Below, piece by piece: positions 1 to 64,000 of a DNA stretch of 64,000 nt. The notes under the pieces are model-generated. The model saw only the letters and a program-made list of their open reading frames with translations, was not told the DNA's origin and ran no database searches. Source of the DNA: Streptomyces sp. HUAS YS2. Lineage in GTDB: Bacteria > Actinomycetota > Actinomycetes > Streptomycetales > Streptomycetaceae. Numbering within the stretch: the stretch's first letter is position 1; each line of letters starts with the position of its first letter. Location of the stretch: positions 2,389,001-2,453,000 of the forward strand of contig NZ_CP137573.1 of NCBI RefSeq assembly GCF_033343995.1, read 5' to 3'. The position numbers and the translations under genes are program-made.

Positions 1-1501
1 ACTTGTCGACGTCGGGGGTCGACAGGGTCACGCCCAGCGCGCGGCCGCGCGGCACGATCGTCACCTTGCGGACCGGGTCCGCGCCGGGCTGGAGCATGCC
101 GAGGAGCGCGTGCCCGCTCTCGTGGTACGCGGTGCGGCGCCGCTCCTCCTCCGGCATGACGAGCGGGCGCTCCGCACCCAGCTGGACCTTCTCCAGCGCC
201 TCGGAGAGGTCCGTCTGGGTGACCGTGTTCTGGCGGCGCTTGACCGCGAGCAGCGCGGCCTCGTTGGCGAGGTTGGCCAGCTCGGCACCGGTCATGCCGG
301 GGGTGGTGCGGGCCACCTGTGTCAGGTCGACGCTCTCGGCGAGCGGGATCTGGCGGGTGTGGATCCTGAGGATGGCCTCGCGGCCCTCGCGGTCCGGCGA
401 GTGCACGTGCACCACCCGGTCGAAGCGGCCGGGCCGGGTCAGCGCCGGGTCGAGGACATCGGCGCGGTTGGTGGCCGCGAGGACGATGACGCCCTCGGAG
501 CCGGTGAAGCCGTCCATCTCGGTGAGGATCTGGTTGAGCGTCTGCTCCCGCTCGTCGTGGCCGCCCATCCCCGCACCGGCGCCGCGGGCCCGGCCGATGG
601 TGTCGATCTCGTCGATGAAGATGATCGCCGGGGCGACCTTCCGCGCCTCGGCGAACAGCTCACGCACCCGGGACGCGCCCACACCCACGATCATCTCGAT
701 GAACTCGGACGCCGACGCGGAGAAGAACGGCACCCCGGCCTCCCCCGCCACCGCCCGCGCGAGGAGCGTCTTGCCGGTCCCGGGCGGGCCGGCGAGCAGC
801 ACGCCACGGGGCATCTTCGCGCCCATCGCCCGGTACGCGGCGGGGTTCTTGAGGAAGTCGACGACGTCGTTGAGCTCGCCCTCGACCTCGTCGATGCCGG
901 CCACGTCCTCGAAGGTGGTCCGCTTGCCGCCCTCCAGTTCGACGGGTTTGGGCGGCGCCTTGCGGCCGAGCATGCCGCCCGCGCCGCCCATCCCGGCGCT
1001 CATCCGGCGGGCGATGAACACCCACAGCAGGATCAGCAGGAGCATCGGGGCGAGCGAGATCAGCAGGTTGGCGAGGAAGCTGCGCTCCTCGACGACCGGC
1101 TTGGCGGTGACGGTGACGCCCTGCTTGGTCAGCTGGGCCCAGAGGTCGTCGTCGGCGAAGGCCGGCCGCTGCGTCCGGAACTTCGTGTAGTCGCCCTTCT
1201 CGCCGTCGGGCTTGGGCTGCTTGCTCTTCAGCTCGCCCTGGATCGCGTCGCCCTTGGAGTAGATCTTGGTGACGTTCCCGGCGGTGACCTGCTTGTCGAA
1301 CTCGGTGTACGAGATCGTCGGCTCGTCGCCCCGGTTGAAGAACGACAGGGCGATGTTGGCGATGAGGTAGACGATCAGCGCGGTGAGGATGAGTCCGCCC
1401 CAGCCGCCGGGCATCTTCTTCTTCGTCGGCGGGGACGGTGGGGCTCCCTCCGAGCGCCACGGCTGGTCGGTGCGGTCGCGCGGGGGTACGGGATTGGCCA
1501 C
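1..1501 (-). CDS. ftsH: FtsH-family AAA+ zinc metalloprotease (C-terminus beyond window)
   Basis: Membrane-anchored ATP-dependent protease that degrades misfolded membrane and regulatory proteins. The start is a GTG at 1501 (protein begins [10 protein letters not shown]) with GAGGAG just upstream. Two hydrophobic segments lie near residues 33-55 and 137-160. Then come a Walker A motif GPPGTGKT near residue 237, a second region of homology with [15 protein letters not shown] near residue 350, and the zinc site HESGH near residue 460. About 500 residues are visible; the family usually has 640-680, so the end of the protease domain is missing at the window edge. Its place next to ffh and glnD fits the second FtsH paralogue of streptomycetes (SCO5587-like, from memory) rather than the one near folE. 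Confidence 0.95.
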
Positions 1502-1603
1502 GCTGCTCTCCTCGGGGCGACGACAGGCCCATTATCGAAGAGCAGGACATACGGGGCATTGCGGGTGGGGCAGGGGTGTGAAAGCGGCTCGGGGACATGA
1601 AAA

Positions 1604-1640
1604 GAGGGCCCGGGTGCGTACGCGACGCTCCCGGGCCCTC
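1604..1640 (-). terminator. Terminator after ffh
   Basis: A perfect 11-bp GC stem (1604-1614 with 1630-1640) around a 15-base loop, followed on the minus strand by TTTT. It lies 27 bases past the ffh stop and separates ffh from ftsH. Confidence 0.75.
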
Positions 1641-1666
1641 CCCTCCGGTCCGTGGGACCGGCCGGG

Positions 1667-3217
1667 TCAGCCCATGAACTTCTTGAACTCGTCCGGCAGC
1701 TCGAAGTCCTGAGCCTCCTGGCCCGCCGGCAGGCCGAAGGCGCCGCCCTGCTGGGCATGCTCGCGCTTCGCCGCCGCGGCCTGCTCCTCGGCCTTCCGCT
1801 TCATCGGGTTACCGCTCTTGCGCTTGCCCTTGGCCTGCTTGACCTGCTTCTTCTGCCTGCCGGGGCCGCCGCCCATGCCCGGCATCCCCGGCATGCCGGG
1901 CATGCCGCCGCCCTGGGCCATGCGGGACATCATCTTGCGGGCCTCGAAGAACCGCTCGACCAGGCCCTTGACCGCGCTGACCTCGACACCCGAACCGCGG
2001 GCGATACGGGCGCGGCGCGAGCCGTTGATGATCGTCGGGTCCTGGCGCTCGGCCGGGGTCATCGACTTGATGATGGCGCCGACGCGGTCGACCTCACGCT
2101 CGTCGATGTTGTTGATCTGTTCCTTCATCTGCGCCATGCCGGGCAGCATCCCGAGCAGCTTGGAGATGCTGCCCATCTTGCGGACCTGCTCCATCTGGGC
2201 GAGGAAGTCGTCGAGCGTGAAGTCCTGGCCCTTCTTCGAGGCCAGCTTCGAGGCGACCTTGGCGGCCTCCTCCTGGCTGAAGGTCTGCTCGGCCTTCTCG
2301 ATGAGGGACAGGATGTCGCCCATGCCGAGGATGCGCGACGCCATGCGGTCCGGGTGGAACGCGTCGAAGTCGTCGAGCTTCTCGCCGTTCGAGGCGAACA
2401 TGATCTGCTTGCCGGTGACGTGCGCGATGGAGAGCGCGGCACCACCACGGGCGTCGCCGTCGAGCTTCGACAGCACGACGCCGTCGAAGCCGACGCCGTC
2501 GCGGAAGGCCTCGGCGGTGTTGACCGCGTCCTGACCGATCATGGCGTCGACGACGAAGAGGACCTCGTCGGGGCTGACCACGTCACGGATGTCCGCGGCC
2601 TGCTGCATCATCTCGGCGTCGATGCCGAGGCGGCCGGCGGTGTCGACGATCACGACGTCGAACATCTTGGTGCGCGCGTACTCGATGGAGTCCTTCGCGA
2701 CCTGGACCGGGTCGCCGACGCCGTTGCCCGGCTGCGGGCCGTAGAAGCCGACGCCCGCGCGCTCGGCGACGACGCCGAGCTGGGTGACGGCGTTGGGGCG
2801 CTGGAGGTCACAGGCGACGAGCAGCGGGGTGTGACCCTGGCCCTTGAGCCAGAGACCGAGCTTTCCGGCGAGGGTGGTCTTACCGGCACCCTGGAGACCG
2901 GCGAGCATGATCACGGTCGGCCCGGACTTGGCGAACCGGAGCCGGCGGGTCTCGCCGCCGAGGATGCCGATGAGCTCCTCGTTGACGATCTTGACGACCT
3001 GCTGGCTGGGGTTCAGCGCCTTGGAGACCTCGGCACCGAGGGCCCGCTCCTTGACGCGCGAGATGAAGGAGCGGACGACGGGAAGGGCGACGTCGGCCTC
3101 GAGGAGGGCGATACGGATTTCCCGGGCCGCGCTGTCGATGTCCTGCTCGGAGAGGCGGCCTTTGCCCCGGAGGGACTGGAAAGTCGCGCTGAGGCGGTCG
3201 GAAAGCGTATCGAACAC
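1667..3217 (-). CDS. ffh: Signal recognition particle protein Ffh (SRP54)
   Basis: GTPase that binds signal sequences with 4.5S RNA and delivers ribosomes to FtsY at the membrane. The 516-residue product (start GTG 3217, beginning VFDTLSDRLS, weak GAGGA upstream) has the N domain, then a G domain with GLQGAGKT at 107-114, DTAGR at 192-196 and SKLDGD at about 250. The C-terminal M domain has a methionine-rich tail (GGGMPGMPGMPGMGGG), followed by a lysine-rich end. Upstream in-frame codons to 3325 are possible but do not look like Ffh. The gene follows glnD with a stem-loop between them, so it probably has its own promoter. Confidence 0.96.
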   Translation of the reverse strand: MFDTLSDRLSATFQSLRGKGRLSEQDIDSAAREIRIALLEADVALPVVRSFISRVKERALGAEVSKALNPSQQVVKIVNEELIGILGGETRRLRFAKSGPTVIMLAGLQGAGKTTLAGKLGLWLKGQGHTPLLVACDLQRPNAVTQLGVVAERAGVGFYGPQPGNGVGDPVQVAKDSIEYARTKMFDVVIVDTAGRLGIDAEMMQQAADIRDVVSPDEVLFVVDAMIGQDAVNTAEAFRDGVGFDGVVLSKLDGDARGGAALSIAHVTGKQIMFASNGEKLDDFDAFHPDRMASRILGMGDILSLIEKAEQTFSQEEAAKVASKLASKKGQDFTLDDFLAQMEQVRKMGSISKLLGMLPGMAQMKEQINNIDEREVDRVGAIIKSMTPAERQDPTIINGSRRARIARGSGVEVSAVKGLVERFFEARKMMSRMAQGGGMPGMPGMPGMGGGPGRQKKQVKQAKGKRKSGNPMKRKAEEQAAAAKREHAQQGGAFGLPAGQEAQDFELPDEFKKFMG

Positions 3218-3281
3218 GGTGGTCGCGATCCTCGGGTCGGGGCGGATGGTCGCCACCCAGGGTATCCGGCCCGGAGACGGA

Positions 3282-3318
3282 GCCGCCCTTGCCGGTCGTA
3301 TTCGACCGGAAGGGCGGC
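3282..3318 (-). terminator. Stem-loop after glnD
   Basis: A long hairpin made of a 9-bp and a 7-bp stem with one unpaired base on the 5' arm and a TATT loop. It lies 37 bases beyond the glnD stop. There is no U-run, which is common for GC-rich actinobacterial terminators. Confidence 0.6.
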
Positions 3319-3354
3319 ACTTCACGGGTACGGGCGCCGGGTGCGGGTCCTGCG

Positions 3355-5811
3355 TCAGCGCAGTGCCGTCTCCACGGCCTTCGCCAGATCCACCGCCTCC
3401 TCGTCCGCGAGCCGCGAGCCGTCCGCCCGCGTCACGTACAGGGTGTCGACCGCGTTCGCGCCCAGCGTGGAGACGTGCGCGCTGCGCACCCGTACGCCCG
3501 CGCCCTCCAGCGCGCGGCCGATGCGGTGCAGCAGGCCGGGGGCGTCCTGGGCACGGACCTCGATGACCGTGGCGTGGTGGGAGGCGGCGGGGGCCACCGT
3601 GACCCTCGGCGGCGGGGCCTGGAGGCCGCGCCGCCTCGGGTAGGCGGCCTCGCGCTCGGCGAGCCGGGCGGGGACGTCCAGGGAGCCGTCCAGGGCGCGG
3701 AGCAGGTCGGCGCGGAGCCGGGCGGCCTGCGGCAGGGAGCCGTACTCGGCCGCGACCCGCCAGCTGAGCACCAGGACGGCCGTGGCGTCGCCGCCCAGCT
3801 CGGTCGGCAGCTCCACGGAGCGCAGGTCCGCGGCGCGGACGGTCAGCCGGTGCAGGGCGAGGACGCCCGCGGCGGCGGGCAGCACGCCGGGCTGGTCGGG
3901 CAGGGCGATCAGCAGTTCGACGCCGACCGGCTCGGGTTCGTCGGACTTCTCGGCGGCCGGTTCCGGCTGGGTGTGCAGGGCGAGCACCGGCTCCCCCGTG
4001 CGCAGCGCCTCGATGGCGAGGCGTTCCTGCTCGGCGCTGGGCGCGGCCGGCTCGGGTTCCGGGGCCGGTTCGCCGGCCAGCACGCCGGCGACCCGTTTGA
4101 CCAGGTCGGCGACGAGCGAGCCCCGCCAGGAGGACCAGGCGGCGGGCCCGGTGGCCAGCGCGTCGGCCTCGGTGAGGGCGTGCAGGAGTTCCAGCGTGGG
4201 GAGGGTACCGACGGCCCGGGCGACGGACGCGACGGTGGCGGGGTCGTCCAGGTCGCGCCGGGTGGCGGTCTCGATGAGCAGCAGGTGGTGCCGTACGACG
4301 GTGGCGATGACGCCCACGTCGGCGCGGTCGAAGCCGATCCGGGCGGCGACGTCGCGGGCGATGGTCTCGCCGGCGACGGAGTGGTCGCCGGGCCAGCCCT
4401 TGCCGATGTCGTGCAGCAGGGCGGCGACCAGCAGCAGGTCGGGGCGGCCGACGCGGCGGGTCAGGGAGGAGGCGCGGACGGCGGTCTCGACGAGGTGGCG
4501 GTCGACGGTCCAGGTGTGGACGGGGTTGCGCTGGGGCCGGCAGCGGACGCGTTCCCAGTCGGGCAGCAGCCGGGTGATCAGGCCCTCGGCCTCCAGGGCC
4601 TCCCAGACGGGCACGGTGGACTCGCCGGCGCCGAGCAGGGTGACGAGTTCCTCGCGGGCCTCGGCGGGCCAGGGCACCGGCAGCGGCTGGGCCGCGGCGG
4701 CGAGCCGGCGGACGGCGTGCAGCGAGACCGGCAGCCCGGACTGGGCCGCCGCGGCGGCGGCGCGCAGCGGCAGCACCGGGTCGCGTTCGGGTTTGGCGGT
4801 GCGGGCGAGGACGGCCTCGCCGTCCATCTCGACGACGCCCTCGGCGAGCGGAGTCCGCTCGACGGGCGGTTTCCCGGCGCCGCCGCGGCCGAGGAGGCCG
4901 CGGAACCGGGGCCGGGCGGAGCGGGCCTTGAGGACCCGGTTGACCTCGCGCCAGGTGACGTCGGAGGCGTACGAGACGACGCGGGCGGCCTCGTACACCT
5001 CGCGCAGCAGGGTGTCGGCGTCGAGCAGGCCGAGTTCCTCGGCGACGGCGTCCTGTTCCTGGAGGGCGAGCCGGTCGGTGGCCCGGCCGGTGGCCAGGTG
5101 CAGGGCGTCGCGGGCGTCGAGGAGGCGGCGGCGGGCCGGGTCGAGGCCTTCGCGGGGGGCGTCGGCGAGCCAGGAGGCGGCGACGGCGCGCAGCGCGGTG
5201 GCGTCCCGCAGGCCGCCGCGGGCCTCCTTGAGGTCGGGTTCCAGGAGGAACTGGAGCTCGCCCATCCGTTCGGCCCGCTCGCGGCAGAGCGCGTCGAGTT
5301 CGGGGAGCCGCTTGGGGGCCTGGTTGCGCCAGTCGGCGAGCACGGCGGTGCGCAGTCCGCCGGCCAGGGCGAGGTCGCCGGCGACGGGCCGGGCGTCGAG
5401 GAGGCCGAGCTGGACCTTCAGGTCCTCGCCGGCGGTCTTCCGGGCCTCGGCGGGGGTGCGGACGGAGTGGTCGAGGGCGAGGCCGAGGTCCCAGACCGGG
5501 TACCAGATCCGGTCGGCGAGGGCGGCGATCGCGCCCGGGTCGGCGCTGCCGTCGTGCAGGAGGAGCAGGTCGAGGTCGCTGCGCGGGGAGAGTTCCCCGC
5601 GTCCGTAGCCGCCGACGGCGACGAGCGCCGCCCCGCGCGGCGGTCCGGCGGCGGCGAACAGGGCGGCCAGCCAGTCGTCGGTGAGCCTGGCCAGGGCGGA
5701 ACGGCGCGGCGGCCCGGACCGCGCCTTCTCACCGAGAAGGCGCAGCCGGGCCGCCGCGTAACTGCTGGGTCCCGAGTCGTCCGCTTGCGTACTCACTTCG
5801 AGGCTCGTCAC
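3355..5811 (-). CDS. glnD: PII nucleotidyltransferase GlnD
   Basis: Senses glutamine and modifies or de-modifies the PII protein GlnK. In S. coelicolor the modification is reported to be adenylylation rather than uridylylation. The start is the GTG at 5811, with AGGAG seven bases upstream, giving 818 residues, a normal length. The N-terminal nucleotidyltransferase site shows GGYGRGELSPRSDLDLLLLH; an HD domain shows LLHDIGKGWPGDHS; two ACT-type regions lie in the last 200 residues (around LIALPDQPGVLPAAAGVLA and VRAQDAPGLLHRIGRALEG). It is the last gene of amtB-glnK-glnD; the gap to glnK is only 22 bases. Confidence 0.96.
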   Translation of the reverse strand: MTSLEVSTQADDSGPSSYAAARLRLLGEKARSGPPRRSALARLTDDWLAALFAAAGPPRGAALVAVGGYGRGELSPRSDLDLLLLHDGSADPGAIAALADRIWYPVWDLGLALDHSVRTPAEARKTAGEDLKVQLGLLDARPVAGDLALAGGLRTAVLADWRNQAPKRLPELDALCRERAERMGELQFLLEPDLKEARGGLRDATALRAVAASWLADAPREGLDPARRRLLDARDALHLATGRATDRLALQEQDAVAEELGLLDADTLLREVYEAARVVSYASDVTWREVNRVLKARSARPRFRGLLGRGGAGKPPVERTPLAEGVVEMDGEAVLARTAKPERDPVLPLRAAAAAAQSGLPVSLHAVRRLAAAAQPLPVPWPAEAREELVTLLGAGESTVPVWEALEAEGLITRLLPDWERVRCRPQRNPVHTWTVDRHLVETAVRASSLTRRVGRPDLLLVAALLHDIGKGWPGDHSVAGETIARDVAARIGFDRADVGVIATVVRHHLLLIETATRRDLDDPATVASVARAVGTLPTLELLHALTEADALATGPAAWSSWRGSLVADLVKRVAGVLAGEPAPEPEPAAPSAEQERLAIEALRTGEPVLALHTQPEPAAEKSDEPEPVGVELLIALPDQPGVLPAAAGVLALHRLTVRAADLRSVELPTELGGDATAVLVLSWRVAAEYGSLPQAARLRADLLRALDGSLDVPARLAEREAAYPRRRGLQAPPPRVTVAPAASHHATVIEVRAQDAPGLLHRIGRALEGAGVRVRSAHVSTLGANAVDTLYVTRADGSRLADEEAVDLAKAVETALR

Positions 5812-5833
5812 CCTGCGGCTCCTTTGCTCGTGC

Positions 5834-7693
<1,860 letters not shown>

Positions 7694-7838
7694 TCACGGA
7701 GATGTAACGGACTTCTCCTCCGCGCAGGGGCGCGGGGGTGCCGGAAAGCAATCCGGCCGCGCCGGGAACCCTGATACCTGGCGGCGGGGGAGCCGAGTCG
7801 GGCAATGAGGGTCGTACGGCGCGGCCGGAGCCTGGGGT

Positions 7839-7856
7839 GTCCCCCGTACGGGGGAC
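7839..7856 (-). terminator. Palindrome after nsdA
   Basis: A perfect 18-base palindrome (GTCCCCCGT and its complement) directly abuts the nsdA stop codon. It is probably a terminator, although a perfect palindrome leaves only a tight loop and no U-run follows. Confidence 0.5.
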
Positions 7857-7857
7857 G

Positions 7858-9357
7858 TCAGACCGCTTCGGCGGTCTCGGGCAGGAGCTGGGTGAGCCGG
7901 TCGGTGAGCTGGACGACCTCGGCGACGTCGCCGAAGTCGCGGGCAGCCGTGTCGACCGTCTTTCGGAGTCGGGTGTTGACGCGCTCGGAGCGGACGCTGC
8001 GGGCGACCCGCAGGGCCTTCTCGGCGAGGGCGACGGACTGTTCCGGCTCGCGCTTGAGGAGGTGCACGGTCGCCATGCCGACGAGGTTGAGTGCGTACGA
8101 CCGCTGGTGCTCGGGGTCCTTCTCGAAGAGTTCGACGGCCCGCTGCATGACGGGTTCGGCGAGGGAGGCGTACGTCGGGGAGCGGCCGGCGACGTAGGCG
8201 AGGTCGCGGTACGAGTGCGAGTTCTCGCCGTTGAGTTCGGCCTCGGAGAAGAAGCGGATCCAGTCGGGCTCGGGCTCGCCGTCGAGGCCGACGTCGGCGA
8301 AGGTGTCCTCGGCCATGCGGACCGCGCGCTTGCACTTGCTGGGCTGGCCCATGTTGGCGTAGGCCCGGGCCTCCATCGCATACAGCATGGCCTGGGTGCG
8401 CGGGGTGGCGCAGTCGCGACTGCCGTACTGGGCGAGGTGGATGAGCTCCAGGGCGTCGTCGGCCCGGCCGAGGTGGATCATCTGGCGGCTCATGGAGGAG
8501 AGGATGTACGAGCCGAGGGGCTTGTCGCCGGCCTCCTTGGCGGCGTGCAGGGCGAGCACGAAGTACTTCTGGGCGGTGGGCTGGAGGCCCACGTCGTAGC
8601 TCATCCACCCGGCGAGTTCGGCGAGTTCGGCCGCGCAGCGGAAGAGGCGGCGGGACGTGGCGCTGGGTTGCGGCTCCTGGAGCAGGTCGGTGACCTCGTG
8701 GAGCTGGCCGACGACCGCCTTGCGGCGCAGTCCGCCGCCGCACTGGGCGTCCCACTGGCGGAACATGACCGTGGTGGATTCCAGCAGGTCGAGTTCGGGC
8801 TGGGAGAGCCGGGAGGGCCGGCCGGAGGAGGCGGCCGGTTCGGCGGGGCCGAGTTCGCCGGTGGGGGTGGGCACCAGCCAGCGCTGCATGGGTTCGATGA
8901 GCGCGGGGCCGGCGGCCAGGGTGAGGGAGCTGCCGAGGAAGCCGCGCCGGGCGAGCATCAGGTCGCTGCGGGAGAACTCGCTGAGCAGGGAGACGGTCTG
9001 CGGGCCGGCCCACGGGAGGTCGACACCGGAGACGGAGGGCGACTGGTGGGCGGTGCGCAGCCCGAGGTCCTCGACGGCGACGACGGAACCGAAGCGCTCG
9101 GAGAACAGCTCGGACAGGATCCGCGGGATCGGCTCGCGCGGCTGCTCCCCGTCCAGCCAGCGGCGGACCCGGGAGGTGTCGGTGCTGATGTGGTGCGCGC
9201 CCATCTGGCGTGCCCTGCGGTTCACCTGCCGCGCCAGCTCGCCCTTCGACCAGCCGCTGCGCACGAACCACGAGCTCAGCTGCTCGTTGGGGCGCTTGCC
9301 GGCAGTCGTACCGTCTGCGCCGTTGCCGCCCACTGGAACGCCCCCATCCATATTCAT
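7858..9357 (-). CDS. nsdA: NsdA, negative regulator of differentiation and antibiotic production
   Basis: NsdA (SCO5582 in S. coelicolor) represses sporulation and antibiotic production; its biochemical role is not settled. The N-terminal part (GWSKGELARQVNRRARQ, then DTSRVRRWLDGEQPREPIP) resembles an XRE-type DNA-binding fold. The C-terminal 300 residues are helical and TPR-like (AAELAELAGWMSYDVGLQPT, ALELIHLAQYG, AMEARAYANMGQPSKCKRAV). The ATG at 9357 gives 499 residues, close to the known 500; an ATG at 9351 has a better-placed AAGGG. A twin-arginine run (ARRGFLGSSLTLAAG) sits inside the protein and is not an export signal at that position. Divergent from the primase-like gene. Confidence 0.88.
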   Translation of the reverse strand: MNMDGGVPVGGNGADGTTAGKRPNEQLSSWFVRSGWSKGELARQVNRRARQMGAHHISTDTSRVRRWLDGEQPREPIPRILSELFSERFGSVVAVEDLGLRTAHQSPSVSGVDLPWAGPQTVSLLSEFSRSDLMLARRGFLGSSLTLAAGPALIEPMQRWLVPTPTGELGPAEPAASSGRPSRLSQPELDLLESTTVMFRQWDAQCGGGLRRKAVVGQLHEVTDLLQEPQPSATSRRLFRCAAELAELAGWMSYDVGLQPTAQKYFVLALHAAKEAGDKPLGSYILSSMSRQMIHLGRADDALELIHLAQYGSRDCATPRTQAMLYAMEARAYANMGQPSKCKRAVRMAEDTFADVGLDGEPEPDWIRFFSEAELNGENSHSYRDLAYVAGRSPTYASLAEPVMQRAVELFEKDPEHQRSYALNLVGMATVHLLKREPEQSVALAEKALRVARSVRSERVNTRLRKTVDTAARDFGDVAEVVQLTDRLTQLLPETAEAV

Positions 9358-9782
9358 GCCCTTGGTGCCCTTGTCGCGTGAACTCCCCACAGGATGCCGT
9401 GAATCACAGCTCCCGTCCGGGGGTCGTACCCCTTCGAACAGGAAACCGGCTTGCCTCCGGCATACCCACGAGAGCGACCAATCCCTGAGTTCGTGTACCG
9501 AAAGTAATCCTACGATCACCCCCTCGGCCATGGCGATTCAAGAAACGCCACCATTCGCCACCCCTACGGGGGAACCCGCCGCCCACGGAACGCGATTCAC
9601 TTGACATGCGACGATCCGGGGTCGATGCACGGTTGCGCACGGCGGCGTGCGCCAGGCATCGCACCACCCCTCCCGTTTCCGCGCGCCACGTCACCCGGAC
9701 GAGTCCGGGCCCGGACGCGACGGAGCGTCACAGGGGCACTCCGGCTCGTAACCACCGGCGAGTTCGACCCGTTGGAGGGGGC

Positions 9783-10436
9783 ATGGGCTTCACGATCGGC
9801 GGCATTCGTGAGATGCGGTCCGGCTCACGGCGGCGCGGCCGCACCACAGAGTGCACAGCGGTGGCCGAGTACACCGGACTGTGGGGATGGGACGTCGTCC
9901 CGGGGGCGCGGGCCGCGTCCGGCAGGTGCTCCTGCGGCGATCCCACATGTACGGCGCCGGGGGCGCATCCGCTCCCGTACGCACCGGCGGTCCCGGCGGG
10001 CGCGGGCCTGGACGACGCGACCAAGGCATGGTCGGAGTATCCCGGGGCGGCGCTGCTGCTGCCGGTGGGACGGTCCTTCGACGTGATCGAGGTGGCCGAG
10101 GCGGCCGGCCGCCGGGCTCTGGTCCGGCTGGAGCGGATGGGTCTCCCGCTGGGGCCGGTCTGTGTGACGCCGACCGGGCGGGCGCAGTTCTTCGTCGCGC
10201 CGGGCGCCGCGGTGGAGCTGCCGCAGCTGCTGTACCGAATGGGCTGGGACGACGCCGGCCTGGACCTGCACGGCCTCGGCGGGGGCACGCACATCACGGC
10301 GCCGCCGTCGGACCTGGGCGGCCTCGGTCCGGTGCGCTGGCTGCGACCGCCCGCCCTGGACACGGCGGGCACGCCGCCGCAGGCGCGGCTGCTGGTGGGC
10401 ACGCTGGCGTACATCTGCCACCGCAGCCACGCATAG
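9783..10436 (+). CDS. Bifunctional DNA primase/polymerase-domain protein (stand-alone)
   Basis: A 217-residue protein of the prim-pol N-terminal domain family. Members in plasmids and phages prime and extend DNA, but the function of this short chromosomal streptomycete version is unknown. The ATG at 9783 has GGAGGGGGC directly upstream. Visible features include CSCGDPTCTAPGAHPLPYAP, typical of the family's cysteine-containing front, and WSEYPGAALLLPVGRSFDVI. The helicase part found in larger homologues is absent, and I do not see a clear acidic catalytic triad. Next to nsdA, divergent. Confidence 0.75.
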   Translation: MGFTIGGIREMRSGSRRRGRTTECTAVAEYTGLWGWDVVPGARAASGRCSCGDPTCTAPGAHPLPYAPAVPAGAGLDDATKAWSEYPGAALLLPVGRSFDVIEVAEAAGRRALVRLERMGLPLGPVCVTPTGRAQFFVAPGAAVELPQLLYRMGWDDAGLDLHGLGGGTHITAPPSDLGGLGPVRWLRPPALDTAGTPPQARLLVGTLAYICHRSHA

Positions 10437-10451
10437 AACACGGAGAGACGC

Positions 10452-10482
10452 GAAGGGCCCCGCCGTTGTGGCGGGGCCCTTC
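10452..10482. terminator. Bidirectional terminator between primase-like gene and ftsY
   Basis: A perfect 13-bp stem (10452-10464 with 10470-10482) with a 5-base loop GTTGT. It lies between two converging genes, 15 bases from the plus-strand stop and 20 from the ftsY stop. Confidence 0.85.
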
Positions 10483-10502
10483 TCCTGTCTCGTCCGCGGG
10501 CG

Positions 10503-11714
10503 TCAGTCGCCGATCAGGGCGTCGACGAAGGCGCCGGGCTCGAACGGGGCCAGGTCGTCCGGACCCTCACCCAGGCCGATCAGCTTGACCGGGACGCCGA
10601 GTTCGCGCTGGACCGCGACGACGATGCCACCCTTGGCGGTGCCGTCGAGCTTGGTGAGCACGATGCCGGTGATGTCGACGACCTCGGCGAAGACGCGGGC
10701 CTGGATCAGGCCGTTCTGGCCGGTGGTGGCGTCGAGGACGAGAAGCACCTCGTCCAGCGGACCGTGCTTCTCGACGACCCGCTTGACCTTGCCGAGCTCG
10801 TCCATGAGACCGGTCTTGGTGTGCAGCCGGCCGGCGGTGTCGATGAGGACGACGTCGGCGTTCTCGGCGATGCCCTCCTTGACCGCGTCGTACGCGATCG
10901 ACGCCGGGTCGCCGCCCTCGGGACCGCGCACGGTCCGGGCGCCGACGCGCTCGCCCCAGGTCTGGAGCTGGTCTGCGGCGGCCGCACGGAAGGTGTCGGC
11001 GGCGCCGAGGACGACGGACTTGCCGTCGGCGACGAGGACCCGGGCGAGCTTGCCGGTGGTGGTGGTCTTGCCGGTGCCGTTGACGCCGACGACCATCACG
11101 ACGCCCGGGGTGCCCGGGTCGCTCTCGGTCTTCACCGAGCGGTCGAAGTCGGTGCCGACGAGGGCGACCAGCTCCTCGCGGAGCAGGGTGCGCAGCTCCT
11201 CGGGGGTGCGGGTGCCGAGGACCTTCACGCGCTCGCGGAGCCGGTCGACCAGCTCGGTGGTGGGGGCGACGCCGACGTCGGCGGTGAGGAGGGTCTCCTC
11301 GATCTCCTCCCACGTGTCCTCGTCGAGGTGCTCGCGGGACAGCAGCGTGAGCAGCCCCTTGCCGAGCGAGTTCTGCGAGCGGGCGAGCCGGGCGCGGAGC
11401 CGGACGAGACGCCCGGCGGTCGGCTCGGGCACCTCGATCTCGGGCGCGGCCTCGGCGAGCGGCTCCTCGACGACCGGGGCCTCGGCCTCGGCGGCCGGGA
11501 GGCCGACCTCCTCGATGGTGCGGCGTGGTTCTTCCCGCGGCGCCTCCGCCTCTTCGCCGACGTGCGGTTCGGCGGGCGGGGCGGTGATGGTCGGCGTGGC
11601 GGACGGCGGCTCGGCCGGCGGCAGCTGCTTCTTCTTGCGACCGCTGATCACGAGCCCGCTGGTCACGGCGACCGCGACGACCAGAGCGATGACTACAGCA
11701 AGGATGATTTCCAT
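10503..11714 (-). CDS. ftsY: SRP receptor GTPase FtsY
   Basis: Membrane receptor for the SRP; its GTPase pairs with that of Ffh. Start ATG 11714 (MEIILAVVIALVVAVAVTSG), 403 residues. Residues 1-25 form a transmembrane anchor, typical of actinobacterial FtsY, followed by an acidic, proline-rich linker to about residue 100. The NG domain carries GVNGTGKTTTTGKLA from about 211, DTAGRLHTK near 292 and TKLDGTAKGG near 352. An alternative start seven codons upstream is less likely because it would put polar residues before the anchor. Transcribed alone, towards the terminator it shares with the primase-like gene. Confidence 0.96.
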   Translation of the reverse strand: MEIILAVVIALVVAVAVTSGLVISGRKKKQLPPAEPPSATPTITAPPAEPHVGEEAEAPREEPRRTIEEVGLPAAEAEAPVVEEPLAEAAPEIEVPEPTAGRLVRLRARLARSQNSLGKGLLTLLSREHLDEDTWEEIEETLLTADVGVAPTTELVDRLRERVKVLGTRTPEELRTLLREELVALVGTDFDRSVKTESDPGTPGVVMVVGVNGTGKTTTTGKLARVLVADGKSVVLGAADTFRAAAADQLQTWGERVGARTVRGPEGGDPASIAYDAVKEGIAENADVVLIDTAGRLHTKTGLMDELGKVKRVVEKHGPLDEVLLVLDATTGQNGLIQARVFAEVVDITGIVLTKLDGTAKGGIVVAVQRELGVPVKLIGLGEGPDDLAPFEPGAFVDALIGD

Positions 11715-11839
11715 AACCCGACCAGTATCAGCCACGGGCGGACGGAACGCGGCGTGCGACAGCCGTTTCCATCTGACGCCACGTCAGCTAAGGTCCCCCT
11801 CCACGAAGCGCACCGGCCGCCCACCGCGGAGGGGAACCC

Positions 11840-12838
11840 ATGCCGTTCACCGTCGTCCGGTTCAATCTCGTCGATCCGCACGCCACCCCCGAGTCCCTCG
11901 CGGAGCGCTACCGCGCCGCCCTGGACATGGCCGCGTACCTGGACGAGCAGGGTGTCGACACCGTGCAGACGGAGGAGCACCACGGCGCCGAGAACAACTG
12001 GCTGCCCTCCCCCTTCGCCTTCGCCGCCGGTGTCTTCGGGGCCACCAGGCGCATCGCGGTCACCGTCTCCGCGATCATCGGGCCGCTGCACGACCCGCTG
12101 CGGCTCGCGGAGGAGATCGCCGTCCTGGACCTGATGAGCCGGGGCCGCCTGGTCACCGTCGCGGGCATCGGGTACCGGCCGGAGGAGTACGAGGCGCTCG
12201 GCGTCGACTGGGGGCGGCGCGGCAAGCTGCAGGACCTGCTCCTGGAGACGCTGCTGCGGGCCTGGACCGGCGAGCCGTTCACGTACCAGGGCCGTACGGT
12301 GCGGGTGACCCCGCGCCCGTACACCCGCCCGCACCCGCTGCTGCTGGTCGGCGGCTCGTCGAGGGCCGCGGCCCGGCGCGCAGCGCGGCTCGGGCTGCCG
12401 CTCTTCCCCAGCGCGCACCTGCCGGAGCTGGCGACGTACTACACGGAGCGCTGCGCGGAGTACGGGACCGAGGGCTGGACGATGATGCCCGGCGAGGAGA
12501 CCCCGCTGCTGCACCTGTCGGAGGACCCGGACAGGACCTGGGCCGAGTACGGCGAGCACTTCCTGCACGAGGCACGGACGTACGCGTCCTGGCAGTCGAA
12601 GGACATCACCTCGGCCGTGAGGTCGGGGGCGTCGACCGTGGCGGAGCTGCGGGCCGAGGGCGTGTACCGGATCGTCACGCCGGACGAGTGCGTGGCGCTC
12701 GGGCAGCGCCTGGAGAGCCTGGTCTTCCATCCGCTGTGCGGCGGGATGCCGGTGGAGGAGGGCTGGCGCAGCATGCGACTGCTCTGCGAGAGCGCACTGC
12801 CCCGGCTCAAGGCATCGGGCCAGGAACCGGGGCAGTGA
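11840..12838 (+). CDS. LLM-class (luciferase-like) flavin-dependent oxidoreductase
   Basis: A 332-residue member of the bacterial luciferase-like monooxygenase superfamily, which uses FMN or F420. Start ATG 11840 with GGAGGGGAACCC upstream. Typical elements are QTEEHHGAENNWLPSPFAFA at the front, AEEIAVLDLMSRGRLVTVAG, and the ring-binding stretch PLLLVGGSSRAAARRAARLG. The substrate is not predictable. It converges on glcP with only 24 bases between the stops. Confidence 0.88.
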   Translation: MPFTVVRFNLVDPHATPESLAERYRAALDMAAYLDEQGVDTVQTEEHHGAENNWLPSPFAFAAGVFGATRRIAVTVSAIIGPLHDPLRLAEEIAVLDLMSRGRLVTVAGIGYRPEEYEALGVDWGRRGKLQDLLLETLLRAWTGEPFTYQGRTVRVTPRPYTRPHPLLLVGGSSRAAARRAARLGLPLFPSAHLPELATYYTERCAEYGTEGWTMMPGEETPLLHLSEDPDRTWAEYGEHFLHEARTYASWQSKDITSAVRSGASTVAELRAEGVYRIVTPDECVALGQRLESLVFHPLCGGMPVEEGWRSMRLLCESALPRLKASGQEPGQ

Positions 12839-12862
12839 CGTAGAGGAGAGGGGCAGCGGGGA

Positions 12863-14296
12863 TTAGCCCATCTCCTCCAACGCCTTGCCCTTCGTCTCCT
12901 TGACGTACCGCAGCACGAAGGGGATCGAGAGCACGGCGAAGACCGTGTAGATCACGTAGGTGCCGGACAGGTTCCAGTCGGCGAGCGACGGGAAGCTGGC
13001 CGTGATGGCCCAGTTGGCGATCCACTGCGCGGACGCGGCGACGCCGAGCGCGGCGGCGCGGATCCGGTTGGGGAACATCTCGCCGAGGAAGACCCAGACC
13101 ACCACGCCCCAGGAGAGGGCGAAGAAGAGCACGAAGACGTGGGCGGCGACGAGCGCCACGACGCCCTGCGCGGTGGGCAGCTTGCCGTCGACGAGATCGG
13201 CCGAGAACGCCCAGGCCTCGAAGGCGAGCGCGATCGCCATGCCGACGGAGCCGACGAGCGCCAGCGGCTTGCGGCCCACCCGGTCGACCAGGACCATCGC
13301 GATCACGGTGCCGACGATGTTGATGATCGACGTGGTGAACGAGTAGAAGAACGAGCTCGACGGGTCGATGCCGACGGACTGCCAGAGCGTCGAGGAGTAG
13401 TAGAAGGCGACGTTGATGCCGACCAGCTGCTGGAAGACCGAGAGTCCGATGCCGACCCAGACGATGGGCAGCAGCTTGAAGCGGCTGCCGGCGACCAGCA
13501 GGTCCTTGAAGGTGGACTTGTGCTCGCTGCGCATCGCCAGCTCGATCTCGGCGACGCGGTGGTCGAGGTCGACGCCGTGGCCCTCGACCTCGGCGAGCAC
13601 CTCCTTGGCCCGGTCGGTCTTCCCTACGGAGATCAGGAAGCGCGGCGACTCGGGGATCGCGAAGGAGAGCAGGCCGTAGAGCAGGGCGGGCACGACCATG
13701 ACGCCGAGCATCCACTGCCAGGCCTCCAGGCCGCCGATCTCGCCACGCTGGTCGCCGTCGGCGAGCTGCAGGATCCCGTAGTTGACGAGCTGGGAGACGG
13801 CGATGCCGATGACGATGGCGGCCTGCTGGAAGGAGCCGAGCCGGCCGCGGTAGGCGGCGGGGGCGACCTCGGCGATGTACGCGGGGCCGATCACCGAGGC
13901 CATGCCGATGGCGAAGCCGCCGATGATCCGCCAGAAGGCGAGGTCCCACAGCGCGAACGGGAGCGCGGAGCCGACGGCGCTGATGGAGAACAGCACGGCG
14001 GAGATCTGCATGCAGCGGATGCGGCCGATGCGGTCGGCCATCCGGCCGGCGGTCGCGGCGCCGATGGCACAGCCGATCAGGGCGATGGCGATGACCTGCG
14101 CGAGGGTGCCGGAGCCGATGTCGTACCGGTCGCGGATCGCCTCGACGGCGCCGTTGATGACGGAGCTGTCGTAACCGAAGAGGAAACCGCCCATGGCCGC
14201 GGAGGCCGTGATGAAGATGACGTGTCCGAGATGGTCCGGATGGGCGGCCCGGCCCTCCGAGGGCGGCGGCGTGGGGGCCTTCGCGGCACTGGTCAC
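12863..14296 (-). CDS. glcP: Major facilitator sugar permease, GlcP-type glucose transporter
   Basis: A proton-sugar symporter of the MFS sugar-porter family. In S. coelicolor the gene at this position (SCO5578) encodes glucose permease GlcP, needed for glucose uptake and carbon repression. The GTG at 14296 with AGGAG upstream gives 477 residues and 12 predicted membrane segments. Signatures include GGFLFGYDSSVINGA in helix 1, GRMADRIGRIRC, PESPRFLI in the central loop, QQLVGINVAFYY in helix 7, and DRVGRKPL. The upstream region is packed with inverted repeats. Confidence 0.88.
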   Translation of the reverse strand: MTSAAKAPTPPPSEGRAAHPDHLGHVIFITASAAMGGFLFGYDSSVINGAVEAIRDRYDIGSGTLAQVIAIALIGCAIGAATAGRMADRIGRIRCMQISAVLFSISAVGSALPFALWDLAFWRIIGGFAIGMASVIGPAYIAEVAPAAYRGRLGSFQQAAIVIGIAVSQLVNYGILQLADGDQRGEIGGLEAWQWMLGVMVVPALLYGLLSFAIPESPRFLISVGKTDRAKEVLAEVEGHGVDLDHRVAEIELAMRSEHKSTFKDLLVAGSRFKLLPIVWVGIGLSVFQQLVGINVAFYYSSTLWQSVGIDPSSSFFYSFTTSIINIVGTVIAMVLVDRVGRKPLALVGSVGMAIALAFEAWAFSADLVDGKLPTAQGVVALVAAHVFVLFFALSWGVVVWVFLGEMFPNRIRAAALGVAASAQWIANWAITASFPSLADWNLSGTYVIYTVFAVLSIPFVLRYVKETKGKALEEMG

Positions 14297-14343
14297 ATGG
14301 ACTCCTGGGGCCCGGGCGGCGTCGCCGGGGGTGGGGGGCGAGC

Positions 14344-14490
14344 CCTTCAAGTGGCGCACAACTTCACGCCGCCCACCACTTGAAGGTAAAAGCAACGTTG
14401 CAGAGACTATTCCTTCAAGTTTCGAAGTCAATACCCGGGATCGAATGAGCCGCAGAGTTCCCCTCGGGACTGGATGTTCAAGTCTTGAAC
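14344..14490 (-). promoter_or_regulatory. glcP upstream region with several palindromes
   Basis: The gap between the smc stop and the glcP start holds a cluster of dyads. An 11-base inverted pair (CCTTCAAGTGG at 14344-14354, its complement at 14376-14386) is spaced about three helical turns apart. A perfect palindrome GCAACGTTGC (14392-14401) resembles LacI-family operators. CCTTCAAGTTTCGAAG (14412-14427) repeats the same half-site. A perfect dyad GTTCAAG-T-CTTGAAC lies at 14476-14490. CTTCAAG/GTTCAAG is shared by four of these elements. I read this as an operator array for glcP; the regulator is unknown. Confidence 0.65.
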
Positions 14491-14519
14491 ATACTCTCGG
14501 ATGCGGGCCGTGTGTGGGC

Positions 14520-17500
14520 TCAGCGCAGCCGCTGGCTGATGACCTTCGAGACGCCGTCGCCCTGCATGGACACCCCGTACAGCGCGTCCGCGACCTCCAT
14601 CGTCCGCTTCTGGTGCGTGATCACGATCAGCTGGGAGGACTCCTGGAGTTCCTGCATGATCCGGATCAGCCGCTGGAGGTTGGTGTCGTCGAGCGCCGCC
14701 TCGACCTCGTCCATCACGTAGAACGGGCTGGGCCGGGCCTTGAAGATGGAGACCAGCAGCGCCACGGCGGTCAGCGAGCGCTCGCCACCGGACAACAGCG
14801 ACAGCCGCTTGACCTTCTTGCCCGGCGGGCGGGCCTCGACGTCGACACCGGTGGTGAGCATGTTGTCCGGATCGGTCAGGACGAGCCGGCCCTCGCCGCC
14901 GGGGAACAGCCGGGAGAAGACGCCCTCGAACTCGCGGGCGGTGTCCCGGTACGCCTCCGTGAAGACCTGCTCGACCCGCTCGTCGACCTCCTTCACCACC
15001 TGAAGGAGGTCGGTACGGGTCTTCTTCAGGTCCTCCAGCTGCTCGGAGAGGAACTTGTGGCGTTCCTCCAGCGCCGCGAACTCCTCCAGGGCGAGCGGAT
15101 TCACCTTTCCGAGCTGCTGGTACGCCCGTTCGGCCGCCTTGAGCCGCTTCTCCTGCTCCGCGCGGACGAACGGGCGGGGCTGGTTGCGCGGGTGGTCGGG
15201 GTCCTCGGGCAGCTCCTCGCCCTCGGCGGGCGGGGCCGGCGGTACGAGCTGGTCGGGGCCGTACTCGGAGACCAGCCCGGCCGGTTCGACGCCCAGTTCC
15301 TCCAGGGCCTTGGTCTCCAGCTGCTCGATCCGCATCCGCTTCTCGGCGCCGAGGACCTCGCCCCGGTGGACCGAGTCGGTCAGCTTGTCGAGTTCGGCCT
15401 TCAGGTCGCGGCCCTGGGCGCGGGCGGCGGCGAGCCCCTGCTCGCGGGCCGCCTTCGCGGCCTCGGCGAGGGCCCGTTCCTGCTCGGCCCGGACCACGGA
15501 GACCTCGACGTGCGCGAGGAGGGTACGGGTGCCGGCCGCGACGGCGGCGGCGACCTCGGCCTCGTGGCGCAGCCGGGCGCGGCGCTGTTCGGCGCGGGCC
15601 CGGGCCTCGCGCTCGGCGCGGGCGCCGCGGTCGAGGGAGTCTGCCCGGCCGGCCAGGCCCTTGACCCGCTCCTCGTGGGTACGGACCTGGAGCCGGGCCT
15701 CCATCTCGGTCTGGCGGGCGTTGGCGCCGTCGGCGGCGAGCCGGTCGCGGACGGAGGTGTCGGGCTCCTCCTCCGCCGGGGACTCCTCCGCGACGAGCAG
15801 CCGCTCCGTCAGTTCCTCGGCGTCGATGAGGGCCTTGTCCAGGGCCTCCTGCGCGCGGGTCGCCGCGGCGGCGGCCCGCTCGGCCTCGCCGGCCGCGCCG
15901 CGGGCCTGCCCGGCGAGGCGGCCGAGCCGCTGGGCGACCGCGGACTTCTCCCGGTCGGCGGTACGGCGCCGCTCCCCCAGCTCCTCGACGAGCCCGGCGG
16001 CGGCGCGGCGCCGCTCGACCGCGGCCTCCTGCGCCTCGGCCAGCTCCGCGCAGCGCACGGCCAGCTCGGCCAGCTCGGCCGCGGCCTCGTCCACGGACGC
16101 CTGCACTTCGAGCAGACTGGGCGCGCCGGCGGAGCCACCCTGCGCGAAGTGCGCCCCGAGCAGATCCCCCTCTGCAGTGACGGCGGTGACCCCGGGCCGC
16201 GCGTAAACGACCTCCTCGGCCTCCTCCAGCGTCCCGACGACAACGATCCCATCGAGCAACCGCCACACGGAACCGAGGAGTTCGCCGGGACCCCGCACGT
16301 ACTGGGCGACGGGCGCGGGGGCGAGGGCAGGCGTTCCGCCGGCCACGGAGCCGGACCCCGCCGGCACGGCAGCCGATGCGTCCGGCCCGCCCTGCGCGGG
16401 CGCGCGGGTCTCGCCGCGATCGACCGATCCGGCCGGCGTACCGGCCGCCGGGTCACCGGCCACGGAGCCGGACCCCGGCGCGACCGCGCCCACGGAGGGC
16501 CGGCCGCCGTCGGCGGCGGCGTGCGCCTGCCCCGCCGGGGCCGCGTCAGGCGCTGCCGGCACGGCAGCCGACGCGTCCGGGCCGCCCTGCGCGGGCGCGC
16601 GGGTCTCGCCGCGATCGGCCGACCCGGCCGGCGTACCGGCGGCCGGGTCGCCGGCCACGGAGTCGGATCCTGGCGCGGCCTCGGCCGCCGAGGGCCGAGC
16701 GCCCTCGGCGGCATCGTGCGCCGGCCCGCCGGTCGGCCCTGCCGTGCGGCCGGCGGCCTCGCCGTCCGCGCGCTCGGGCTCCGGCCACTCCGTGCCTGTC
16801 ACCAGGAGGGCCGCTCGGCCGCCGTCCTGTTTGCGCAGGAGGCGGATCGCTTCCGCCGCCGCTCGTGGGTCCGCGACCGCGACGGCGTCGGCGGCCGCGC
16901 CGAGGGCGGCGGCGACCGGGACCTCGAAGCCGGGGGTCACCGTCAGGAGTTCGGCGGCCGGGCCGAGCAGGCCGGTCAGGGTGTCGCGGGCGGCGAGCAG
17001 CGCGCCCGTACCGTCCTTGCGGCGCAGGCCGAGCGCGAGGGCCTCGTGGCGGGCCTGGGTCGCGGCGCGGCGGCGTTCGGCCGCGGTCGTCGCCTCGCGG
17101 GCGGCGGTCAGCGCGGACTCGGCGTCGGCGAGGGCGCCGCGGGCGGCCTCGTGCCGCTCGCCCAGCTCGGTGTCGTCCGCGTCGAGCCCGTCGACCTCCG
17201 CCTTGAGCTGCTCGTACTCCTCCTGGGCCGCCTCCGCCCGCTCCGCCGCCTCGTCGCGCGCCGCGGCGAGCCGGTCGATCTCGGCCTGCGCGGACGCGGC
17301 CCGTGAACGGGCCGCGTTGACCTGCCCGTGCAGCCGGGCCAGGCCCTCGCGCCGGTCGGCGATCGCCCGCGCCGCGTCCTTGAGCCGGCGTTCCTCGACC
17401 GCGAGTTCGCGCTCCAGTTCGGCGCGGTGGGCGACGGTGTCCTCCAGGGCCCGTTCCGCCGCCTCCAGCGCGGCCTCGAGCTCCGCCTCCTGCTCGCGGA

Positions 17501-18509
17501 TCCGGGCGGCCTCGCGCTCCATGTCCTCCGGGTCGCGGCCCCGCCGCTCCTCCGCGGGCTGCGCGGTGGCACTCTTCACCCGCGCGTCGGCCAGCGAGAT
17601 CGTGCCGCGTACCCGCTCGGCGAGCTGGGAGAGTTCGTACCAGGTCTGCTGGGCGCGCTGGAGACGAGGCGCGAGCCGCCGCACCTCGTCCTCGAGTTCG
17701 GCCTCGCGGGACTGCGCGGCCCGCAGCTCCGCCTCGACGCTCTCCTTGCGGGCGAGCAGCGCTGCCTCGTCGGCGACCTCGGCGCTGAGCGCCTCGCGGA
17801 GCCGGACGAGGTCGTCGGCGAGCAGCCGCAGCCGCGCGTCGCGCAGGTCGGCCTGGATGACGGCGGCGCGGCGGGCGACGGCCGCCTGCCGGCCGAGCGG
17901 CTTGAGCTGCCGGCGCAGTTCGTCGGTGAGGTCCTGGACGCGCGCGAGGTTCGCCTGCATCGCGTCGAGCTTCCTCAGCGCCTTCTCTTTCCGCTTGCGG
18001 TGCTTGAGGACGCCGGCCGCCTCCTCGATGAAGGCGCGCCGGCCGGTCGGGTCGGCGTGCAGGACGGAGTCCAGCTGGCCCTGGCCGACGATGACGTGCA
18101 TCTCGCGGCCGATGCCGGAGTCGGAGAGGAGGTCCTGGATGTCGAGCAGCCGGCAGGTGTCGCCGTTGATCTGGTACTCGCTGCTGCCGCCCCGGAACAT
18201 GATCCGGGTGATGGTGACCTCGGCGTAGTCGATGGGCAGCGCGCCGTCGGAATTGTCGATCGTCAGCGAGACCTCGGCGCGGCCGAGCGGCGGCCGGCCG
18301 GTCGTGCCGGCGAAGATGACGTCCTCCATCTTCCCGCCGCGCAGCGACTTCGCGCCCTGCTCGCCCATGACCCAGGACAGCGCGTCCACCACGTTGGACT
18401 TGCCGGATCCGTTCGGCCCGACGACGCACGTGATGCCGGGTTCGAACCTCAGCGTGGTGGCCGAGGCGAACGACTTGAACCCGCGCAGGGTCAGGGCCTT
18501 GAGATGCAC
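14520..18509 (-). CDS. smc: Chromosome condensation protein SMC with enlarged hinge
   Basis: ATPase of the SMC-ScpAB condensin that compacts and segregates chromosomes. It starts at ATG 18509 (MHLKALTLRGFKSFASATTL). Walker A GPNGSGKS is at 31-38, the signature LSGGERSL near 1235, and Walker B with VMDEVEAALDD near 1260; the arms are long coiled coils. At 1329 residues it is about 140 longer than the roughly 1186 of S. coelicolor SMC (from memory). The excess is an Ala/Gly/Pro-rich stretch at about 580-735, inside the hinge, built from a 39-residue unit repeated 2.3 times. The reading frame stays open, so it looks functional. A stem-loop separates it from the small coiled-coil gene upstream. 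Confidence 0.96.
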   Translation of the reverse strand: MHLKALTLRGFKSFASATTLRFEPGITCVVGPNGSGKSNVVDALSWVMGEQGAKSLRGGKMEDVIFAGTTGRPPLGRAEVSLTIDNSDGALPIDYAEVTITRIMFRGGSSEYQINGDTCRLLDIQDLLSDSGIGREMHVIVGQGQLDSVLHADPTGRRAFIEEAAGVLKHRKRKEKALRKLDAMQANLARVQDLTDELRRQLKPLGRQAAVARRAAVIQADLRDARLRLLADDLVRLREALSAEVADEAALLARKESVEAELRAAQSREAELEDEVRRLAPRLQRAQQTWYELSQLAERVRGTISLADARVKSATAQPAEERRGRDPEDMEREAARIREQEAELEAALEAAERALEDTVAHRAELERELAVEERRLKDAARAIADRREGLARLHGQVNAARSRAASAQAEIDRLAAARDEAAERAEAAQEEYEQLKAEVDGLDADDTELGERHEAARGALADAESALTAAREATTAAERRRAATQARHEALALGLRRKDGTGALLAARDTLTGLLGPAAELLTVTPGFEVPVAAALGAAADAVAVADPRAAAEAIRLLRKQDGGRAALLVTGTEWPEPERADGEAAGRTAGPTGGPAHDAAEGARPSAAEAAPGSDSVAGDPAAGTPAGSADRGETRAPAQGGPDASAAVPAAPDAAPAGQAHAAADGGRPSVGAVAPGSGSVAGDPAAGTPAGSVDRGETRAPAQGGPDASAAVPAGSGSVAGGTPALAPAPVAQYVRGPGELLGSVWRLLDGIVVVGTLEEAEEVVYARPGVTAVTAEGDLLGAHFAQGGSAGAPSLLEVQASVDEAAAELAELAVRCAELAEAQEAAVERRRAAAGLVEELGERRRTADREKSAVAQRLGRLAGQARGAAGEAERAAAAATRAQEALDKALIDAEELTERLLVAEESPAEEEPDTSVRDRLAADGANARQTEMEARLQVRTHEERVKGLAGRADSLDRGARAEREARARAEQRRARLRHEAEVAAAVAAGTRTLLAHVEVSVVRAEQERALAEAAKAAREQGLAAARAQGRDLKAELDKLTDSVHRGEVLGAEKRMRIEQLETKALEELGVEPAGLVSEYGPDQLVPPAPPAEGEELPEDPDHPRNQPRPFVRAEQEKRLKAAERAYQQLGKVNPLALEEFAALEERHKFLSEQLEDLKKTRTDLLQVVKEVDERVEQVFTEAYRDTAREFEGVFSRLFPGGEGRLVLTDPDNMLTTGVDVEARPPGKKVKRLSLLSGGERSLTAVALLVSIFKARPSPFYVMDEVEAALDDTNLQRLIRIMQELQESSQLIVITHQKRTMEVADALYGVSMQGDGVSKVISQRLR
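16335..16670 (-). repeat. Tandem repeats inside the smc hinge coding sequence
   Basis: Two near-identical 117-base units (16554-16670 and 16359-16475, offset 195 bases) and the start of a third (to about 16335). Each unit encodes a 39-residue block beginning GSxSVAGDPAAGTPAGS and ending DASAAVPA. Copies one and two are separated by a 26-residue spacer; copies two and three abut. All periods are multiples of three, so the frame is kept. Confidence 0.9.
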
Positions 18510-18626
18510 GCCCCCGGACTCTACCTGGCACCTCGCGTTTCACCCATGAAGGTGCAGGGCAGATCAGTCGGTAAGCCCGGGCGAACGTCCGGTGAACGGG
18601 GGTGTCGGGGGGCTCGGACAAGAAAG

Positions 18627-18648
18627 AAGGGACGCCGGGGCGTCCCTT
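18627..18648 (-). terminator. Terminator between small coiled-coil gene and smc
   Basis: A 10-bp stem AAGGGACGCC with its complement, followed on the minus strand by CTTTCTTGT. It lies about 70 bases past the stop of the 63-residue gene and 118 bases before the smc start. Confidence 0.75.
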
Positions 18649-18717
18649 GCATATTCTCGCGATGCGATGAGCGTGAGTGTTTCTCACCTGCGCCCAGGTG
18701 AGGGGGCAGCTGGTACA

Positions 18718-18909
18718 TCAGGTGAGCGCAGGCTCCGCCTTGGGTACGTCGAGGTCGAGCTGAGCGGCGGCAGCGTTGAGCGCGTCGTTCTCGGACTGGA
18801 TCCGAACGAGCTCGGATTCGAGGTCCTGGACGCGCTGCTGGAGCCGTCGCATCTCGGCGAGGAGTCGCGGGTCGGAGCCGCCGACGTAACCGAGAAGCGC
18901 CTTTGCCAT
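18718..18909 (-). CDS. Small coiled-coil protein next to smc, unknown function
   Basis: A 63-residue protein starting at ATG 18909, with GGAGG ten bases upstream. Residues 14-48 (RLLAEMRRLQQRVQDLESEL and onwards) form heptads typical of a short parallel coiled coil; the rest is a short glycine-containing N-terminus and an alanine-rich tail. There is no signal peptide or membrane segment. I have seen similar small proteins in many actinobacteria, always without a function. It has its own terminator, so it is probably not co-transcribed with smc. Confidence 0.75.
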   Translation of the reverse strand: MAKALLGYVGGSDPRLLAEMRRLQQRVQDLESELVRIQSENDALNAAAAQLDLDVPKAEPALT

Positions 18910-19325
18910 GATGGATGGTCCTCCACACTGAGTGACCGACCGAAGCGGTGTGGGTCGTGAGGGATTCGCACCCGCGGTGCTCGGCAGTACATCTTGTCGT
19001 GCCGGTTCTTACTGCCAAACAGCTAAGGTGCGCGGGGCTTCCAGAGTCTCACCAAAAAGTTTGACGGTCAACACGATCACGCCCCGTATCAACGGGCGAC
19101 CGGGGGGTCCGCGGCCGCAACTACATGCGGCGGCGCCTCGCAACTCGGTGCCCGGGGGGCGTGGAGATCATCCTTCCTCGCGCAGCCTGGCACGGCAAGT
19201 GTTTCTTGGCAATCACCAGGTCGTTTCCGTCCCAGGGGGCGCACGCGGCGGGCGCGCGGGGAGGCGCACGAACCCGCCCGAGGGCCGTGGTGGACCCGCC
19301 GGGCGGAGTACGTCCGTCAAGATCG
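18910..19325. other. Intergenic stretch without a recognised gene
   Basis: The region carries the promoter side of the small coiled-coil gene and the 3' flank of the acylphosphatase gene. Open frames crossing it have poor codon patterns. A tRNA-like string near 18955-19030 does not fold (see rejected items). Confidence 0.5.
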
Positions 19326-19607
19326 TCAGCGCACGGCGAAGCCGTCGTAGCCGCCGCGCGGGGTGTCCCAGATCTCAGTGACCCCGTCGACGCGGCCGGG
19401 CGTGTCGTCGGAGCGCAGCCACTCCAGCAGACGGTGGCAATTCTCACTCGGGCCCTCGGCCACGACCTGCACCCGCCCGTCGTCGAGGTTCAGCGCGAAG
19501 CCGACGAGGCCGCCGATCTCCAGAGCGTTTGCCCTGGTGAACCATCGGAAGCCCACTCCCTGTACTCGGCCGCGTACCCAGGCGGTGAGCCGCACATCTT
19601 CGTTCAT
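19326..19607 (-). CDS. acyP: Acylphosphatase
   Basis: Small cytosolic enzyme that hydrolyses acyl phosphates. The 93 residues are normal for the family. The signature [18 protein letters not shown] contains the catalytic arginine, and the following [21 protein letters not shown] contains the catalytic asparagine and the EG end of the motif. Start ATG 19607. It lies near smc as in other streptomycetes, diverging from the CAP-domain gene. Confidence 0.93.
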
Positions 19608-19763
19608 GGCTGCACGCTAACCGTCCAATTCCACACGGAGCACCCCGCCCCCACGCGTCATGGCGTACAGTCCCCACGCATTGGAGCTCACCCGTTCGGG
19701 CGTGTCCGATTGACAGTCGCACACAAGCGATCACGAGGTAGGCAGAACAGGAAGGCAGAGCGG

Positions 19764-20585
19764 ATGGGACGCCATCGACGGAAGCGCGGGATACCCGTGC
19801 GCACCGGGCTGCTCGGCGCCTCCGCCGCGGTGGCGGTCGGCGCCGTCGCGGTCGCCTCGGGCCTGCTGCCCGGCGGCGACACGTTCGACGTGGGCAGCGC
19901 GGACAACACGGCTCAGGCACAGCGGCGGGACACGGCGGAGCTGCTGACCCAGCAGGGCGGCACGAGCGCGACGCCGTCGCAGGAGAGCCAGGCCACGCGG
20001 GGCGCGGGAAGCACGTCCCCCAGCGCGAAGCCCAAGCCGACCCCGACCCCGACCCCCACCCCGACAAAGCCGACCCCGTCCGCGACGCCGACCAAGCCGG
20101 CCCCGAAGCCGACGAGGACCGCGACGCCGAAGCCTCAGCCGAAGCCCGAGCAGACGCGGGAGACGCAGAAGCCCGTCGAGCGCACCGTCCCGGTCCAGGC
20201 GGCCCGCGACGTCGCCGCCGAGGCCGAGGTGCTGCGCCTGGTCAACGCCGAGCGCGCCAAGGTGGGCTGCACCCCGGTCCAGGCGAGCGCCTCGCTGTCC
20301 CGGCTGGCGGGCGCGTTCAGCGCCGACATGGCGAACCGCGCGTTCTTCGACCACACCGACCCCGACGGCGACACCCCCTGGGACCGCGCCGAGCAGGCGG
20401 GCATCACCGGCCTGGGCGGCGAGAACATCGCCCGCGGCCAGGTCGACGCGGCCGCGGTGATGAAGGCCTGGATGAACAGCGACGGTCACCGCGCCAACAT
20501 CCTGAACTGCGACTACACCTCCCTCGGCGTCGGCGTCCATTTCGCCGACGGCGGCCCCTGGTGGACCCAGGACTTCGGCTTCTGA
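19764..20585 (+). CDS. Secreted CAP-domain protein with proline/threonine linker
   Basis: A 273-residue exported protein. ATG 19764 follows GGAAGG. Residues 1-35 form a signal or membrane anchor (RRKRG, then TGLLGASAAVAVGAVAVASG). Residues 90-140 are a Pro/Thr/Lys linker with PTPTPTPT runs. The C-terminal 125 residues are a CAP (SCP/PR-1) domain with LRLVNAERAKVGCTPV, FFDHTDPDGDTPWDR, GENIARG and SDGHRANIL, so the conserved His and Glu residues are present. Bacterial CAP proteins are extracellular or wall-associated and mostly of unknown activity. One cysteine pair is likely, in GCTPV and LNCDYT. Confidence 0.9.
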   Translation: MGRHRRKRGIPVRTGLLGASAAVAVGAVAVASGLLPGGDTFDVGSADNTAQAQRRDTAELLTQQGGTSATPSQESQATRGAGSTSPSAKPKPTPTPTPTPTKPTPSATPTKPAPKPTRTATPKPQPKPEQTRETQKPVERTVPVQAARDVAAEAEVLRLVNAERAKVGCTPVQASASLSRLAGAFSADMANRAFFDHTDPDGDTPWDRAEQAGITGLGGENIARGQVDAAAVMKAWMNSDGHRANILNCDYTSLGVGVHFADGGPWWTQDFGF

Positions 20586-20636
20586 GATTTCCGCAGGTCA
20601 GTGCCGGGCGGCCCCGAGGCACCCCGGACGCACGTG

Positions 20637-20669
20637 AGCCCCCTGCCTGTGCATGCAGGCCAGGGGGCT
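20637..20669. terminator. Terminator between CAP gene and small secreted peptide
   Basis: Stem AGCCCCCTG CCTG with complement and one unpaired base, loop TGCATG, followed on the plus strand by TTCGCTTG. It lies between convergent genes and can serve both. Confidence 0.75.
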
Positions 20670-20698
20670 TTCGCTTGTCGGTGAGTTCGGGTCGGGTG

Positions 20699-20938
20699 TC
20701 AGTTGTGTCCGCGAGGGGCGTGGCCTGCGGGGTTCTGGTTCTCGGTGTCCTGCGTCAGACCGCCACCGGTGCAGCTGGGCTGCTGGCCACCTGGTTGCTG
20801 GCCACCGTTGTTGGTACAGGAAATGTCGGTAGGAGTGATCTTGGCCTGGGCGACGTTTGCTCCGCCCACCCCGAGTGCGAACGCTGCGGCCGTCGCGGCT
20901 ATCGCCGCGCCAACCCTCTTCGATGTCATCCCGGTCAT
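20699..20938 (-). CDS. Small secreted protein, unknown
   Basis: A 79-residue precursor. The front (MTGMTSKRVGAAIAATAAAF, then ALGVGGANVAQA) is a clear Sec signal peptide with an AQA cleavage site near residue 32. The mature part of about 47 residues is hydrophilic, with two cysteines (ISCTNNGG and PSCTGGG) around a doubled GGQQP motif, and ends NPAGHAPRGHN. Upstream GGAGG is 11 bases from the ATG. It may be a cell-surface peptide of the mycelium; chaplin and rodlin signatures are absent. Function unknown. Confidence 0.75.
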   Translation of the reverse strand: MTGMTSKRVGAAIAATAAAFALGVGGANVAQAKITPTDISCTNNGGQQPGGQQPSCTGGGLTQDTENQNPAGHAPRGHN

Positions 20939-21193
20939 GACGGACTCAGCCTCCGGAGTTTCTCGCTTTGCGGCAGAGCGATCCGGACTGTCGCATCGAT
21001 CAAGATCAAGCCTTCTCAGGTCGGCTGTGCAATGTCAAGCCATTCGGGGCGATTGTGACAAAAGTAGCGAACTCCCCTAAATCGCAGGTGAAGGGCCCCG
21101 AGAGCCGACGGGCGTCGCGGAGCCGTCCCCGGGGCGGATCCCCAAACGGACGCTCACTCCTGGTGAGCGCTGTGCGGTCGTAAGCTGGGGAGC

Positions 21194-21568
21194 ATGACGG
21201 ACGCTCTCGTATTCGACGTGTTCGCGCGGGGGTGCACCTCGCGCGAGACGCTGGAGCATGCGACCGGGCGGTGGGGGGCGCTCACGCTGGCCGCGCTGCA
21301 CGAGGGCTCGTTCCGGTTCAACGAGCTGCGCCGCCGGGTCGACGGCGTCAGCGAGAAGATGCTCGCGCAGACCCTGCACGCCCTGGAGCGCGACGGCCTG
21401 GTGCACCGGGAGGCGCAGCCGGTGAATCCGCCGCGGGTCGACTACCGGCTGACGCCGCTCGGCGAGGATGTCGCGGAGCGGCTGACGGCGCTGATCGGGC
21501 TGGTCGAGGGCCGTATGCCGGAGGTCCTCGCGGCCAGGCGGACCTACGACGAGGCCCACGCGGACTAG
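21194..21568 (+). CDS. HxlR-family transcriptional regulator
   Basis: A 124-residue winged-helix regulator. The DNA-binding region shows [40 protein letters not shown] and [20 protein letters not shown], with the typical wing LTPLGE. Start ATG 21194. A single cysteine near the N-terminus ([12 protein letters not shown]) is where redox-sensing family members carry theirs, so thiol control is possible but not shown. The target is unknown. Its stop codon overlaps that of mutM, tail to tail. Confidence 0.9.
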
Positions 21569-22449
21569 GCGCTCGCGCGGGGCGGCCGCTGGCAGCGCGG
21601 GCAGAAGTAGCTCGACCGGTTCATCCACGGCCGGCGCCGCATCGGGGTCCCGCACCTGCGGCAGGGCTCGTCCTCGCGCCCGTACGCGTCCAGGGACCGG
21701 TCGAAGTAGCCGGACTCGCCGTTCACGTTGACGTAGAGGCTGTCGAAGCTGGTGCCGCCGGCGGCGAGCGCCGCGTTCATCACGTCCCGTACATGGCCGA
21801 GGAGTTCGGCCGAGCGCGGGCGGGTGAGGGTCGCGGTCGGCCGCTCGTAGTGCAGCTTGGACCGCCACAGCGCCTCGTCCGCGTAGATGTTGCCGACCCC
21901 GCTGATCAGCGACTGGTCGAGCAGCGCGCGCTTGACGGTGGTGCGGCGCAGCCGCAGCGCGGCCTGGAACGCGGCGTCGTCGAACGCCGGGTCCAGCGGG
22001 TCGCGGGCGATGTGCGCGATGACGTCCGGCAGGCCGTCCGGGGTGTTGTCGTGCAGCGACAGGCCGCCGAAGGTCCGCTGGTCGACGAAGCGCAGCTCGG
22101 TCCCGGCCGCGCCCGCGGCGGAGCCGCTGTCGGAATCCGTGAACCGCACCCTGATCCGCAGGTGCTTCTCGTCGGGCGCGTCGCTCGGCTGCACCAGCAG
22201 CTGGCCGCTCATCCCGAGGTGCCCGAGGACCGAGCTGTCCGTGTCGGCGAGCGGGATCCAGAGGTACTTGCCCCGGCGCATCGCCGTGCCGAGCCGGTGC
22301 CCGGTCAGCCGGGCCGCGAAGTCCACGCCGCCCGCCGGGTGCCGGCGCACGGCCCGCGGGTGCAGCACCTCGACCTCGGCGACGGTCCGTCCCGCGACCC
22401 ATCGCTCAAGACCCCGGCGTACGACCTCCACCTCGGGCAGCTCGGGCAC
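21565..22449 (-). CDS. mutM: Formamidopyrimidine-DNA glycosylase MutM/Fpg
   Basis: Base-excision repair enzyme removing 8-oxoguanine and formamidopyrimidines, with lyase activity. The 294-residue product starts [10 protein letters not shown], so the catalytic Pro2 and Glu3 are in place. [26 protein letters not shown] and the zinc finger [10 protein letters not shown]...YFCPRCQ at the C-terminus are complete. A short Ser/Gly/Ala stretch ([12 protein letters not shown]) enlarges a loop in the N-terminal domain. Separated from rnc by a terminator. Confidence 0.96.
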
Positions 22450-22524
22450 GGGGACTCCTCCGAAGGGGTGACGGGTTCGCTGCCCGCAGCCTACCGCCGG
22501 CCCGCGGGCCCCCGGAAAACAGCT

Positions 22525-22554
22525 CCGCCCGCCCCGGGGATCCGGGACGGGCGG
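22525..22554 (-). terminator. Terminator after rnc
   Basis: CCGCCCG and its complement (22525-22531, 22548-22554) with an inner GC stem; on the minus strand it is followed by AGCTGTTTTCC. It lies 21 bases past the rnc stop. Confidence 0.7.
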
Positions 22555-22575
22555 GATGTTCGAAGGAAGAGCGGG

Positions 22576-23379
22576 TCAGGCCGAGGGAAGATCGGCGGGC
22601 TTCGGCGCCCCGCCGTCCTGCTCGGACCCTGCGGCCTCGTCGGCCGCGGCCTTCGCCGCCGCCGCCTGCCGCTCGGTCGCGGCGGCCTTGATGGCCGTCC
22701 AGGCCGACTCGGCGGCCTGCTGCTCCGCTTCCTTCTTGCTGCGGCCGGTGCCGGTGCCGTACGAGACACCACCGACGCGGGCGGCAGCAGTGAAGGTCTT
22801 CTCGTGGTCCGGACCCTCCTCGCTGACGAGGTACTCCGGGACACCGAGACCCTCGGCCGCGGTCAGTTCCTGGAGACTGGTCTTCCAGTCCAGGCCTGCG
22901 CCGAGGTTCGAGGACTTCTCGATCAGCGGGTCGAAGAGCCGGTGCACCAGCTCGGACGCCGCGTCGAGACCCTGGTCGAGATAGACCGCGCCGATCACCG
23001 CTTCGAGGGTGTCGGCGAGGATGGACGCCTTGTCCCTGCCCCCGGTGCCCTCTTCGCCCCGGCCGAGCCGGATGAAGGAGCCGAGTTCGAGGCCGCGACC
23101 GACCTCCGCCAGCGCACGCGAATTGACCACCGCGGCCCGCAGCTTGGCCAGCTGGCCCTCGGGCAGGTCGGGGTGGGTGCGATACAGCGTGTCCGTGACC
23201 ACCAGGCCGAGCACGGAGTCCCCGAGGAACTCGAGCCGCTCGTTGGTGGGCAGGCCGCCGTTCTCGTACGCGTACGAGCGGTGGGTCAGCGCACGCACCA
23301 GAAGGGCGGACTCGAGCTGATACCCGAGCCGCCCTTCCAGAAGCGTGTGGGACGAGGCTGTGTTGACGTGGTCAGACAT
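22576..23379 (-). CDS. rnc: Ribonuclease III
   Basis: Double-strand-specific endoribonuclease for rRNA and mRNA processing; in S. coelicolor RNase III (AbsB) also affects antibiotic production. Start ATG 23379, 267 residues. The catalytic signature [16 protein letters not shown] is intact, with the second acidic cluster [16 protein letters not shown]. The dsRNA-binding domain follows ([33 protein letters not shown]). A lysine/alanine-rich tail of about 40 residues follows the dsRNA domain. It lies downstream of rpmF with a 19-base gap. Confidence 0.96.
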
Positions 23380-23398
23380 CGTGCCTCTCACCAGCCAC

Positions 23399-23572
23399 TC
23401 AGACCGAGAGGACCTGGCGCTTGTTGTAGGTGCCGCAGCTCGGGCACGCGATGTGCTGCTGCTTCGGCTCCTGGCAACGCTCACACGAAACCAGGGTGGG
23501 GACCGCAGCCTTCCACTGCGACCGGCGGTGGCGCGTGTTGCTGCGCGACATCTTCCGCTTCGGAACAGCCAC
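23399..23572 (-). CDS. rpmF: 50S ribosomal protein L32
   Basis: A 57-residue ribosomal protein starting [20 protein letters not shown] from GTG 23572. Four cysteines in two CxxC pairs (CERC and CPSC, residues 30/33 and 43/46) make the zinc-ribbon form. It follows the YceD-like gene with only two bases between stop and start codons, the usual yceD-rpmF pairing, and precedes rnc. Confidence 0.96.
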
Positions 23573-23574
23573 GG

Positions 23575-24228
23575 CTACTTCTCCTGCTTCTCGGCGGCGC
23601 TTCGGACGTCCCCGTCAGAGGCTTTGCCGCTCATGTTGTCCTTCTCATCGGTTCCCAGCGAACCGGCGAGTCCCTGCAGTGCCGCCCAACGGATGTCGAC
23701 GGCGTCGTGGTGGTGGTCCGGGTTGTCGTTCAGGTTGATTCCGCACTCGGAACACAGACCTTCACAGTCCTCCCGGCACACCGGCTGCATCGGCAGTGCG
23801 AGCACCACCGCATCCCGCAGCACGGGTTCGAGGTCGAACATGCCGTCCTCGAGGGGGATCATGTCCTCGTCGTCCTCGGCTTCGTCACCCGCGGCCGCCT
23901 TGGAGCGGCCCCGGTCGTCGGAGTCGGGGTACGAGAACATCTCCTGGAAGTCCACGTCGAGGTCGAGCTCGACGGGCTCCAGACACCTTACGCACTCCCC
24001 CTCGGCCGATGCACGGGCGGTGCCTGTGACAAGCACCCCTTCCATGACCGACTCCAGGCGGAGCTGCAGCTCGACGGGCGTGCCCTGCGGCACCCCGACG
24101 ACCCCTTCGACACCGAGGTCGCGAGGCGCCTCGACCGAACGCGAGATCCGCTGCATGGCACCAGGACGCCGCCCCAGCTCGTGCGTGTCGAACACGAGGG
24201 GGTTGCGGTGGTCGAGGCGCGTGCTCAG
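23575..24228 (-). CDS. YceD/DUF177-family protein
   Basis: A 217-residue conserved protein of the family found beside rpmF; it has been linked to 23S rRNA accumulation in other organisms, with mechanism unknown. Diagnostic parts are [40 protein letters not shown] and a C-terminal [17 protein letters not shown], so four to five cysteines may bind metal. The start is debatable: the reading shown begins at CTG 24228 ([14 protein letters not shown]), the only initiation-like codon with a Shine-Dalgarno site (AGGA, six bases away). The next GTG (24195) has none. An acidic stretch ([15 protein letters not shown]) sits mid-protein. Confidence 0.85.
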
Positions 24229-24356
24229 GGCTCTTCCTGCTTTCGGAATCGTGTGGGGGCTGCCGCGCTCGCATGAAGCGGGCAGCGCGGATCGCGGGCA
24301 TACGCGCGACCGAAGGGCCAGGATACTGGACGCTTCGCTCAGGGCCCAATCCGGGC

Positions 24357-25457
24357 CTACTGCCCCTGTTCGTAGCGGCGCAGCTGCTCCAGGTCGATCA
24401 TGCCGGTGTCGAAGAAGCTGGTCTCGTCCAGCGAGCCGGCCTGCGGCTGGTGCTGCGGCTGCTGCTGTTGGTAGCCGTACGGATCGGGCTGCTGGTGCTG
24501 CGCAGCATAGGGCGCGGCATAAGCCGCTCCGGTGGAGCCGTCGCCTGCGACGGAGTAAGGATCGGCCTGCTGGTAGGCGTACGGATCCTGCGCAGCATAG
24601 GGCGCGGCGTAAGCCGCTCCGGTGGAGCCGTTGCCTGCAACGGAGTACGCGTCCTGCGCCGGGGCCTGCTGCGCCGCGTACCCGTACGGATCGGGCTGCT
24701 GCGCGGGGATCTGCGCCGGCTGGGGCTCCGGGTCGGCCAGCTCGGCGAGGCCGGCCAGGTAGTCCGCGTCGCTGGTGTGCACCGCGCCGGCCGCGTCCTG
24801 GGCGGCCATGTGCGCGCCGAGCTCGTCGGTGGCGATCCGGCCGTGCAGCTTCTGCCGACCGCGGCCGACGGCCTCCAGGGTCTTGCTGAGGACCGCCTCG
24901 AAGGCGCCCAGCTTGGCGTCCACGTACTCGTCGGCCCGCTGGATCAGGGTCTGCGGGTCGGCGGTGTACTCCGGGGCGTCCTCGTCGGCGTAGCCGTGCT
25001 CGTCCAGGCCGGGGCCGCGGCCGAGGAGCTTCTCCCGGCCGCGGTCGACGGAGCCGATGGTCTTGTTGAGGACGACCTCGAAGTTGGCGAGCTTGGAGTC
25101 GACGTAGTCGTCGGCCTCGGCGCGGATCTCTTCCGCCTCCCGGCGGGCGTCGGTGAGGATCCGGTCGGCCTCGTCCTGGGACTGCCGGGCGACCTGGGTG
25201 TCGGAGACGAGCGAGCCGCGTTCGGCATGGGCGGCCTCGATGATCCGCTCGGCCTCCAGGCGGGCCTGCTCGACCATCTGCTCCCGGCCGCCGATCAGCT
25301 CCTGGGCCTGGGCCAGCGAGCCGGGCAGAGCCTGCCGCACCTCTTCGAGCATGGCGAGCAGTTCGGCGCGGTTGACCACGCAGGACGCCGACATGGGCAT
25401 GGAGCGGGCGCTCTGTACGGCCGAGACGATCTCGTCGAGCTTCTTCTGCACGTCCAC
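24357..25457 (-). CDS. DivIVA-like coiled-coil cell-division protein
   Basis: A 366-residue cytoplasmic protein often annotated as a cell-division initiation protein. Start ATG 25457 (MDVQKKLDEIVSAVQSARSM). Residues 40-210 are long coiled coil with DivIVA-like heptads (EQARLEAERIIEAAHAERGS, ILTDARREAEEIRAEADDYV) and a duplicated DxYVDxKLxxFExVLxKT block (near 117 and 175). The last 150 residues are low-complexity Pro/Gln/Tyr/Ala, with a 30-residue tandem repeat containing YSVAGDGSTGAAYAAPYAAQ. Such proteins scaffold polar growth in streptomycetes; the specific role here is unknown. It lies between coaD and the YceD-like gene. Confidence 0.85.
   Translation of the reverse strand: MDVQKKLDEIVSAVQSARSMPMSASCVVNRAELLAMLEEVRQALPGSLAQAQELIGGREQMVEQARLEAERIIEAAHAERGSLVSDTQVARQSQDEADRILTDARREAEEIRAEADDYVDSKLANFEVVLNKTIGSVDRGREKLLGRGPGLDEHGYADEDAPEYTADPQTLIQRADEYVDAKLGAFEAVLSKTLEAVGRGRQKLHGRIATDELGAHMAAQDAAGAVHTSDADYLAGLAELADPEPQPAQIPAQQPDPYGYAAQQAPAQDAYSVAGNGSTGAAYAAPYAAQDPYAYQQADPYSVAGDGSTGAAYAAPYAAQHQQPDPYGYQQQQPQHQPQAGSLDETSFFDTGMIDLEQLRRYEQGQ
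24499..24655 (-). repeat. 90-base tandem repeat in the DivIVA-like gene
   Basis: Two almost identical copies 90 bases apart (anchor CGCAGCATAGGGCGCGGC at 24501 and, with one base changed, 24591) encode a 30-residue unit. In-frame, coding, and confined to the disordered C-terminal tail. Confidence 0.85.
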
Positions 25458-25547
25458 CTGGTGCTCGCCACTCTCTACAGCTGGATGGAGACGGACGGGA
25501 CGACTGTAAGGGCAGTCGGCGCCGCTCCGACACCGGGTGACGGACTG

Positions 25548-26066
25548 TCAGCGGTCGTTGCGCTCCGCGAGCCGCTCGGTCAGCCGGGACAGCACGGCCG
25601 GCGGTACGAGGTGGGAGACGTCGCCGCCCCAGGCCGCGACCTCCTTGACCAGGGAGGACGACAGGAAGCTGTACGTCGGGTTGGTGGGCACGAACAGCGT
25701 CTCGACCCCGGACAGGCCGTTGTTCATCTGCGCCATCTGGAGCTCGTAGTCGAAGTCGCTGACGGCCCGCAGGCCCTTCACGATGGCCGGGATGTCGCGC
25801 TGCTTGCAGAAGTCGACCAGGAGCCCGTGGAAGGCCTCCACCTCGACGTTGCCGAAGTCGGCGGTGACCTCGCGGATGAGCTCGATCCGCTCGTCGACGG
25901 TGAACAGCCCCTGCTTGGACTGGTTGATCATCACCGCGACGTGCACGACGTCGTACAGCTTGGAGGCGCGGGCGATGATGTCGAGATGTCCGTTGGTGAT
26001 GGGGTCGAATGACCCGGGACAAACGGCGCGGCGCAACTTGGGTCCCTCGCTCTCCGGTCCGGTCAT
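25548..26066 (-). CDS. coaD: Phosphopantetheine adenylyltransferase CoaD
   Basis: Fourth step of coenzyme A synthesis: ATP plus 4'-phosphopantetheine to dephospho-CoA. The core is complete: [20 protein letters not shown] with the HxGH-type [26 protein letters not shown], and [17 protein letters not shown] at the end. The ATG at 26066 overlaps the rsmD stop as ATGA, giving 172 residues; this is about 12 longer than usual because of a short N-terminal extension ([12 protein letters not shown]). Confidence 0.95.
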
Positions 26067-26647
26067 CGTGCGTCTTCGCACGTAGAGGCGGCGCGACCGT
26101 ACCAAAACGTTCCCTCGCCGTAGCGACGGGCCCGCAGCGGCTCGAAACCGGCCGGCCAGAGGAATTCCCCGCCTCTGGTGCTGCGCTCCACGGTGACGAC
26201 GGCGTCGCCGGTGAGCCAGCCCCCCGAGCGGAGTGTGAGCAGTATCTCGCGAAGATCGTCGTCGGAGACGGCGTACGGCGGGTCGAGGAAGACCAGGTCA
26301 TAAGGGGCGCCGGGCGGCGGACCCGTCACGATCTGTTCCGCTTTGCCGGTACGGGCGTCGGCACCGGGCAGCCCGAGCGAGCGGACGTTCTCCCGCACGG
26401 TCCGAGCGGCCCGCTGGTCGGCCTCGACGAGCAGCGCGTGGGCAGCGCCCCGCGAAAGGGCCTCCAGGCCGACGGCGCCGGACCCGGCGTACAGATCGGC
26501 CACACGCACGCCCTCCAGCGTGCCGAGGAGTGCCTCCCAGGTGGAGAACAGGCCCTCACGCGCCCGGTCGGAGGTGGGTCGGGTGCCGGTGCCCGGCGGC
26601 ACGGCGAGGCGGCGTCCGCCGGCGGTGCCGGCGATCACGCGGGTCAT
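26063..26647 (-). CDS. rsmD: 16S rRNA (guanine(966)-N2)-methyltransferase RsmD
   Basis: SAM-dependent methyltransferase of small-subunit rRNA. 194 residues from ATG 26647 ([20 protein letters not shown]). SAM motif I is [20 protein letters not shown] and the catalytic DPPY is in [12 protein letters not shown]. Followed by coaD in a four-base overlap, the common rsmD-coaD pairing. RecG ends upstream with a 49-base gap. Confidence 0.95.
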
Positions 26648-26696
26648 CTGAGGTCCTGTCCTTGGCGGGGATCTGTGCCTCCACGATAGGCCGCGG

Positions 26697-28874
26697 TCAC
26701 CCCTTCTCCAGGAACTCCTCCCGCTCCTTGTCGAGAAGCGCGTCCAGAGCGACGCGCAGCTCCGGATGGGACGCGAGCTCCGGATCCGCCGCGACGACGG
26801 CGGTGGCCTCCTCGCGGGCCGCCGCGATGACGTCCTCGTCGTCGATGACGGCGAGCATCCGCAGACTGGACTTCACCCCCGACTGCGCCTGCCCCAGCAC
26901 ATCACCCTCGCGCCGCTGTTCCAGGTCGATCCGGGACAGCTCGAACCCGTCCAACGTCGAAGCGACAGCACCCAGCCGCTGCCGGGCCGGCGAGGCCTCG
27001 GGCATCTCCGTCACCAACAGACACAACCCCGCCGCGGCCCCACGCCCGACCCGCCCCCGCAACTGATGAAGCTGGGAGACCCCGAAGCGATCCGCATCCA
27101 TGATCACCATGGCGGTGGCATTGGGCACGTTCACGCCCACCTCGATGACCGTCGTGGCCACCAGCACATCGACTTCGCCGCCGGCGAACCGCCGCATCAC
27201 CGAGTCCTTGTCATCGGGATGCATACGCCCGTGGAGGACCTCCACCCGCAGCCCGGCCAGCGGCCCGGCGGCCAGCTTCTCGGCGACCTCCAAGACGGCG
27301 AGCGGCGGCCGCTTCTCGGCCTCGTCCTCGGCCGAGGGCTTCCGCTTCGGCTCCTCCTCGTCACCGATCCGAGGACATACGACATAGGCCTGATGCCCGC
27401 TCTCGACCTCCTCCCGCACCCGCTCCCAGGCCCGGGCGAGGAAATGCGGCTTGTCCGCCGCGGGCACCACATGACTGGCGATGGGCGACCGCCCGGCCGG
27501 CAACTGATCGAGAACGGACGTCTCCAGATCCCCGAACACCGTCATGGCGACGGTCCGAGGAATGGGAGTGGCGGTCATCACCAACAGATGCGGCGGCTGC
27601 TTCCCCTTCCCCCGCAGCGCGTCCCGCTGCTCCACCCCGAACCGATGCTGCTCATCGACGACAACGAGCCCCAGATCGTGGAACTGGACCTTGTCCTCGA
27701 TGAGCGCGTGAGTGCCGATGACGATCCCGGCCTCACCGGTGACCAGATCGAGAAGCGCCTGCCGCCGCGCCGCAGCGCCCATGGACCCGGTGAGCAGCAC
27801 GACCTTGGTGGCGTGCTCGACCCCGCCGAGCATCCCGCCCTCGGCGAGCTCGCCCATCATCTCGGTGACGGACCGATGGTGTTGCTGCGCGAGCACCTCG
27901 GTAGGCGCCAACATCGCGGCCTGCCCCCCGGCATCGACGACAGCGAGCATGGCCCGCAGCGCGACCATGGTCTTTCCGCTACCGACCTCGCCCTGCAGAA
28001 GCCGATGCATCGGATGCTCAGTGGCGAGATCACCGAAGATCTCGCGGGACACGTTCTGCTGCCCCTCCGTCAACGTGAACGGCAGCTTGGCGTCGAAGGC
28101 GGAGAGCAACCCGTCCTCGGCCGGTCTCCGCGCGACGGCGGGCAGTTGACCGTCCGCATGCCGCCGCCGAGCCAGCGCCACCTGGAGGACGAACGCCTCG
28201 TCCCACTTGAGCCGCTCCCGAGCCTCCTCGATGTCGGCCTTGGTCCGAGGCCGGTGAACCTTCCGCAGCGCATCCGCCAGCTCGGCGAGTCCCCGCCCCT
28301 CCCGCAAGGTGGTCGGCAGGGGATCGACGGCCTCGACGACACTGGGCAACGCCGCATCGACGGCCTTGGCGATCTTCCAGGACTCCAGCTTGGTCGTGGC
28401 GGGATAGATCGGAATGAGCGCCCCGGCCCAGGCGTCCACGTCCTCGTCACCATCGCCCCGAAGCAGCTCATAGGCAGGATGAGCGAGCTGCAGCTTCCGG
28501 TTGAACAGCGACACCTTCCCGGCGAACATGGCCCGGGTCCCCGGCAGCAGCTCCTTGTGCGGCTTGTGCACGCCCTTCCCGAAGAAGACCAGCTGCACCC
28601 GCCCGCTGCCGTCCGTGATCGTCACCTCGAGCCGCTGCCCCCGCCCCCGGGCCCCGTTGAAGGTGTGCAGACGGGCCTCGGCGACCTGCGCGACCACGGT
28701 CACATGCTCGTCGAGCGGCAGCTCGGACAGGGCGGTCAGCTCACCCCGCTCGGCATACCGCCGCGGATAGTGATGCAGCAGGTCCCCGACCGTATGCAGG
28801 TCGAGGGCCTCGGCCATGACCTTGGCGGTGGGAGGGCCGAGGACCTTCTTGAGGGGTTCGTCGAGCGCAGGCAC
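26697..28874 (-). CDS. recG: ATP-dependent DNA helicase RecG
   Basis: Branch-migrating helicase that rescues stalled forks. The GTG at 28874 (VPALDEPLKKVLGPPTAKVM) gives 725 residues; upstream codons to 29090 are open but do not look like RecG. The N-terminal wedge/OB region leads into the helicase domain: LQGEVGSGKTMVALRAMLAV (Walker A), MLAPTEVLAQQHHRSV, VVVDEQHRFGVEQRDAL (the DEQH box), LVMTATPIPRTVAMTVFGDL, and QLRGRVGRGAAAGLCLL. All motifs appear intact. The gap of 227 bases to the kinase gene upstream shows no gene. Confidence 0.95.
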   Translation of the reverse strand: MPALDEPLKKVLGPPTAKVMAEALDLHTVGDLLHHYPRRYAERGELTALSELPLDEHVTVVAQVAEARLHTFNGARGRGQRLEVTITDGSGRVQLVFFGKGVHKPHKELLPGTRAMFAGKVSLFNRKLQLAHPAYELLRGDGDEDVDAWAGALIPIYPATTKLESWKIAKAVDAALPSVVEAVDPLPTTLREGRGLAELADALRKVHRPRTKADIEEARERLKWDEAFVLQVALARRRHADGQLPAVARRPAEDGLLSAFDAKLPFTLTEGQQNVSREIFGDLATEHPMHRLLQGEVGSGKTMVALRAMLAVVDAGGQAAMLAPTEVLAQQHHRSVTEMMGELAEGGMLGGVEHATKVVLLTGSMGAAARRQALLDLVTGEAGIVIGTHALIEDKVQFHDLGLVVVDEQHRFGVEQRDALRGKGKQPPHLLVMTATPIPRTVAMTVFGDLETSVLDQLPAGRSPIASHVVPAADKPHFLARAWERVREEVESGHQAYVVCPRIGDEEEPKRKPSAEDEAEKRPPLAVLEVAEKLAAGPLAGLRVEVLHGRMHPDDKDSVMRRFAGGEVDVLVATTVIEVGVNVPNATAMVIMDADRFGVSQLHQLRGRVGRGAAAGLCLLVTEMPEASPARQRLGAVASTLDGFELSRIDLEQRREGDVLGQAQSGVKSSLRMLAVIDDEDVIAAAREEATAVVAADPELASHPELRVALDALLDKEREEFLEKG

Positions 28875-29101
28875 GGTTCCATTCCACACCACAGGACCGA
28901 CAACCAAGGGGTGCCACGGACGGGAGCGGGGGACGTGGAGGGGGTCGCGTTCGGGACGTAAAGCGTGATTTGTGGCGCTTCGAACGAAACGCTCACCGAG
29001 CAGCAAACTCGCACGCGCCGTAGATCGTGCAGTCCCGAATGCGACCCCGGAACGTCCCGCGCGACACCACAGACCGGCACCGACACGCACCCCACCGGCG
29101 C

Positions 29102-30694
29102 CTACTCGACCCCGATCAGCAACGCCGGCGCCCCCGGCCCGGCCGGATACACCGTGGTGTCGACGGCCAGATACATGCGCCGCACATGCGATTCCAGGGC
29201 CTCCGCGAGCGCCTCCGGAGCCCCCTCCCCCACGACCAGCGTGACGAGTTCACCACCGGCCGACAGCATCCGGTCCAGGACCGTCCGCGCGGTCTCCGTC
29301 ACGTCCTGGCCGATGACGGCCACATCCCCCTCGATGAGCCCGAGCACGTCCCCGGCCTGGCACACACCCGCCGACGTGAACGACTGCCGTTCGGCGACGG
29401 CGAGTTCGGCGTACCGGGTGGCGCCCGCCGCCGCCGTCATCGCGACGACGTCCTCGTCGAACCGCCGGTCGGGTTCGTGGACGGCGAGCGCCGCGATGCC
29501 CTGGACGGCGGCCCGGGTAGGGATGAGCGCGACCCGGACGCCCTCGGCCCGGGCCTGCTCGGCCGCCGCGGCCGCCGTGTGCCGCAGGTCGGCGTCGTTG
29601 GGCAGCAGTACGACCTCGCGGGCGTGCGCCCGGCGGATCGCCTCGACGAGGTCCCCGCTCGCCGGCGGCTCCCCCGGCTTCGCCAGGACCGTCGTCGCGC
29701 CGGCCTCGGCGCACAGCCCGGCGAGCCCCTCGCCGGGCAGCACGGCGACGACCGCCCGCTGCGCCGGCTCCGCCTCCCCGGCGGCCGCCGCCGCCGCGAA
29801 GTGCGTGATCCGGATCCGGTACGGCCGCCCCGCCTCCACGCCCGCCTCGACGGCCGCCCCCGCGTCGTCGACGTGGACGTGCACGTTCCACAGCCCGTCC
29901 CCGCCGACGACGACGAGCGATTCGCCGAGCGCGTCGAGCCGGGCCCGGAGCGGCTCGACCGCCGCGTCCTCCGCCTCCAGGAGGTAGATCACCTCGAAGG
30001 CCGGCCCGCCCTCCGCCGTGCAGTCCTCATCGACGGCCACGACCGGCCGGTGCGCGGCCGCGAGCGGGGCCGGCGCCTCGCCGGACAGCGCCTCCACGAG
30101 CGCCCCGAGCACCATCACCAGACCGCGCCCACCGGCGTCCACGACGCCCGCGCGTTCGAGCACGGCCAATTGCCCGGGCGTCGCCTCCAAGGCCGTCCGG
30201 GCACCCTCGTACGCCCTCCTGGCCACCGGTACGAGCTCCCCGCCGCCCGAGCACGCGGCGGCCGCGGCCGTGGCCACGCTCAGGATGGTGCCCTCGACGG
30301 GATGGGCCACGGCCTGCCGGGCCGCGTCGGCGGCCGTGGTGAGGGCGCGGGCGAGGTGATCCCCGTCACGCCCGGCGGCCAGCACCGCCGTCATACCCCG
30401 CAGCAGCTGCGACAGGATGGTCCCGGAGTTCCCGCGCGCTCCGAGCAGCGCGCCGTGCGCCATGAGCCGTACCGCCTCGGGGGCATCGGGGGCGGCGCCG
30501 TCGGTGAAGGCCGCGTCCAGCGCGCGGGCCGCGGACTCGACGGTCAGATACAGATTGGTGCCGGTGTCCCCGTCCGCGACGGGGTAGACGTTGATCGCGT
30601 CGATCGCCTCGCGCTCCCGGCCCAGCGCCGCCAGTGACAGGGAGCACCAGCTCCGGACCGCTGCGGCGTCGAGGGTTTGCGCGGTCTGCGGCAC
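29102..30694 (-). CDS. FakA-like DAK2-domain kinase
   Basis: A 530-residue protein of the DAK2/FakA (YloV) family. The N-terminal DAK2 kinase part has NVYPVADGDTGTNLYLTVES, with the metal-binding aspartates, and GALLGARGNSGTILSQLLRG. The middle and C-terminal parts (VEVIYLLEAE-like dimerisation region, NDADLRHTAAAAAEQARAEG) match the family. In firmicutes FakA phosphorylates fatty acids held by FakB; whether this copy has a FakB partner is unknown. The GTG at 30694 is chosen for its strong AGGAGG. The neighbours recG and rpmB match the order in many actinobacteria. Confidence 0.88.
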   Translation of the reverse strand: MPQTAQTLDAAAVRSWCSLSLAALGREREAIDAINVYPVADGDTGTNLYLTVESAARALDAAFTDGAAPDAPEAVRLMAHGALLGARGNSGTILSQLLRGMTAVLAAGRDGDHLARALTTAADAARQAVAHPVEGTILSVATAAAAACSGGGELVPVARRAYEGARTALEATPGQLAVLERAGVVDAGGRGLVMVLGALVEALSGEAPAPLAAAHRPVVAVDEDCTAEGGPAFEVIYLLEAEDAAVEPLRARLDALGESLVVVGGDGLWNVHVHVDDAGAAVEAGVEAGRPYRIRITHFAAAAAAGEAEPAQRAVVAVLPGEGLAGLCAEAGATTVLAKPGEPPASGDLVEAIRRAHAREVVLLPNDADLRHTAAAAAEQARAEGVRVALIPTRAAVQGIAALAVHEPDRRFDEDVVAMTAAAGATRYAELAVAERQSFTSAGVCQAGDVLGLIEGDVAVIGQDVTETARTVLDRMLSAGGELVTLVVGEGAPEALAEALESHVRRMYLAVDTTVYPAGPGAPALLIGVE

Positions 30695-30935
30695 CTGGTG
30701 ATCCTCCTGCTGGACGGCCTTGGGGCGGCGGGCTGTTCCGCAGGGTAGCCCCGGGCGGCACCCGGGCCGGGGGCGGGGCCCGGGGTGGACATGGTAGTTT
30801 CGTTCCACGGGAGCAGCCGTTGTATGCTGCTTCGGTTGCCCGGCAGAAGTCGGGCCATTCCCCGGCAAGCCACTTCAGATCTCTGATTCCGGTGCGCCGG
30901 ATTTCACTGTAAATCTGAAGTCTTTGGAGTGACCC

Positions 30936-31121
30936 GTGGCTGCCAACTGCGACGTCTGCGGCAAGGGGCCGGGCTTCGGCAACAACATTTCGCACTCGCA
31001 CCGCCGTACGTCTCGTCGCTGGAACCCGAACATCCAGCGCGTGCGTGCCGTGGTCGGTCGGACGCCGAAGCGGCTCAACGTCTGCACCTCGTGCATCAAG
31101 GCCGGCAAGGTCTCGCGCTAA
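30936..31121 (+). CDS. rpmB: 50S ribosomal protein L28, zinc-ribbon form
   Basis: 61 residues from GTG 30936 with GGAG upstream ([20 protein letters not shown]). The two CxxC pairs (CDVC and CTSC) make this the zinc-containing paralogue, the type normally expressed when zinc is sufficient. The other streptomycete paralogues lacking these cysteines are under Zur control. Divergent from the FakA-like gene; the 241-base gap contains its promoter. Confidence 0.95.
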
Positions 31122-31162
31122 CGCCGACGTTTCGTCGTAGCGCAGCCCCTGCGGTTGCCTTG

Positions 31163-31194
31163 AAAGGCCGGTTCACCTAGGTGAACCGGCCTTT
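31163..31194. terminator. Bidirectional terminator between rpmB and thiD
   Basis: A perfect 32-base palindrome centred on CTAG (AAAGGCCGGTTCAC and its complement), with A-run and T-run at its ends, so it can terminate in both directions. It lies 41 bases past the rpmB stop and 72 past the thiD stop. Confidence 0.9.
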
Positions 31195-31266
31195 TGCCGT
31201 GCCCGGACGCGGAAGCCCACGGGACGGGCGGACCCGCCGGCCGCGGACCCACCGGAAGCGGACCCG

Positions 31267-32109
31267 CTAGCCGCGGAACCGCCACCCGTGATCGACCGGC
31301 CCGATCCCGGCCCCCAGCGCGAACCCGTCCGCGATGGCGCCGGTCACGTATGCCTTGGCCTCCCGTACCGCCTCGACCACCGGCAGCCCCTTGGCGAGCC
31401 CGGAGGCGACCGCGGAGGCGAGCGTGCAGCCCGTCCCGTGGGTGTGCCGATTGTCGTAGCGGGGCGCGTACAGCCAGTGCTCCTCGGTGCCGTCGGTGAG
31501 CAGGTCCACGACCTCCGCGAACGCGCCGGGCAGATGTCCGCCCTTGATCAGCGCCCAGCGCGGCCCGTACTCCAGCACCGCCTCGGCGGCCCGCCGCATC
31601 CCGGCCTCGTCCTCCACCACCACCCCCGTGAGCTGCGTCACCTCGTCGAGGTTCGGGGTGGCGACGGTGGCGAGGGGCAGCAGCTTCGTCCGCACCGAGT
31701 CCAGCGCGGAGGCGGCGAGCAGCGGGTCGCCGTGCTTGGAGACGCCGACCGGGTCGACGACCACGGGCACGCCGGGCGTGCCCGTGAGCAGCTCGGCCAC
31801 GGTCTCCACGAGCGCGGCCGAGGCCAGCATGCCGGTCTTGACCGCCTGGACGCCGATGTCGTCGACGACGGCCCGGTACTGGGCCCGTACGGCCTCCTCG
31901 GGCAGTTCCCAGGCCCCCTGGACGCCCAGCGAGTTCTGGGCGGTGATCGCGGTGATCACGCTCATGCCGTGGACGCCCAGGGCGAGCATGGTCTTGAGGT
32001 CGGCCTGGATCCCGGCCCCGCCGCCGGAGTCGGACCCGGCGACGGTGAGCACGAGCGGGGGCCGGGAGGGCTGGGCGGCCTGGGCGGGCTGGGAGGGCAG
32101 GGCGTTCAC
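31267..32109 (-). CDS. thiD: Hydroxymethylpyrimidine/phosphomethylpyrimidine kinase ThiD
   Basis: Phosphorylates the pyrimidine half of thiamine twice. 280 residues from GTG 32109, overlapping the thiL stop as GTGA. The ribokinase-type fold is seen in [20 protein letters not shown] at the front and in [20 protein letters not shown], which holds the catalytic Asp-equivalent region and the anion hole GTGC. Forms a two-gene unit with thiL. No TPP riboswitch was recognised upstream of thiL. Confidence 0.95.
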
Positions 32110-33068
32110 TCCGTCTCCCCGAAGTGGTCCCAGCCGCCCTTCGCGTGCCAGGGCGCCCCGTCCACCGTCACCTGCGGCAGCGCGGACGGGTTCAGCACCT
32201 CACCGATCACCTTCCACCGCGCCGGCAGCTTCACGTCCGGCGGGAAGGTGGCCACCATGGCGTGGTCCTCGCCGCCGGTGAGCACCCACTGCAGCGGGTC
32301 GACACCCACCGCCTGCCCGATGTCGTTCATCTGCGTGGGGATGTCGATCAGTCCGGCCCGGAGATCGATCCGGACCTTGCTGGCCTCGGCGATGTGCCCG
32401 AGATCGGCGATGAGCCCGTCGCTGACGTCGCACATGGCGGTCGCGCCGAGCCCGGCGGCGGCGGGGCCGGCGTGGTACGGGGGTTCGGGCCGACGGTGGG
32501 CCTCGACGAAGGCCCTCGGCGACCGGAAGCCCCGCGAGAGCACCGCGTACCCCGCGGCGGACCAGCCGAGCCAGCCGGTGTACGCGACGACGTCGCCGGG
32601 CTGCGCGCCGCCGCGCGTGACGGGCTCGTGGTTGCGCAGGTCGCCGAGCGCGGTGATCGACACGGTGATCGTGTCGCCCCGTACGACGTCGCCGCCCACC
32701 ACCGCCGCGCCCGCGACCTGGCATTCGTCCCGCAGCCCGTCCATCAGCTCGACCGGCCAGGTCACCGGCAGTTCGGCCGGGACGACGAGCCCGAGCAGCA
32801 GCGCCGTCGGCACGGCGCCCATCGCGGCGATGTCGGCGAGGTTCTGCGCCGCGGCCTTGCGGCCCACGTCGTACGCCGTCGACCAGTCGCGGCGGAAGTG
32901 ACGTCCTTCGAGCAGGATGTCCGTGCTGGCCACCACGCGCCGGTCGGGTGCGGAGACGACCGCGGCGTCGTCGCCGGGTCCGATCCGTACCGCCGGGGTG
33001 GCGGTGAGCCGGGAGGTGAGCTCCTTGATGAGCCCGAACTCCCCCAACTCGCCGACTGTGCCCTTCAC
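32106..33068 (-). CDS. thiL: Thiamine-monophosphate kinase ThiL
   Basis: Last step to thiamine diphosphate. 320 residues from GTG 33068 with GAGGTGAG upstream. Motifs: [70 protein letters not shown] and [19 protein letters not shown], which together hold the metal-binding aspartates. The stop overlaps the thiD start by four bases. Confidence 0.95.
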
Positions 33069-33346
33069 CGCGTCTCACCTCGTGTCGTTGTGCCCGTGTC
33101 GGTGCGTGTGCCCGGGTCCGTGCGGGAGCCAGGGTCCGTGCCCGCCCGGCCCGCGCTGCGGTCGCGAGCCGTCACTGCCGTGGGTACCGTCAAGTAGACC
33201 GTCAACTTCTGTCCCGCGTACGCCACACCGCGGGCCCCTCCCGGCGCGCGGGTCTCCCCGCAGTGCTCGGCGACGCGGTACCGTGGCGAACCTTTGCATC
33301 GGGTTCTGCTCCCCGCAACGATCCTCGTGGCCGCCCTGGAGGTTCC

Positions 33347-33580
33347 GTGGTACAGGCGTACATCCTCATCCAGACCGAGGTGGGCAAGGCGTCGCTCGTC
33401 GCCGCAGCCATCTCCGAGATCCCGGGGGTGATCCAGGCCGAGGACGTGACGGGGCCGTACGACGTGATCGTCCGTGCCCAGGCGGACACGGTCGACGAAC
33501 TCGGCCGGATGGTGGTGGCCAAGGTCCAGCAGGTGGAGGGGATCACCCGTACCCTGACCTGTCCGATCGTGCATCTGTAG
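33347..33580 (+). CDS. Stand-alone Lrp/AsnC ligand-binding (RAM) domain protein
   Basis: A 77-residue protein from GTG 33347 with GGAGG upstream. It consists only of the alpha-beta sandwich that binds amino acids in Lrp/AsnC regulators (VQAYILIQTEVGKASLVAAA, GPYDVIVRAQADTVDELGRM); there is no helix-turn-helix. Such stand-alone sensors can mix with full-length Lrp proteins or act as small-molecule sensors. Immediately upstream of the DUF3515-type gene, whose role does not explain it. Confidence 0.9.
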   Translation: MVQAYILIQTEVGKASLVAAAISEIPGVIQAEDVTGPYDVIVRAQADTVDELGRMVVAKVQQVEGITRTLTCPIVHL

Positions 33581-33603
33581 CCCCCGTCTACCCTTGGCCG
33601 GTG

Positions 33604-34074
33604 ATGACTTCCCACCGGCCCTTCGGTCTGCCCGCCGCCGCCCTGCTGCTGCTGGCCGTGGTGGGCTGCTCCTCCACGGACGCGGCCGCGCCGGTCCCGG
33701 TTCCGAGCCCGCCGGCCGAGGAGGCCGCCTTCTGCCGTGCGCTGCACGAGGAGCTTCCGAAGACCCTGTCGGGGTTCGACCGGAACGATCCGGAACCGGA
33801 GTCCGATCTGACCGCCGGGTGGGGGAACGGGGCGATCGTACTGCGCTGCGGGGTCCCCCGGCCCGAAAAGATGAGCGATCCACAGGCGCAGGGCCTGGAG
33901 GTCAACGGCGTGGGCTGGATGCTGGAGGTCCGGGACTCGGACGGACCCCGCTTCACCTCGACGTACCGCAAGGCGTACGTCGAGGTGTCGCTGGACGAGC
34001 GGTTCGCGCACGACACGGGCCCGCTGACGGGTCTGGCGGGCCCGGTCGCCCGGGCGGTCCCGAAGAGCCTCTGA
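33604..34074 (+). CDS. DUF3515-type lipoprotein
   Basis: A 156-residue putative lipoprotein. A hydrophobic signal (RPFGLPAAALLLLAVVGC) ends in the lipobox VVGC at residue 22. The mature domain has FCRALHEELPKTLSGFDR, WGNGAIVLRCGVPRPEKMSD and VEVSLDERFAHDTGPLTGLA, typical of the actinobacterial DUF3515 family of unknown function. Two cysteines (FCRAL and LRCGV) could form a disulphide. GTG 33601 is an equally possible start. It converges on ddl with 39 bases between stops. Confidence 0.82.
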   Translation: MTSHRPFGLPAAALLLLAVVGCSSTDAAAPVPVPSPPAEEAAFCRALHEELPKTLSGFDRNDPEPESDLTAGWGNGAIVLRCGVPRPEKMSDPQAQGLEVNGVGWMLEVRDSDGPRFTSTYRKAYVEVSLDERFAHDTGPLTGLAGPVARAVPKSL

Positions 34075-34113
34075 GGGCTCTCCGGGAGGACCGGCTACGC
34101 GGCGCCGGGAAGG

Positions 34114-35253
<1,140 letters not shown>

Positions 35254-35316
35254 ATCGCGATGAGCGTACCCTGCGCCCCCGCCGCTGCCGAGGACCCTCC
35301 CTGGCGGCTCAGCTGC

Positions 35317-36327
35317 TCAGCGGCGTTCGGACTTCGCGCTGCGGGACATCAGTTCCTTGAGCGCGACGATCGGAGGCTTGCCCTCGTGGACGATCGAGAC
35401 GACCGTCTCGGTGATCGGCATGTCGACGCCGTGGCGGCGGGCCAGATCGAGCACGGACTCGCAGGACTTGACGCCCTCGGCGGTCTGCTTGGTGGCCGCG
35501 ATGGTCTCCTGCAGGGTCATCCCGCGGCCCAGGTTGGTGCCGAAGGTGTTGTTGCGGGAGAGCGGCGAGGAACAGGTGGCCACCAGGTCGCCGAGGCCGG
35601 CGAGGCCGGAGAAGGTGAGCGGGTCCGCGCCCATGGCGAGGCCGAGCCGGGTCGTCTCGGCGAGGCCGCGGGTGATCAGCGTGGCCTTGGAGTTGTCCCC
35701 GAGTCCCATGCCGTTGGCGATGCCGACGGCGAGCCCGATGACGTTCTTGACCGCGCCGCCGAGCTCGCAGCCGACGACGTCGGTGTTGGTGTACGGGCGG
35801 AAGTACGGGGTCATGCAGGCGGCCTGGAACCGTTCGGCGACGGACTCGTCGGCGCAGGCGACGACGGCGGCGGCGGGCTGCCGGGTGGCGATCTCCTTGG
35901 CCAGGTTGGGGCCGGTGAGGACGGCCACGCGCTCGGCGGGGACGTCGGCGACCTCCATGATGACCTCGCTCATGCGCTCGGCGGTGCCGAGTTCGACGCC
36001 CTTCATCAGGGAGACGAGGACGGTTTCCGGGGCGAGCTTGGGAGCCCACTCGGCGAGGTTGCCGCGCAGGGTCTGCGAGGGGACGGCGAGGACGGTGAAG
36101 TCGGCGTCGCGGGCGGCCTCGGCGGGGTCGGTCGTGGCGCGCAGGTTCGCCGGGAGTTCGATGCCGGGCAGGTAGTCCGGGTTGACGCGGGTGGTGTTGA
36201 TCGCGTCGACGAGCTCGGCGCGCCGGCCCCACAGGACCACCTCGCAGCCGGCGTCGGCGAGGACCATGCCGAAGGCCGTGCCCCACGATCCCGTACCGAA
36301 GACAGCCGCCTTGACGGGACGAGTCAC
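35317..36327 (-). CDS. gpsA: Glycerol-3-phosphate dehydrogenase [NAD(P)+] GpsA
   Basis: Reduces dihydroxyacetone phosphate to glycerol 3-phosphate for phospholipid synthesis. The GTG at 36327 overlaps the stop of the acyltransferase gene as GTGA; the 336-residue product begins VTRPVKAAVFGTGSWGTAFG, which holds the dinucleotide-binding GxGxxG. LVSLMKGVELGTAERMSE, GPNLAKEIATRQP, ELGGAVKNVIGLAVGIANG (catalytic lysine) and TFSGLAGLGDLVATCSSPLS complete the family pattern. Confidence 0.96.
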   Translation of the reverse strand: MTRPVKAAVFGTGSWGTAFGMVLADAGCEVVLWGRRAELVDAINTTRVNPDYLPGIELPANLRATTDPAEAARDADFTVLAVPSQTLRGNLAEWAPKLAPETVLVSLMKGVELGTAERMSEVIMEVADVPAERVAVLTGPNLAKEIATRQPAAAVVACADESVAERFQAACMTPYFRPYTNTDVVGCELGGAVKNVIGLAVGIANGMGLGDNSKATLITRGLAETTRLGLAMGADPLTFSGLAGLGDLVATCSSPLSRNNTFGTNLGRGMTLQETIAATKQTAEGVKSCESVLDLARRHGVDMPITETVVSIVHEGKPPIVALKELMSRSAKSERR

Positions 36328-37076
36328 TTGCTTCCCTCTCCTGCGGCCCTGCGCCGCTGTTCCATCCGGGCCTGGCGGTGGTCGTACAGCTCCGCGGGCG
36401 CCTTCTCGCCGCGGACGTCCTCCAGGAGCGCGGTGATCGAGGCCATGATGACCTCGGTCGCCTCGCGGAGGACCTCGGGCGTCGGCTCCAGGTCGTAGAA
36501 CCGGGAGAGGTCGACGGGCGGTCCGGCCTGCACGATCAGCGTCTTGCGGGGGAACAGGTTGAACTTGTTCTCCTTGGCGTACGGCGGCATCGCGAGGTTG
36601 GCGCCCCACTGGGCGACCGGGATCACGGGGGCCTTGGTGATCAGCGCGACGCGGGCGGCGCCGGTCTTGCCGGCCATCGGCCACATGTCGGGGTCGCGGG
36701 TGAGGGTGCCCTCGGGGTAGAAGGCGACGCACTCGCCGCGTTCGACGGCGTCGACGGCGGCGCGGAAGGCGTCCAGCGCGTTGGTGGTCTCGCGGTAGAC
36801 GGGGATCTGGCCGGTGTTGCGCAGCATCATGCCGACGAACGAGCCCTTGAAGACGCCCGCCTTGGCGAGGAAACGAGGCACCCGGCCGGTGTTGTACTGA
36901 TAGTGCGCGTAGGAGAGCGGGTCCAGGTACGAGTTGTGGTTCACCGCGGTGATGAAGCCGCCGTCCGTCGGCATGTGTTCCGTTCCGCGCCAGTCCCGGT
37001 TGAACAGAAGCACCAGCGGCGGTTTCACGATGACCGCCGCCAGGCGGTACCAGAAGCCGATTCTGCGGCGGGACAC
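36324..37076 (-). CDS. 1-acyl-sn-glycerol-3-phosphate acyltransferase (PlsC family)
   Basis: Membrane-associated acyltransferase, probably second acylation in phosphatidic acid synthesis. The GTG at 37076, seven bases after AGGAAGG, gives 250 residues. The catalytic HX4D is in ITAVNHNSYLDPLSYAHYQY, and the substrate-binding FYPEGT is in ECVAFYPEGTLTRDPDMWPM. A hydrophobic helix precedes the catalytic motif (WYRLAAVIVKPPLVLLF). Coupled to gpsA by a four-base overlap, so the glycerophosphate supply and its acylation are in one operon. Confidence 0.9.
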   Translation of the reverse strand: MSRRRIGFWYRLAAVIVKPPLVLLFNRDWRGTEHMPTDGGFITAVNHNSYLDPLSYAHYQYNTGRVPRFLAKAGVFKGSFVGMMLRNTGQIPVYRETTNALDAFRAAVDAVERGECVAFYPEGTLTRDPDMWPMAGKTGAARVALITKAPVIPVAQWGANLAMPPYAKENKFNLFPRKTLIVQAGPPVDLSRFYDLEPTPEVLREATEVIMASITALLEDVRGEKAPAELYDHRQARMEQRRRAAGEGSK

Positions 37077-37213
37077 TCGGACACCTTCCTGTGGGACTGG
37101 CTTGCAGGGGGTCAAGTGTCGCCCCATGCTCCTGGTCTGTCGAGAACACCGTACGCCCCGCCTCCGGGCCCGGCCCTCCGGGTCGCCGGGGCGCCGCGCC
37201 ACAATGGGCCGCG

Positions 37214-37861
37214 ATGAACACCGATCCGGACGGCGGCTGGTCCCTGGTCGTGCCCCTGAAGCCCCTTGCGCTGGCGAAGAGCAGGCTCGCCGCGGCCGCC
37301 GGCGAGCGGCTGCGGCCCCGGCTGGCGCTGGCGTTCGCGCAGGACACGGTGGCGGCGGCGCTGACCTGCCCGCGGGTGCGGGATGTGGTGCTCGTCACGG
37401 ACGACCCGGTGGCCTCGGTGGCACTGGCCGCGCTCGGTGCGCGGATCGTGCCGGACTCCCCCGGTGCCGGGCTCAACGCGGCGCTGGCGCACGGGGCGCG
37501 CGTGGTGCGGAGGGGGCGGCCGGCGGCCCGGGTGGCGACCCTGAACGCGGACCTCCCGGCGCTGCGGCCGGCCGAGCTGGACCGGGTCCTCGCGGCGGCC
37601 GAACAATTTCCGCGGGCATTTCTCGCGGACGCCGCCGATATCGGTACGACTTTCCTTTCGGCCGATTCCGGGTTCGAATTGCGCCCCGCTTTCGGGGGTG
37701 CTTCGCGCCGCCGGCATTTGTCGTCGGGGGCGGCGGAAATCCGGCTCGTGGGGGTCGATTCGGTCCGCCGGGACGTGGACACCGGGGACGATCTGGCGGC
37801 GGCGCTGGCCCTGGGGGTCGGCCCGCGGACGGCCGCCCGCTGGGCGACGGCGAACGGCTAG
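37214..37861 (+). CDS. cofC: 2-phospho-L-lactate (phosphoenolpyruvate) guanylyltransferase CofC/FbiD
   Basis: Makes the guanylylated three-carbon unit for coenzyme F420. 215 residues from ATG 37214. The nucleotidyltransferase fold is visible in SLVVPLKPLALAKSRLAAAA (GTP-binding lysines), VVLVTDDPVASVALAALGAR, LNADLPALRPAELDRVLAAA and DIGTTFLSADSGFELRPAFG. F420 is made by all streptomycetes I know of, and the LLM oxidoreductase at 11.8-12.8 kb could be one user, though nothing in the sequence proves it. Confidence 0.93.
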   Translation: MNTDPDGGWSLVVPLKPLALAKSRLAAAAGERLRPRLALAFAQDTVAAALTCPRVRDVVLVTDDPVASVALAALGARIVPDSPGAGLNAALAHGARVVRRGRPAARVATLNADLPALRPAELDRVLAAAEQFPRAFLADAADIGTTFLSADSGFELRPAFGGASRRRHLSSGAAEIRLVGVDSVRRDVDTGDDLAAALALGVGPRTAARWATANG

Positions 37862-37871
37862 GCTGCGTTTC

Positions 37872-38075
37872 ATGCAGGCGACCGCGTACACGTACGACTC
37901 CGAGCACCACAACGGCAGTGTGCTGCTCGACGACGGCACCCCGGTGGAGTTCGACGCCGCGGCCTTCGAGGCGGGCGGCCTGCGGCTGCTGCGCCCGGGG
38001 CAGCGGGTCCGGATCGAGACCGAGGGCGAGGGTGCAGGACTGCGCATCACGCTGGTGACGCTGCAGACGTTCTGA
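37872..38075 (+). CDS. Small cold-shock-like beta-barrel protein
   Basis: 67 residues from ATG 37872 (MQATAYTYDSEHHNGSVLLD). The pattern of short hydrophobic strands, with NGSVLLDDGTPVEFDAAAF and QRVRIETEGEGAGLRITLVT, resembles the five-stranded OB barrel of cold-shock proteins, but the aromatic RNA-binding motifs (KGFGFI, VFVH) are absent. Function unknown. It follows cofC by 10 bases and is probably co-transcribed. Confidence 0.8.
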   Translation: MQATAYTYDSEHHNGSVLLDDGTPVEFDAAAFEAGGLRLLRPGQRVRIETEGEGAGLRITLVTLQTF

Positions 38076-38106
38076 GTAACGGCGCCGACCTGGGCGGACG
38101 CGCCGC

Positions 38107-38136
38107 GGGCCGGGCTCCCGAGAGGGAGCCCGGCCC
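38107..38136. terminator. Bidirectional terminator between the cold-shock-like gene and hupS
   Basis: A perfect 13-bp stem GGGCCGGGCTCCC with its complement around a GAGA tetraloop, between convergent genes, 32 bases from each stop. Confidence 0.85.
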
Positions 38137-38168
38137 GGCGCGTGAGTGACCCTGTGCCGCTGTGCCGC

Positions 38169-38822
38169 TTACTTCCTGGCCGCGGTCTTCTTCGCGGCGG
38201 TCTTGCGCGCCGTCGTCTTCTTGGCGGGTGCCTTCTTCGCCACGACCTTCTTCGCCGGGGCGGTCTTCTTGGCCGTGGTCTTCTTGGCCGCGGCGGTGGT
38301 CTTCTTCGCCGGGGCGGCCTTCTTGGCCGTGGTCTTCTTGGCGGCCGCGGTGGTCTTCGCGGTGGCCTTCTTGGCGGCGGTGGTCTTCTTCACCGCGGCC
38401 TTCTTGGCGACCGTCTTCTTCGCGGCGGCCTTCTTGGCGGCGGTGGTCTTCTTGGCCGCGGCCTTCTTCACGGTGGCGGAAGCGCCGCCGGTCAGGCTGC
38501 CCTTGGGGGCCTTCTTGACGGAGACCTCGCCGCCCTTGGGGAGCTTCTTCGAGCCGCTGACCAGGTCCTTGAAGCCCTGGCCCGCGCGGAAGCGGGGAAC
38601 CGAGGTCTTCTTGACCCGGACGCGCTCACCCGTCTGCGGGTTGCGGGCGTAGCGGGCCGGACGGTCGACCTTCTCGAACGAGCCGAAGCCGGTGACCGAG
38701 ACCCGGTCTCCGGCGACCACGGCACGCACGATGGCGTCGAGCACGTGGTCGACGGCATCGGCGGCCTGCTGGCGACCGCCCATCTTGTCGGCAATCGCTT
38801 CTACGAGCTGCGCCTTGTTCAC
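38169..38822 (-). CDS. hupS: Nucleoid protein HupS (HU with lysine-rich tail)
   Basis: Sporulation-linked HU-family protein of actinobacteria. Residues 1-95 are a normal HU domain (MNKAQLVEAIADKMGGRQQA, GDRVSVTGFGSFEKVDRPAR, RNPQTGERVRVKKTSVPRFR). The remaining 120 residues are a tail of Lys/Ala/Thr repeats (AAKKTTAAKKAAAKKT pattern), like histone H1 and typical of HupS. 217 residues. The 100 bases upstream are noticeably AT-rich for this genome (TATATACC, AATCAAACACGAAACG), fitting a regulated promoter. Confidence 0.96.
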   Translation of the reverse strand: MNKAQLVEAIADKMGGRQQAADAVDHVLDAIVRAVVAGDRVSVTGFGSFEKVDRPARYARNPQTGERVRVKKTSVPRFRAGQGFKDLVSGSKKLPKGGEVSVKKAPKGSLTGGASATVKKAAAKKTTAAKKAAAKKTVAKKAAVKKTTAAKKATAKTTAAAKKTTAKKAAPAKKTTAAAKKTTAKKTAPAKKVVAKKAPAKKTTARKTAAKKTAARK

Positions 38823-38965
38823 GTCTTCCCCTTCGGAGACATTGCCAGAACGAAAGTGTTCAAGCTTTTTCGCACGTTAGGCATGTATATACCGCAAATC
38901 AAACACGAAACGGTCTAATCACCCTAGTGCCGCAACGCTGTGCAGGTGTTGCGGAGTTCCGGTGG

Positions 38966-39193
38966 TCAGTCGCCTTCAGGGAATCGGCCCTCGTCGAGGT
39001 CCTTCATCAACCGGTCCAGACGCGCTGCCGCGTCCGTGAGATCGTGCTTCGCCGCGGCCGTGACGACCAACAGCTTCCGGGACAGCGCCATCCTTACGCC
39101 CTCCGGGACTTGCAGTTCGCGCACTTTCGTGTGCGCTTCCTTCAATCGGGCGGCGACTGCCTCGTAGAGCTCGAGTTGGCTGTCACCTTCCAT
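38966..39193 (-). CDS. Conserved small helical protein, unknown
   Basis: 75 residues from ATG 39193 (MEGDSQLELYEAVAARLKEA); a longer reading from 39244 has no support. It is nearly all helical and charged, with alternating acidic and basic heptads (HTKVRELQVPEGVRMALSRK, HDLTDAAARLDRLMKDLDEG), so it may form a helical hairpin. No membrane segment or metal site. It lies between hupS and leuD and I know of no function. Confidence 0.75.
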   Translation of the reverse strand: MEGDSQLELYEAVAARLKEAHTKVRELQVPEGVRMALSRKLLVVTAAAKHDLTDAAARLDRLMKDLDEGRFPEGD

Positions 39194-39248
39194 GCACCGA
39201 TTGTGCCATCTAGGGCGAGTTGTCGCCCGACGGGGGCTCAACATAGCG

Positions 39249-39280
39249 CTGCGCCCCCCACCGGGAGGTGGGGGGCGCAG
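39249..39280 (-). terminator. Terminator after leuD
   Basis: A perfect 14-bp stem (CTGCGCCCCCCACC and complement) with a four-base loop, 17 bases past the leuD stop. No U-run follows. Confidence 0.75.
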
Positions 39281-39297
39281 TCGTGGAAAAGCGCTGC

Positions 39298-39891
39298 TCA
39301 GACCGTAATTGTACGGGGCTTGAAGGCCGGTCGACCGGCCTCGTAGGCCGCGATGTCGGCTTCGTTCTGAAGGGTGAGGCTGATGTCGTCCAGGCCGTTC
39401 AGGAGACGCCAGCGGGCGTTCTCGTCGAGCTCGAAGTCGGCGTCGATCCCGGCCGCGAGCACCTTGCGGCGCTCCAGGTCGACGGTGATCTCGGCGGTCG
39501 GGTCGGCTTCGGTCAGCTCCCAGAGCGCGTCCACGGTCTCCTGCGGCAGGACGACCGTCAGCAGGCCGTTCTTCAGCGAGTTGCCGCGGAAGATGTCGGC
39601 GAACCGGGACGAGATCACGGTCTTGAAGCCGTAGTTCTGCAGCGCCCAGACGGCGTGCTCACGGGAGGAGCCGGTGCCGAAGTCGGGGCCGGCGACCAGG
39701 ACGGTCGCACCCTGCCGCTCGGGGCGGTTGAGGACGAACTCGGAGTCCTTGCGCCAGGCCTCGAACAGGCCGTCCTCGAAGCCGTCGCGGGTGACCTTCT
39801 TCAGCCAGTGGGCCGGGATGATCTGGTCGGTGTCGACGTTGCTGCGGCGCAGCGGGACGGCCCGGCCGGTGTGCGTGGTGAAAGCTTCCAT
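39298..39891 (-). CDS. leuD: 3-isopropylmalate dehydratase small subunit
   Basis: Swivelling domain of isopropylmalate isomerase in leucine synthesis. 197 residues from ATG 39891. Signatures: [40 protein letters not shown] and [20 protein letters not shown]. Follows leuC with a six-base gap, so translation is probably coupled. Confidence 0.96.
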
Positions 39892-39897
39892 GGTTCC

Positions 39898-41322
39898 TCA
39901 GACCCCCGCGGTGGTGGCGACGTCGGACAGATCGGCCGGGGAGGCCAGGTGGCCCAGTACGGCGGTGGCGGCGGCGACCTGGGGCGAGACCAGGTGGGTC
40001 CGGCCGCCCTTGCCCTGCCGGCCCTCGAAGTTGCGGTTGGAGGTGGACGCGGAGCGCTCACCGGGGGCCAGTTGGTCGGGGTTCATGCCCAGACACATCG
40101 AGCAGCCCGCGTGCCGCCATTCGGCGCCGGCCTCCTTGAAGACCTTGTCCAGGCCCTCCTCGACGGCCTGCAGGGCGACCCGGACCGAGCCGGGGACGAC
40201 CAGCATGCGGACACCCTCGGCGACCTGGCGGCCCTCCAGCAGGGCGGCGGCGTTGCGCAGGTCCTCGATGCGGCCGTTGGTGCAGGAGCCTACGAAGACG
40301 GTGTCGACCTTGATGTCCCGCAGCGGCTGCCCGGCGGTCAACCCCATGTACTCCAGGGCCTTTTCGGCGGCCAGGCGCTCCGAAGCGTCTTCGTACGAAG
40401 CCGGGTCGGGGACGTTCGCCGAAAGCGGCGCGCCCTGGCCGGGGTTGGTGCCCCAGGTGACGAACGGCGCCAGCTCGGCGGCCTCGATGACGACCTCGGC
40501 GTCGAAGACGGCGTCCTCGTCGGTCTTCAGGGTCTTCCAGTACGCGACGGCGGCGTCCCAGTCCTCGCCCTCGGGGGCGTGGGCGCGGCCCTTCAGGTAC
40601 GCGAAGGTGGTCTCGTCCGGGGCGATCATGCCCGCGCGGGCGCCGGCCTCGATCGACATGTTGCAGATGGTCATCCGGGCCTCCATCGAGAGCTTCTCGA
40701 TGGCGGAGCCGCGGTACTCCAGGACGTAGCCCTGGCCGCCGCCGGTGCCGATCTTCGCGATGATCGCGAGGATGACGTCCTTGGCGGTGACGTCCTCGGG
40801 CAGCTCGCCGTTGACGGTGATCGCCATGGTCTTCGGCCGGGCCATCGGCAGCGTCTGCGTGGCCAGCACGTGCTCGACCTGGCTGGTGCCGATGCCGAAG
40901 GCCAGCGCGCCGAACGCGCCGTGCGTGGAGGTGTGCGAGTCGCCGCAGACCACGGTGGTGCCGGGCTGGGTCAGACCCAGCTGCGGTCCCACCACGTGGA
41001 CGACGCCCTGCTCGACGTCGCCCAGCGGGTGCAGCCGTACGCCGAACTCGGCGCAGTTCTTCCGCAGGGTCTCCAACTGGGCTCGGGAGACCGGGTCGGC
41101 GATCGGCTTGTCGATGTCGAGGGTCGGGGTGTTGTGGTCCTCGGTGGCGATGGTGAGGTCGAGGCGCCGGACCTGGCGGCCGTTCTGGCGCAGACCGTCG
41201 AAGGCCTGGGGGCTGGTCACCTCGTGCAGCAGGTGCAGATCGATGAAGAGGAGGTCGGGCTCGCCCTCGGCGCGCCGGACGACGTGGTCGTCCCAGACCT
41301 TCTCCGCGAGTGTCCTACCCAT
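39898..41322 (-). CDS. leuC: 3-isopropylmalate dehydratase large subunit
   Basis: Catalytic [4Fe-4S] subunit of isopropylmalate isomerase. 474 residues from ATG 41322 with GGAGGGAAAGCG upstream. [16 protein letters not shown] is the usual start. The cluster ligands lie in [14 protein letters not shown] and [34 protein letters not shown] is the substrate region. In S. coelicolor leuCD is controlled by NdgR, encoded divergently here. Confidence 0.96.
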
Positions 41323-41351
41323 CGCTTTCCCTCCGGCCGACGTCTACGCCG

Positions 41352-41386
41352 GCACAACTAGAGACCCGTTTCGCGGGCCGTTGTGC
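41352..41386 (-). promoter_or_regulatory. Structured leuC leader
   Basis: Outer arms GCACAAC (41352-41358) and GTTGTGC (41380-41386) enclose a small stem CCCG/CGGG, a nested hairpin in the leuC 5' leader 30-65 bases before the start codon. It could be an attenuator or an mRNA-stability element. I saw no leucine-rich leader peptide. Confidence 0.4.
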
Positions 41387-41429
41387 GGCCGCCTCACCAG
41401 GGTGACAAGTTCCCAGGAAAATTGAACTT

Positions 41430-41450
41430 GCGTTTCACAGAGTGAGACGC
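41430..41450 (+). promoter_or_regulatory. Inverted repeat, likely NdgR operator
   Basis: GCGTTTCAC-AGA-GTGAGACGC, arms matching at eight of nine positions, ends 12 bases before the ndgR start. It lies in the ndgR-leuC divergent region, where NdgR of S. coelicolor is known to bind. Assignment is by position and IclR-type symmetry. Confidence 0.6.
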
Positions 41451-41462
41451 GAATATCGTTGC

Positions 41463-42179
41463 ATGGACAACTCTAGCGGCGTGGGCGTTCTCGACAAGGC
41501 AGCCCTTGTCCTGAGCGCCCTGGAGTCCGGTCCGGCCACCCTCGCAGGTCTGGTCGCGGCGACGGGACTCGCACGACCCACGGCACACCGACTGGCCGTG
41601 GCACTTGAACACCACCGGATGGTGGCCCGTGACATGCAGGGCCGGTTCATCCTCGGACCGCGGCTGGCGGAGCTCGCCGCCGCGGCCGGCGAGGACCGTC
41701 TGCTCGCGACCGCCGGGCCGGTGCTGACGCATCTGCGCGACGTCACCGGCGAGAGCGCGCAGCTCTACCGGCGCCAGGGCGACATGCGCATCTGCGTCGC
41801 GGCGGCCGAGCGGCTGTCCGGCCTTCGGGACACCGTCCCGGTCGGCTCCACGCTGACGATGAAGGCGGGCTCCTCGGCGCAGATCCTGATGGCCTGGGAG
41901 GAGCCCGAGCGGCTGCACCGCGGCCTCCAGGGCGCCCGCTTCACGGCGACGGCCCTGTCGGGCGTACGGCGCCGCGGCTGGGCCCAGTCGATCGGTGAGC
42001 GCGAGCCGGGCGTCGCGTCCGTCTCGGCGCCGGTACGGGGCCCCTCGAACCGCGTGGTGGCCGCCGTGTCGGTCTCCGGGCCGATCGAGCGCCTCACCCG
42101 CCACCCGGGCCGTATGCACGCCCAGGCGGTCATCGACGCGGCCGCCCGCCTCTCCGAGGCCCTGCGCCGCAACGGCTGA
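41463..42179 (+). CDS. ndgR: IclR-family regulator NdgR
   Basis: Regulator of leucine and other amino-acid pathways and of antibiotic production. 238 residues from ATG 41463 (MDNSSGVGVLDKAALVLSAL). The N-terminal winged helix is ALESGPATLAGLVAATGLAR, PTAHRLAVALEHHRMVARD; the C-terminal IclR effector domain has SGLRDTVPVGSTLTMKAGSS and SAPVRGPSNRVVAAVSVSGP. No Shine-Dalgarno site precedes the start, so the mRNA may be leaderless. Divergent from leuC, the usual arrangement. Confidence 0.95.
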   Translation: MDNSSGVGVLDKAALVLSALESGPATLAGLVAATGLARPTAHRLAVALEHHRMVARDMQGRFILGPRLAELAAAAGEDRLLATAGPVLTHLRDVTGESAQLYRRQGDMRICVAAAERLSGLRDTVPVGSTLTMKAGSSAQILMAWEEPERLHRGLQGARFTATALSGVRRRGWAQSIGEREPGVASVSAPVRGPSNRVVAAVSVSGPIERLTRHPGRMHAQAVIDAAARLSEALRRNG

Positions 42180-42267
42180 CGCTGTTCAGTTCTCCCCCTG
42201 TTCGTTCCCGGCCCACCGCTCCAACGCCGCAGCGGTGGGCCGGAGTTGTACGTCCGGAGCCAAACAG

Positions 42268-42303
42268 CGAAGAAGCCCTCCCCCGAAGGGAAGGGCTTCT
42301 TCG
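42268..42303. terminator. Terminator shared by ndgR and the tRNA cluster
   Basis: A 12-bp stem CGAAGAAGCCCT and complement with a GC-rich loop region, immediately 3' of the last tRNA-Glu on the minus strand and 88 bases after ndgR. Both sides carry short T-runs. Confidence 0.8.
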
Positions 42304-42305
42304 TT

Positions 42306-42381
42306 TGGTACCCCCGACCGGATTCGAACCGGCGCTACCGCCTTGAGAGGGCGGCGTGCTAGGCCGCTACACAACGGGGGC
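42306..42381 (-). tRNA. tRNA-Glu (CUC), copy 1
   Basis: Acceptor GCCCCCG pairs with the 3' strand; the anticodon loop CTCTCAA on a CCGCC/GGCGG stem gives anticodon CUC; the T-loop is TTCGAAT. 76 bases including an encoded CCA. Confidence 0.97.
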
Positions 42382-42422
42382 AAGATCTTGACCACGCGAC
42401 GGAGTCGCATGATGTTACTGCG

Positions 42423-42494
42423 CTGGCCTACCAGGACTCGAACCTAGACTAACTGAACCAGAATCAGTCGTGCTGCCAATTACACCATAGGCCA
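42423..42494 (-). tRNA. tRNA-Gln (CUG), copy 1
   Basis: Acceptor TGGCCTA with TAGGCCA; anticodon loop TTCTGGT on ACTGA/TCAGT gives CUG. 72 bases; CCA is not encoded. Confidence 0.97.
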
Positions 42495-42512
42495 CTGGTG
42501 GTTTAGACCAGT

Positions 42513-42588
42513 TGGTACCCCCGACCGGATTCGAACCGGCGCTACCGCCTTGAGAGGGCGGCGTGCTAGGCCGCTACACAACGGGGGC
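42513..42588 (-). tRNA. tRNA-Glu (CUC), copy 2
   Basis: Identical to copy 1 over the mature sequence, CCA encoded. Anticodon CUC. Confidence 0.97.
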
Positions 42589-42649
42589 CCTAGCGATCCT
42601 GCATCGGGTCCACCGGGTGCGACCCAGGTGATCCCGCGGGAAGGATCTG

Positions 42650-42722
42650 TACCCCCGACCGGATTCGAACCGGCGCTACTGCCTTGAGAGGGCAGCGTGC
42701 TAGGCCGCTACACAACGGGGGC
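42650..42722 (-). tRNA. tRNA-Glu (CUC), copy 3
   Basis: Same as the other Glu copies except for one compensated base pair in the anticodon stem (CTGCC/GGCAG instead of CCGCC/GGCGG), and no encoded CCA (the sequence after the discriminator A is CAG). 73 bases. Confidence 0.96.
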
Positions 42723-42764
42723 TTTGTGGATGAGATCCACGTACGTGCAGATGAGCTCTGCGAG

Positions 42765-42836
42765 CTGGCCTACCAGGACTCGAACCTAGACTAACTGAAC
42801 CAGAATCAGTCGTGCTGCCAATTACACCATAGGCCA
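42765..42836 (-). tRNA. tRNA-Gln (CUG), copy 2
   Basis: Same mature sequence as Gln copy 1, without CCA. First gene of the five-tRNA run, reading Gln-Glu-Glu-Gln-Glu on the minus strand. Confidence 0.97.
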
Positions 42837-42930
42837 CCAAAACGCGATCCCCGTCGAGGGGGATCTTGTTCGGGTTGTGCTCCGGAGGGTTTCGGCCTTT
42901 CGGCTTGCTCCCCTCGGCGCAGGAAGAACA

Positions 42931-43653
42931 TTACCTGAAGGTGTCCGGCGCTCCAAAACGGGTATCCCCGCGCAGCACCGCGGGGAGCTGGTGGAGGTCG
43001 GTGATGCGGGTCAGCTCGGGCCGGCCGCCGGCGTCCGCGCGGTCCAGCCAGATGCCGGCGAGCCCCGCGTCGGACGCCCCGCGGGCGTCGATGTCCGGCT
43101 GGTCGCCGACGTACGCGACCTGCTCCGGAGGCAGCCGCAGGGCCTCGCAGGCGGCGTGGAAGGCTTCCGCGGCGGGTTTGGCGACCCCCAGCTCGGCGGC
43201 GCACAGGACGGCCTCGAACCGGTCCCGTACACCCAGCACGCGGAGCTTGTGGTCCTGGTTGTGGATGCTGGAGTTCGACAGGACGGCGTGACGGTAGTCA
43301 CCCGCGAGCAGGTCGAGGACCGGCACGGTGTCGGGGAACAGCTCCCAGGCGGCCTCGTAGTGCACGACGTACCGCCGGAACCAGGCGTCCGCCTCGTCCG
43401 CGGTCATCCCCGGCTCCCCCAGGAAGTCCCGCACCCGCGCGCGCCGCTGCTCCTGGAAGTCCCCGCCCTCGGCCTCGTACCGCCGCCAGTGCAGCACGGT
43501 GAGCTCCTGCCAACGACGAAGGGCCTGGCCGACGGAGCCGAATCCGTCCACCAGGCCCTCGGCCGTGAGGTGATCGCGCATGCCGGTCAGGTCGGCCGTG
43601 GCGTAGTCGAAGATCGTGTCGTCGATGTCCCACAGGACCGCGCGGATGGCCAT
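42931..43653 (-). CDS. HAD-superfamily hydrolase
   Basis: A 240-residue haloacid-dehalogenase-like phosphatase. Motif I DIDDT is at residues 9-13 (AVLWDIDDTIFDYATADLTG), motif II is LSNSSIHNQ, motif III has the lysine in GVAKPAAEAF, and motif IV is YVGDQPDIDARGASDAG. The helical cap of type C1 lies between motifs I and II. The substrate is unknown. It lies between the tRNA cluster and the permease remnant. Confidence 0.92.
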   Translation of the reverse strand: MAIRAVLWDIDDTIFDYATADLTGMRDHLTAEGLVDGFGSVGQALRRWQELTVLHWRRYEAEGGDFQEQRRARVRDFLGEPGMTADEADAWFRRYVVHYEAAWELFPDTVPVLDLLAGDYRHAVLSNSSIHNQDHKLRVLGVRDRFEAVLCAAELGVAKPAAEAFHAACEALRLPPEQVAYVGDQPDIDARGASDAGLAGIWLDRADAGGRPELTRITDLHQLPAVLRGDTRFGAPDTFR

Positions 43654-43677
43654 AGGACGACCGTACCCGCCACCCGG

Positions 43678-43947
43678 TCAGCGCCGCAGGGCCTCCGCCG
43701 GCTGGATGCGGGCGGCGCGCCAGGCCGGGTAGAGGCCCGCGCCCAGACCGGTCACCAGACCGATCGCCGTGGCCGCGGCCGCCGTCGCCGGATGGATCAC
43801 CGGGGTCCAGTCACGGATCACCGCGACCGCCACCACGGTCAGGACGCCCAGGGACGTGCCTACGAGACCGCCCAGGGCGCCGAGGGCGCCCGACTCGGCG
43901 AGGAACTGCAGGGTGATGTGGCGTCCACGCGCGCCGAGCGCCCGTCG
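43678..43947 (-). pseudogene. C-terminal remnant of a MacB/FtsX-type ABC permease
   Basis: Reading the minus strand up to the stop at 43678-43680 gives about 85 residues: RRALGARGRHITLQFLAESG, then two hydrophobic segments (ALGALGGLVGTSLGVLTVVA and ATAIGLVTGLGAGLY), then PAWRAARIQPAEALRR. This is the unmistakable end of a MacB-family FtsX permease (last two membrane helices and the PAWRAARIxPxEALR signature). No start codon with an RBS and no upstream permease part exists: before the fragment comes the gltX terminator. So the gene has lost its front, probably by a deletion. Confidence 0.88.
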
Positions 43948-43974
43948 CGGGCCACCCGGGAACGACGGAACGTC

Positions 43975-44008
43975 GAAGGGGCGCCGGCCACATGGCCGGC
44001 GCCCCTTC
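43975..44008 (-). terminator. Terminator after gltX
   Basis: A perfect 15-bp stem GAAGGGGCGCCGGCC and complement with loop ACAT, 18 bases past the gltX stop. Confidence 0.85.
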
Positions 44009-44026
44009 GGTTCGTACCGGGTGCCC

Positions 44027-45502
44027 TTACGCGGCGAGCTTCGCCAGCGCCGCGTCGATGCGGGCCAGGGTCTTCTCCTTGCCCAGGATCTCCAGGGACT
44101 CGAAGAGCGGCAGGCCGACGGTGCGGCCGGTGACGGCGACGCGGACCGGGGCCTGGGCCTTGCCGAGCTTCAGGCCGTGCTCCTCGCCGGCGGCCAGGAC
44201 CGCGTTCTTGAGGGACTCCGGGTCGTTCCAGTCCGCCGCGTCCAGCTTCTCGCGGGCGGTGCGCAGCAGGGCGTCGGAGCCCTCCTTCATGGCCTTCTGC
44301 CAGGACGCCTCGTCCTCGACCGGCTCCTGCAGGAAGAGGAAGTCGACGTTGGCCGTGATGTCCGAGAGGACGGTGAGGCGGGTCTGGGCGTACGGGGCGA
44401 TCCGCTCCCAGGCCGCGCGGTCGAAGTCCTCGGGGGCCCAGTTCGCGTGCGGGGCCTGCAGCCAGGGCTCGCAGGCCTCGGCGAAGGCCTTCACGTCGAG
44501 GCGGCGGATGTGGTCCGCGTTGATCGACTCGGCCTTCTTGAGGTCGAAGCGGGCCGGGTTGGCGTTGACGTCCGCGATGTCGAACTTCGCCACCATCTCC
44601 TCGATCGAGAAGAGGTCCTGGTCGGCCGAGAAGGACCAGCCCAGGAGGGAGAGGTAGTTCAGCAGGCCCTCGGGCAGGAAGCCGCGCTCGCGGTAGATGT
44701 TGAGGGACGCCTGCGGGTCGCGCTTGGAGAGCTTCTTGTTGCCCTCGCCCATCACGTACGGCAGGTGGCCGAAGGACGGGATCTCCTTGGCGACGCCCAG
44801 CTCGATCAGCGCCTTGTAGAGCGCGATCTGCCGCGGGGTGGAGGAGAGCAGGTCCTCGCCGCGCAGGACGTGGGTGATCTCCATCAGGGCGTCGTCGACC
44901 GGGTTGACCAGGGTGTACAGCGGGGCGCCGTTGGCGCGCACGATGCCGTAGTCCGGGACGTTGTCCGGGGTGAAGGTGAGCTCGCCGCGGACCAGGTCGG
45001 TGAAGGTGATCGGCTCGTCGGGCATCTTGAAGCGGACGATCGACTCGCGGCCCTCGGCGCGGTAGCGCTCGATGCGCTCGGCGCTCAGGTTGCGGCAGGT
45101 GCCGTCGTAGCCGGAGGGCTTGCCGGCCAGGCGGGCCGCGTCGCGGCGGGCCTCGAGCTCGACCGCGGTGCAGAAGCAGTGGTACGCGTAGCCGCCGGCG
45201 AGCAGCTTCTCGGCGACGTCCCGGTAGATGTCCATCCGCTGGGACTGCCGGTACGGGGCGTGCGGGCCGCCGACCTCCGGGCCCTCGTCCCAGTCGAGGC
45301 CGAGCCAGCGCAGCGAGTCGAGCAGCTGGTTGTACGACTCCTCGGAGTCGCGGGCCGCGTCGGTGTCCTCGATGCGGAAGACCATGGTGCCCTGGTTGTG
45401 CCGGGCCCAGGCCCAGTTGAACAGGGCGGTGCGGACCAGGCCCACGTGGGGGTTGCCGGTCGGCGAGGGACAGAAACGGACGCGGATGTTCGCGTTAGCC
45501 AC
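44027..45502 (-). CDS. gltX: Glutamyl-tRNA synthetase
   Basis: Charges tRNA-Glu; in streptomycetes also mischarges tRNA-Gln, later amidated by GatCAB. 491 residues from GTG 45502. RFCPSPTGNPHVGLVRTALF holds the HIGH-like motif HVGL and KKLSKRDPQASLNIYRERGF the KMSKS-like motif; RGEDLLSSTPRQIALYKALI is conserved. It overlaps the FAH-family gene by eight bases and may be co-transcribed with it. tRNA genes for Glu and Gln lie 1.2 kb downstream. Confidence 0.96.
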   Translation of the reverse strand: MANANIRVRFCPSPTGNPHVGLVRTALFNWAWARHNQGTMVFRIEDTDAARDSEESYNQLLDSLRWLGLDWDEGPEVGGPHAPYRQSQRMDIYRDVAEKLLAGGYAYHCFCTAVELEARRDAARLAGKPSGYDGTCRNLSAERIERYRAEGRESIVRFKMPDEPITFTDLVRGELTFTPDNVPDYGIVRANGAPLYTLVNPVDDALMEITHVLRGEDLLSSTPRQIALYKALIELGVAKEIPSFGHLPYVMGEGNKKLSKRDPQASLNIYRERGFLPEGLLNYLSLLGWSFSADQDLFSIEEMVAKFDIADVNANPARFDLKKAESINADHIRRLDVKAFAEACEPWLQAPHANWAPEDFDRAAWERIAPYAQTRLTVLSDITANVDFLFLQEPVEDEASWQKAMKEGSDALLRTAREKLDAADWNDPESLKNAVLAAGEEHGLKLGKAQAPVRVAVTGRTVGLPLFESLEILGKEKTLARIDAALAKLAA

Positions 45503-46271
45503 GCTTGATCACCTTGTTGGTGAGAGTGCCGATGCCTTCGATGGTGACGGCGACCTCGTCGCCGACGTTGAGGGGGCCGACCCCGGCGGGGGTGCCGGTG
45601 AGGATGACGTCGCCCGGGAGCAGCGTCATGGCCTCGGTGATGTGGACGACCAGGTCCTCGATGGAGCGGATCATGTCGCTCGTCCGACCCAGCTGGCGTT
45701 GCTCACCGTTGACCGTGCACTGGATGGTGACGTCGGCGGGGTCGAGGTCGGTCTCCACCCAGGGGCCCAGCGGGCAGGAGGTGTCGAAGCCCTTGGCGCG
45801 GGCCCACTGCTTCTCGCGCTTCTGGACGTCGCGGGCGGTGACGTCGTTGGCACAGGTGTAGCCGAAGATGACGTCCTTGACCCGCTCGCGGGGCACCTCG
45901 CGGCACATGCGGCCGATGACCACGGCCAGTTCGGCCTCGTGGTGCAGCTCGTCGGAGAAGGAGGGGTACTCGATGGCGTCACCGGAGCCGATCACCGAGG
46001 TGGTGGGCTTGAAGAAGGTGATCGGCGCCTCGGGGACCTCGTTGCCGAGTTCGGCGGCGTGCTCCGCGTAGTTGCGGCCGATGGCCACGACCTTGTTGGG
46101 GAGCACGGGCGGCAGGAGCCGTACCTTGTCGAGGGGGACCTTCGTCCCGCTGAGCTCGAAGTCGGTGTACGGGATGCCCTTGATGATGTCGAGAACGAGG
46201 CCGTCCTGGCCCTCGCCCTCGACGGCGCCGAAGGCGACATTGCCGTCGATGGAGAATCTGGCGATGCGCAC
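45495..46271 (-). CDS. Fumarylacetoacetate-hydrolase family protein
   Basis: A 258-residue FAH-domain protein. GTG 46271 start. The metal-binding core shows VVAIGRNYAEHAAELGNEVP, DELHHEAELAVVIGR (Glu ligands), YTCANDVTARDVQKREKQWA and LTGTPAGVGPLNVGDEVAVT. Family members are dioxo-acid hydrolases, isomerases or oxaloacetate decarboxylases; the substrate cannot be told. In many actinobacteria this gene sits just upstream of gltX, as here. Confidence 0.92.
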   Translation of the reverse strand: MRIARFSIDGNVAFGAVEGEGQDGLVLDIIKGIPYTDFELSGTKVPLDKVRLLPPVLPNKVVAIGRNYAEHAAELGNEVPEAPITFFKPTTSVIGSGDAIEYPSFSDELHHEAELAVVIGRMCREVPRERVKDVIFGYTCANDVTARDVQKREKQWARAKGFDTSCPLGPWVETDLDPADVTIQCTVNGEQRQLGRTSDMIRSIEDLVVHITEAMTLLPGDVILTGTPAGVGPLNVGDEVAVTIEGIGTLTNKVIKRG

Positions 46272-46383
46272 GAGTGCTGTCGCCCCTCACTGAAGCTGGC
46301 TGGAGTCTGACGCTCCAGGCTAGCGCGGCGAGCGGGACGGCCCGCCGTATTACCCGGCGGGAAGGGGTAGGGCTCGGCGGCGG

Positions 46384-46569
46384 TTACTCCGCGACGGCGG
46401 CGACCGGCGCGTCCATCAGGACGGTGCGGCGCGGGTTCGCGGTCTGGGTGGGGAGTTCGACGGTGTGCTCGGGCTGGGCGCCCCGCTCCAGCAGCTCGGC
46501 GTCCTCCAGGTGCGCCAGCGTGGTGCGGCGGGGGTTGGCGGTGGTGCGCAGGAGCATCGTCGTCTTCAT
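46384..46569 (-). CDS. 61-residue protein with duplicated TANPRRT motif
   Basis: A small ORF starting at ATG 46569 (MKTTMLLRTTANPRRTTLAH). The motif TANPRRT occurs at residues 10-16 and again at 43-49, each followed by xL, with a mostly acidic stretch (HLEDAELLERGAQPEHTVEL) between. No cysteine, no signal peptide. The AGAGG site is a loose 13 bases from the ATG. I do not recognise the family. The repeated arginine motif could be a binding or modification site. Confidence 0.6.
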   Translation of the reverse strand: MKTTMLLRTTANPRRTTLAHLEDAELLERGAQPEHTVELPTQTANPRRTVLMDAPVAAVAE

Positions 46570-47119
46570 CGCGGGCGTCAGACCTCTACAGAGCGGCGGA
46601 GTTTGTAAAGCGTCAGGCTAAACACTCGATCCCCTTCGAATGCATGGAAGACGCAACGATCTACGTGTGAGTTTGCTCACCACTCGCAGGGCAATCCGGG
46701 CATTACACCCCATTGGTCAAGGCCAATGAAACGGACATTGCGTGCGTGAATCAGTCATTCCGCTCCTGATCATGGCGACTGGGACACTCGGCAACACTCG
46801 CCGCTTGGTAAGCAAAAGTCCGATTCCTCCGTGATCATCTTCTACATCGCGTGACATGATGTTCACGCGTTGTCATGCCTTTCGACACCACGGACACGGC
46901 TCTTGTTGGAGATCCGGCACTGTGCTGGAATTCCACGCACCGCCGCGGGTTTGAGACCGGCGCGCAGGGGGCGCTGTACAGCGCCGAGCGAGCGGCGGGG
47001 AAGGGGGAACTGCGCCGGTCGACGACGACCACCATGGGGTGCACTGTGTGCCCCAAGACGCCGACACCGTCCTGTCCCGTTCACGCGGGGGGACGCCTGG
47101 TCCAGAGGTTGCGACGCTA
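46570..47119. other. Regulatory region upstream of the first conservon
   Basis: 550 bases between the 61-residue gene and cvnA1. The part 46600-46870 is less GC-rich than its surroundings and probably carries promoters for both. A plus-strand frame 46875-47120 (81 residues, MPFDTTDTALVGDPALCWNS) ends in a TAG whose last base is the first base of the cvnA1 GTG. Its codon third positions are less GC-biased than real genes here, so it may be a short leader ORF or chance. Confidence 0.4.
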
Positions 47120-50100
47120 GTGCAGGGACGTTTCAAGAGGGATGGCAGCAGCGCGGCGGAACAGGAGCCGCGCGGCGGGACCGACCGCGGCTCCTCGCCC
47201 CAGCACGCTCAGAACCCGGGTCAGGGTCCGGCGGACGAGGGCGACACCGCGGCGCGCGGGAACACCGCCGGCGCTCCGGCGCCCGAACCCAAGAACCGGC
47301 CGAAGCCCAAGGGGCCTTCGGAAGCAGGTTCGCGAATAGCCCTGCGCAACTGGAGCATCTCCACGCGCCTGGTCGCGCTGCTCACGCTGCCCGTGGTCGC
47401 GGCCACCACCCTGGGCGGGATTCGTATCAACGAGTCCCTCCAGGACATGGAGCAGCTGGAGCACATGCAGCTGCTGACCAAGATGACCAAGGAGGCCACG
47501 GACCTCGCCGAGGCCCTCCAGGCCGAGCGCGACCTGTCCGCCGGTCCGCTCTCCAACGGCTCCTCCCCCGACGAGTTCAAGGTCGCGGACCCGCGCAAGA
47601 AGACCGACCGCGCCCGGCAGGCCTTCCTCGACGCGACCGGCGACATCGGCGACACCCAGGGCGACGACGCGCTCGAGAGCATCCGCTCCAACGCCAACCA
47701 GATCGCCCAGCAGGTCATCGGCCTCGATACGCTGCGGCAGACGGCGTACAAGAAGGGCGAGTCGATCTCGCAGACGGTCGAGGGCTACAGCCAGATCATC
47801 GACTCGCTGCTCAGCCTCTCGCAGGACATGGCGCAGGCGACCAGCAACCCGGAGATGATCAAGCGGACCCGGGCCCTGGCCGCGTTCTCGCAGGCCAAGG
47901 AGTACGCCTCCATCCAGCAGGCGATCATCGCCGCCGCGCTGCCGCCGACCGACCAGAAGGCCGGCCGCCTGGAGCGGCAGGACCGCCTGTACGCCGAGGC
48001 GGCACGGAGGTCCGAGTCCAACGCCCGCACCCGCTTCGCGGCGATCTACGAGTCCATCGGCGGCAACGCCGTCGAGTTCACCTCTTCCCTGGACAGCGGC
48101 AACCCGTCGGTCGAGTCCGCGGAGACGTACGCCACCCGCGTGCTGACCTCCGACACCGGTCTGGACACGGCGAACCGTCGCGGCTACCTCGACTTCACCG
48201 ACGAGTACGGCACCAAGATCCGGGCCATGAGCCAGCTCGAGGCCGCCCTGCTGGACCAGATGGAGGCCAAGGCCCGCGAGCTGAAGCAGGAGTCGCAGCG
48301 CGACGCCATCATCAACGGTGCGCTGATCCTGCTCGTCCTCGGTGTCTCCCTCGTCGGCGCCTTCGTCGTGGCCCGGTCCATGATCCGGTCGCTGCGCCGG
48401 CTCCAGGACACCGCCACCAAGGTCGCCCAGGAACGTCTGCCCGAGCTCGTCAAGCAGCTCTCCGAGACCGACCCGCAGGACGTCGACACCTCCGTCGAGT
48501 CCGTCGGTGTGCACTCCCGGGACGAGATCGGCAAGGTGGCCACGGCCTTCGACGACGTGCACCGCGAGGCGGTCCGCCTCGCCGCCGAGCAGGCCCTCCT
48601 CCGGGGCAACGTCAACGCGATGTTCACCAACCTCTCGCGCCGTTCCCAGGGCCTCATCCAGCGTCAGCTCTCGCTCATCTCCGAGCTGGAGTCCCGCGAG
48701 GCCGACCCGGACCAGCTGTCCTCGCTGTTCAAGCTCGACCACCTCGCGACCCGCATGCGCCGTAACGGCGAGAACCTCCTCGTCCTCGCGGGCGAGGAGC
48801 CCGGCCGCCGCTGGACCCGCCCGGTCCCGCTGGTCGACGTCCTGCGCGCCGCCGCGTCCGAGGTGGAGCAGTACGAGCGCATCGAGCTGGCGGCGGTCCC
48901 GGCGACCGAAGTCGCCGGCCGGGTCGTCAACGACCTCGTGCACCTGCTCGCCGAGCTGCTCGAGAACGCCACCTCGTTCTCCTCGCCGCAGACCAAGGTC
49001 CGCGTCACCGGCCACGCGCTGCCGGACGGCCGCGTCCTGGTCGAGATCCACGACACCGGCATCGGCCTCTCCCCCGAGGACCTCGCCGCGATCAACGAGC
49101 GGCTCGCGTCGCCGCCCACCGTGGACGTCTCGGTCTCGCGCCGCATGGGTCTGTTCGTGGTCGGCCGCCTGTCCCTGCGACACGGCATCCGCATCCAGCT
49201 GCGCCCGTCCGACTCGGGCGGCACCACCGCGCTCGTCATGCTCCCCGTGGACGTCGCCCAGGGCGGCAAGAAGCCCGTGCCCAAGGCGGGCGCCGGCGGC
49301 CAGGGCCAGATGCCGCAGGCTCCGTCCGCCCCGGGCGGCCGGCTCACCGGCGGTCCCGGCTCGGCCGGCGGCCTCGGCGGGGGCGGCGGCCGGCTCGGCG
49401 CGGCCCCCGGCCCGCGTGCCGCACTGCCCGGCCGCGACGGCGCGGCGCGCCCGAACGGTCAGAACCCGCAGAACCCCGGTCAGAACCCGCAGAGCCAGGG
49501 CACGGGTCAGCAGGCGCCGCAGAACCCGCAGCGTCAGGGCGCCGGCGCGTCCGGCTTCGGCGGCGGTGCGCAGAGCGCCATCCCGTCGCGTACGGACGTC
49601 TGGCAGAGCTCCGGCTCCGGCCAGAACGCCCAGGCCCCGCAGGCTCCCCAGGCCCCGCAGCCGGCCCGCAACGCCTTCCAGCCGCCCGCGGCCGGCAACG
49701 CCGAGCAGGCCCGCCCGCAGCAGGGCCAGGGCGACGCGGCCGGGACCGGCCGCCGTCCCGGTCTCCCGCCGGTGGGCGGCCCGCGTGCCGAGCTGCCGGG
49801 CGCTGCCCCGCAGGCGCAGCGCCCGCAGACCCCGAGCTGGGGCAACGACCAGGCGTCCGCGCCGCGTCGGCAGCAGTCCCCGCTGGACGCGCCGCGCGGA
49901 CACGAGGAGCCGGAGGCGACCGGGCCGTACACCCGTTCCGCGGCGCCCCAGGGCCCCGGCTCCACCGGCCAGTTCGCCCGCCCGGACTTCAACCAGCAGC
50001 AGCCGCCCCAGCAGCAGTACCAGGGTGGTGCGCAGGACCCGTCGGCCACCGCGCCGTTCGCACGGCCCGACTTCAACCAGCCCCAGCAGCAGCCTCCGGC

Positions 50101-50746
50101 CCCGCGTCAGCGCGGCCGCGAGGACTCCGGCTTCGCACCGCGTCCTGCCGCCGGCCTGCCCGCCGCGCCGCAGCCCGAGGCACTGCCTCCGGCGCCCGGC
50201 GCCGGTGACGGCCGTACGCCGCTGTACGACACGCTGGAGACCAACTGGTTCCACGGTCAGCCCGGCGACGCGGGGCGTCCCGCCGACGTCGAGCAGACGA
50301 TGCAGACGCCGGTGGTGCCGCAGCAGCCCCAGCAGCAGCAGCCGCAGCGCCCGGCTCCGTCGGCCCCGCGCCGTCCGGCCGCGTCGCCGCAGTCCGCATC
50401 GCCGCAGGCGCCCGCTCCGCAGGCGAACGACACCCAGCAGAACGCCACGTGGCGCACCTCCCCGAACGACGAGCTGGTGCGCCAGGCCGAGCGGGTCCGT
50501 AAGCCCGCGGCCGGCGGCGTCACCACCTCGGGGCTGCCGCGGCGCGTGCCGCGCGCCAACCTCGTGCCCGGGACCGCGCAGGAGCAGGCCCACACGGCCG
50601 GCCCTCAGGTCTCGCGCGCACCCGACGACGTCCGCGGCCGCCTCACCAATCTGCGCCGCGGCATCCAGCAGGGCCGACAGGCGGGCAACTCGACCACGGG
50701 TAGCTTCAACATAGGCCCCACTCACCAGCAGGAGCGTGAGTTTTGA
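47120..50746 (+). CDS. cvnA1: Conservon sensor kinase CvnA (first conservon)
   Basis: Membrane sensor of the cvn system, a histidine-kinase-like protein. The GTG at 47120 (VQGRFKRDGSSAAEQEPRGG) gives 1208 residues. Order: helix 1 at about 79-100, an extracellular NIT (nitrate/nitrite-sensing type) domain to about 390, helix 2 near 394-417, a HAMP linker, then LSRRSQGLIQRQLSLISELE as a degenerate phospho-acceptor helix without histidine. The ATPase follows with LLAELLENATSFSS (N box near 610), DTGIGLSPEDL and RRMGLFVVGRLSLRHGI. From about 717 the tail is a 400-residue Pro/Gln-rich linker ending in a conserved block (TTSGLPRRVPRANLVPGTAQ, SRAPDDVRGRLTNLRRGI). Confidence 0.95.
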   Translation: MQGRFKRDGSSAAEQEPRGGTDRGSSPQHAQNPGQGPADEGDTAARGNTAGAPAPEPKNRPKPKGPSEAGSRIALRNWSISTRLVALLTLPVVAATTLGGIRINESLQDMEQLEHMQLLTKMTKEATDLAEALQAERDLSAGPLSNGSSPDEFKVADPRKKTDRARQAFLDATGDIGDTQGDDALESIRSNANQIAQQVIGLDTLRQTAYKKGESISQTVEGYSQIIDSLLSLSQDMAQATSNPEMIKRTRALAAFSQAKEYASIQQAIIAAALPPTDQKAGRLERQDRLYAEAARRSESNARTRFAAIYESIGGNAVEFTSSLDSGNPSVESAETYATRVLTSDTGLDTANRRGYLDFTDEYGTKIRAMSQLEAALLDQMEAKARELKQESQRDAIINGALILLVLGVSLVGAFVVARSMIRSLRRLQDTATKVAQERLPELVKQLSETDPQDVDTSVESVGVHSRDEIGKVATAFDDVHREAVRLAAEQALLRGNVNAMFTNLSRRSQGLIQRQLSLISELESREADPDQLSSLFKLDHLATRMRRNGENLLVLAGEEPGRRWTRPVPLVDVLRAAASEVEQYERIELAAVPATEVAGRVVNDLVHLLAELLENATSFSSPQTKVRVTGHALPDGRVLVEIHDTGIGLSPEDLAAINERLASPPTVDVSVSRRMGLFVVGRLSLRHGIRIQLRPSDSGGTTALVMLPVDVAQGGKKPVPKAGAGGQGQMPQAPSAPGGRLTGGPGSAGGLGGGGGRLGAAPGPRAALPGRDGAARPNGQNPQNPGQNPQSQGTGQQAPQNPQRQGAGASGFGGGAQSAIPSRTDVWQSSGSGQNAQAPQAPQAPQPARNAFQPPAAGNAEQARPQQGQGDAAGTGRRPGLPPVGGPRAELPGAAPQAQRPQTPSWGNDQASAPRRQQSPLDAPRGHEEPEATGPYTRSAAPQGPGSTGQFARPDFNQQQPPQQQYQGGAQDPSATAPFARPDFNQPQQQPPAPRQRGREDSGFAPRPAAGLPAAPQPEALPPAPGAGDGRTPLYDTLETNWFHGQPGDAGRPADVEQTMQTPVVPQQPQQQQPQRPAPSAPRRPAASPQSASPQAPAPQANDTQQNATWRTSPNDELVRQAERVRKPAAGGVTTSGLPRRVPRANLVPGTAQEQAHTAGPQVSRAPDDVRGRLTNLRRGIQQGRQAGNSTTGSFNIGPTHQQEREF

Positions 50747-51165
50747 GCGCGATGAGCCAGGCTGCACAGAATCTCAACTGGCTGATCACCAATTTCGTGG
50801 ACAACACCCCCGGGGTGTCCCACACCGTGGTGGTCTCCGCCGACGGACTCCTGCTGGCCATGTCCGAAGGATTTCCGCGTGACCGCGCCGATCAGCTGGC
50901 GGCGGTCGCGTCCGGACTGACCTCGCTGACCGCGGGAGCCTCGCGGATCTTCGAGGGCGGTCCCGTCGCCCAGACCGTCGTGGAGATGGAGCGCGGCTTC
51001 CTCTTCCTGATGTCGGTCTCGGACGGCTCCTCGCTGGCCGTGCTCGCACACCCCGAATGCGACATCGGCCTCGTGGGCTACGAGATGGCGCTGCTGGTCG
51101 ACCGGGCCGGCACCGTTCTCACCCCGGATCTCCGTGCGGAGCTCCAGGGCAGCCTGCTCCACTAG
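50743..51165 (+). CDS. cvnB1: Roadblock/LC7 protein CvnB (first conservon)
   Basis: 140 residues of the roadblock/LC7 fold (NLNWLITNFVDNTPGVSHTV, SADGLLLAMSEGFPRDRADQ, GYEMALLVDRAGTVLTPDLR). In conservons it probably links the kinase to the GTPase. Start TTG 50743 overlaps the cvnA1 stop as TTGA and has AGGAG eight bases away; ATG 50752 is too far from that site. The paralogue at 55791 starts with GTG at the same relative place, which supports this reading. Confidence 0.92.
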   Translation: MSAMSQAAQNLNWLITNFVDNTPGVSHTVVVSADGLLLAMSEGFPRDRADQLAAVASGLTSLTAGASRIFEGGPVAQTVVEMERGFLFLMSVSDGSSLAVLAHPECDIGLVGYEMALLVDRAGTVLTPDLRAELQGSLLH

Positions 51166-51299
51166 TACGCCACGCACACCAGAGCGGTGCGCCCCTCCGC
51201 ACCGCTCTGCGGCACCACTCACCGTCCGGCCGCCCCAAGGCCCCCCCACCGGCCCCAATAGACGGCAGTAGAACCTTTGCTGTCACGCCCGGAGGATTC

Positions 51300-51707
51300 A
51301 TGACCCCGCCCACCGCCTCTCACGATCCGTACGGCGCCTCCCTAGACGAGCCGTACGGACATGAAGGCGACCAGCCGCTGGTGCGTCCGTACGCGATGAC
51401 CGGCGGCCGGACCCGGCCGCGCTACCAGCTCGCCATCGAGGCGCTGGTCAGCACCACGGCGGACCCGGCGCACCTCGCCAGTCTGCTCCCGGAGCACCAG
51501 CGGATCTGCCACCTGTGCCGTGAGGTGAAGTCGGTGGCGGAGGTCTCGGCCCTGCTGTCGATGCCGCTGGGCGTGGCCCGGATCCTCGTGGCCGACCTGG
51601 CCGAGGCCGGCATGGTGGCCATCCACCAGCCGGGCAACGGCGAGGCCGGCGGCACGCCGGACGTGACTCTGCTCGAAAGGGTGCTCAGTGGACTTCGGAA
51701 GCTCTGA
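51300..51707 (+). CDS. cvnC1: DUF742 protein CvnC (first conservon)
   Basis: 135 residues from ATG 51300 with a perfect GGAGGATTC upstream. The DUF742 body starts at VRPYAMTGGRTRPRYQLAIE and continues with PEHQRICHLCREVKSVAEVS, GVARILVADLAEAGMVAIHQ and the end VTLLERVLSGLRKL, a winged-helix-like fold. It overlaps cvnD1 by 20 bases. Confidence 0.93.
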   Translation: MTPPTASHDPYGASLDEPYGHEGDQPLVRPYAMTGGRTRPRYQLAIEALVSTTADPAHLASLLPEHQRICHLCREVKSVAEVSALLSMPLGVARILVADLAEAGMVAIHQPGNGEAGGTPDVTLLERVLSGLRKL

Positions 51708-52278
51708 CGGCGGGACCGGGACGGCCGGACGCTCGACCACCAGCGCGAAGATCGTGGTGGCGGGCGGCTTCGGCGTGGGCAAGACCACGTTCGTCGGCGC
51801 CGTCTCCGAGATCAACCCGCTGCGCACCGAGGCCGTCATGACGTCCGCCTCCGCGGGCATCGACGACCTGACCCACACCGGGGACAAGACCACCACCACC
51901 GTGGCCATGGACTTCGGCCGCATCACCCTGGACCAGGACCTGATCCTGTACCTCTTCGGTACGCCCGGTCAGGACCGCTTCTGGTTCATGTGGGACGACC
52001 TGGTCCGCGGCGCCATCGGCGCCATCGTCCTCGTCGACACCCGCCGTCTCGCCGACTGCTTCCCCGCCGTCGACTACTTCGAGAACAGCGGCCTGCCGTT
52101 CGTCATCGCCCTCAACGGCTTCGAGGGCCACCAGCCCTACCAGCCGGAGGAGGTCCGCGAGGCCCTCCAGATCGGCCCGGACACTCCCATCATCACCACC
52201 GACGCCCGCCACCGCGCGGACGCCAAGAGCGCGCTCATCACCCTCGTCGAGCACGCATTGATGGCACGTCTCAAGTAG
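51688..52278 (+). CDS. cvnD1: Ras-like GTPase CvnD (first conservon)
   Basis: 196-residue small GTPase from GTG 51688. G1 is GGFGVGKTTFVGAVSEI and G3 is LFGTPGQDRFWFMWDDL. The usual NKxD of G4 is replaced by ALNGFEG, as in the CvnD family, so nucleotide selectivity may differ from that of Ras. Acts as the effector switch of the complex, presumably under CvnB. Confidence 0.94.
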   Translation: MDFGSSDGGTGTAGRSTTSAKIVVAGGFGVGKTTFVGAVSEINPLRTEAVMTSASAGIDDLTHTGDKTTTTVAMDFGRITLDQDLILYLFGTPGQDRFWFMWDDLVRGAIGAIVLVDTRRLADCFPAVDYFENSGLPFVIALNGFEGHQPYQPEEVREALQIGPDTPIITTDARHRADAKSALITLVEHALMARLK

Positions 52279-52311
52279 AAGAGCGCATACGGCAGTTGTC
52301 GTAGAGATCTT

Positions 52312-52347
52312 GGGGGCGGCCTGTGTCCTTTGACACGGTCCGCCCCC
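52312..52347 (+). terminator. Terminator after cvnD1
   Basis: GGGGGCGG (52312-52319) with CCGCCCCC (52340-52347) and an inner TGTGTC/GACACG stem, 33 bases past the cvnD1 stop. Confidence 0.8.
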
Positions 52348-52615
52348 GTGTTCATAACGTTTCGACAGAGAATTGGGTCCCTTCGGACACCCGACGCATC
52401 CGACCGGTACCACTGCGCTCACATGAGCCCCGCCATTTGACGGGGCTCGCTCTTTATGCCCGATTTATCTGCGGCCTGGACCACTGAAAACCGACCGTTC
52501 AGGCTGTTTGGAAGGGACACCCTTCACGTGCTGCAATTCATGAACTCCCGAGTAGTACGGCCCTGAACGAAACACGGCACAACGTAGGTGCCGACGCCGA
52601 GAGGTTGTTGGTCGA
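52348..52615. other. Gap between the two conservons
   Basis: Part of the 337 bases between cvnD1 and cvnA2. It contains the second hairpin at 52425-52448 and the cvnA2 promoter side. Apart from a possible short transcript ending at that hairpin, I see no gene. Confidence 0.5.
52425..52448 (+). terminator. Second hairpin, possible small-RNA terminator
   Basis: GAGCCCCG and complement with loop CCATTTGA, followed by GCTCTTTATG. It lies 77 bases after the first terminator, so it may end a separate short transcript or serve as a back-up. Confidence 0.5.
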
Positions 52616-55600
52616 GTGAGGCGAAGCAAGGAAAGCTCCGCGGAGCAGCAGGCGCGGGGCAACTTCACCCCGCCGCCGCGCACAGCGGCATCGCCTGCGG
52701 ACGAGCCCGGAACCCCCCACCAGCCCGCCCCCAAGGCGGGCAGTTCCAGCAAGCTGTCCCCGCGGAACTGGCGGGTGCCCACCCGCCTGAACGCGATCCT
52801 CCTCATACCCGTGCTGGTCGGCCTCGTCATGGGCGGATTCCAGGTCAAGGGGTCGATAGACACCTGGCAGGAGGCGCAGGACGCCGAGAAGACGGCGCTC
52901 ATCGTGCGCGCCGCCGCGGACTACGGCAACGCCCTGCTCAACGAGCGTGACCTGACCGCCGTTCCGCTGCTCACCGCCACCACTCCCGAGGCGCGCGAGG
53001 CCAAGGAGGTCAAGGACGTCTACGCGGCGACCGACGCCGCCAAGGTCAAGTTCGACGAGGCCATCAAGGACCTCCCCTCGGGCCAGGGCCTGGAGCGCCG
53101 CCTGGACCTGTTCCAGCGCGAGGAGCCCAAGCTCGCCAAGCTGCGCGAGGCCGCGTACACCCCGGGCCTCGACCCGGTGAACACCCAGCTCGGGTACACC
53201 GGCGTGCAGCACTACCTCATGGAGTTCTCCAACGAGCTCGGCCTGGGCACCGGCAACATCACCAGCTACGGCCGTACCGTCTACGCCGTCCAGCTCGCCA
53301 AGGGCGCCGCGTCGCTGCAGCGTTCCATCGGCACCCAGCTCCTGGTCCGGCCCAGCAAGGACAAGAGCGTCTTCGCGCAGCAGTCGGTCGCCTTCCAGTC
53401 GTACAACTACCTGGAGCAGATCGCCCTCGGCGAGTACCTCTCGGGCGGTTCCGAGGCCGATGTCGCGCGCCTCACGGAGGTCATGACGGCGAAGTCCGTC
53501 GAGGGTGGCAAGAAGCTCGACGCCGCCGGCCTGCAGCCGCCGAAGGGCGAGAAGGACGGCTCCGTCTTCACCGGCATGGCCGGCGAGATCGGCAAGGCGT
53601 CCAGCCCGTCGGCGATCCGGGCCCTGAGCAAGAAGGACATCACCGTCCAGACCTGGATGGGCGCCGCGACCGCGAAGTTCGAGGGCTACAAGACGGTCGA
53701 GGACGAGCTCGTCGAGAAGGCCGTGTCCGAGGCCGCGAACATCTCCGACGACGCCGCGACCGACGCGTACCTCACCGGTGGCATCACCGTCGTCGCCCTG
53801 CTGGCCGCCTTCATCATCGCCGGTCTCATGGCCCGCCAGATGAGCCGCTCGATGCGCGAGCTGCGCACCGCCGCCTTCGGCATCGCCGAGCAGCGTCTGC
53901 CGATGCTGGTCGACCAGCTGTCCCGCACCGAGCCGGGCCGGGTCGACACCCGGGTCCAGCCGATCCCGATCGACACGCAGGACGAGATCGGCGAGGTCGC
54001 CCGGGCCTTCGACCAGGTCCACCGCGAGGCCGTCCGGCTCGCCGCCGAGCAGGCCATGCTCCGGGGCAACGTCAACGCGATCTTCACCAACCTGTCGCGC
54101 CGCAACCAGTCGCTGATCGAGGGCCAGCTGACCCTGATCACCGACCTGGAGAACAACGAGGCCGACCCGGACCAGCTGGAGAACCTCTTCCGCCTGGACC
54201 ACCTGGCGACCCGTATGCGCCGCAACGGCGAGAACCTCCTCGTTCTCGCCGGCGAGGAGCCGGGCCGCCGCTGGGACCAGCCGGTGCCGCTGGTCGACGT
54301 CATGCGCGCCGCCTCCTCCGAGGTGGAGCAGTACGAGCGCATCGAGCTGGCGGGTGTCCCGGACGCCGAGATCCACGGCCAGGCCGTGACCGACCTCGTG
54401 CACCTGCTCGCCGAGCTCCTGGAGAACGCCACCACGTTCTCCTCCCCTCAGACCAAGGTCCGCGTCACCGCGACCCGTCTGCCCGACGGCCGCGTCATGG
54501 TCGAGATCCACGACAAGGGCATCGGCCTCACCGCCGAGGACTTCGCGGACATCAACCACAAGCTGGCCAACCCGCCGACCGTGGACGCCGCCGTCTCGCA
54601 GCGCATGGGCCTGTTCGTGGTCGGCCGGCTCGCCGACCGGCACGGCGTCCGTGTCCAGCTGCGCCCCTCGGGCGAGCAGGCGGGCACCACGTCGCTGGTC
54701 ATGCTCCCGGACGCCATCACCCACGGTGGCGGTGGCGCCGATCTGCCCCAGGGCGACTTCACGGTCTCCCAGATCATCCCGCAGCAGTCCTCCTTCGAGG
54801 CCGCCCCGATGCGGACCGCGGCCGAGCTCGGCTTCGACGACTCGCGCTACGAGCAGGTCGACGAGCGCCAGCTGGACCCGGTCAACCGCTCGCTGATGCG
54901 CGAGGAGCGGCGTGCCGCCCTGGAGGCGCAGGCGCACGGCGGCCCCCTCCCCGAGGGCGACCGTCCGCTGTTCCGTGACGAGGTGGAGCCCTCGCACCAG
55001 GGCTACGCGCCGCACGAGCAGGACCAGGGCTATGGCGGCGGGTACGGGCAGCAGGCCCCGCAGCAGGACGACTACGCGTACCAGCAGCAGGGGTACGAGA
55101 GCTACGACCAGCCGCAGGCGGGTTACCCGGAGTCGGGCTATGCGGAATCCGGGTACGACGGTCGTGACCAGGCTCAGGCGCAGTACGACAACCCGTTCGC
55201 TCCCCAGCCCCACCAGGGCGAGTGGGTCGACCAGGGTACCTACCAGGGCGGCTACGAGCCGGGGTACGGAGCGGAATCGGAATCTGCTCAGGGCGCTCCC
55301 GAACAGGCCGACGAACGCGTAGGCTTCGACCGTCCGGGCCCCACCCCGAACACCGGTCACGCGCTGACCGACGCCGGTCTGCCGCGCCGCGGTAGCAGCG
55401 CACCGCAGGCCCCGCAGCAGCAGTCCCAGCAGCCGCAGGCCCCGCAGGTGCACCAGCCGCAGCCGGTGCAGCAGCAGAACGAAGCCGACGGTCCCGACGG
55501 CTGGCGCTCGACCAACGACGAGCGCTGGCAGCGGGCCGAGAAGCTCCGCGACCCGAAGGCGGGCGGGGTCACCTCCTCCGGTCTTCCGCGGCGGGTTCCC

Positions 55601-55789
55601 AAGGCCAATCTGGTCGAGGGGACCGCGGAGCAGACCCCGCAGGGCGGCCCTCAGGTCTCCCGCGCACCGGAGGACGTGCGGGGCAGGTTGAGCAACCTGC
55701 GCCGCGGTGTCCAGCAGGGGCGCAACGCGGGTACGGACACGAACGGATCGGGCCTCGGCCCGGGTAATACCTACAACCAGGAGCGTTAG
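52616..55789 (+). CDS. cvnA2: Conservon sensor kinase CvnA (second conservon)
   Basis: 1057 residues from GTG 52616 (VRRSKESSAEQQARGNFTPP). Same plan as the first CvnA: helix 1 near 60-75, NIT domain, helix 2 near 387-405, HAMP, LSRRNQSLIEGQLTLITDLE without a phospho-acceptor histidine, N box LLAELLENATTFSS near 600, and DKGIGLTAEDF. The sensing domain is clearly diverged from that of CvnA1, while the kinase part is very close. The tail from about 702 is Gln/Tyr/Pro-rich and ends with the same block (VTSSGLPRRVPKANLVEGTA, SRAPEDVRGRLSNLRRGVQQ). Confidence 0.95.
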   Translation: MRRSKESSAEQQARGNFTPPPRTAASPADEPGTPHQPAPKAGSSSKLSPRNWRVPTRLNAILLIPVLVGLVMGGFQVKGSIDTWQEAQDAEKTALIVRAAADYGNALLNERDLTAVPLLTATTPEAREAKEVKDVYAATDAAKVKFDEAIKDLPSGQGLERRLDLFQREEPKLAKLREAAYTPGLDPVNTQLGYTGVQHYLMEFSNELGLGTGNITSYGRTVYAVQLAKGAASLQRSIGTQLLVRPSKDKSVFAQQSVAFQSYNYLEQIALGEYLSGGSEADVARLTEVMTAKSVEGGKKLDAAGLQPPKGEKDGSVFTGMAGEIGKASSPSAIRALSKKDITVQTWMGAATAKFEGYKTVEDELVEKAVSEAANISDDAATDAYLTGGITVVALLAAFIIAGLMARQMSRSMRELRTAAFGIAEQRLPMLVDQLSRTEPGRVDTRVQPIPIDTQDEIGEVARAFDQVHREAVRLAAEQAMLRGNVNAIFTNLSRRNQSLIEGQLTLITDLENNEADPDQLENLFRLDHLATRMRRNGENLLVLAGEEPGRRWDQPVPLVDVMRAASSEVEQYERIELAGVPDAEIHGQAVTDLVHLLAELLENATTFSSPQTKVRVTATRLPDGRVMVEIHDKGIGLTAEDFADINHKLANPPTVDAAVSQRMGLFVVGRLADRHGVRVQLRPSGEQAGTTSLVMLPDAITHGGGGADLPQGDFTVSQIIPQQSSFEAAPMRTAAELGFDDSRYEQVDERQLDPVNRSLMREERRAALEAQAHGGPLPEGDRPLFRDEVEPSHQGYAPHEQDQGYGGGYGQQAPQQDDYAYQQQGYESYDQPQAGYPESGYAESGYDGRDQAQAQYDNPFAPQPHQGEWVDQGTYQGGYEPGYGAESESAQGAPEQADERVGFDRPGPTPNTGHALTDAGLPRRGSSAPQAPQQQSQQPQAPQVHQPQPVQQQNEADGPDGWRSTNDERWQRAEKLRDPKAGGVTSSGLPRRVPKANLVEGTAEQTPQGGPQVSRAPEDVRGRLSNLRRGVQQGRNAGTDTNGSGLGPGNTYNQER

Positions 55790-55790
55790 T

Positions 55791-56213
55791 GTGAGCCCGA
55801 TGAGCCAGGCGGCGCAGAATCTGAACTGGTTGATCACCAACTTCGTGGACAACACCCCCGGGGTGTCCCACACGGTGGTGGTCTCCGCCGACGGACTCCT
55901 GCTGGCGATGTCCGAGGGCTTCCCCCGGGACCGCGCCGACCAGCTTGCCGCCGTCGCCTCCGGACTGACCTCGCTGACCGCGGGCGCGTCCCGCATCTTC
56001 GAGGGCGGCGCGGTCAACCAGACCGTGGTCGAGATGGAGCGCGGCTTCCTCTTCATCATGTCGATCTCGGACGGCTCCTCGCTGGCCGTGCTCGCGCACC
56101 CGGAGGCCGACATCGGCCTGGTGGGCTACGAGATGGCGCTGCTGGTCGACCGGGCCGGCACCGTCCTCACCCCGGACCTCCGTGCGGAGCTCCAGGGCAG
56201 CCTGCTCAATTAG
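55791..56213 (+). CDS. cvnB2: Roadblock/LC7 protein CvnB (second conservon)
   Basis: 140 residues from GTG 55791, one base after the cvnA2 stop. It differs from CvnB1 at only about eight positions, for example ERGFLFIMSISDGSS against ERGFLFLMSVSDGSS, and HPEADIG against HPECDIG. Same proposed linker role. Confidence 0.94.
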   Translation: MSPMSQAAQNLNWLITNFVDNTPGVSHTVVVSADGLLLAMSEGFPRDRADQLAAVASGLTSLTAGASRIFEGGAVNQTVVEMERGFLFIMSISDGSSLAVLAHPEADIGLVGYEMALLVDRAGTVLTPDLRAELQGSLLN

Positions 56214-56323
56214 AACTGTTCTCAACCAGCAGACAGACTGTGCGTTTTGCGCCACCGCACCATAAGGTGCGGTGGCGCGGTTCCACAGGGACATGGACCG
56301 CGACGGCAGTCGGAGGAGGAGAC

Positions 56324-56878
56324 GTGGGAACACCCCCGGGCGGACGCCCCTATGACGGTTTTGATGCGCATCAGCCGTTGGGAGACCCCGCACAGAACCG
56401 GTTCAACTTTCCCTCCTCGCCGAGCAGACAGGGCGCACAGCAGCCCTACCAGCCGCCGCAGGCCGGGCCTTACGCCCAGTCCGTACCACCGCGTCGGGCG
56501 GAGCCGTCCGCGCCCCCGCGGAGCGCGTCCGCCAACAACAACCCGCTGGTGCGTCCGTACGCGATGACCGGCGGCCGGACCCGGCCGCGCTACCAGCTCG
56601 CCATCGAGGCGCTGGTGTCCACCACGGCCGATCCGTCCCGGCTGCAGGGGCAGTTGCCCGAGCACCAGCGGATCTGCCGACTGTGCTTCGAGATCAAGTC
56701 CGTTGCGGAGATCTCGGCACTTCTCTCCATTCCTCTTGGCGTTGCCCGGATCCTCGTCGCCGACCTGGCGGAGGCCGGACTCGTCGCCATCCATCAGCCC
56801 GGCGGCGACGAGGCCGCCGGCGGCCAGCCAGACGTGACACTGCTCGAAAGGGTGCTCAGTGGACTTCGCAAGCTCTAG
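56324..56878 (+). CDS. cvnC2: DUF742 protein CvnC (second conservon)
   Basis: 184 residues from GTG 56324 after GGAGGAGGAGAC. It has a longer Pro/Gln-rich N-terminus than CvnC1 (about 75 residues), then the shared DUF742 body from VRPYAMTGGRTRPRYQLAIE and the identical end VTLLERVLSGLRKL. Overlaps cvnD2 by 20 bases, as in the first conservon. Confidence 0.93.
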   Translation: MGTPPGGRPYDGFDAHQPLGDPAQNRFNFPSSPSRQGAQQPYQPPQAGPYAQSVPPRRAEPSAPPRSASANNNPLVRPYAMTGGRTRPRYQLAIEALVSTTADPSRLQGQLPEHQRICRLCFEIKSVAEISALLSIPLGVARILVADLAEAGLVAIHQPGGDEAAGGQPDVTLLERVLSGLRKL

Positions 56879-57440
56879 CGGCGGCGCGGCCCGTTCAACC
56901 ACCAGCGCGAAGATCGTGGTGGCGGGCGGCTTCGGCGTGGGCAAGACCACGTTCGTCGGCGCCGTCTCCGAGATCAACCCGCTGCGCACCGAGGCCGTCA
57001 TGACGTCTGCGTCCGCGGGCATCGACGACCTCACGCACACCGGCGACAAGACGACGACGACTGTCGCCATGGACTTCGGCCGCATCACCCTGGACCAGGA
57101 CCTGATCCTGTACCTCTTCGGTACGCCCGGTCAGGACCGCTTCTGGTTCATGTGGGACGACCTGGTCCGCGGCGCCATCGGTGCCGTCGTGCTCGTGGAC
57201 ACCCGCCGTCTCGCCGACTGCTTCCCCGCCGTCGACTACTTCGAGAACAGCGGCCTGCCGTTCGTCATCGCCCTCAACGGCTTCGACGGCCACCAGCCCT
57301 ACCAGCCGGAGGAGGTCCGCGAGGCCCTCCAGATCGGCCCCGACACCCCCATCATCACCACCGACGCCCGCCACCGCGCGGACGCCAAGAGCGCGCTCAT
57401 CACCCTCGTCGAGCACGCCCTCATGGCCCGCCTGCGGTAG
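56859..57440 (+). CDS. cvnD2: Ras-like GTPase CvnD (second conservon)
   Basis: 193 residues from GTG 56859. Nearly identical to CvnD1 after residue 15 (G1 GGFGVGKTTFVGAVSEI, G3 GTPGQDRFWFMWDD); the main differences are the short N-terminus, one Ile-to-Val, one Glu-to-Asp and the last residue. Followed by a strong terminator. Confidence 0.94.
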   Translation: MDFASSSGGAARSTTSAKIVVAGGFGVGKTTFVGAVSEINPLRTEAVMTSASAGIDDLTHTGDKTTTTVAMDFGRITLDQDLILYLFGTPGQDRFWFMWDDLVRGAIGAVVLVDTRRLADCFPAVDYFENSGLPFVIALNGFDGHQPYQPEEVREALQIGPDTPIITTDARHRADAKSALITLVEHALMARLR

Positions 57441-57452
57441 TCCCACCGGGTT

Positions 57453-57496
57453 ACGCAGAAGGCCCCGCACCGTTTCCGGTGCGGGGCCTTCTGCGT
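57453..57496 (+). terminator. Terminator of the second conservon
   Basis: A perfect 20-bp stem (ACGCAGAAGGCCCCGCACCG and complement) with a TTTC loop, 12 bases past the cvnD2 stop. Confidence 0.9.
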
Positions 57497-57513
57497 TCGT
57501 ACCGCGCTGGCAG

Positions 57514-57551
57514 CGAAGGGCCCCGCTCCGGAATCGGAGCGGGGCCCTTCG
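57514..57551 (-). terminator. Terminator after accE
   Basis: A perfect 17-bp stem CGAAGGGCCCCGCTCCG and complement with a GAAT loop, 10 bases past the accE stop on the minus strand. Together with the preceding hairpin it insulates two converging operons. Confidence 0.85.
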
Positions 57552-57561
57552 GGGTGTCGGA

Positions 57562-57762
57562 TCAGCGCCAGCTGTGCGGGGCGCGGAAGCCGTTCTCTCG
57601 TTCCAGGCGGCGCCAGCCGGCCGTGGAGCGGCCGCGGTGCGCGGTCTCGGTCGGCTGGGCCGCGGCGCGGGCGAGCAGGACCGCGGTGATGGCGGCGAGC
57701 TCCTCCGGGTCGGCGTGGCCCTTCTCCACCCGGAGAAGGTTGTCCGTTAGGGGCGTGGTCAC
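57562..57762 (-). CDS. accE: Acyl-CoA carboxylase epsilon subunit AccE
   Basis: 66-residue small subunit that binds and stimulates the actinobacterial carboxyltransferase. Start GTG 57762 with GAGGAG nine bases upstream. KGHADPEELAAITAVLLARA is the family's helix that packs on the beta subunit, followed by WRRLERENGFRAPHSW. Fifteen bases separate it from accB, so both are one operon. Confidence 0.92.
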   Translation of the reverse strand: MTTPLTDNLLRVEKGHADPEELAAITAVLLARAAAQPTETAHRGRSTAGWRRLERENGFRAPHSWR

Positions 57763-57777
57763 TTCTGACGTCTCCTC

Positions 57778-59361
57778 TTACTGAGGCGGGTTGCCGTGCT
57801 TGCGGGACGGCAGGTCGGCGTGCTTGGTGCGGAGCATGGCGAGGGACCTGATGAGGACCTCGCGCGTCTCGGCCGGGTCGATCACGTCGTCGACGAGGCC
57901 GCGCTCCGCCGCGTAGTACGGGTGCATGAGCTCGGCCTTGTACTCCTTGACCATGCGCGTCCGCATGGCCTCCGGGTCCTCGGCCTCCGCGATCTGCTTG
58001 CGGAAGATCACGTTGGCGGCGCCCTCGGCACCCATCACCGCGATCTCGTTGGTCGGCCACGCGTACGTCAGGTCGGCGCCGATGGACTGGCTGTCCATCA
58101 CGATGTAGGCGCCGCCGTAGGCCTTGCGCAGGATCAGCGAGATCCGGGGCACGGTCGCGTTGCAGTACGCGTAGAGCAGCTTCGCGCCGTGCCGGATGAT
58201 TCCACCGTGCTCCTGGTCGACGCCGGGCAGGAAGCCGGGTACGTCCAGAAGAGTGACGATCGGGATGTTGAACGCGTCGCACATCTGTACGAAGCGGGCG
58301 GCCTTCTCGGACGCCTCGATGTCGAGCACGCCGGCCAGCGACTGCGGCTGGTTGGCGACGATGCCGACGACCTGGCCGTCGAGCCGGGCCAGGGCGCAGA
58401 TGATGTTGCGCGCCCAGCGCTCGTGGATCTCCAGGTAGTCGCCGTCGTCGACGAGCTCCTCGATGACCTTGTGCATGTCGTACGGGCGGTTGCCGTCCGC
58501 GGGCACCAGGTCGAGCAGCACGTCCGAGCGGCGGTCCGCGGGGTCCTCCGACGCGACGGTCGGCGGGTTCTCGCGGTTGTTCTGCGGCAGCATCGACAGG
58601 AGGTAGCGGACCTCCGCGATGCAGGTCTCCTCGTCGTCGTACGCGAAGTGCGCCACACCCGAGGTCTCGGCGTGCACGTCGGCGCCGCCCAGGCCGTTCT
58701 GGGTGATCTCCTCACCGGTGACGGCCTTGACGACGTCCGGGCCGGTGATGAACATCTGCGAGGTCTCGCGGACCATGAACACGAAGTCCGTCAGCGCGGG
58801 CGAGTACGCCGCGCCGCCGGCGCACGGGCCGAGCATCACCGAGATCTGCGGGATGACGCCCGAGGCCCGGGTGTTGCGCTGGAAGATGCCGCCGTAGCCG
58901 GCGAGCGCCGAGACGCCCTCCTGGATACGGGCGCCGGCGCCGTCGTTCAGGGAGACCAGCGGCGCACCCGCCGCGATGGCCATGTCCATGATCTTGTGGA
59001 TCTTCGTGGCGTGGGCCTCGCCCAGCGCACCGCCGAAGATCCGGAAGTCGTGCGCGTACACGAAGACCGTCCGGCCCTCGACCGTGCCCCAGCCGGTGAT
59101 GACACCGTCGGTGTACGGCTTCCTGGCCTCCAGGCCGAAGCCCTGCGCGCGGTGCCGGCGCAGCTGCTCGACCTCGTTGAACGAACCCGCGTCGAGCAGC
59201 AGCTCGATCCGCTCCCGCGCGGTCAGCTTGCCCTTGGCGTGCTGCGCCTCGGTCGCGCGGTCGCTCGGACCGCGCCGCGCCTGCTCGCGCAGGGCGTGCA
59301 GTTCGGCCACTCGGCCTCGGGCGTCGGTCGGCTCGCTCGGGATCTGGTCCACAACGGTCAT
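57778..59361 (-). CDS. accB: Acyl-CoA carboxylase carboxyltransferase (beta) subunit AccB
   Basis: Transfers the carboxyl group from biotin to acetyl- or propionyl-CoA, supplying malonyl- and methylmalonyl-CoA. 527 residues from ATG 59361. GAGARIQEGVSALAGYGGIF, PCAGGAAYSPALTDFVFMV and DVPGFLPGVDQEHGGIIRHG carry the two oxyanion sites. Residue 420 is isoleucine (RKAYGGAYIVMDSQ); in S. coelicolor Ile at this place marks AccB, which takes both acetyl- and propionyl-CoA, while Asp marks the propionyl-specific PccB. Needs AccA2-type alpha subunit, not in this window. Confidence 0.95.
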   Translation of the reverse strand: MTVVDQIPSEPTDARGRVAELHALREQARRGPSDRATEAQHAKGKLTARERIELLLDAGSFNEVEQLRRHRAQGFGLEARKPYTDGVITGWGTVEGRTVFVYAHDFRIFGGALGEAHATKIHKIMDMAIAAGAPLVSLNDGAGARIQEGVSALAGYGGIFQRNTRASGVIPQISVMLGPCAGGAAYSPALTDFVFMVRETSQMFITGPDVVKAVTGEEITQNGLGGADVHAETSGVAHFAYDDEETCIAEVRYLLSMLPQNNRENPPTVASEDPADRRSDVLLDLVPADGNRPYDMHKVIEELVDDGDYLEIHERWARNIICALARLDGQVVGIVANQPQSLAGVLDIEASEKAARFVQMCDAFNIPIVTLLDVPGFLPGVDQEHGGIIRHGAKLLYAYCNATVPRISLILRKAYGGAYIVMDSQSIGADLTYAWPTNEIAVMGAEGAANVIFRKQIAEAEDPEAMRTRMVKEYKAELMHPYYAAERGLVDDVIDPAETREVLIRSLAMLRTKHADLPSRKHGNPPQ

Positions 59362-59513
59362 GTACCGACCCTACGAACAGCTCCAAGAAAATCCCGCCGT
59401 CGACTCCGTACAGTCTCGCGCGCCGAATCCTGGTGGAGCTGGACAGAACCATCGGCCGAGGGGTCCGATACGACAGTCGGGTACCCCCCGGCCTTGTGGG
59501 GTTCCTCCAGATG

Positions 59514-61847
59514 TCAGCTCAGGGCCACCCGGCATCCGTGCGTGACGCCCGCGGTACCCGGAGTGATCCGCAGCCGCAGCGAGCGGCCCGTGCCGAGCAC
59601 CTCCACCGAGGGGTCGTGGGAGACGACCCGGGCCACCTTGCGGTCCCAGACCAGCTCCAGCGGCTGCCCCGTGCGGGGCGGCTCGGCGATCTCCAGGACG
59701 GCCGTCGCGCCGCTCCTGCGGAGCAGGACGCTCGCCGGGGCGGTCACGGTGAGGCGTCCCACCGTACCGGCCCGCCAGAAGTTCGCGGCGGTCAGTCCCA
59801 GGGAGCCGACGGCGATCGCCTGCCGGTCGGCGGTGTTGTCGAGGATCTCCAGCCAGTCCGTCTCGGCGGCGCGGGCCGCGAGCGTGCGCGCGGAGGCTCC
59901 CGGCATCACCAGATAGGTGTACTCCGCCCGGGTGGGGTCGGTGCCGTGGTCGAGCCACAGGGTCTGGTAGCGACGGGTGCGGCGCTCGGTGGAACTGGTG
60001 GTGTTGATGTCGCTCCAGGCGCCGGTGCGGTCCTCGCGCAGAGTGCGCAGCGACGCCGTGCCGCCGGGCAGGATCCAGCCGCCGTGGCCCTCTAGGTGGG
60101 CCCAGCGGTCGCCCGTGGTGAACCTCTGGGCGCCGTTCTCGCCGAGGCAGCGGTTGTCGACGACCGTCTCGACCGGCACCCCGTCGGTCGCGGTGATGCC
60201 CGCGCCGAGGCAGACGATCGCGTCGGCGACGCAGAACCAGGACTTGCGGGCCTCCAGGGTGGAGCCGAGGCCCTTGAGGTGCTGGCCGACCGCGGCGAAC
60301 TCGCCGTCGGTGGCCCCGCCGACCCACTGCACGGCCGGCTTGGGCGCGCCCCACTCGCCGCCCGCCCGGTCGGCCAGCCGCTTGGTGGAGACGGTGGTGC
60401 CGGGCAGCCGGTAGAAGTCGACGGTGGGCCAGAACCAGTCGGTGTACTGGGCGTCGGCCGCCCCGCCGCCGGGGGCCCACCAGGAGAGCATTCCGGCGCC
60501 GGTGTGCCAGCCCCGCGGGTTCTCGCCGTTGCCGCACTCGTAGTGCGATATCCGCTCGGAGGCCATGGAGATGTTGGCGGCCCAGCCGGGACGGCGGTGG
60601 ACGGCCCGGTCCATGGACGTGAAGAGGCGGTGGCCGACCGGCTCCGGCGCCGCGGGGACGGGGTCCGCGGCGACGGCGTGCAGCCGGGCCAGGTCGGCGA
60701 CGCCGAACTGCGGAGCGCCGAGGATCGGGGCGACGGTGTCCCGTTGGATCCAGCCCTTCACACGGGCGTGCCAGCGCTCGCGCTCGGCGGGGCTCGCGCC
60801 GCCGGCGAGCAGCGCGATGGCGGCGATGATGCCCTGGCCGTGGAAGTGGTCGGAGCGCATCACGTTGCGGGGGTCGTTGCGGGGCATGCCGCGGCTGATG
60901 GCGCGGCCGTTGACGCTGTCCATCATCAGGCCGTTGTGGATCAGCGGGGCGTAGGCGTGCTCGACGCTGTCGAGGATGATCTGCCGGTTCGGGTCGGTGA
61001 CGTCGTAGGACGATCCGGCGAGGAGGGCGAAGAGCCGGCCGAGGCCGTCCAGCATGACCTGGCCGTACGTGCCCGAGTAGGCGACCCAGGTGTGCTGCAC
61101 GAACGAGCCGTCGGCGTAGAGACCGTCGCCCTTGGTGACGTACGGGAAGACCGGGCTGAGCGCGTCCCGGGCGAGGGCGGTCTTCGCCGGGTTCCCGCCG
61201 AGGATGCCGCGCAGCACGACCGAGCGGCAGAGGTCGACGCGGTTGGCGCCGGTGGAGGTGCCGCTGTAGTTCGTGAGCATCGCGTCGGGGATGAAGTGGT
61301 CGACGGCGGCGCAGGCAGCGGCGATCCGGTCGGCGCCGAGGTGCTCGTACAGGGCGGCGGTGATGTCCATGAGCAGCCGCGGGCTGCCGATCTGCCACTC
61401 CCACCAGTTGCCGTAGCGGGTGGTGGCGGGGTTGTAGATCCGCGCGGAGAGGTGGTCGAGGCCGCGCAGGACGTCGGCGAGGAGGCCGGCGTCGCCGGTG
61501 AGTCCGGTGCCGGGCTGGACGTACGCCTGGGTCATGGTCCACAGGCGGCTGTAGCTCGCGGTGATGCCGGAGGGCGGGTCGAAGGCGAGGCCCGGCCAGA
61601 GGGAGGTGTCGGCGGGGGCCATGGTGGCGCGGAAGGTCCGGGCGAGATCGCCGGTCTCCCGGAGCCGGGAGGCGTACGGCTCGGCGCCGGCGTCGAAGCC
61701 GGCGCCGAGCTGGATGTCCAGCCAGCGCCGCCGCAGCGCGTCGAACTCGCCCTCGGCCGCGTGGGCCTGAGGAGAGAGAGCGAGCACGGTCGCGGCGGCG
61801 GCGGTGGCGGTGGCGGTCAGGAAGGTGCGGCGGGACCACATGGGCAC
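59514..61847 (-). CDS. Secreted polysaccharide lyase family 8 (hyaluronate/chondroitin/xanthan lyase type)
   Basis: 777 residues from GTG 61847, five bases after AGGAGG; an ATG two codons on (61841) is the alternative. The front MWSRRTFLTATATAAAATVL is a Tat signal (SRRTFL) with cleavage after AHA. The alpha/alpha-toroid holds the catalytic set: RYGNWWEWQIGSPRLLMDI (Asn), GSFVQHTWVAYSGTYGQVML (His and Tyr) and RISHYECGNGENPRGWHTGA. The C-terminal half is the antiparallel beta supersandwich. Family members cleave uronic-acid polysaccharides by beta-elimination; hyaluronan, chondroitin or xanthan cannot be told apart here. Next to a GH101 gene. Confidence 0.93.
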   Translation of the reverse strand: MPMWSRRTFLTATATAAAATVLALSPQAHAAEGEFDALRRRWLDIQLGAGFDAGAEPYASRLRETGDLARTFRATMAPADTSLWPGLAFDPPSGITASYSRLWTMTQAYVQPGTGLTGDAGLLADVLRGLDHLSARIYNPATTRYGNWWEWQIGSPRLLMDITAALYEHLGADRIAAACAAVDHFIPDAMLTNYSGTSTGANRVDLCRSVVLRGILGGNPAKTALARDALSPVFPYVTKGDGLYADGSFVQHTWVAYSGTYGQVMLDGLGRLFALLAGSSYDVTDPNRQIILDSVEHAYAPLIHNGLMMDSVNGRAISRGMPRNDPRNVMRSDHFHGQGIIAAIALLAGGASPAERERWHARVKGWIQRDTVAPILGAPQFGVADLARLHAVAADPVPAAPEPVGHRLFTSMDRAVHRRPGWAANISMASERISHYECGNGENPRGWHTGAGMLSWWAPGGGAADAQYTDWFWPTVDFYRLPGTTVSTKRLADRAGGEWGAPKPAVQWVGGATDGEFAAVGQHLKGLGSTLEARKSWFCVADAIVCLGAGITATDGVPVETVVDNRCLGENGAQRFTTGDRWAHLEGHGGWILPGGTASLRTLREDRTGAWSDINTTSSTERRTRRYQTLWLDHGTDPTRAEYTYLVMPGASARTLAARAAETDWLEILDNTADRQAIAVGSLGLTAANFWRAGTVGRLTVTAPASVLLRRSGATAVLEIAEPPRTGQPLELVWDRKVARVVSHDPSVEVLGTGRSLRLRITPGTAGVTHGCRVALS

Positions 61848-61930
61848 GGGAGCCTCCTGGAGGGGAAGGGGTGGAGACCGTCGGCGCCCGGTTCTAGCGC
61901 GCTCCTTCCGACGCAATCAATGAGCACGGC

Positions 61931-61938
61931 AAGCGCTT
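61931..61938 (-). promoter_or_regulatory. AAGCGCTT palindrome upstream of the PL8 gene
   Basis: A perfect AAGCGCTT within GCAAGCGCTTTC, about 85 bases upstream of the lyase start and seven bases past the GH101 stop. It resembles operator cores of LacI-family sugar regulators. Suggestive only. Confidence 0.35.
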
Positions 61939-61944
61939 TCTGCG

Positions 61945-64000
61945 TCAGGGCACGCAGTGGAAGCGGGCGTTCCCCCAATCGGCGTGGTCGTTGCCGTTCC
62001 CGTCGCCGCCGTCGCCGACGACCAGATCCACGTACGAGGCGCCCGTGACGTCGGCGGTCAGCGACCAGGCCGGGTCGGCTGCCTTGAGCACCGGGGACTT
62101 CACCTTCTCCGTCCCGTCGGCGAGCACGCTGAACTGGACGGTGCCGCGGCTGGTCTGGACGTCGTCCACGCCGACCTCGGCGGTGACGGAGGTGCACTTC
62201 CCGCCCAGGTAGTAGCGGACCTTCGCCGGGGCGTGGGTGCCCAGGCCCTTGGCGTACGTCGCTCCCCCGATCCTCAGCGGGCCGCCGTCGCCGGTGCCCG
62301 TCTCGCCGTTGGAGAGGTCCCGCTCGACCGGCCCCCAGCCGTTCTCCGCCGAGGTCCACTCCAGGTCGCTCGCCCAGGCGTCCGCGGTGGGCGGCGGCGG
62401 CAGCGTGCGGACCGAGGCGGCGGAGGCGAGCTTCCGCTCCTCGCCCCCGACGGTGTACGTGACCGTCGCGCCGAGCGGATACGCGCGATAGGGCGCGTCC
62501 GCGGGCGGCGTGACCTTCCAGGTGGCGGTGGCCTTCTCGCCGGCGGCGACGGAGCCGAGGGCGACCGGGCCGGCCGGTTCGGCGGTCCAGCCGTCGGGGA
62601 GGGTGAGGGTGGCGGTCGCCGCGGAGACGGCGCCCGCCTCGTCGTTGGCGAAGACCGCGCTCACCTGGTTGGCCCGGCCCGGCTCCAGGGTCTCCGGGGC
62701 GGTGATGCCGAGGGTGCCGCAGGCGGCCTTCTCGGCGGCCGGGCCCAGGTCGGTGACGGTGAAGGCGTCGAGGACGAAGTCCGCGCCGTCGGGGGCGTCG
62801 CCGCGCTTGCGCAGACCCGTCCAGGTGTCGCCGCAGCCGGCGGTCACCGTCTCGGCGAAGTGCCCGGTGGTCCGCTGCTGCCCGATCGGGGTGCGACGGG
62901 TCTCCACCGAGCCGTTGCCGTTGGCGCGGTCGTAGCCGGTGATCCACTCGTAGGCGCCCGCGTGGCTGGACTGGTAGTCGTACTCGACGCGGTAGCGGTG
63001 CCCGTCCTCCATGGGGACGGTCCAGGGCGCCGTCCGGTAGACCAGGCCGCTGTTCTCGTCGTGCGACTTGAGGGACTCGGCGCCGCCGATCACGTCGTCG
63101 ATCAGCTTTCCGTTCCAGCCGGCCTGGGTGTACGGGGCGTGGAGCTGGGCGATGTGGGTGCGCGGGTCGGTGGTGCCGCCGGAGTCGCCCTTGAGGAAGG
63201 GGCCCCAGCCCTGGTCGACGGCCTCGAAGTCCTCGTACCCGGCCGCCCCGGCCTTGGTCGCCGGGTCGTTGGTGACGATGCGGACGTCGTCGAGGCGGAC
63301 GGCCGCGGTGCTGCCCGCGGACGCCTCGATCCCGAGCGCGGTGGTCCCGTTGGCCGGCGCGGTGAAGGTGACCTTGGCGCGCTGCAGGTGGGTGCCGTTC
63401 CAGTCGGAGGCGGCGACCCGGTCCTCCAGGGCGGAGCGCCGTACGGTGACCGACTTCCCGCCGATCGAGAGCGTGGTCGGGCGGGTCTTGCCGGGCTCGA
63501 CCTCGATCAGGGCGGAGGCGGTGTACCGGGCGCCGGGGGTCAGGCCGGTGATCTGCTGGCGGACCGAGGCGACGGAAGAGCCGGTGAGCCGCGCGCTGTT
63601 GCGGCCCTGGTCATCGGTGTCACGGGCGACGGTTCCGGTCTTCGACCAGGCGGCGAGGGCCGCGTCGTTGAAGCCGGGGTCCCGGACCGGGGTGCCCTGA
63701 CCCCAGCGCGGGTCGCGGGGCTCGGGGGCGGCGGCGGGGTAGAGGACGTACGGCTGTCCGGCGGCGGCGGTCAGCGTGACCTTGCCGCGGCTGGGCCGGA
63801 CCGTCCCGGTCTTGACCCGGCCGTTGTCGGTGAGCTTGTACACGGTGTACGTGCCGGTGCCGGGGACGTCCCAACTCGTCTTCCCGCCGGCCTTGTTGTA
63901 GTGGTACAGCTTGGTGCCACCGTCCCACGGGAGCAGGTAGTTCTCGCCGTCGAGGACCTTGCGGCCGTTCTCGTAGAAGGCCCGGCGGCCGTTCTCGACG
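61945..64000 (-). CDS. Endo-alpha-N-acetylgalactosaminidase (GH101), C-terminal part
   Basis: The open frame continues past base 64000, so only about 684 C-terminal residues are seen. It begins inside the post-catalytic beta region (LLPWDGGTKLYHYNKAGGKT, SWDVPGTGTYTVYKL). Next are carbohydrate-binding or jelly-roll domains (RDPGFNDAALAAWSK; SSHAGAYEWITGYDRANGNG), an NEW3-type sandwich (TLPDGWTAEPAGPVALGSVA) and, at the end, an NPCBM domain (IGGATYAKGLGTHAPAKVRY, CTSVTAEVGVDD). This order is typical of GH101 enzymes that release O-linked Gal-GalNAc from mucin-type glycoproteins. The catalytic domain lies outside the window, so activity is inferred. Confidence 0.85.
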   Translation of the reverse strand, partial: VENGRRAFYENGRKVLDGENYLLPWDGGTKLYHYNKAGGKTSWDVPGTGTYTVYKLTDNGRVKTGTVRPSRGKVTLTAAAGQPYVLYPAAAPEPRDPRWGQGTPVRDPGFNDAALAAWSKTGTVARDTDDQGRNSARLTGSSVASVRQQITGLTPGARYTASALIEVEPGKTRPTTLSIGGKSVTVRRSALEDRVAASDWNGTHLQRAKVTFTAPANGTTALGIEASAGSTAAVRLDDVRIVTNDPATKAGAAGYEDFEAVDQGWGPFLKGDSGGTTDPRTHIAQLHAPYTQAGWNGKLIDDVIGGAESLKSHDENSGLVYRTAPWTVPMEDGHRYRVEYDYQSSHAGAYEWITGYDRANGNGSVETRRTPIGQQRTTGHFAETVTAGCGDTWTGLRKRGDAPDGADFVLDAFTVTDLGPAAEKAACGTLGITAPETLEPGRANQVSAVFANDEAGAVSAATATLTLPDGWTAEPAGPVALGSVAAGEKATATWKVTPPADAPYRAYPLGATVTYTVGGEERKLASAASVRTLPPPPTADAWASDLEWTSAENGWGPVERDLSNGETGTGDGGPLRIGGATYAKGLGTHAPAKVRYYLGGKCTSVTAEVGVDDVQTSRGTVQFSVLADGTEKVKSPVLKAADPAWSLTADVTGASYVDLVVGDGGDGNGNDHADWGNARFHCVP

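Follow-up and report, generated by a model that had tools for sequence, protein, structure and literature searches.

A pair of predicted operators in helical register at the Streptomyces glcP promoter, with counterparts upstream of ppdK

The Cra (FruR) protein of enteric bacteria, a member of the LacI family, uses a single type of operator to repress sugar uptake and glycolysis and to favour gluconeogenesis. Repressors of the NagC/Mlc type are sugar-responsive ROK proteins with looped operators, and NagC acts from two operators in helical phase. In Streptomyces, glucose enters via an MFS permease and not via the PTS, and glucose sensing is described as an open problem, according to a review (PMC8966007). 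The most glucose-induced genes of S. coelicolor are reported to be glcP1 and glcP2, about 20-fold up on glucose relative to agar and independently of Glk (PMC4848846). Nothing combining glcP with 'inverted repeat' was found in the open-access literature searched.

The window, a 64-kb stretch of Streptomyces DNA, contains glcP (12863..14296, minus strand), which encodes a sugar porter family MFS transporter with a GTG start at 14296. The upstream gene is smc (14520..18509, minus strand; TIGR02168, 911 bits, above the cut-off), and the region studied here is the intergenic gap between the smc stop at 14520 and the glcP start. In a profile search, GlcP passed the sugar-porter model TIGR00879 (335 bits against a cut-off of 237.8); the top-scoring model, XylE, and the staphylococcal GlcP model both fell short of their cut-offs. 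GlcP is 84–96% identical to its counterparts in 80 Streptomyces loci. Its substrate is presumably glucose, an assumption taken from the gene name in an earlier sequence-only reading of this DNA and from the smc-glcP order in S. coelicolor. Elsewhere in the window, the gene for NsdA, which represses development and antibiotic production (7858-9531; score above the NF050130 cut-off), begins 3.3 kb past the end of glcP, and five tRNA genes, three for Glu and two for Gln, lie at 42306-42836 on the minus strand.

The sequence-only reading had pointed to elements sharing CTTCAAG or GTTCAAG within 147 bases of the gap, and all of them are present at the positions it gave. The 7-mers CTTCAAG, GTTCAAG, CTTGAAG and CTTGAAC occur 22 times in the 64 kb, five of them in this gap, and other 147-base stretches of the window hold at most two each. 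Among 20,000 Markov sequences matched to the gap in dinucleotide make-up, the mean was 0.06 such words and none reached five. The clustering of CTTCAAG-type words in the smc-glcP gap is far above chance.

Along the glcP strand (minus for all elements), the first element is a perfect dyad, noted earlier as 15 bases long, which extends to 19 bases (ATGTTCAAG-T-CTTGAACAT, 14474-14492). Inside it lies the distal predicted operator, a dyad of the form TTCAA-nnn-TTGAA (14477..14489). The predicted -35 hexamer TTGACT (14426..14431) follows 42 bases on, with columns 0–5 at 95–100% in 22 cluster representatives, and then, after a spacer of 16 bases, the predicted -10 hexamer TAGTCT (TAnnnT, 14404..14409), whose first two bases and final T never vary in the same representatives. 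The spacer holds the proximal predicted operator TTCGAAACTTGAA (14414..14426), which is conserved in the ungapped promoter core; CTTCAAGTTTCGAAG, around 14413-14427, is an imperfect dyad. A strict sigma-70 promoter scan called no promoter at glcP. Downstream of the -10 hexamer are the decamer GCAACGTTGC (14392..14401), spanning the predicted transcription start at about 14397, an 11-base inverted pair (CCTTCAAGTGG at 14344-14354 and its exact reverse complement CCACTTGAAGG at 14376-14386), a small hairpin just 5′ of the Shine-Dalgarno sequence (14311..14330, with 7 of 8 pairs forming in the window), the Shine-Dalgarno sequence AGGAG itself (14302..14306) and the GTG start.

Phylogenetic footprinting of the gap, an approach proposed with the sequence-only reading, showed that this arrangement is conserved. 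The 80 Streptomyces loci were gathered by GlcP protein alone (one record is titled Microtetraspora glauca), and 70 of them have a recognisable ungapped core that runs from the -35 box to the leader start. Spacing counts were made on these 70 relatives plus the window (71 loci), excluding the 10 loci without a recognisable core (under 35/56). In 48 of the 71, the distal dyad TTCAAnnnTTGAA lies at offset -58 relative to the -35 box; shuffled upstream sequences gave a modal position count of at most 5 in 200 rounds. This offset is common to 22 groups that differ in spacer sequence, and between the two dyads the columns carry little information, with conservation near background. The proximal dyad scores 9/10 or 10/10 in 51 of the 71 loci.

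Measured centre to centre, the two dyads are 62 (1 locus), 63 (48), 64 (7), 65 (3) or 66 bp (3) apart, for a total of 62/71 at 62–66 bp; longer distances are 73–76 bp (7) and 96–98 bp (2), and none of the 71 loci falls at 67–72 or 77–95 bp. The best distal dyad reaches only 6–7 of 10 in 7 of the 71, a score common in shuffles, and among the loci not spaced at 63 bp are related species whose dyads are weak. Restricting the count to distal dyads of at least 8/10 (64 loci) gave 42 at 63 bp, 56 at 62–66, 6 at 73–76 and 2 at 96–98. The evidence for a constant spacing of 63 bp, equal to six helical turns, is strong. The whole set of distances fits 6, 7 and 9 turns with an excess of up to 3.5 bp. When the groups with another spacing than 63 bp were put to a Rayleigh test, R was 0.81 at 10.5 bp (22 groups), a value inflated by small drifts around 63; with perfect dyads only, 6 groups were left (p about 0.008), and periods of 9.5–11 fitted about equally. 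Wider phasing beyond 63 bp is thus suggestive. Taken together, the alignments support two predicted operators at the glcP promoter that belong to one regulator, stand in helical register and are kept across the genus. Such operators had been part of the sequence-only reading; two of them hold, and the relevant pair is 14477-14489 with 14414-14426.

In its full form, the earlier model describes one four-element array in which the inverted pair is bound as well, as two operators three turns apart, together with a LacI-type operator at GCAACGTTGC. CTTCAAG is indeed common to all the elements in the window, and the decamer is perfectly palindromic, yet we regard this model as very improbable. As an exact word the decamer occurs once in the 7.88-Mb genome, and not at other sugar genes. 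It is exact in 38/71 loci, and the forms in the other 33 include no palindrome. No compensated change was seen, and its conservation is no better than that of neighbouring columns. A LacI-type operator was rejected on these grounds, and GCAACGTTGC is best seen as a putative start-site sequence.

The inverted pair is predicted to fold as the stem of an RNA hairpin in the 5′ leader (14344..14386; 13 bp plus an inner helix of 5 bp), as judged from the fold, pair counts and matches to the model R1 described below. The whole leader has a z of -1.75 and is not unusually stable overall; 15 of 200 shuffles fold as well. Alignment A1 comprises the window and 34 relatives out of 62 distinct leaders, hand-chosen for the long stem form, so its pair counts do not cover species with short hairpins. 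In these 35 leaders, the named structure is paired in 87.3% of cells, against 37–49% when slid, and 26 cells are changed on both sides, against 8.4 when shuffled. Of these 26, the small hairpin before the Shine-Dalgarno sequence accounts for 19 and covaries in relatives (for example columns 80-93, C-G 22 and U-A 9), while the main stem accounts for 7, spread over 4 of 18 pairs. Pairs with two-sided change number 7, which one slid version equals, and the RNAalifold covariation term is small (-0.52). Since two-sided changes are few there, the case for the main stem leans more on conservation, G.U pairs and one-sided changes, together with the short-hairpin species outside A1, whose arms stay complementary around different loops.

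The TTCAAG half-sites of the pair are not conserved. Pair 22-54 is broken in 23/35 leaders with most other pairs kept; core column 51, which follows TTCA in the first arm, is free to vary, and only a minority of leaders have CTTGAAG as the second arm. Model R1 of the leader matches 21/25 Streptomyces genomes and, weakly, 2/16 others, and several genomes carry weaker second matches. The stem match is kept in 10/10 promoter-less loci, some of them weak (weakest E 0.11, the E-values being rough), and of the 9 promoter-less leaders folded alone, L027 folds otherwise. The match was absent in 3 of 38 sources (L059, L062 and L067). In L017, L021, L025, L038 and L055, glcP follows smc, the promoter core is absent and the leader-stem match is present; in the L017 and L021 genomes, ppdK retains its dyad. 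Because the half-sites are not conserved, pairing is largely kept and the match survives promoter loss, the inverted pair, exact as it is in the window, is better read as a predicted leader hairpin stem than as two operators, and the same three points count against the four-element array. The observation behind the sequence-only reading is real; its interpretation is half right.

A stem that adjoins smc might be only a terminator or other 3′-end structure of the smc mRNA, and in several promoter-less loci it does lie close behind the smc stop. We consider this improbable: a terminator scan found no terminator-like site, and in the window the stem lies 134 bases past the smc stop and downstream of the glcP promoter. 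Among the 20 best R1 loci, the smc end is adjacent in 20/20 and GlcP in 19/20, so position alone is not decisive. A search of Rfam 15 over 13800-15000 gave five matches, all below the gathering score and none at 14297-14519. Returning to a glcP leader, our own guess is that its hairpins probably act on mRNA stability or translation. A leader peptide (GTG GTG ... TGC GCC ACT) was also tried; its frame is open by eye in many loci, yet an in-frame stop interrupts it in L049 and short hairpins take the place of the stretch in several species, and the candidate was rejected.

A search for the dyad near other genes, likewise proposed earlier, revealed a recurring second target, ppdK, which encodes pyruvate phosphate dikinase. 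The two exact dyads of the window's genome, both TTCAAnnnTTGAAC, sit at glcP and upstream of ppdK, a fragment of whose product scored 638 bits with TIGR01828, short of the cut-off for the whole protein. When one mismatch was tolerated, this genome yielded about as many dyads as the reversed control. A dyad survey of 61 genomes gave 10 sites, of which 7 are at ppdK, 1 at glcP and 2 in one homologous coding region. A survey for TTCAAnnnTTGAA covered 38 species from the 80, among them the full set of 10 without the promoter, and gave 34 sites against 5 in the reversed control: 16 at glcP (3 of them the proximal dyad; 14 assigned by position relative to the GlcP-fetched loci), 10 at ppdK and 8 elsewhere. 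The sequence GTTCAAnnnTTGAAC, sought in 80 genomes of the order, occurs at 15 Streptomyces sites (5 at glcP, two of these, L200 and L203, assigned by reading translations; 8 at ppdK; 2 elsewhere) and at 2 more outside Streptomyces, with 1 in the reversed control.

As selection by motif was to be avoided, ppdK promoters were also fetched by protein similarity. This gave 60 promoters from 61 genomes, taking the best copy in each and excluding 16 matches at 63–66% identity, which are further ppdK copies. Two dyads of at least 7/10 lie 72–75 bp apart (seven turns) in 45 of the 60, compared with a mean of 0.17 and a maximum of 1 in shuffles; 15 promoters fail this test. Under a looser limit, 53/60 have a pair, 44 of them at 73 bp (shuffles 0.9, maximum 3). 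Relative to a conserved downstream block the pair lies at -102 (7 loci) or at -112/-113 (43 loci), a difference of one turn; of the rest, 3 lack the block and 7 lack the pair. Roles within the pair vary, the distal dyad being perfect and the proximal weak in some species and the reverse in others, and many ppdK promoters extend the TTCAAnnnTTGAA dyad to TTGCGTTCAAnnnTTGAACGCAA. One operator type is thus found at an uptake gene (glcP) and at a gluconeogenic gene (ppdK), as in the Cra system, and the role in carbon control suggested earlier is backed by these like operators. The open-access literature searched contained no glcP-ppdK link in Streptomyces. Separately, most aligned ppdK promoters (for example L002, 1433-1444 and 1532-1545) have the conserved palindromes GCTCAGATGAGC and CGCTCAnnTGAGCG on either side of the distal dyad, with a terminator-like stem behind dusB in between; a second regulator possibly acts there.

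Published expression data suggest opposite responses of the two genes, with the caveat that they come from two S. coelicolor papers using differing comparisons, and that the promoters read here belong to other species: next to the glucose induction of glcP1 and glcP2, ppdk2 (SCO2494) is reported as 30-fold and ppdk1 as 11-fold higher on Tween than on glucose (PMC7494193). The ppdK genes studied here are likely orthologues of ppdk2. We infer that one Cra-like regulator serves both glcP and ppdK. A homodimeric regulator would recognise TTCAAnnnTTGAA, and at glcP two dimers 63 bp apart on one face of the helix would be joined through a short DNA loop. Because the proximal site falls within the spacer of the promoter, where a dimer should block RNA polymerase, repression of glcP would be expected. 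At ppdK, the phased pair 73 bp apart lies upstream of the gene, in what appears to be an activator position, and the bound regulator should activate or at least not block. Operators inside the glcP promoter, pointing to repression, and upstream of ppdK, where activation is allowed, lead to a switch model: in the absence of glucose, the regulator would occupy its sites, with glcP off and ppdK on; with glucose, the sugar or a sugar phosphate would release the regulator, turning glcP on and ppdK off.

The dyads could instead form an activator site for the glucose induction of glcP. That glucose induces glcP (PMC4848846) agrees with this, as does the centre of the distal dyad 52 bp 5′ of the first -35 base, in phase with the proximal dyad. 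The proximal dyad, however, lies in a spacer of normal length (16 bases), where from its position a bound dimer would exclude polymerase, and we consider an activator unlikely. The repressor-based switch, taken whole with its two operators, Rok7B7 as the likeliest regulator and the leader hairpins, is in our view probable.

Rok7B7, of the ROK family, is the most likely regulator, with about an even chance of being the protein involved. The S. avermitilis Rok7B7 consensus, which we take to be TTKAMKHSTTSAV, fits the promoter of xylF, a known Rok7B7 target, at 13/13 in 30/30 loci. Measured against the same assumed consensus, the distal glcP dyad (14477-14489) fits at 12/13 in the window, as do five other places in the 64 kb, and it scores at least 12/13 in 38/71 loci; the ppdK dyad of the window's genome fits at 12/13, judged by eye, and the proximal glcP dyad at only 8–11 of 13 in 69/71. 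The gene rok7B7 was found in 61/61 genomes, so its presence does not discriminate. Among the best 30 of 61 rok7B7 loci, 27 promoters have a conserved 8/10 dyad, the best score reached, against a shuffled expectation of 1.6%. An autoregulation search covering ROK genes only (17 loci) found 15 without an 8/10 dyad nearby, two dyads at L089 (rok7B7) and one at L093. The rok7B7 promoters (L167-L196) also carry conserved YTCAASSTCTTGAC and GTTCACAWGTTGGA-like elements 42–44 bp apart, about four turns.

Alternatively, the two-operator system may be run by another carbon regulator, which Rok7B7 resembles only in the half-site CTTGAM, and we rate this just short of an even chance. In S. avermitilis, glucose is reported to raise the affinity of Rok7B7 for xylFGH (PMC8966007), an effect of the wrong sign for glcP and hence a misfit with its induction by glucose; in S. 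coelicolor, glucose raised xylFGH and rok7B7 instead (PMC4848846). Gel shifts with S. coelicolor Rok7B7 failed, as told in PMC4856308, and the xylF site TTTACTYCTTGAC is poor as a TTCAAnnnTTGAA dyad (7/10). Against another regulator stand the fit of the distal glcP dyad to TTKAMKHSTTSAV, the dyad in the rok7B7 promoters, and the review PMC8966007, in which a figure legend has Rok7B7 repressing glcP and the text includes glucose uptake among new Rok7B7 targets in S. avermitilis. OsdR was rejected as a candidate, since it is reported to bind upstream of the other S. coelicolor ppdK, SCO0208, via a different motif (PMC5069765).

If the switch model is true, its regulator would be the missing link of Streptomyces glucose control. 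The operator pair common to glcP and ppdK poses a direct question, namely which protein sits on TTCAAnnnTTGAA and what releases it, and the answer bears on the carbon repression of antibiotic production.

Among known systems, a close case comes from S. coelicolor, with dyad repeats at both glcP1 and glcP2, which the accessible part of their description mentions without sequence, partner gene or mechanism. The Rok7B7 (SCO6008) regulon is alike in having glcP as a repressed target (PMC8966007) and in a consensus that, as we assume it, fits the distal glcP and ppdK dyads; it differs in that the reported glucose effect is opposite and in that the accessible descriptions do not include the phased pair, ppdK or reciprocal expression. 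The NagC/Mlc type is alike in that NagC uses two phased operators; operator sequence and spacing at glcP differ, and a loop at glcP is a prediction of the model. The operator of Cra differs from TTCAAnnnTTGAA, and only two genes recur here. We put forward, tentatively, that Streptomyces may possess its own Cra-like master switch, with glcP and ppdK as core regulon and operator pairs at six and seven helical turns, and that glcP may also be under the control of a new leader RNA family that outlives the promoter.
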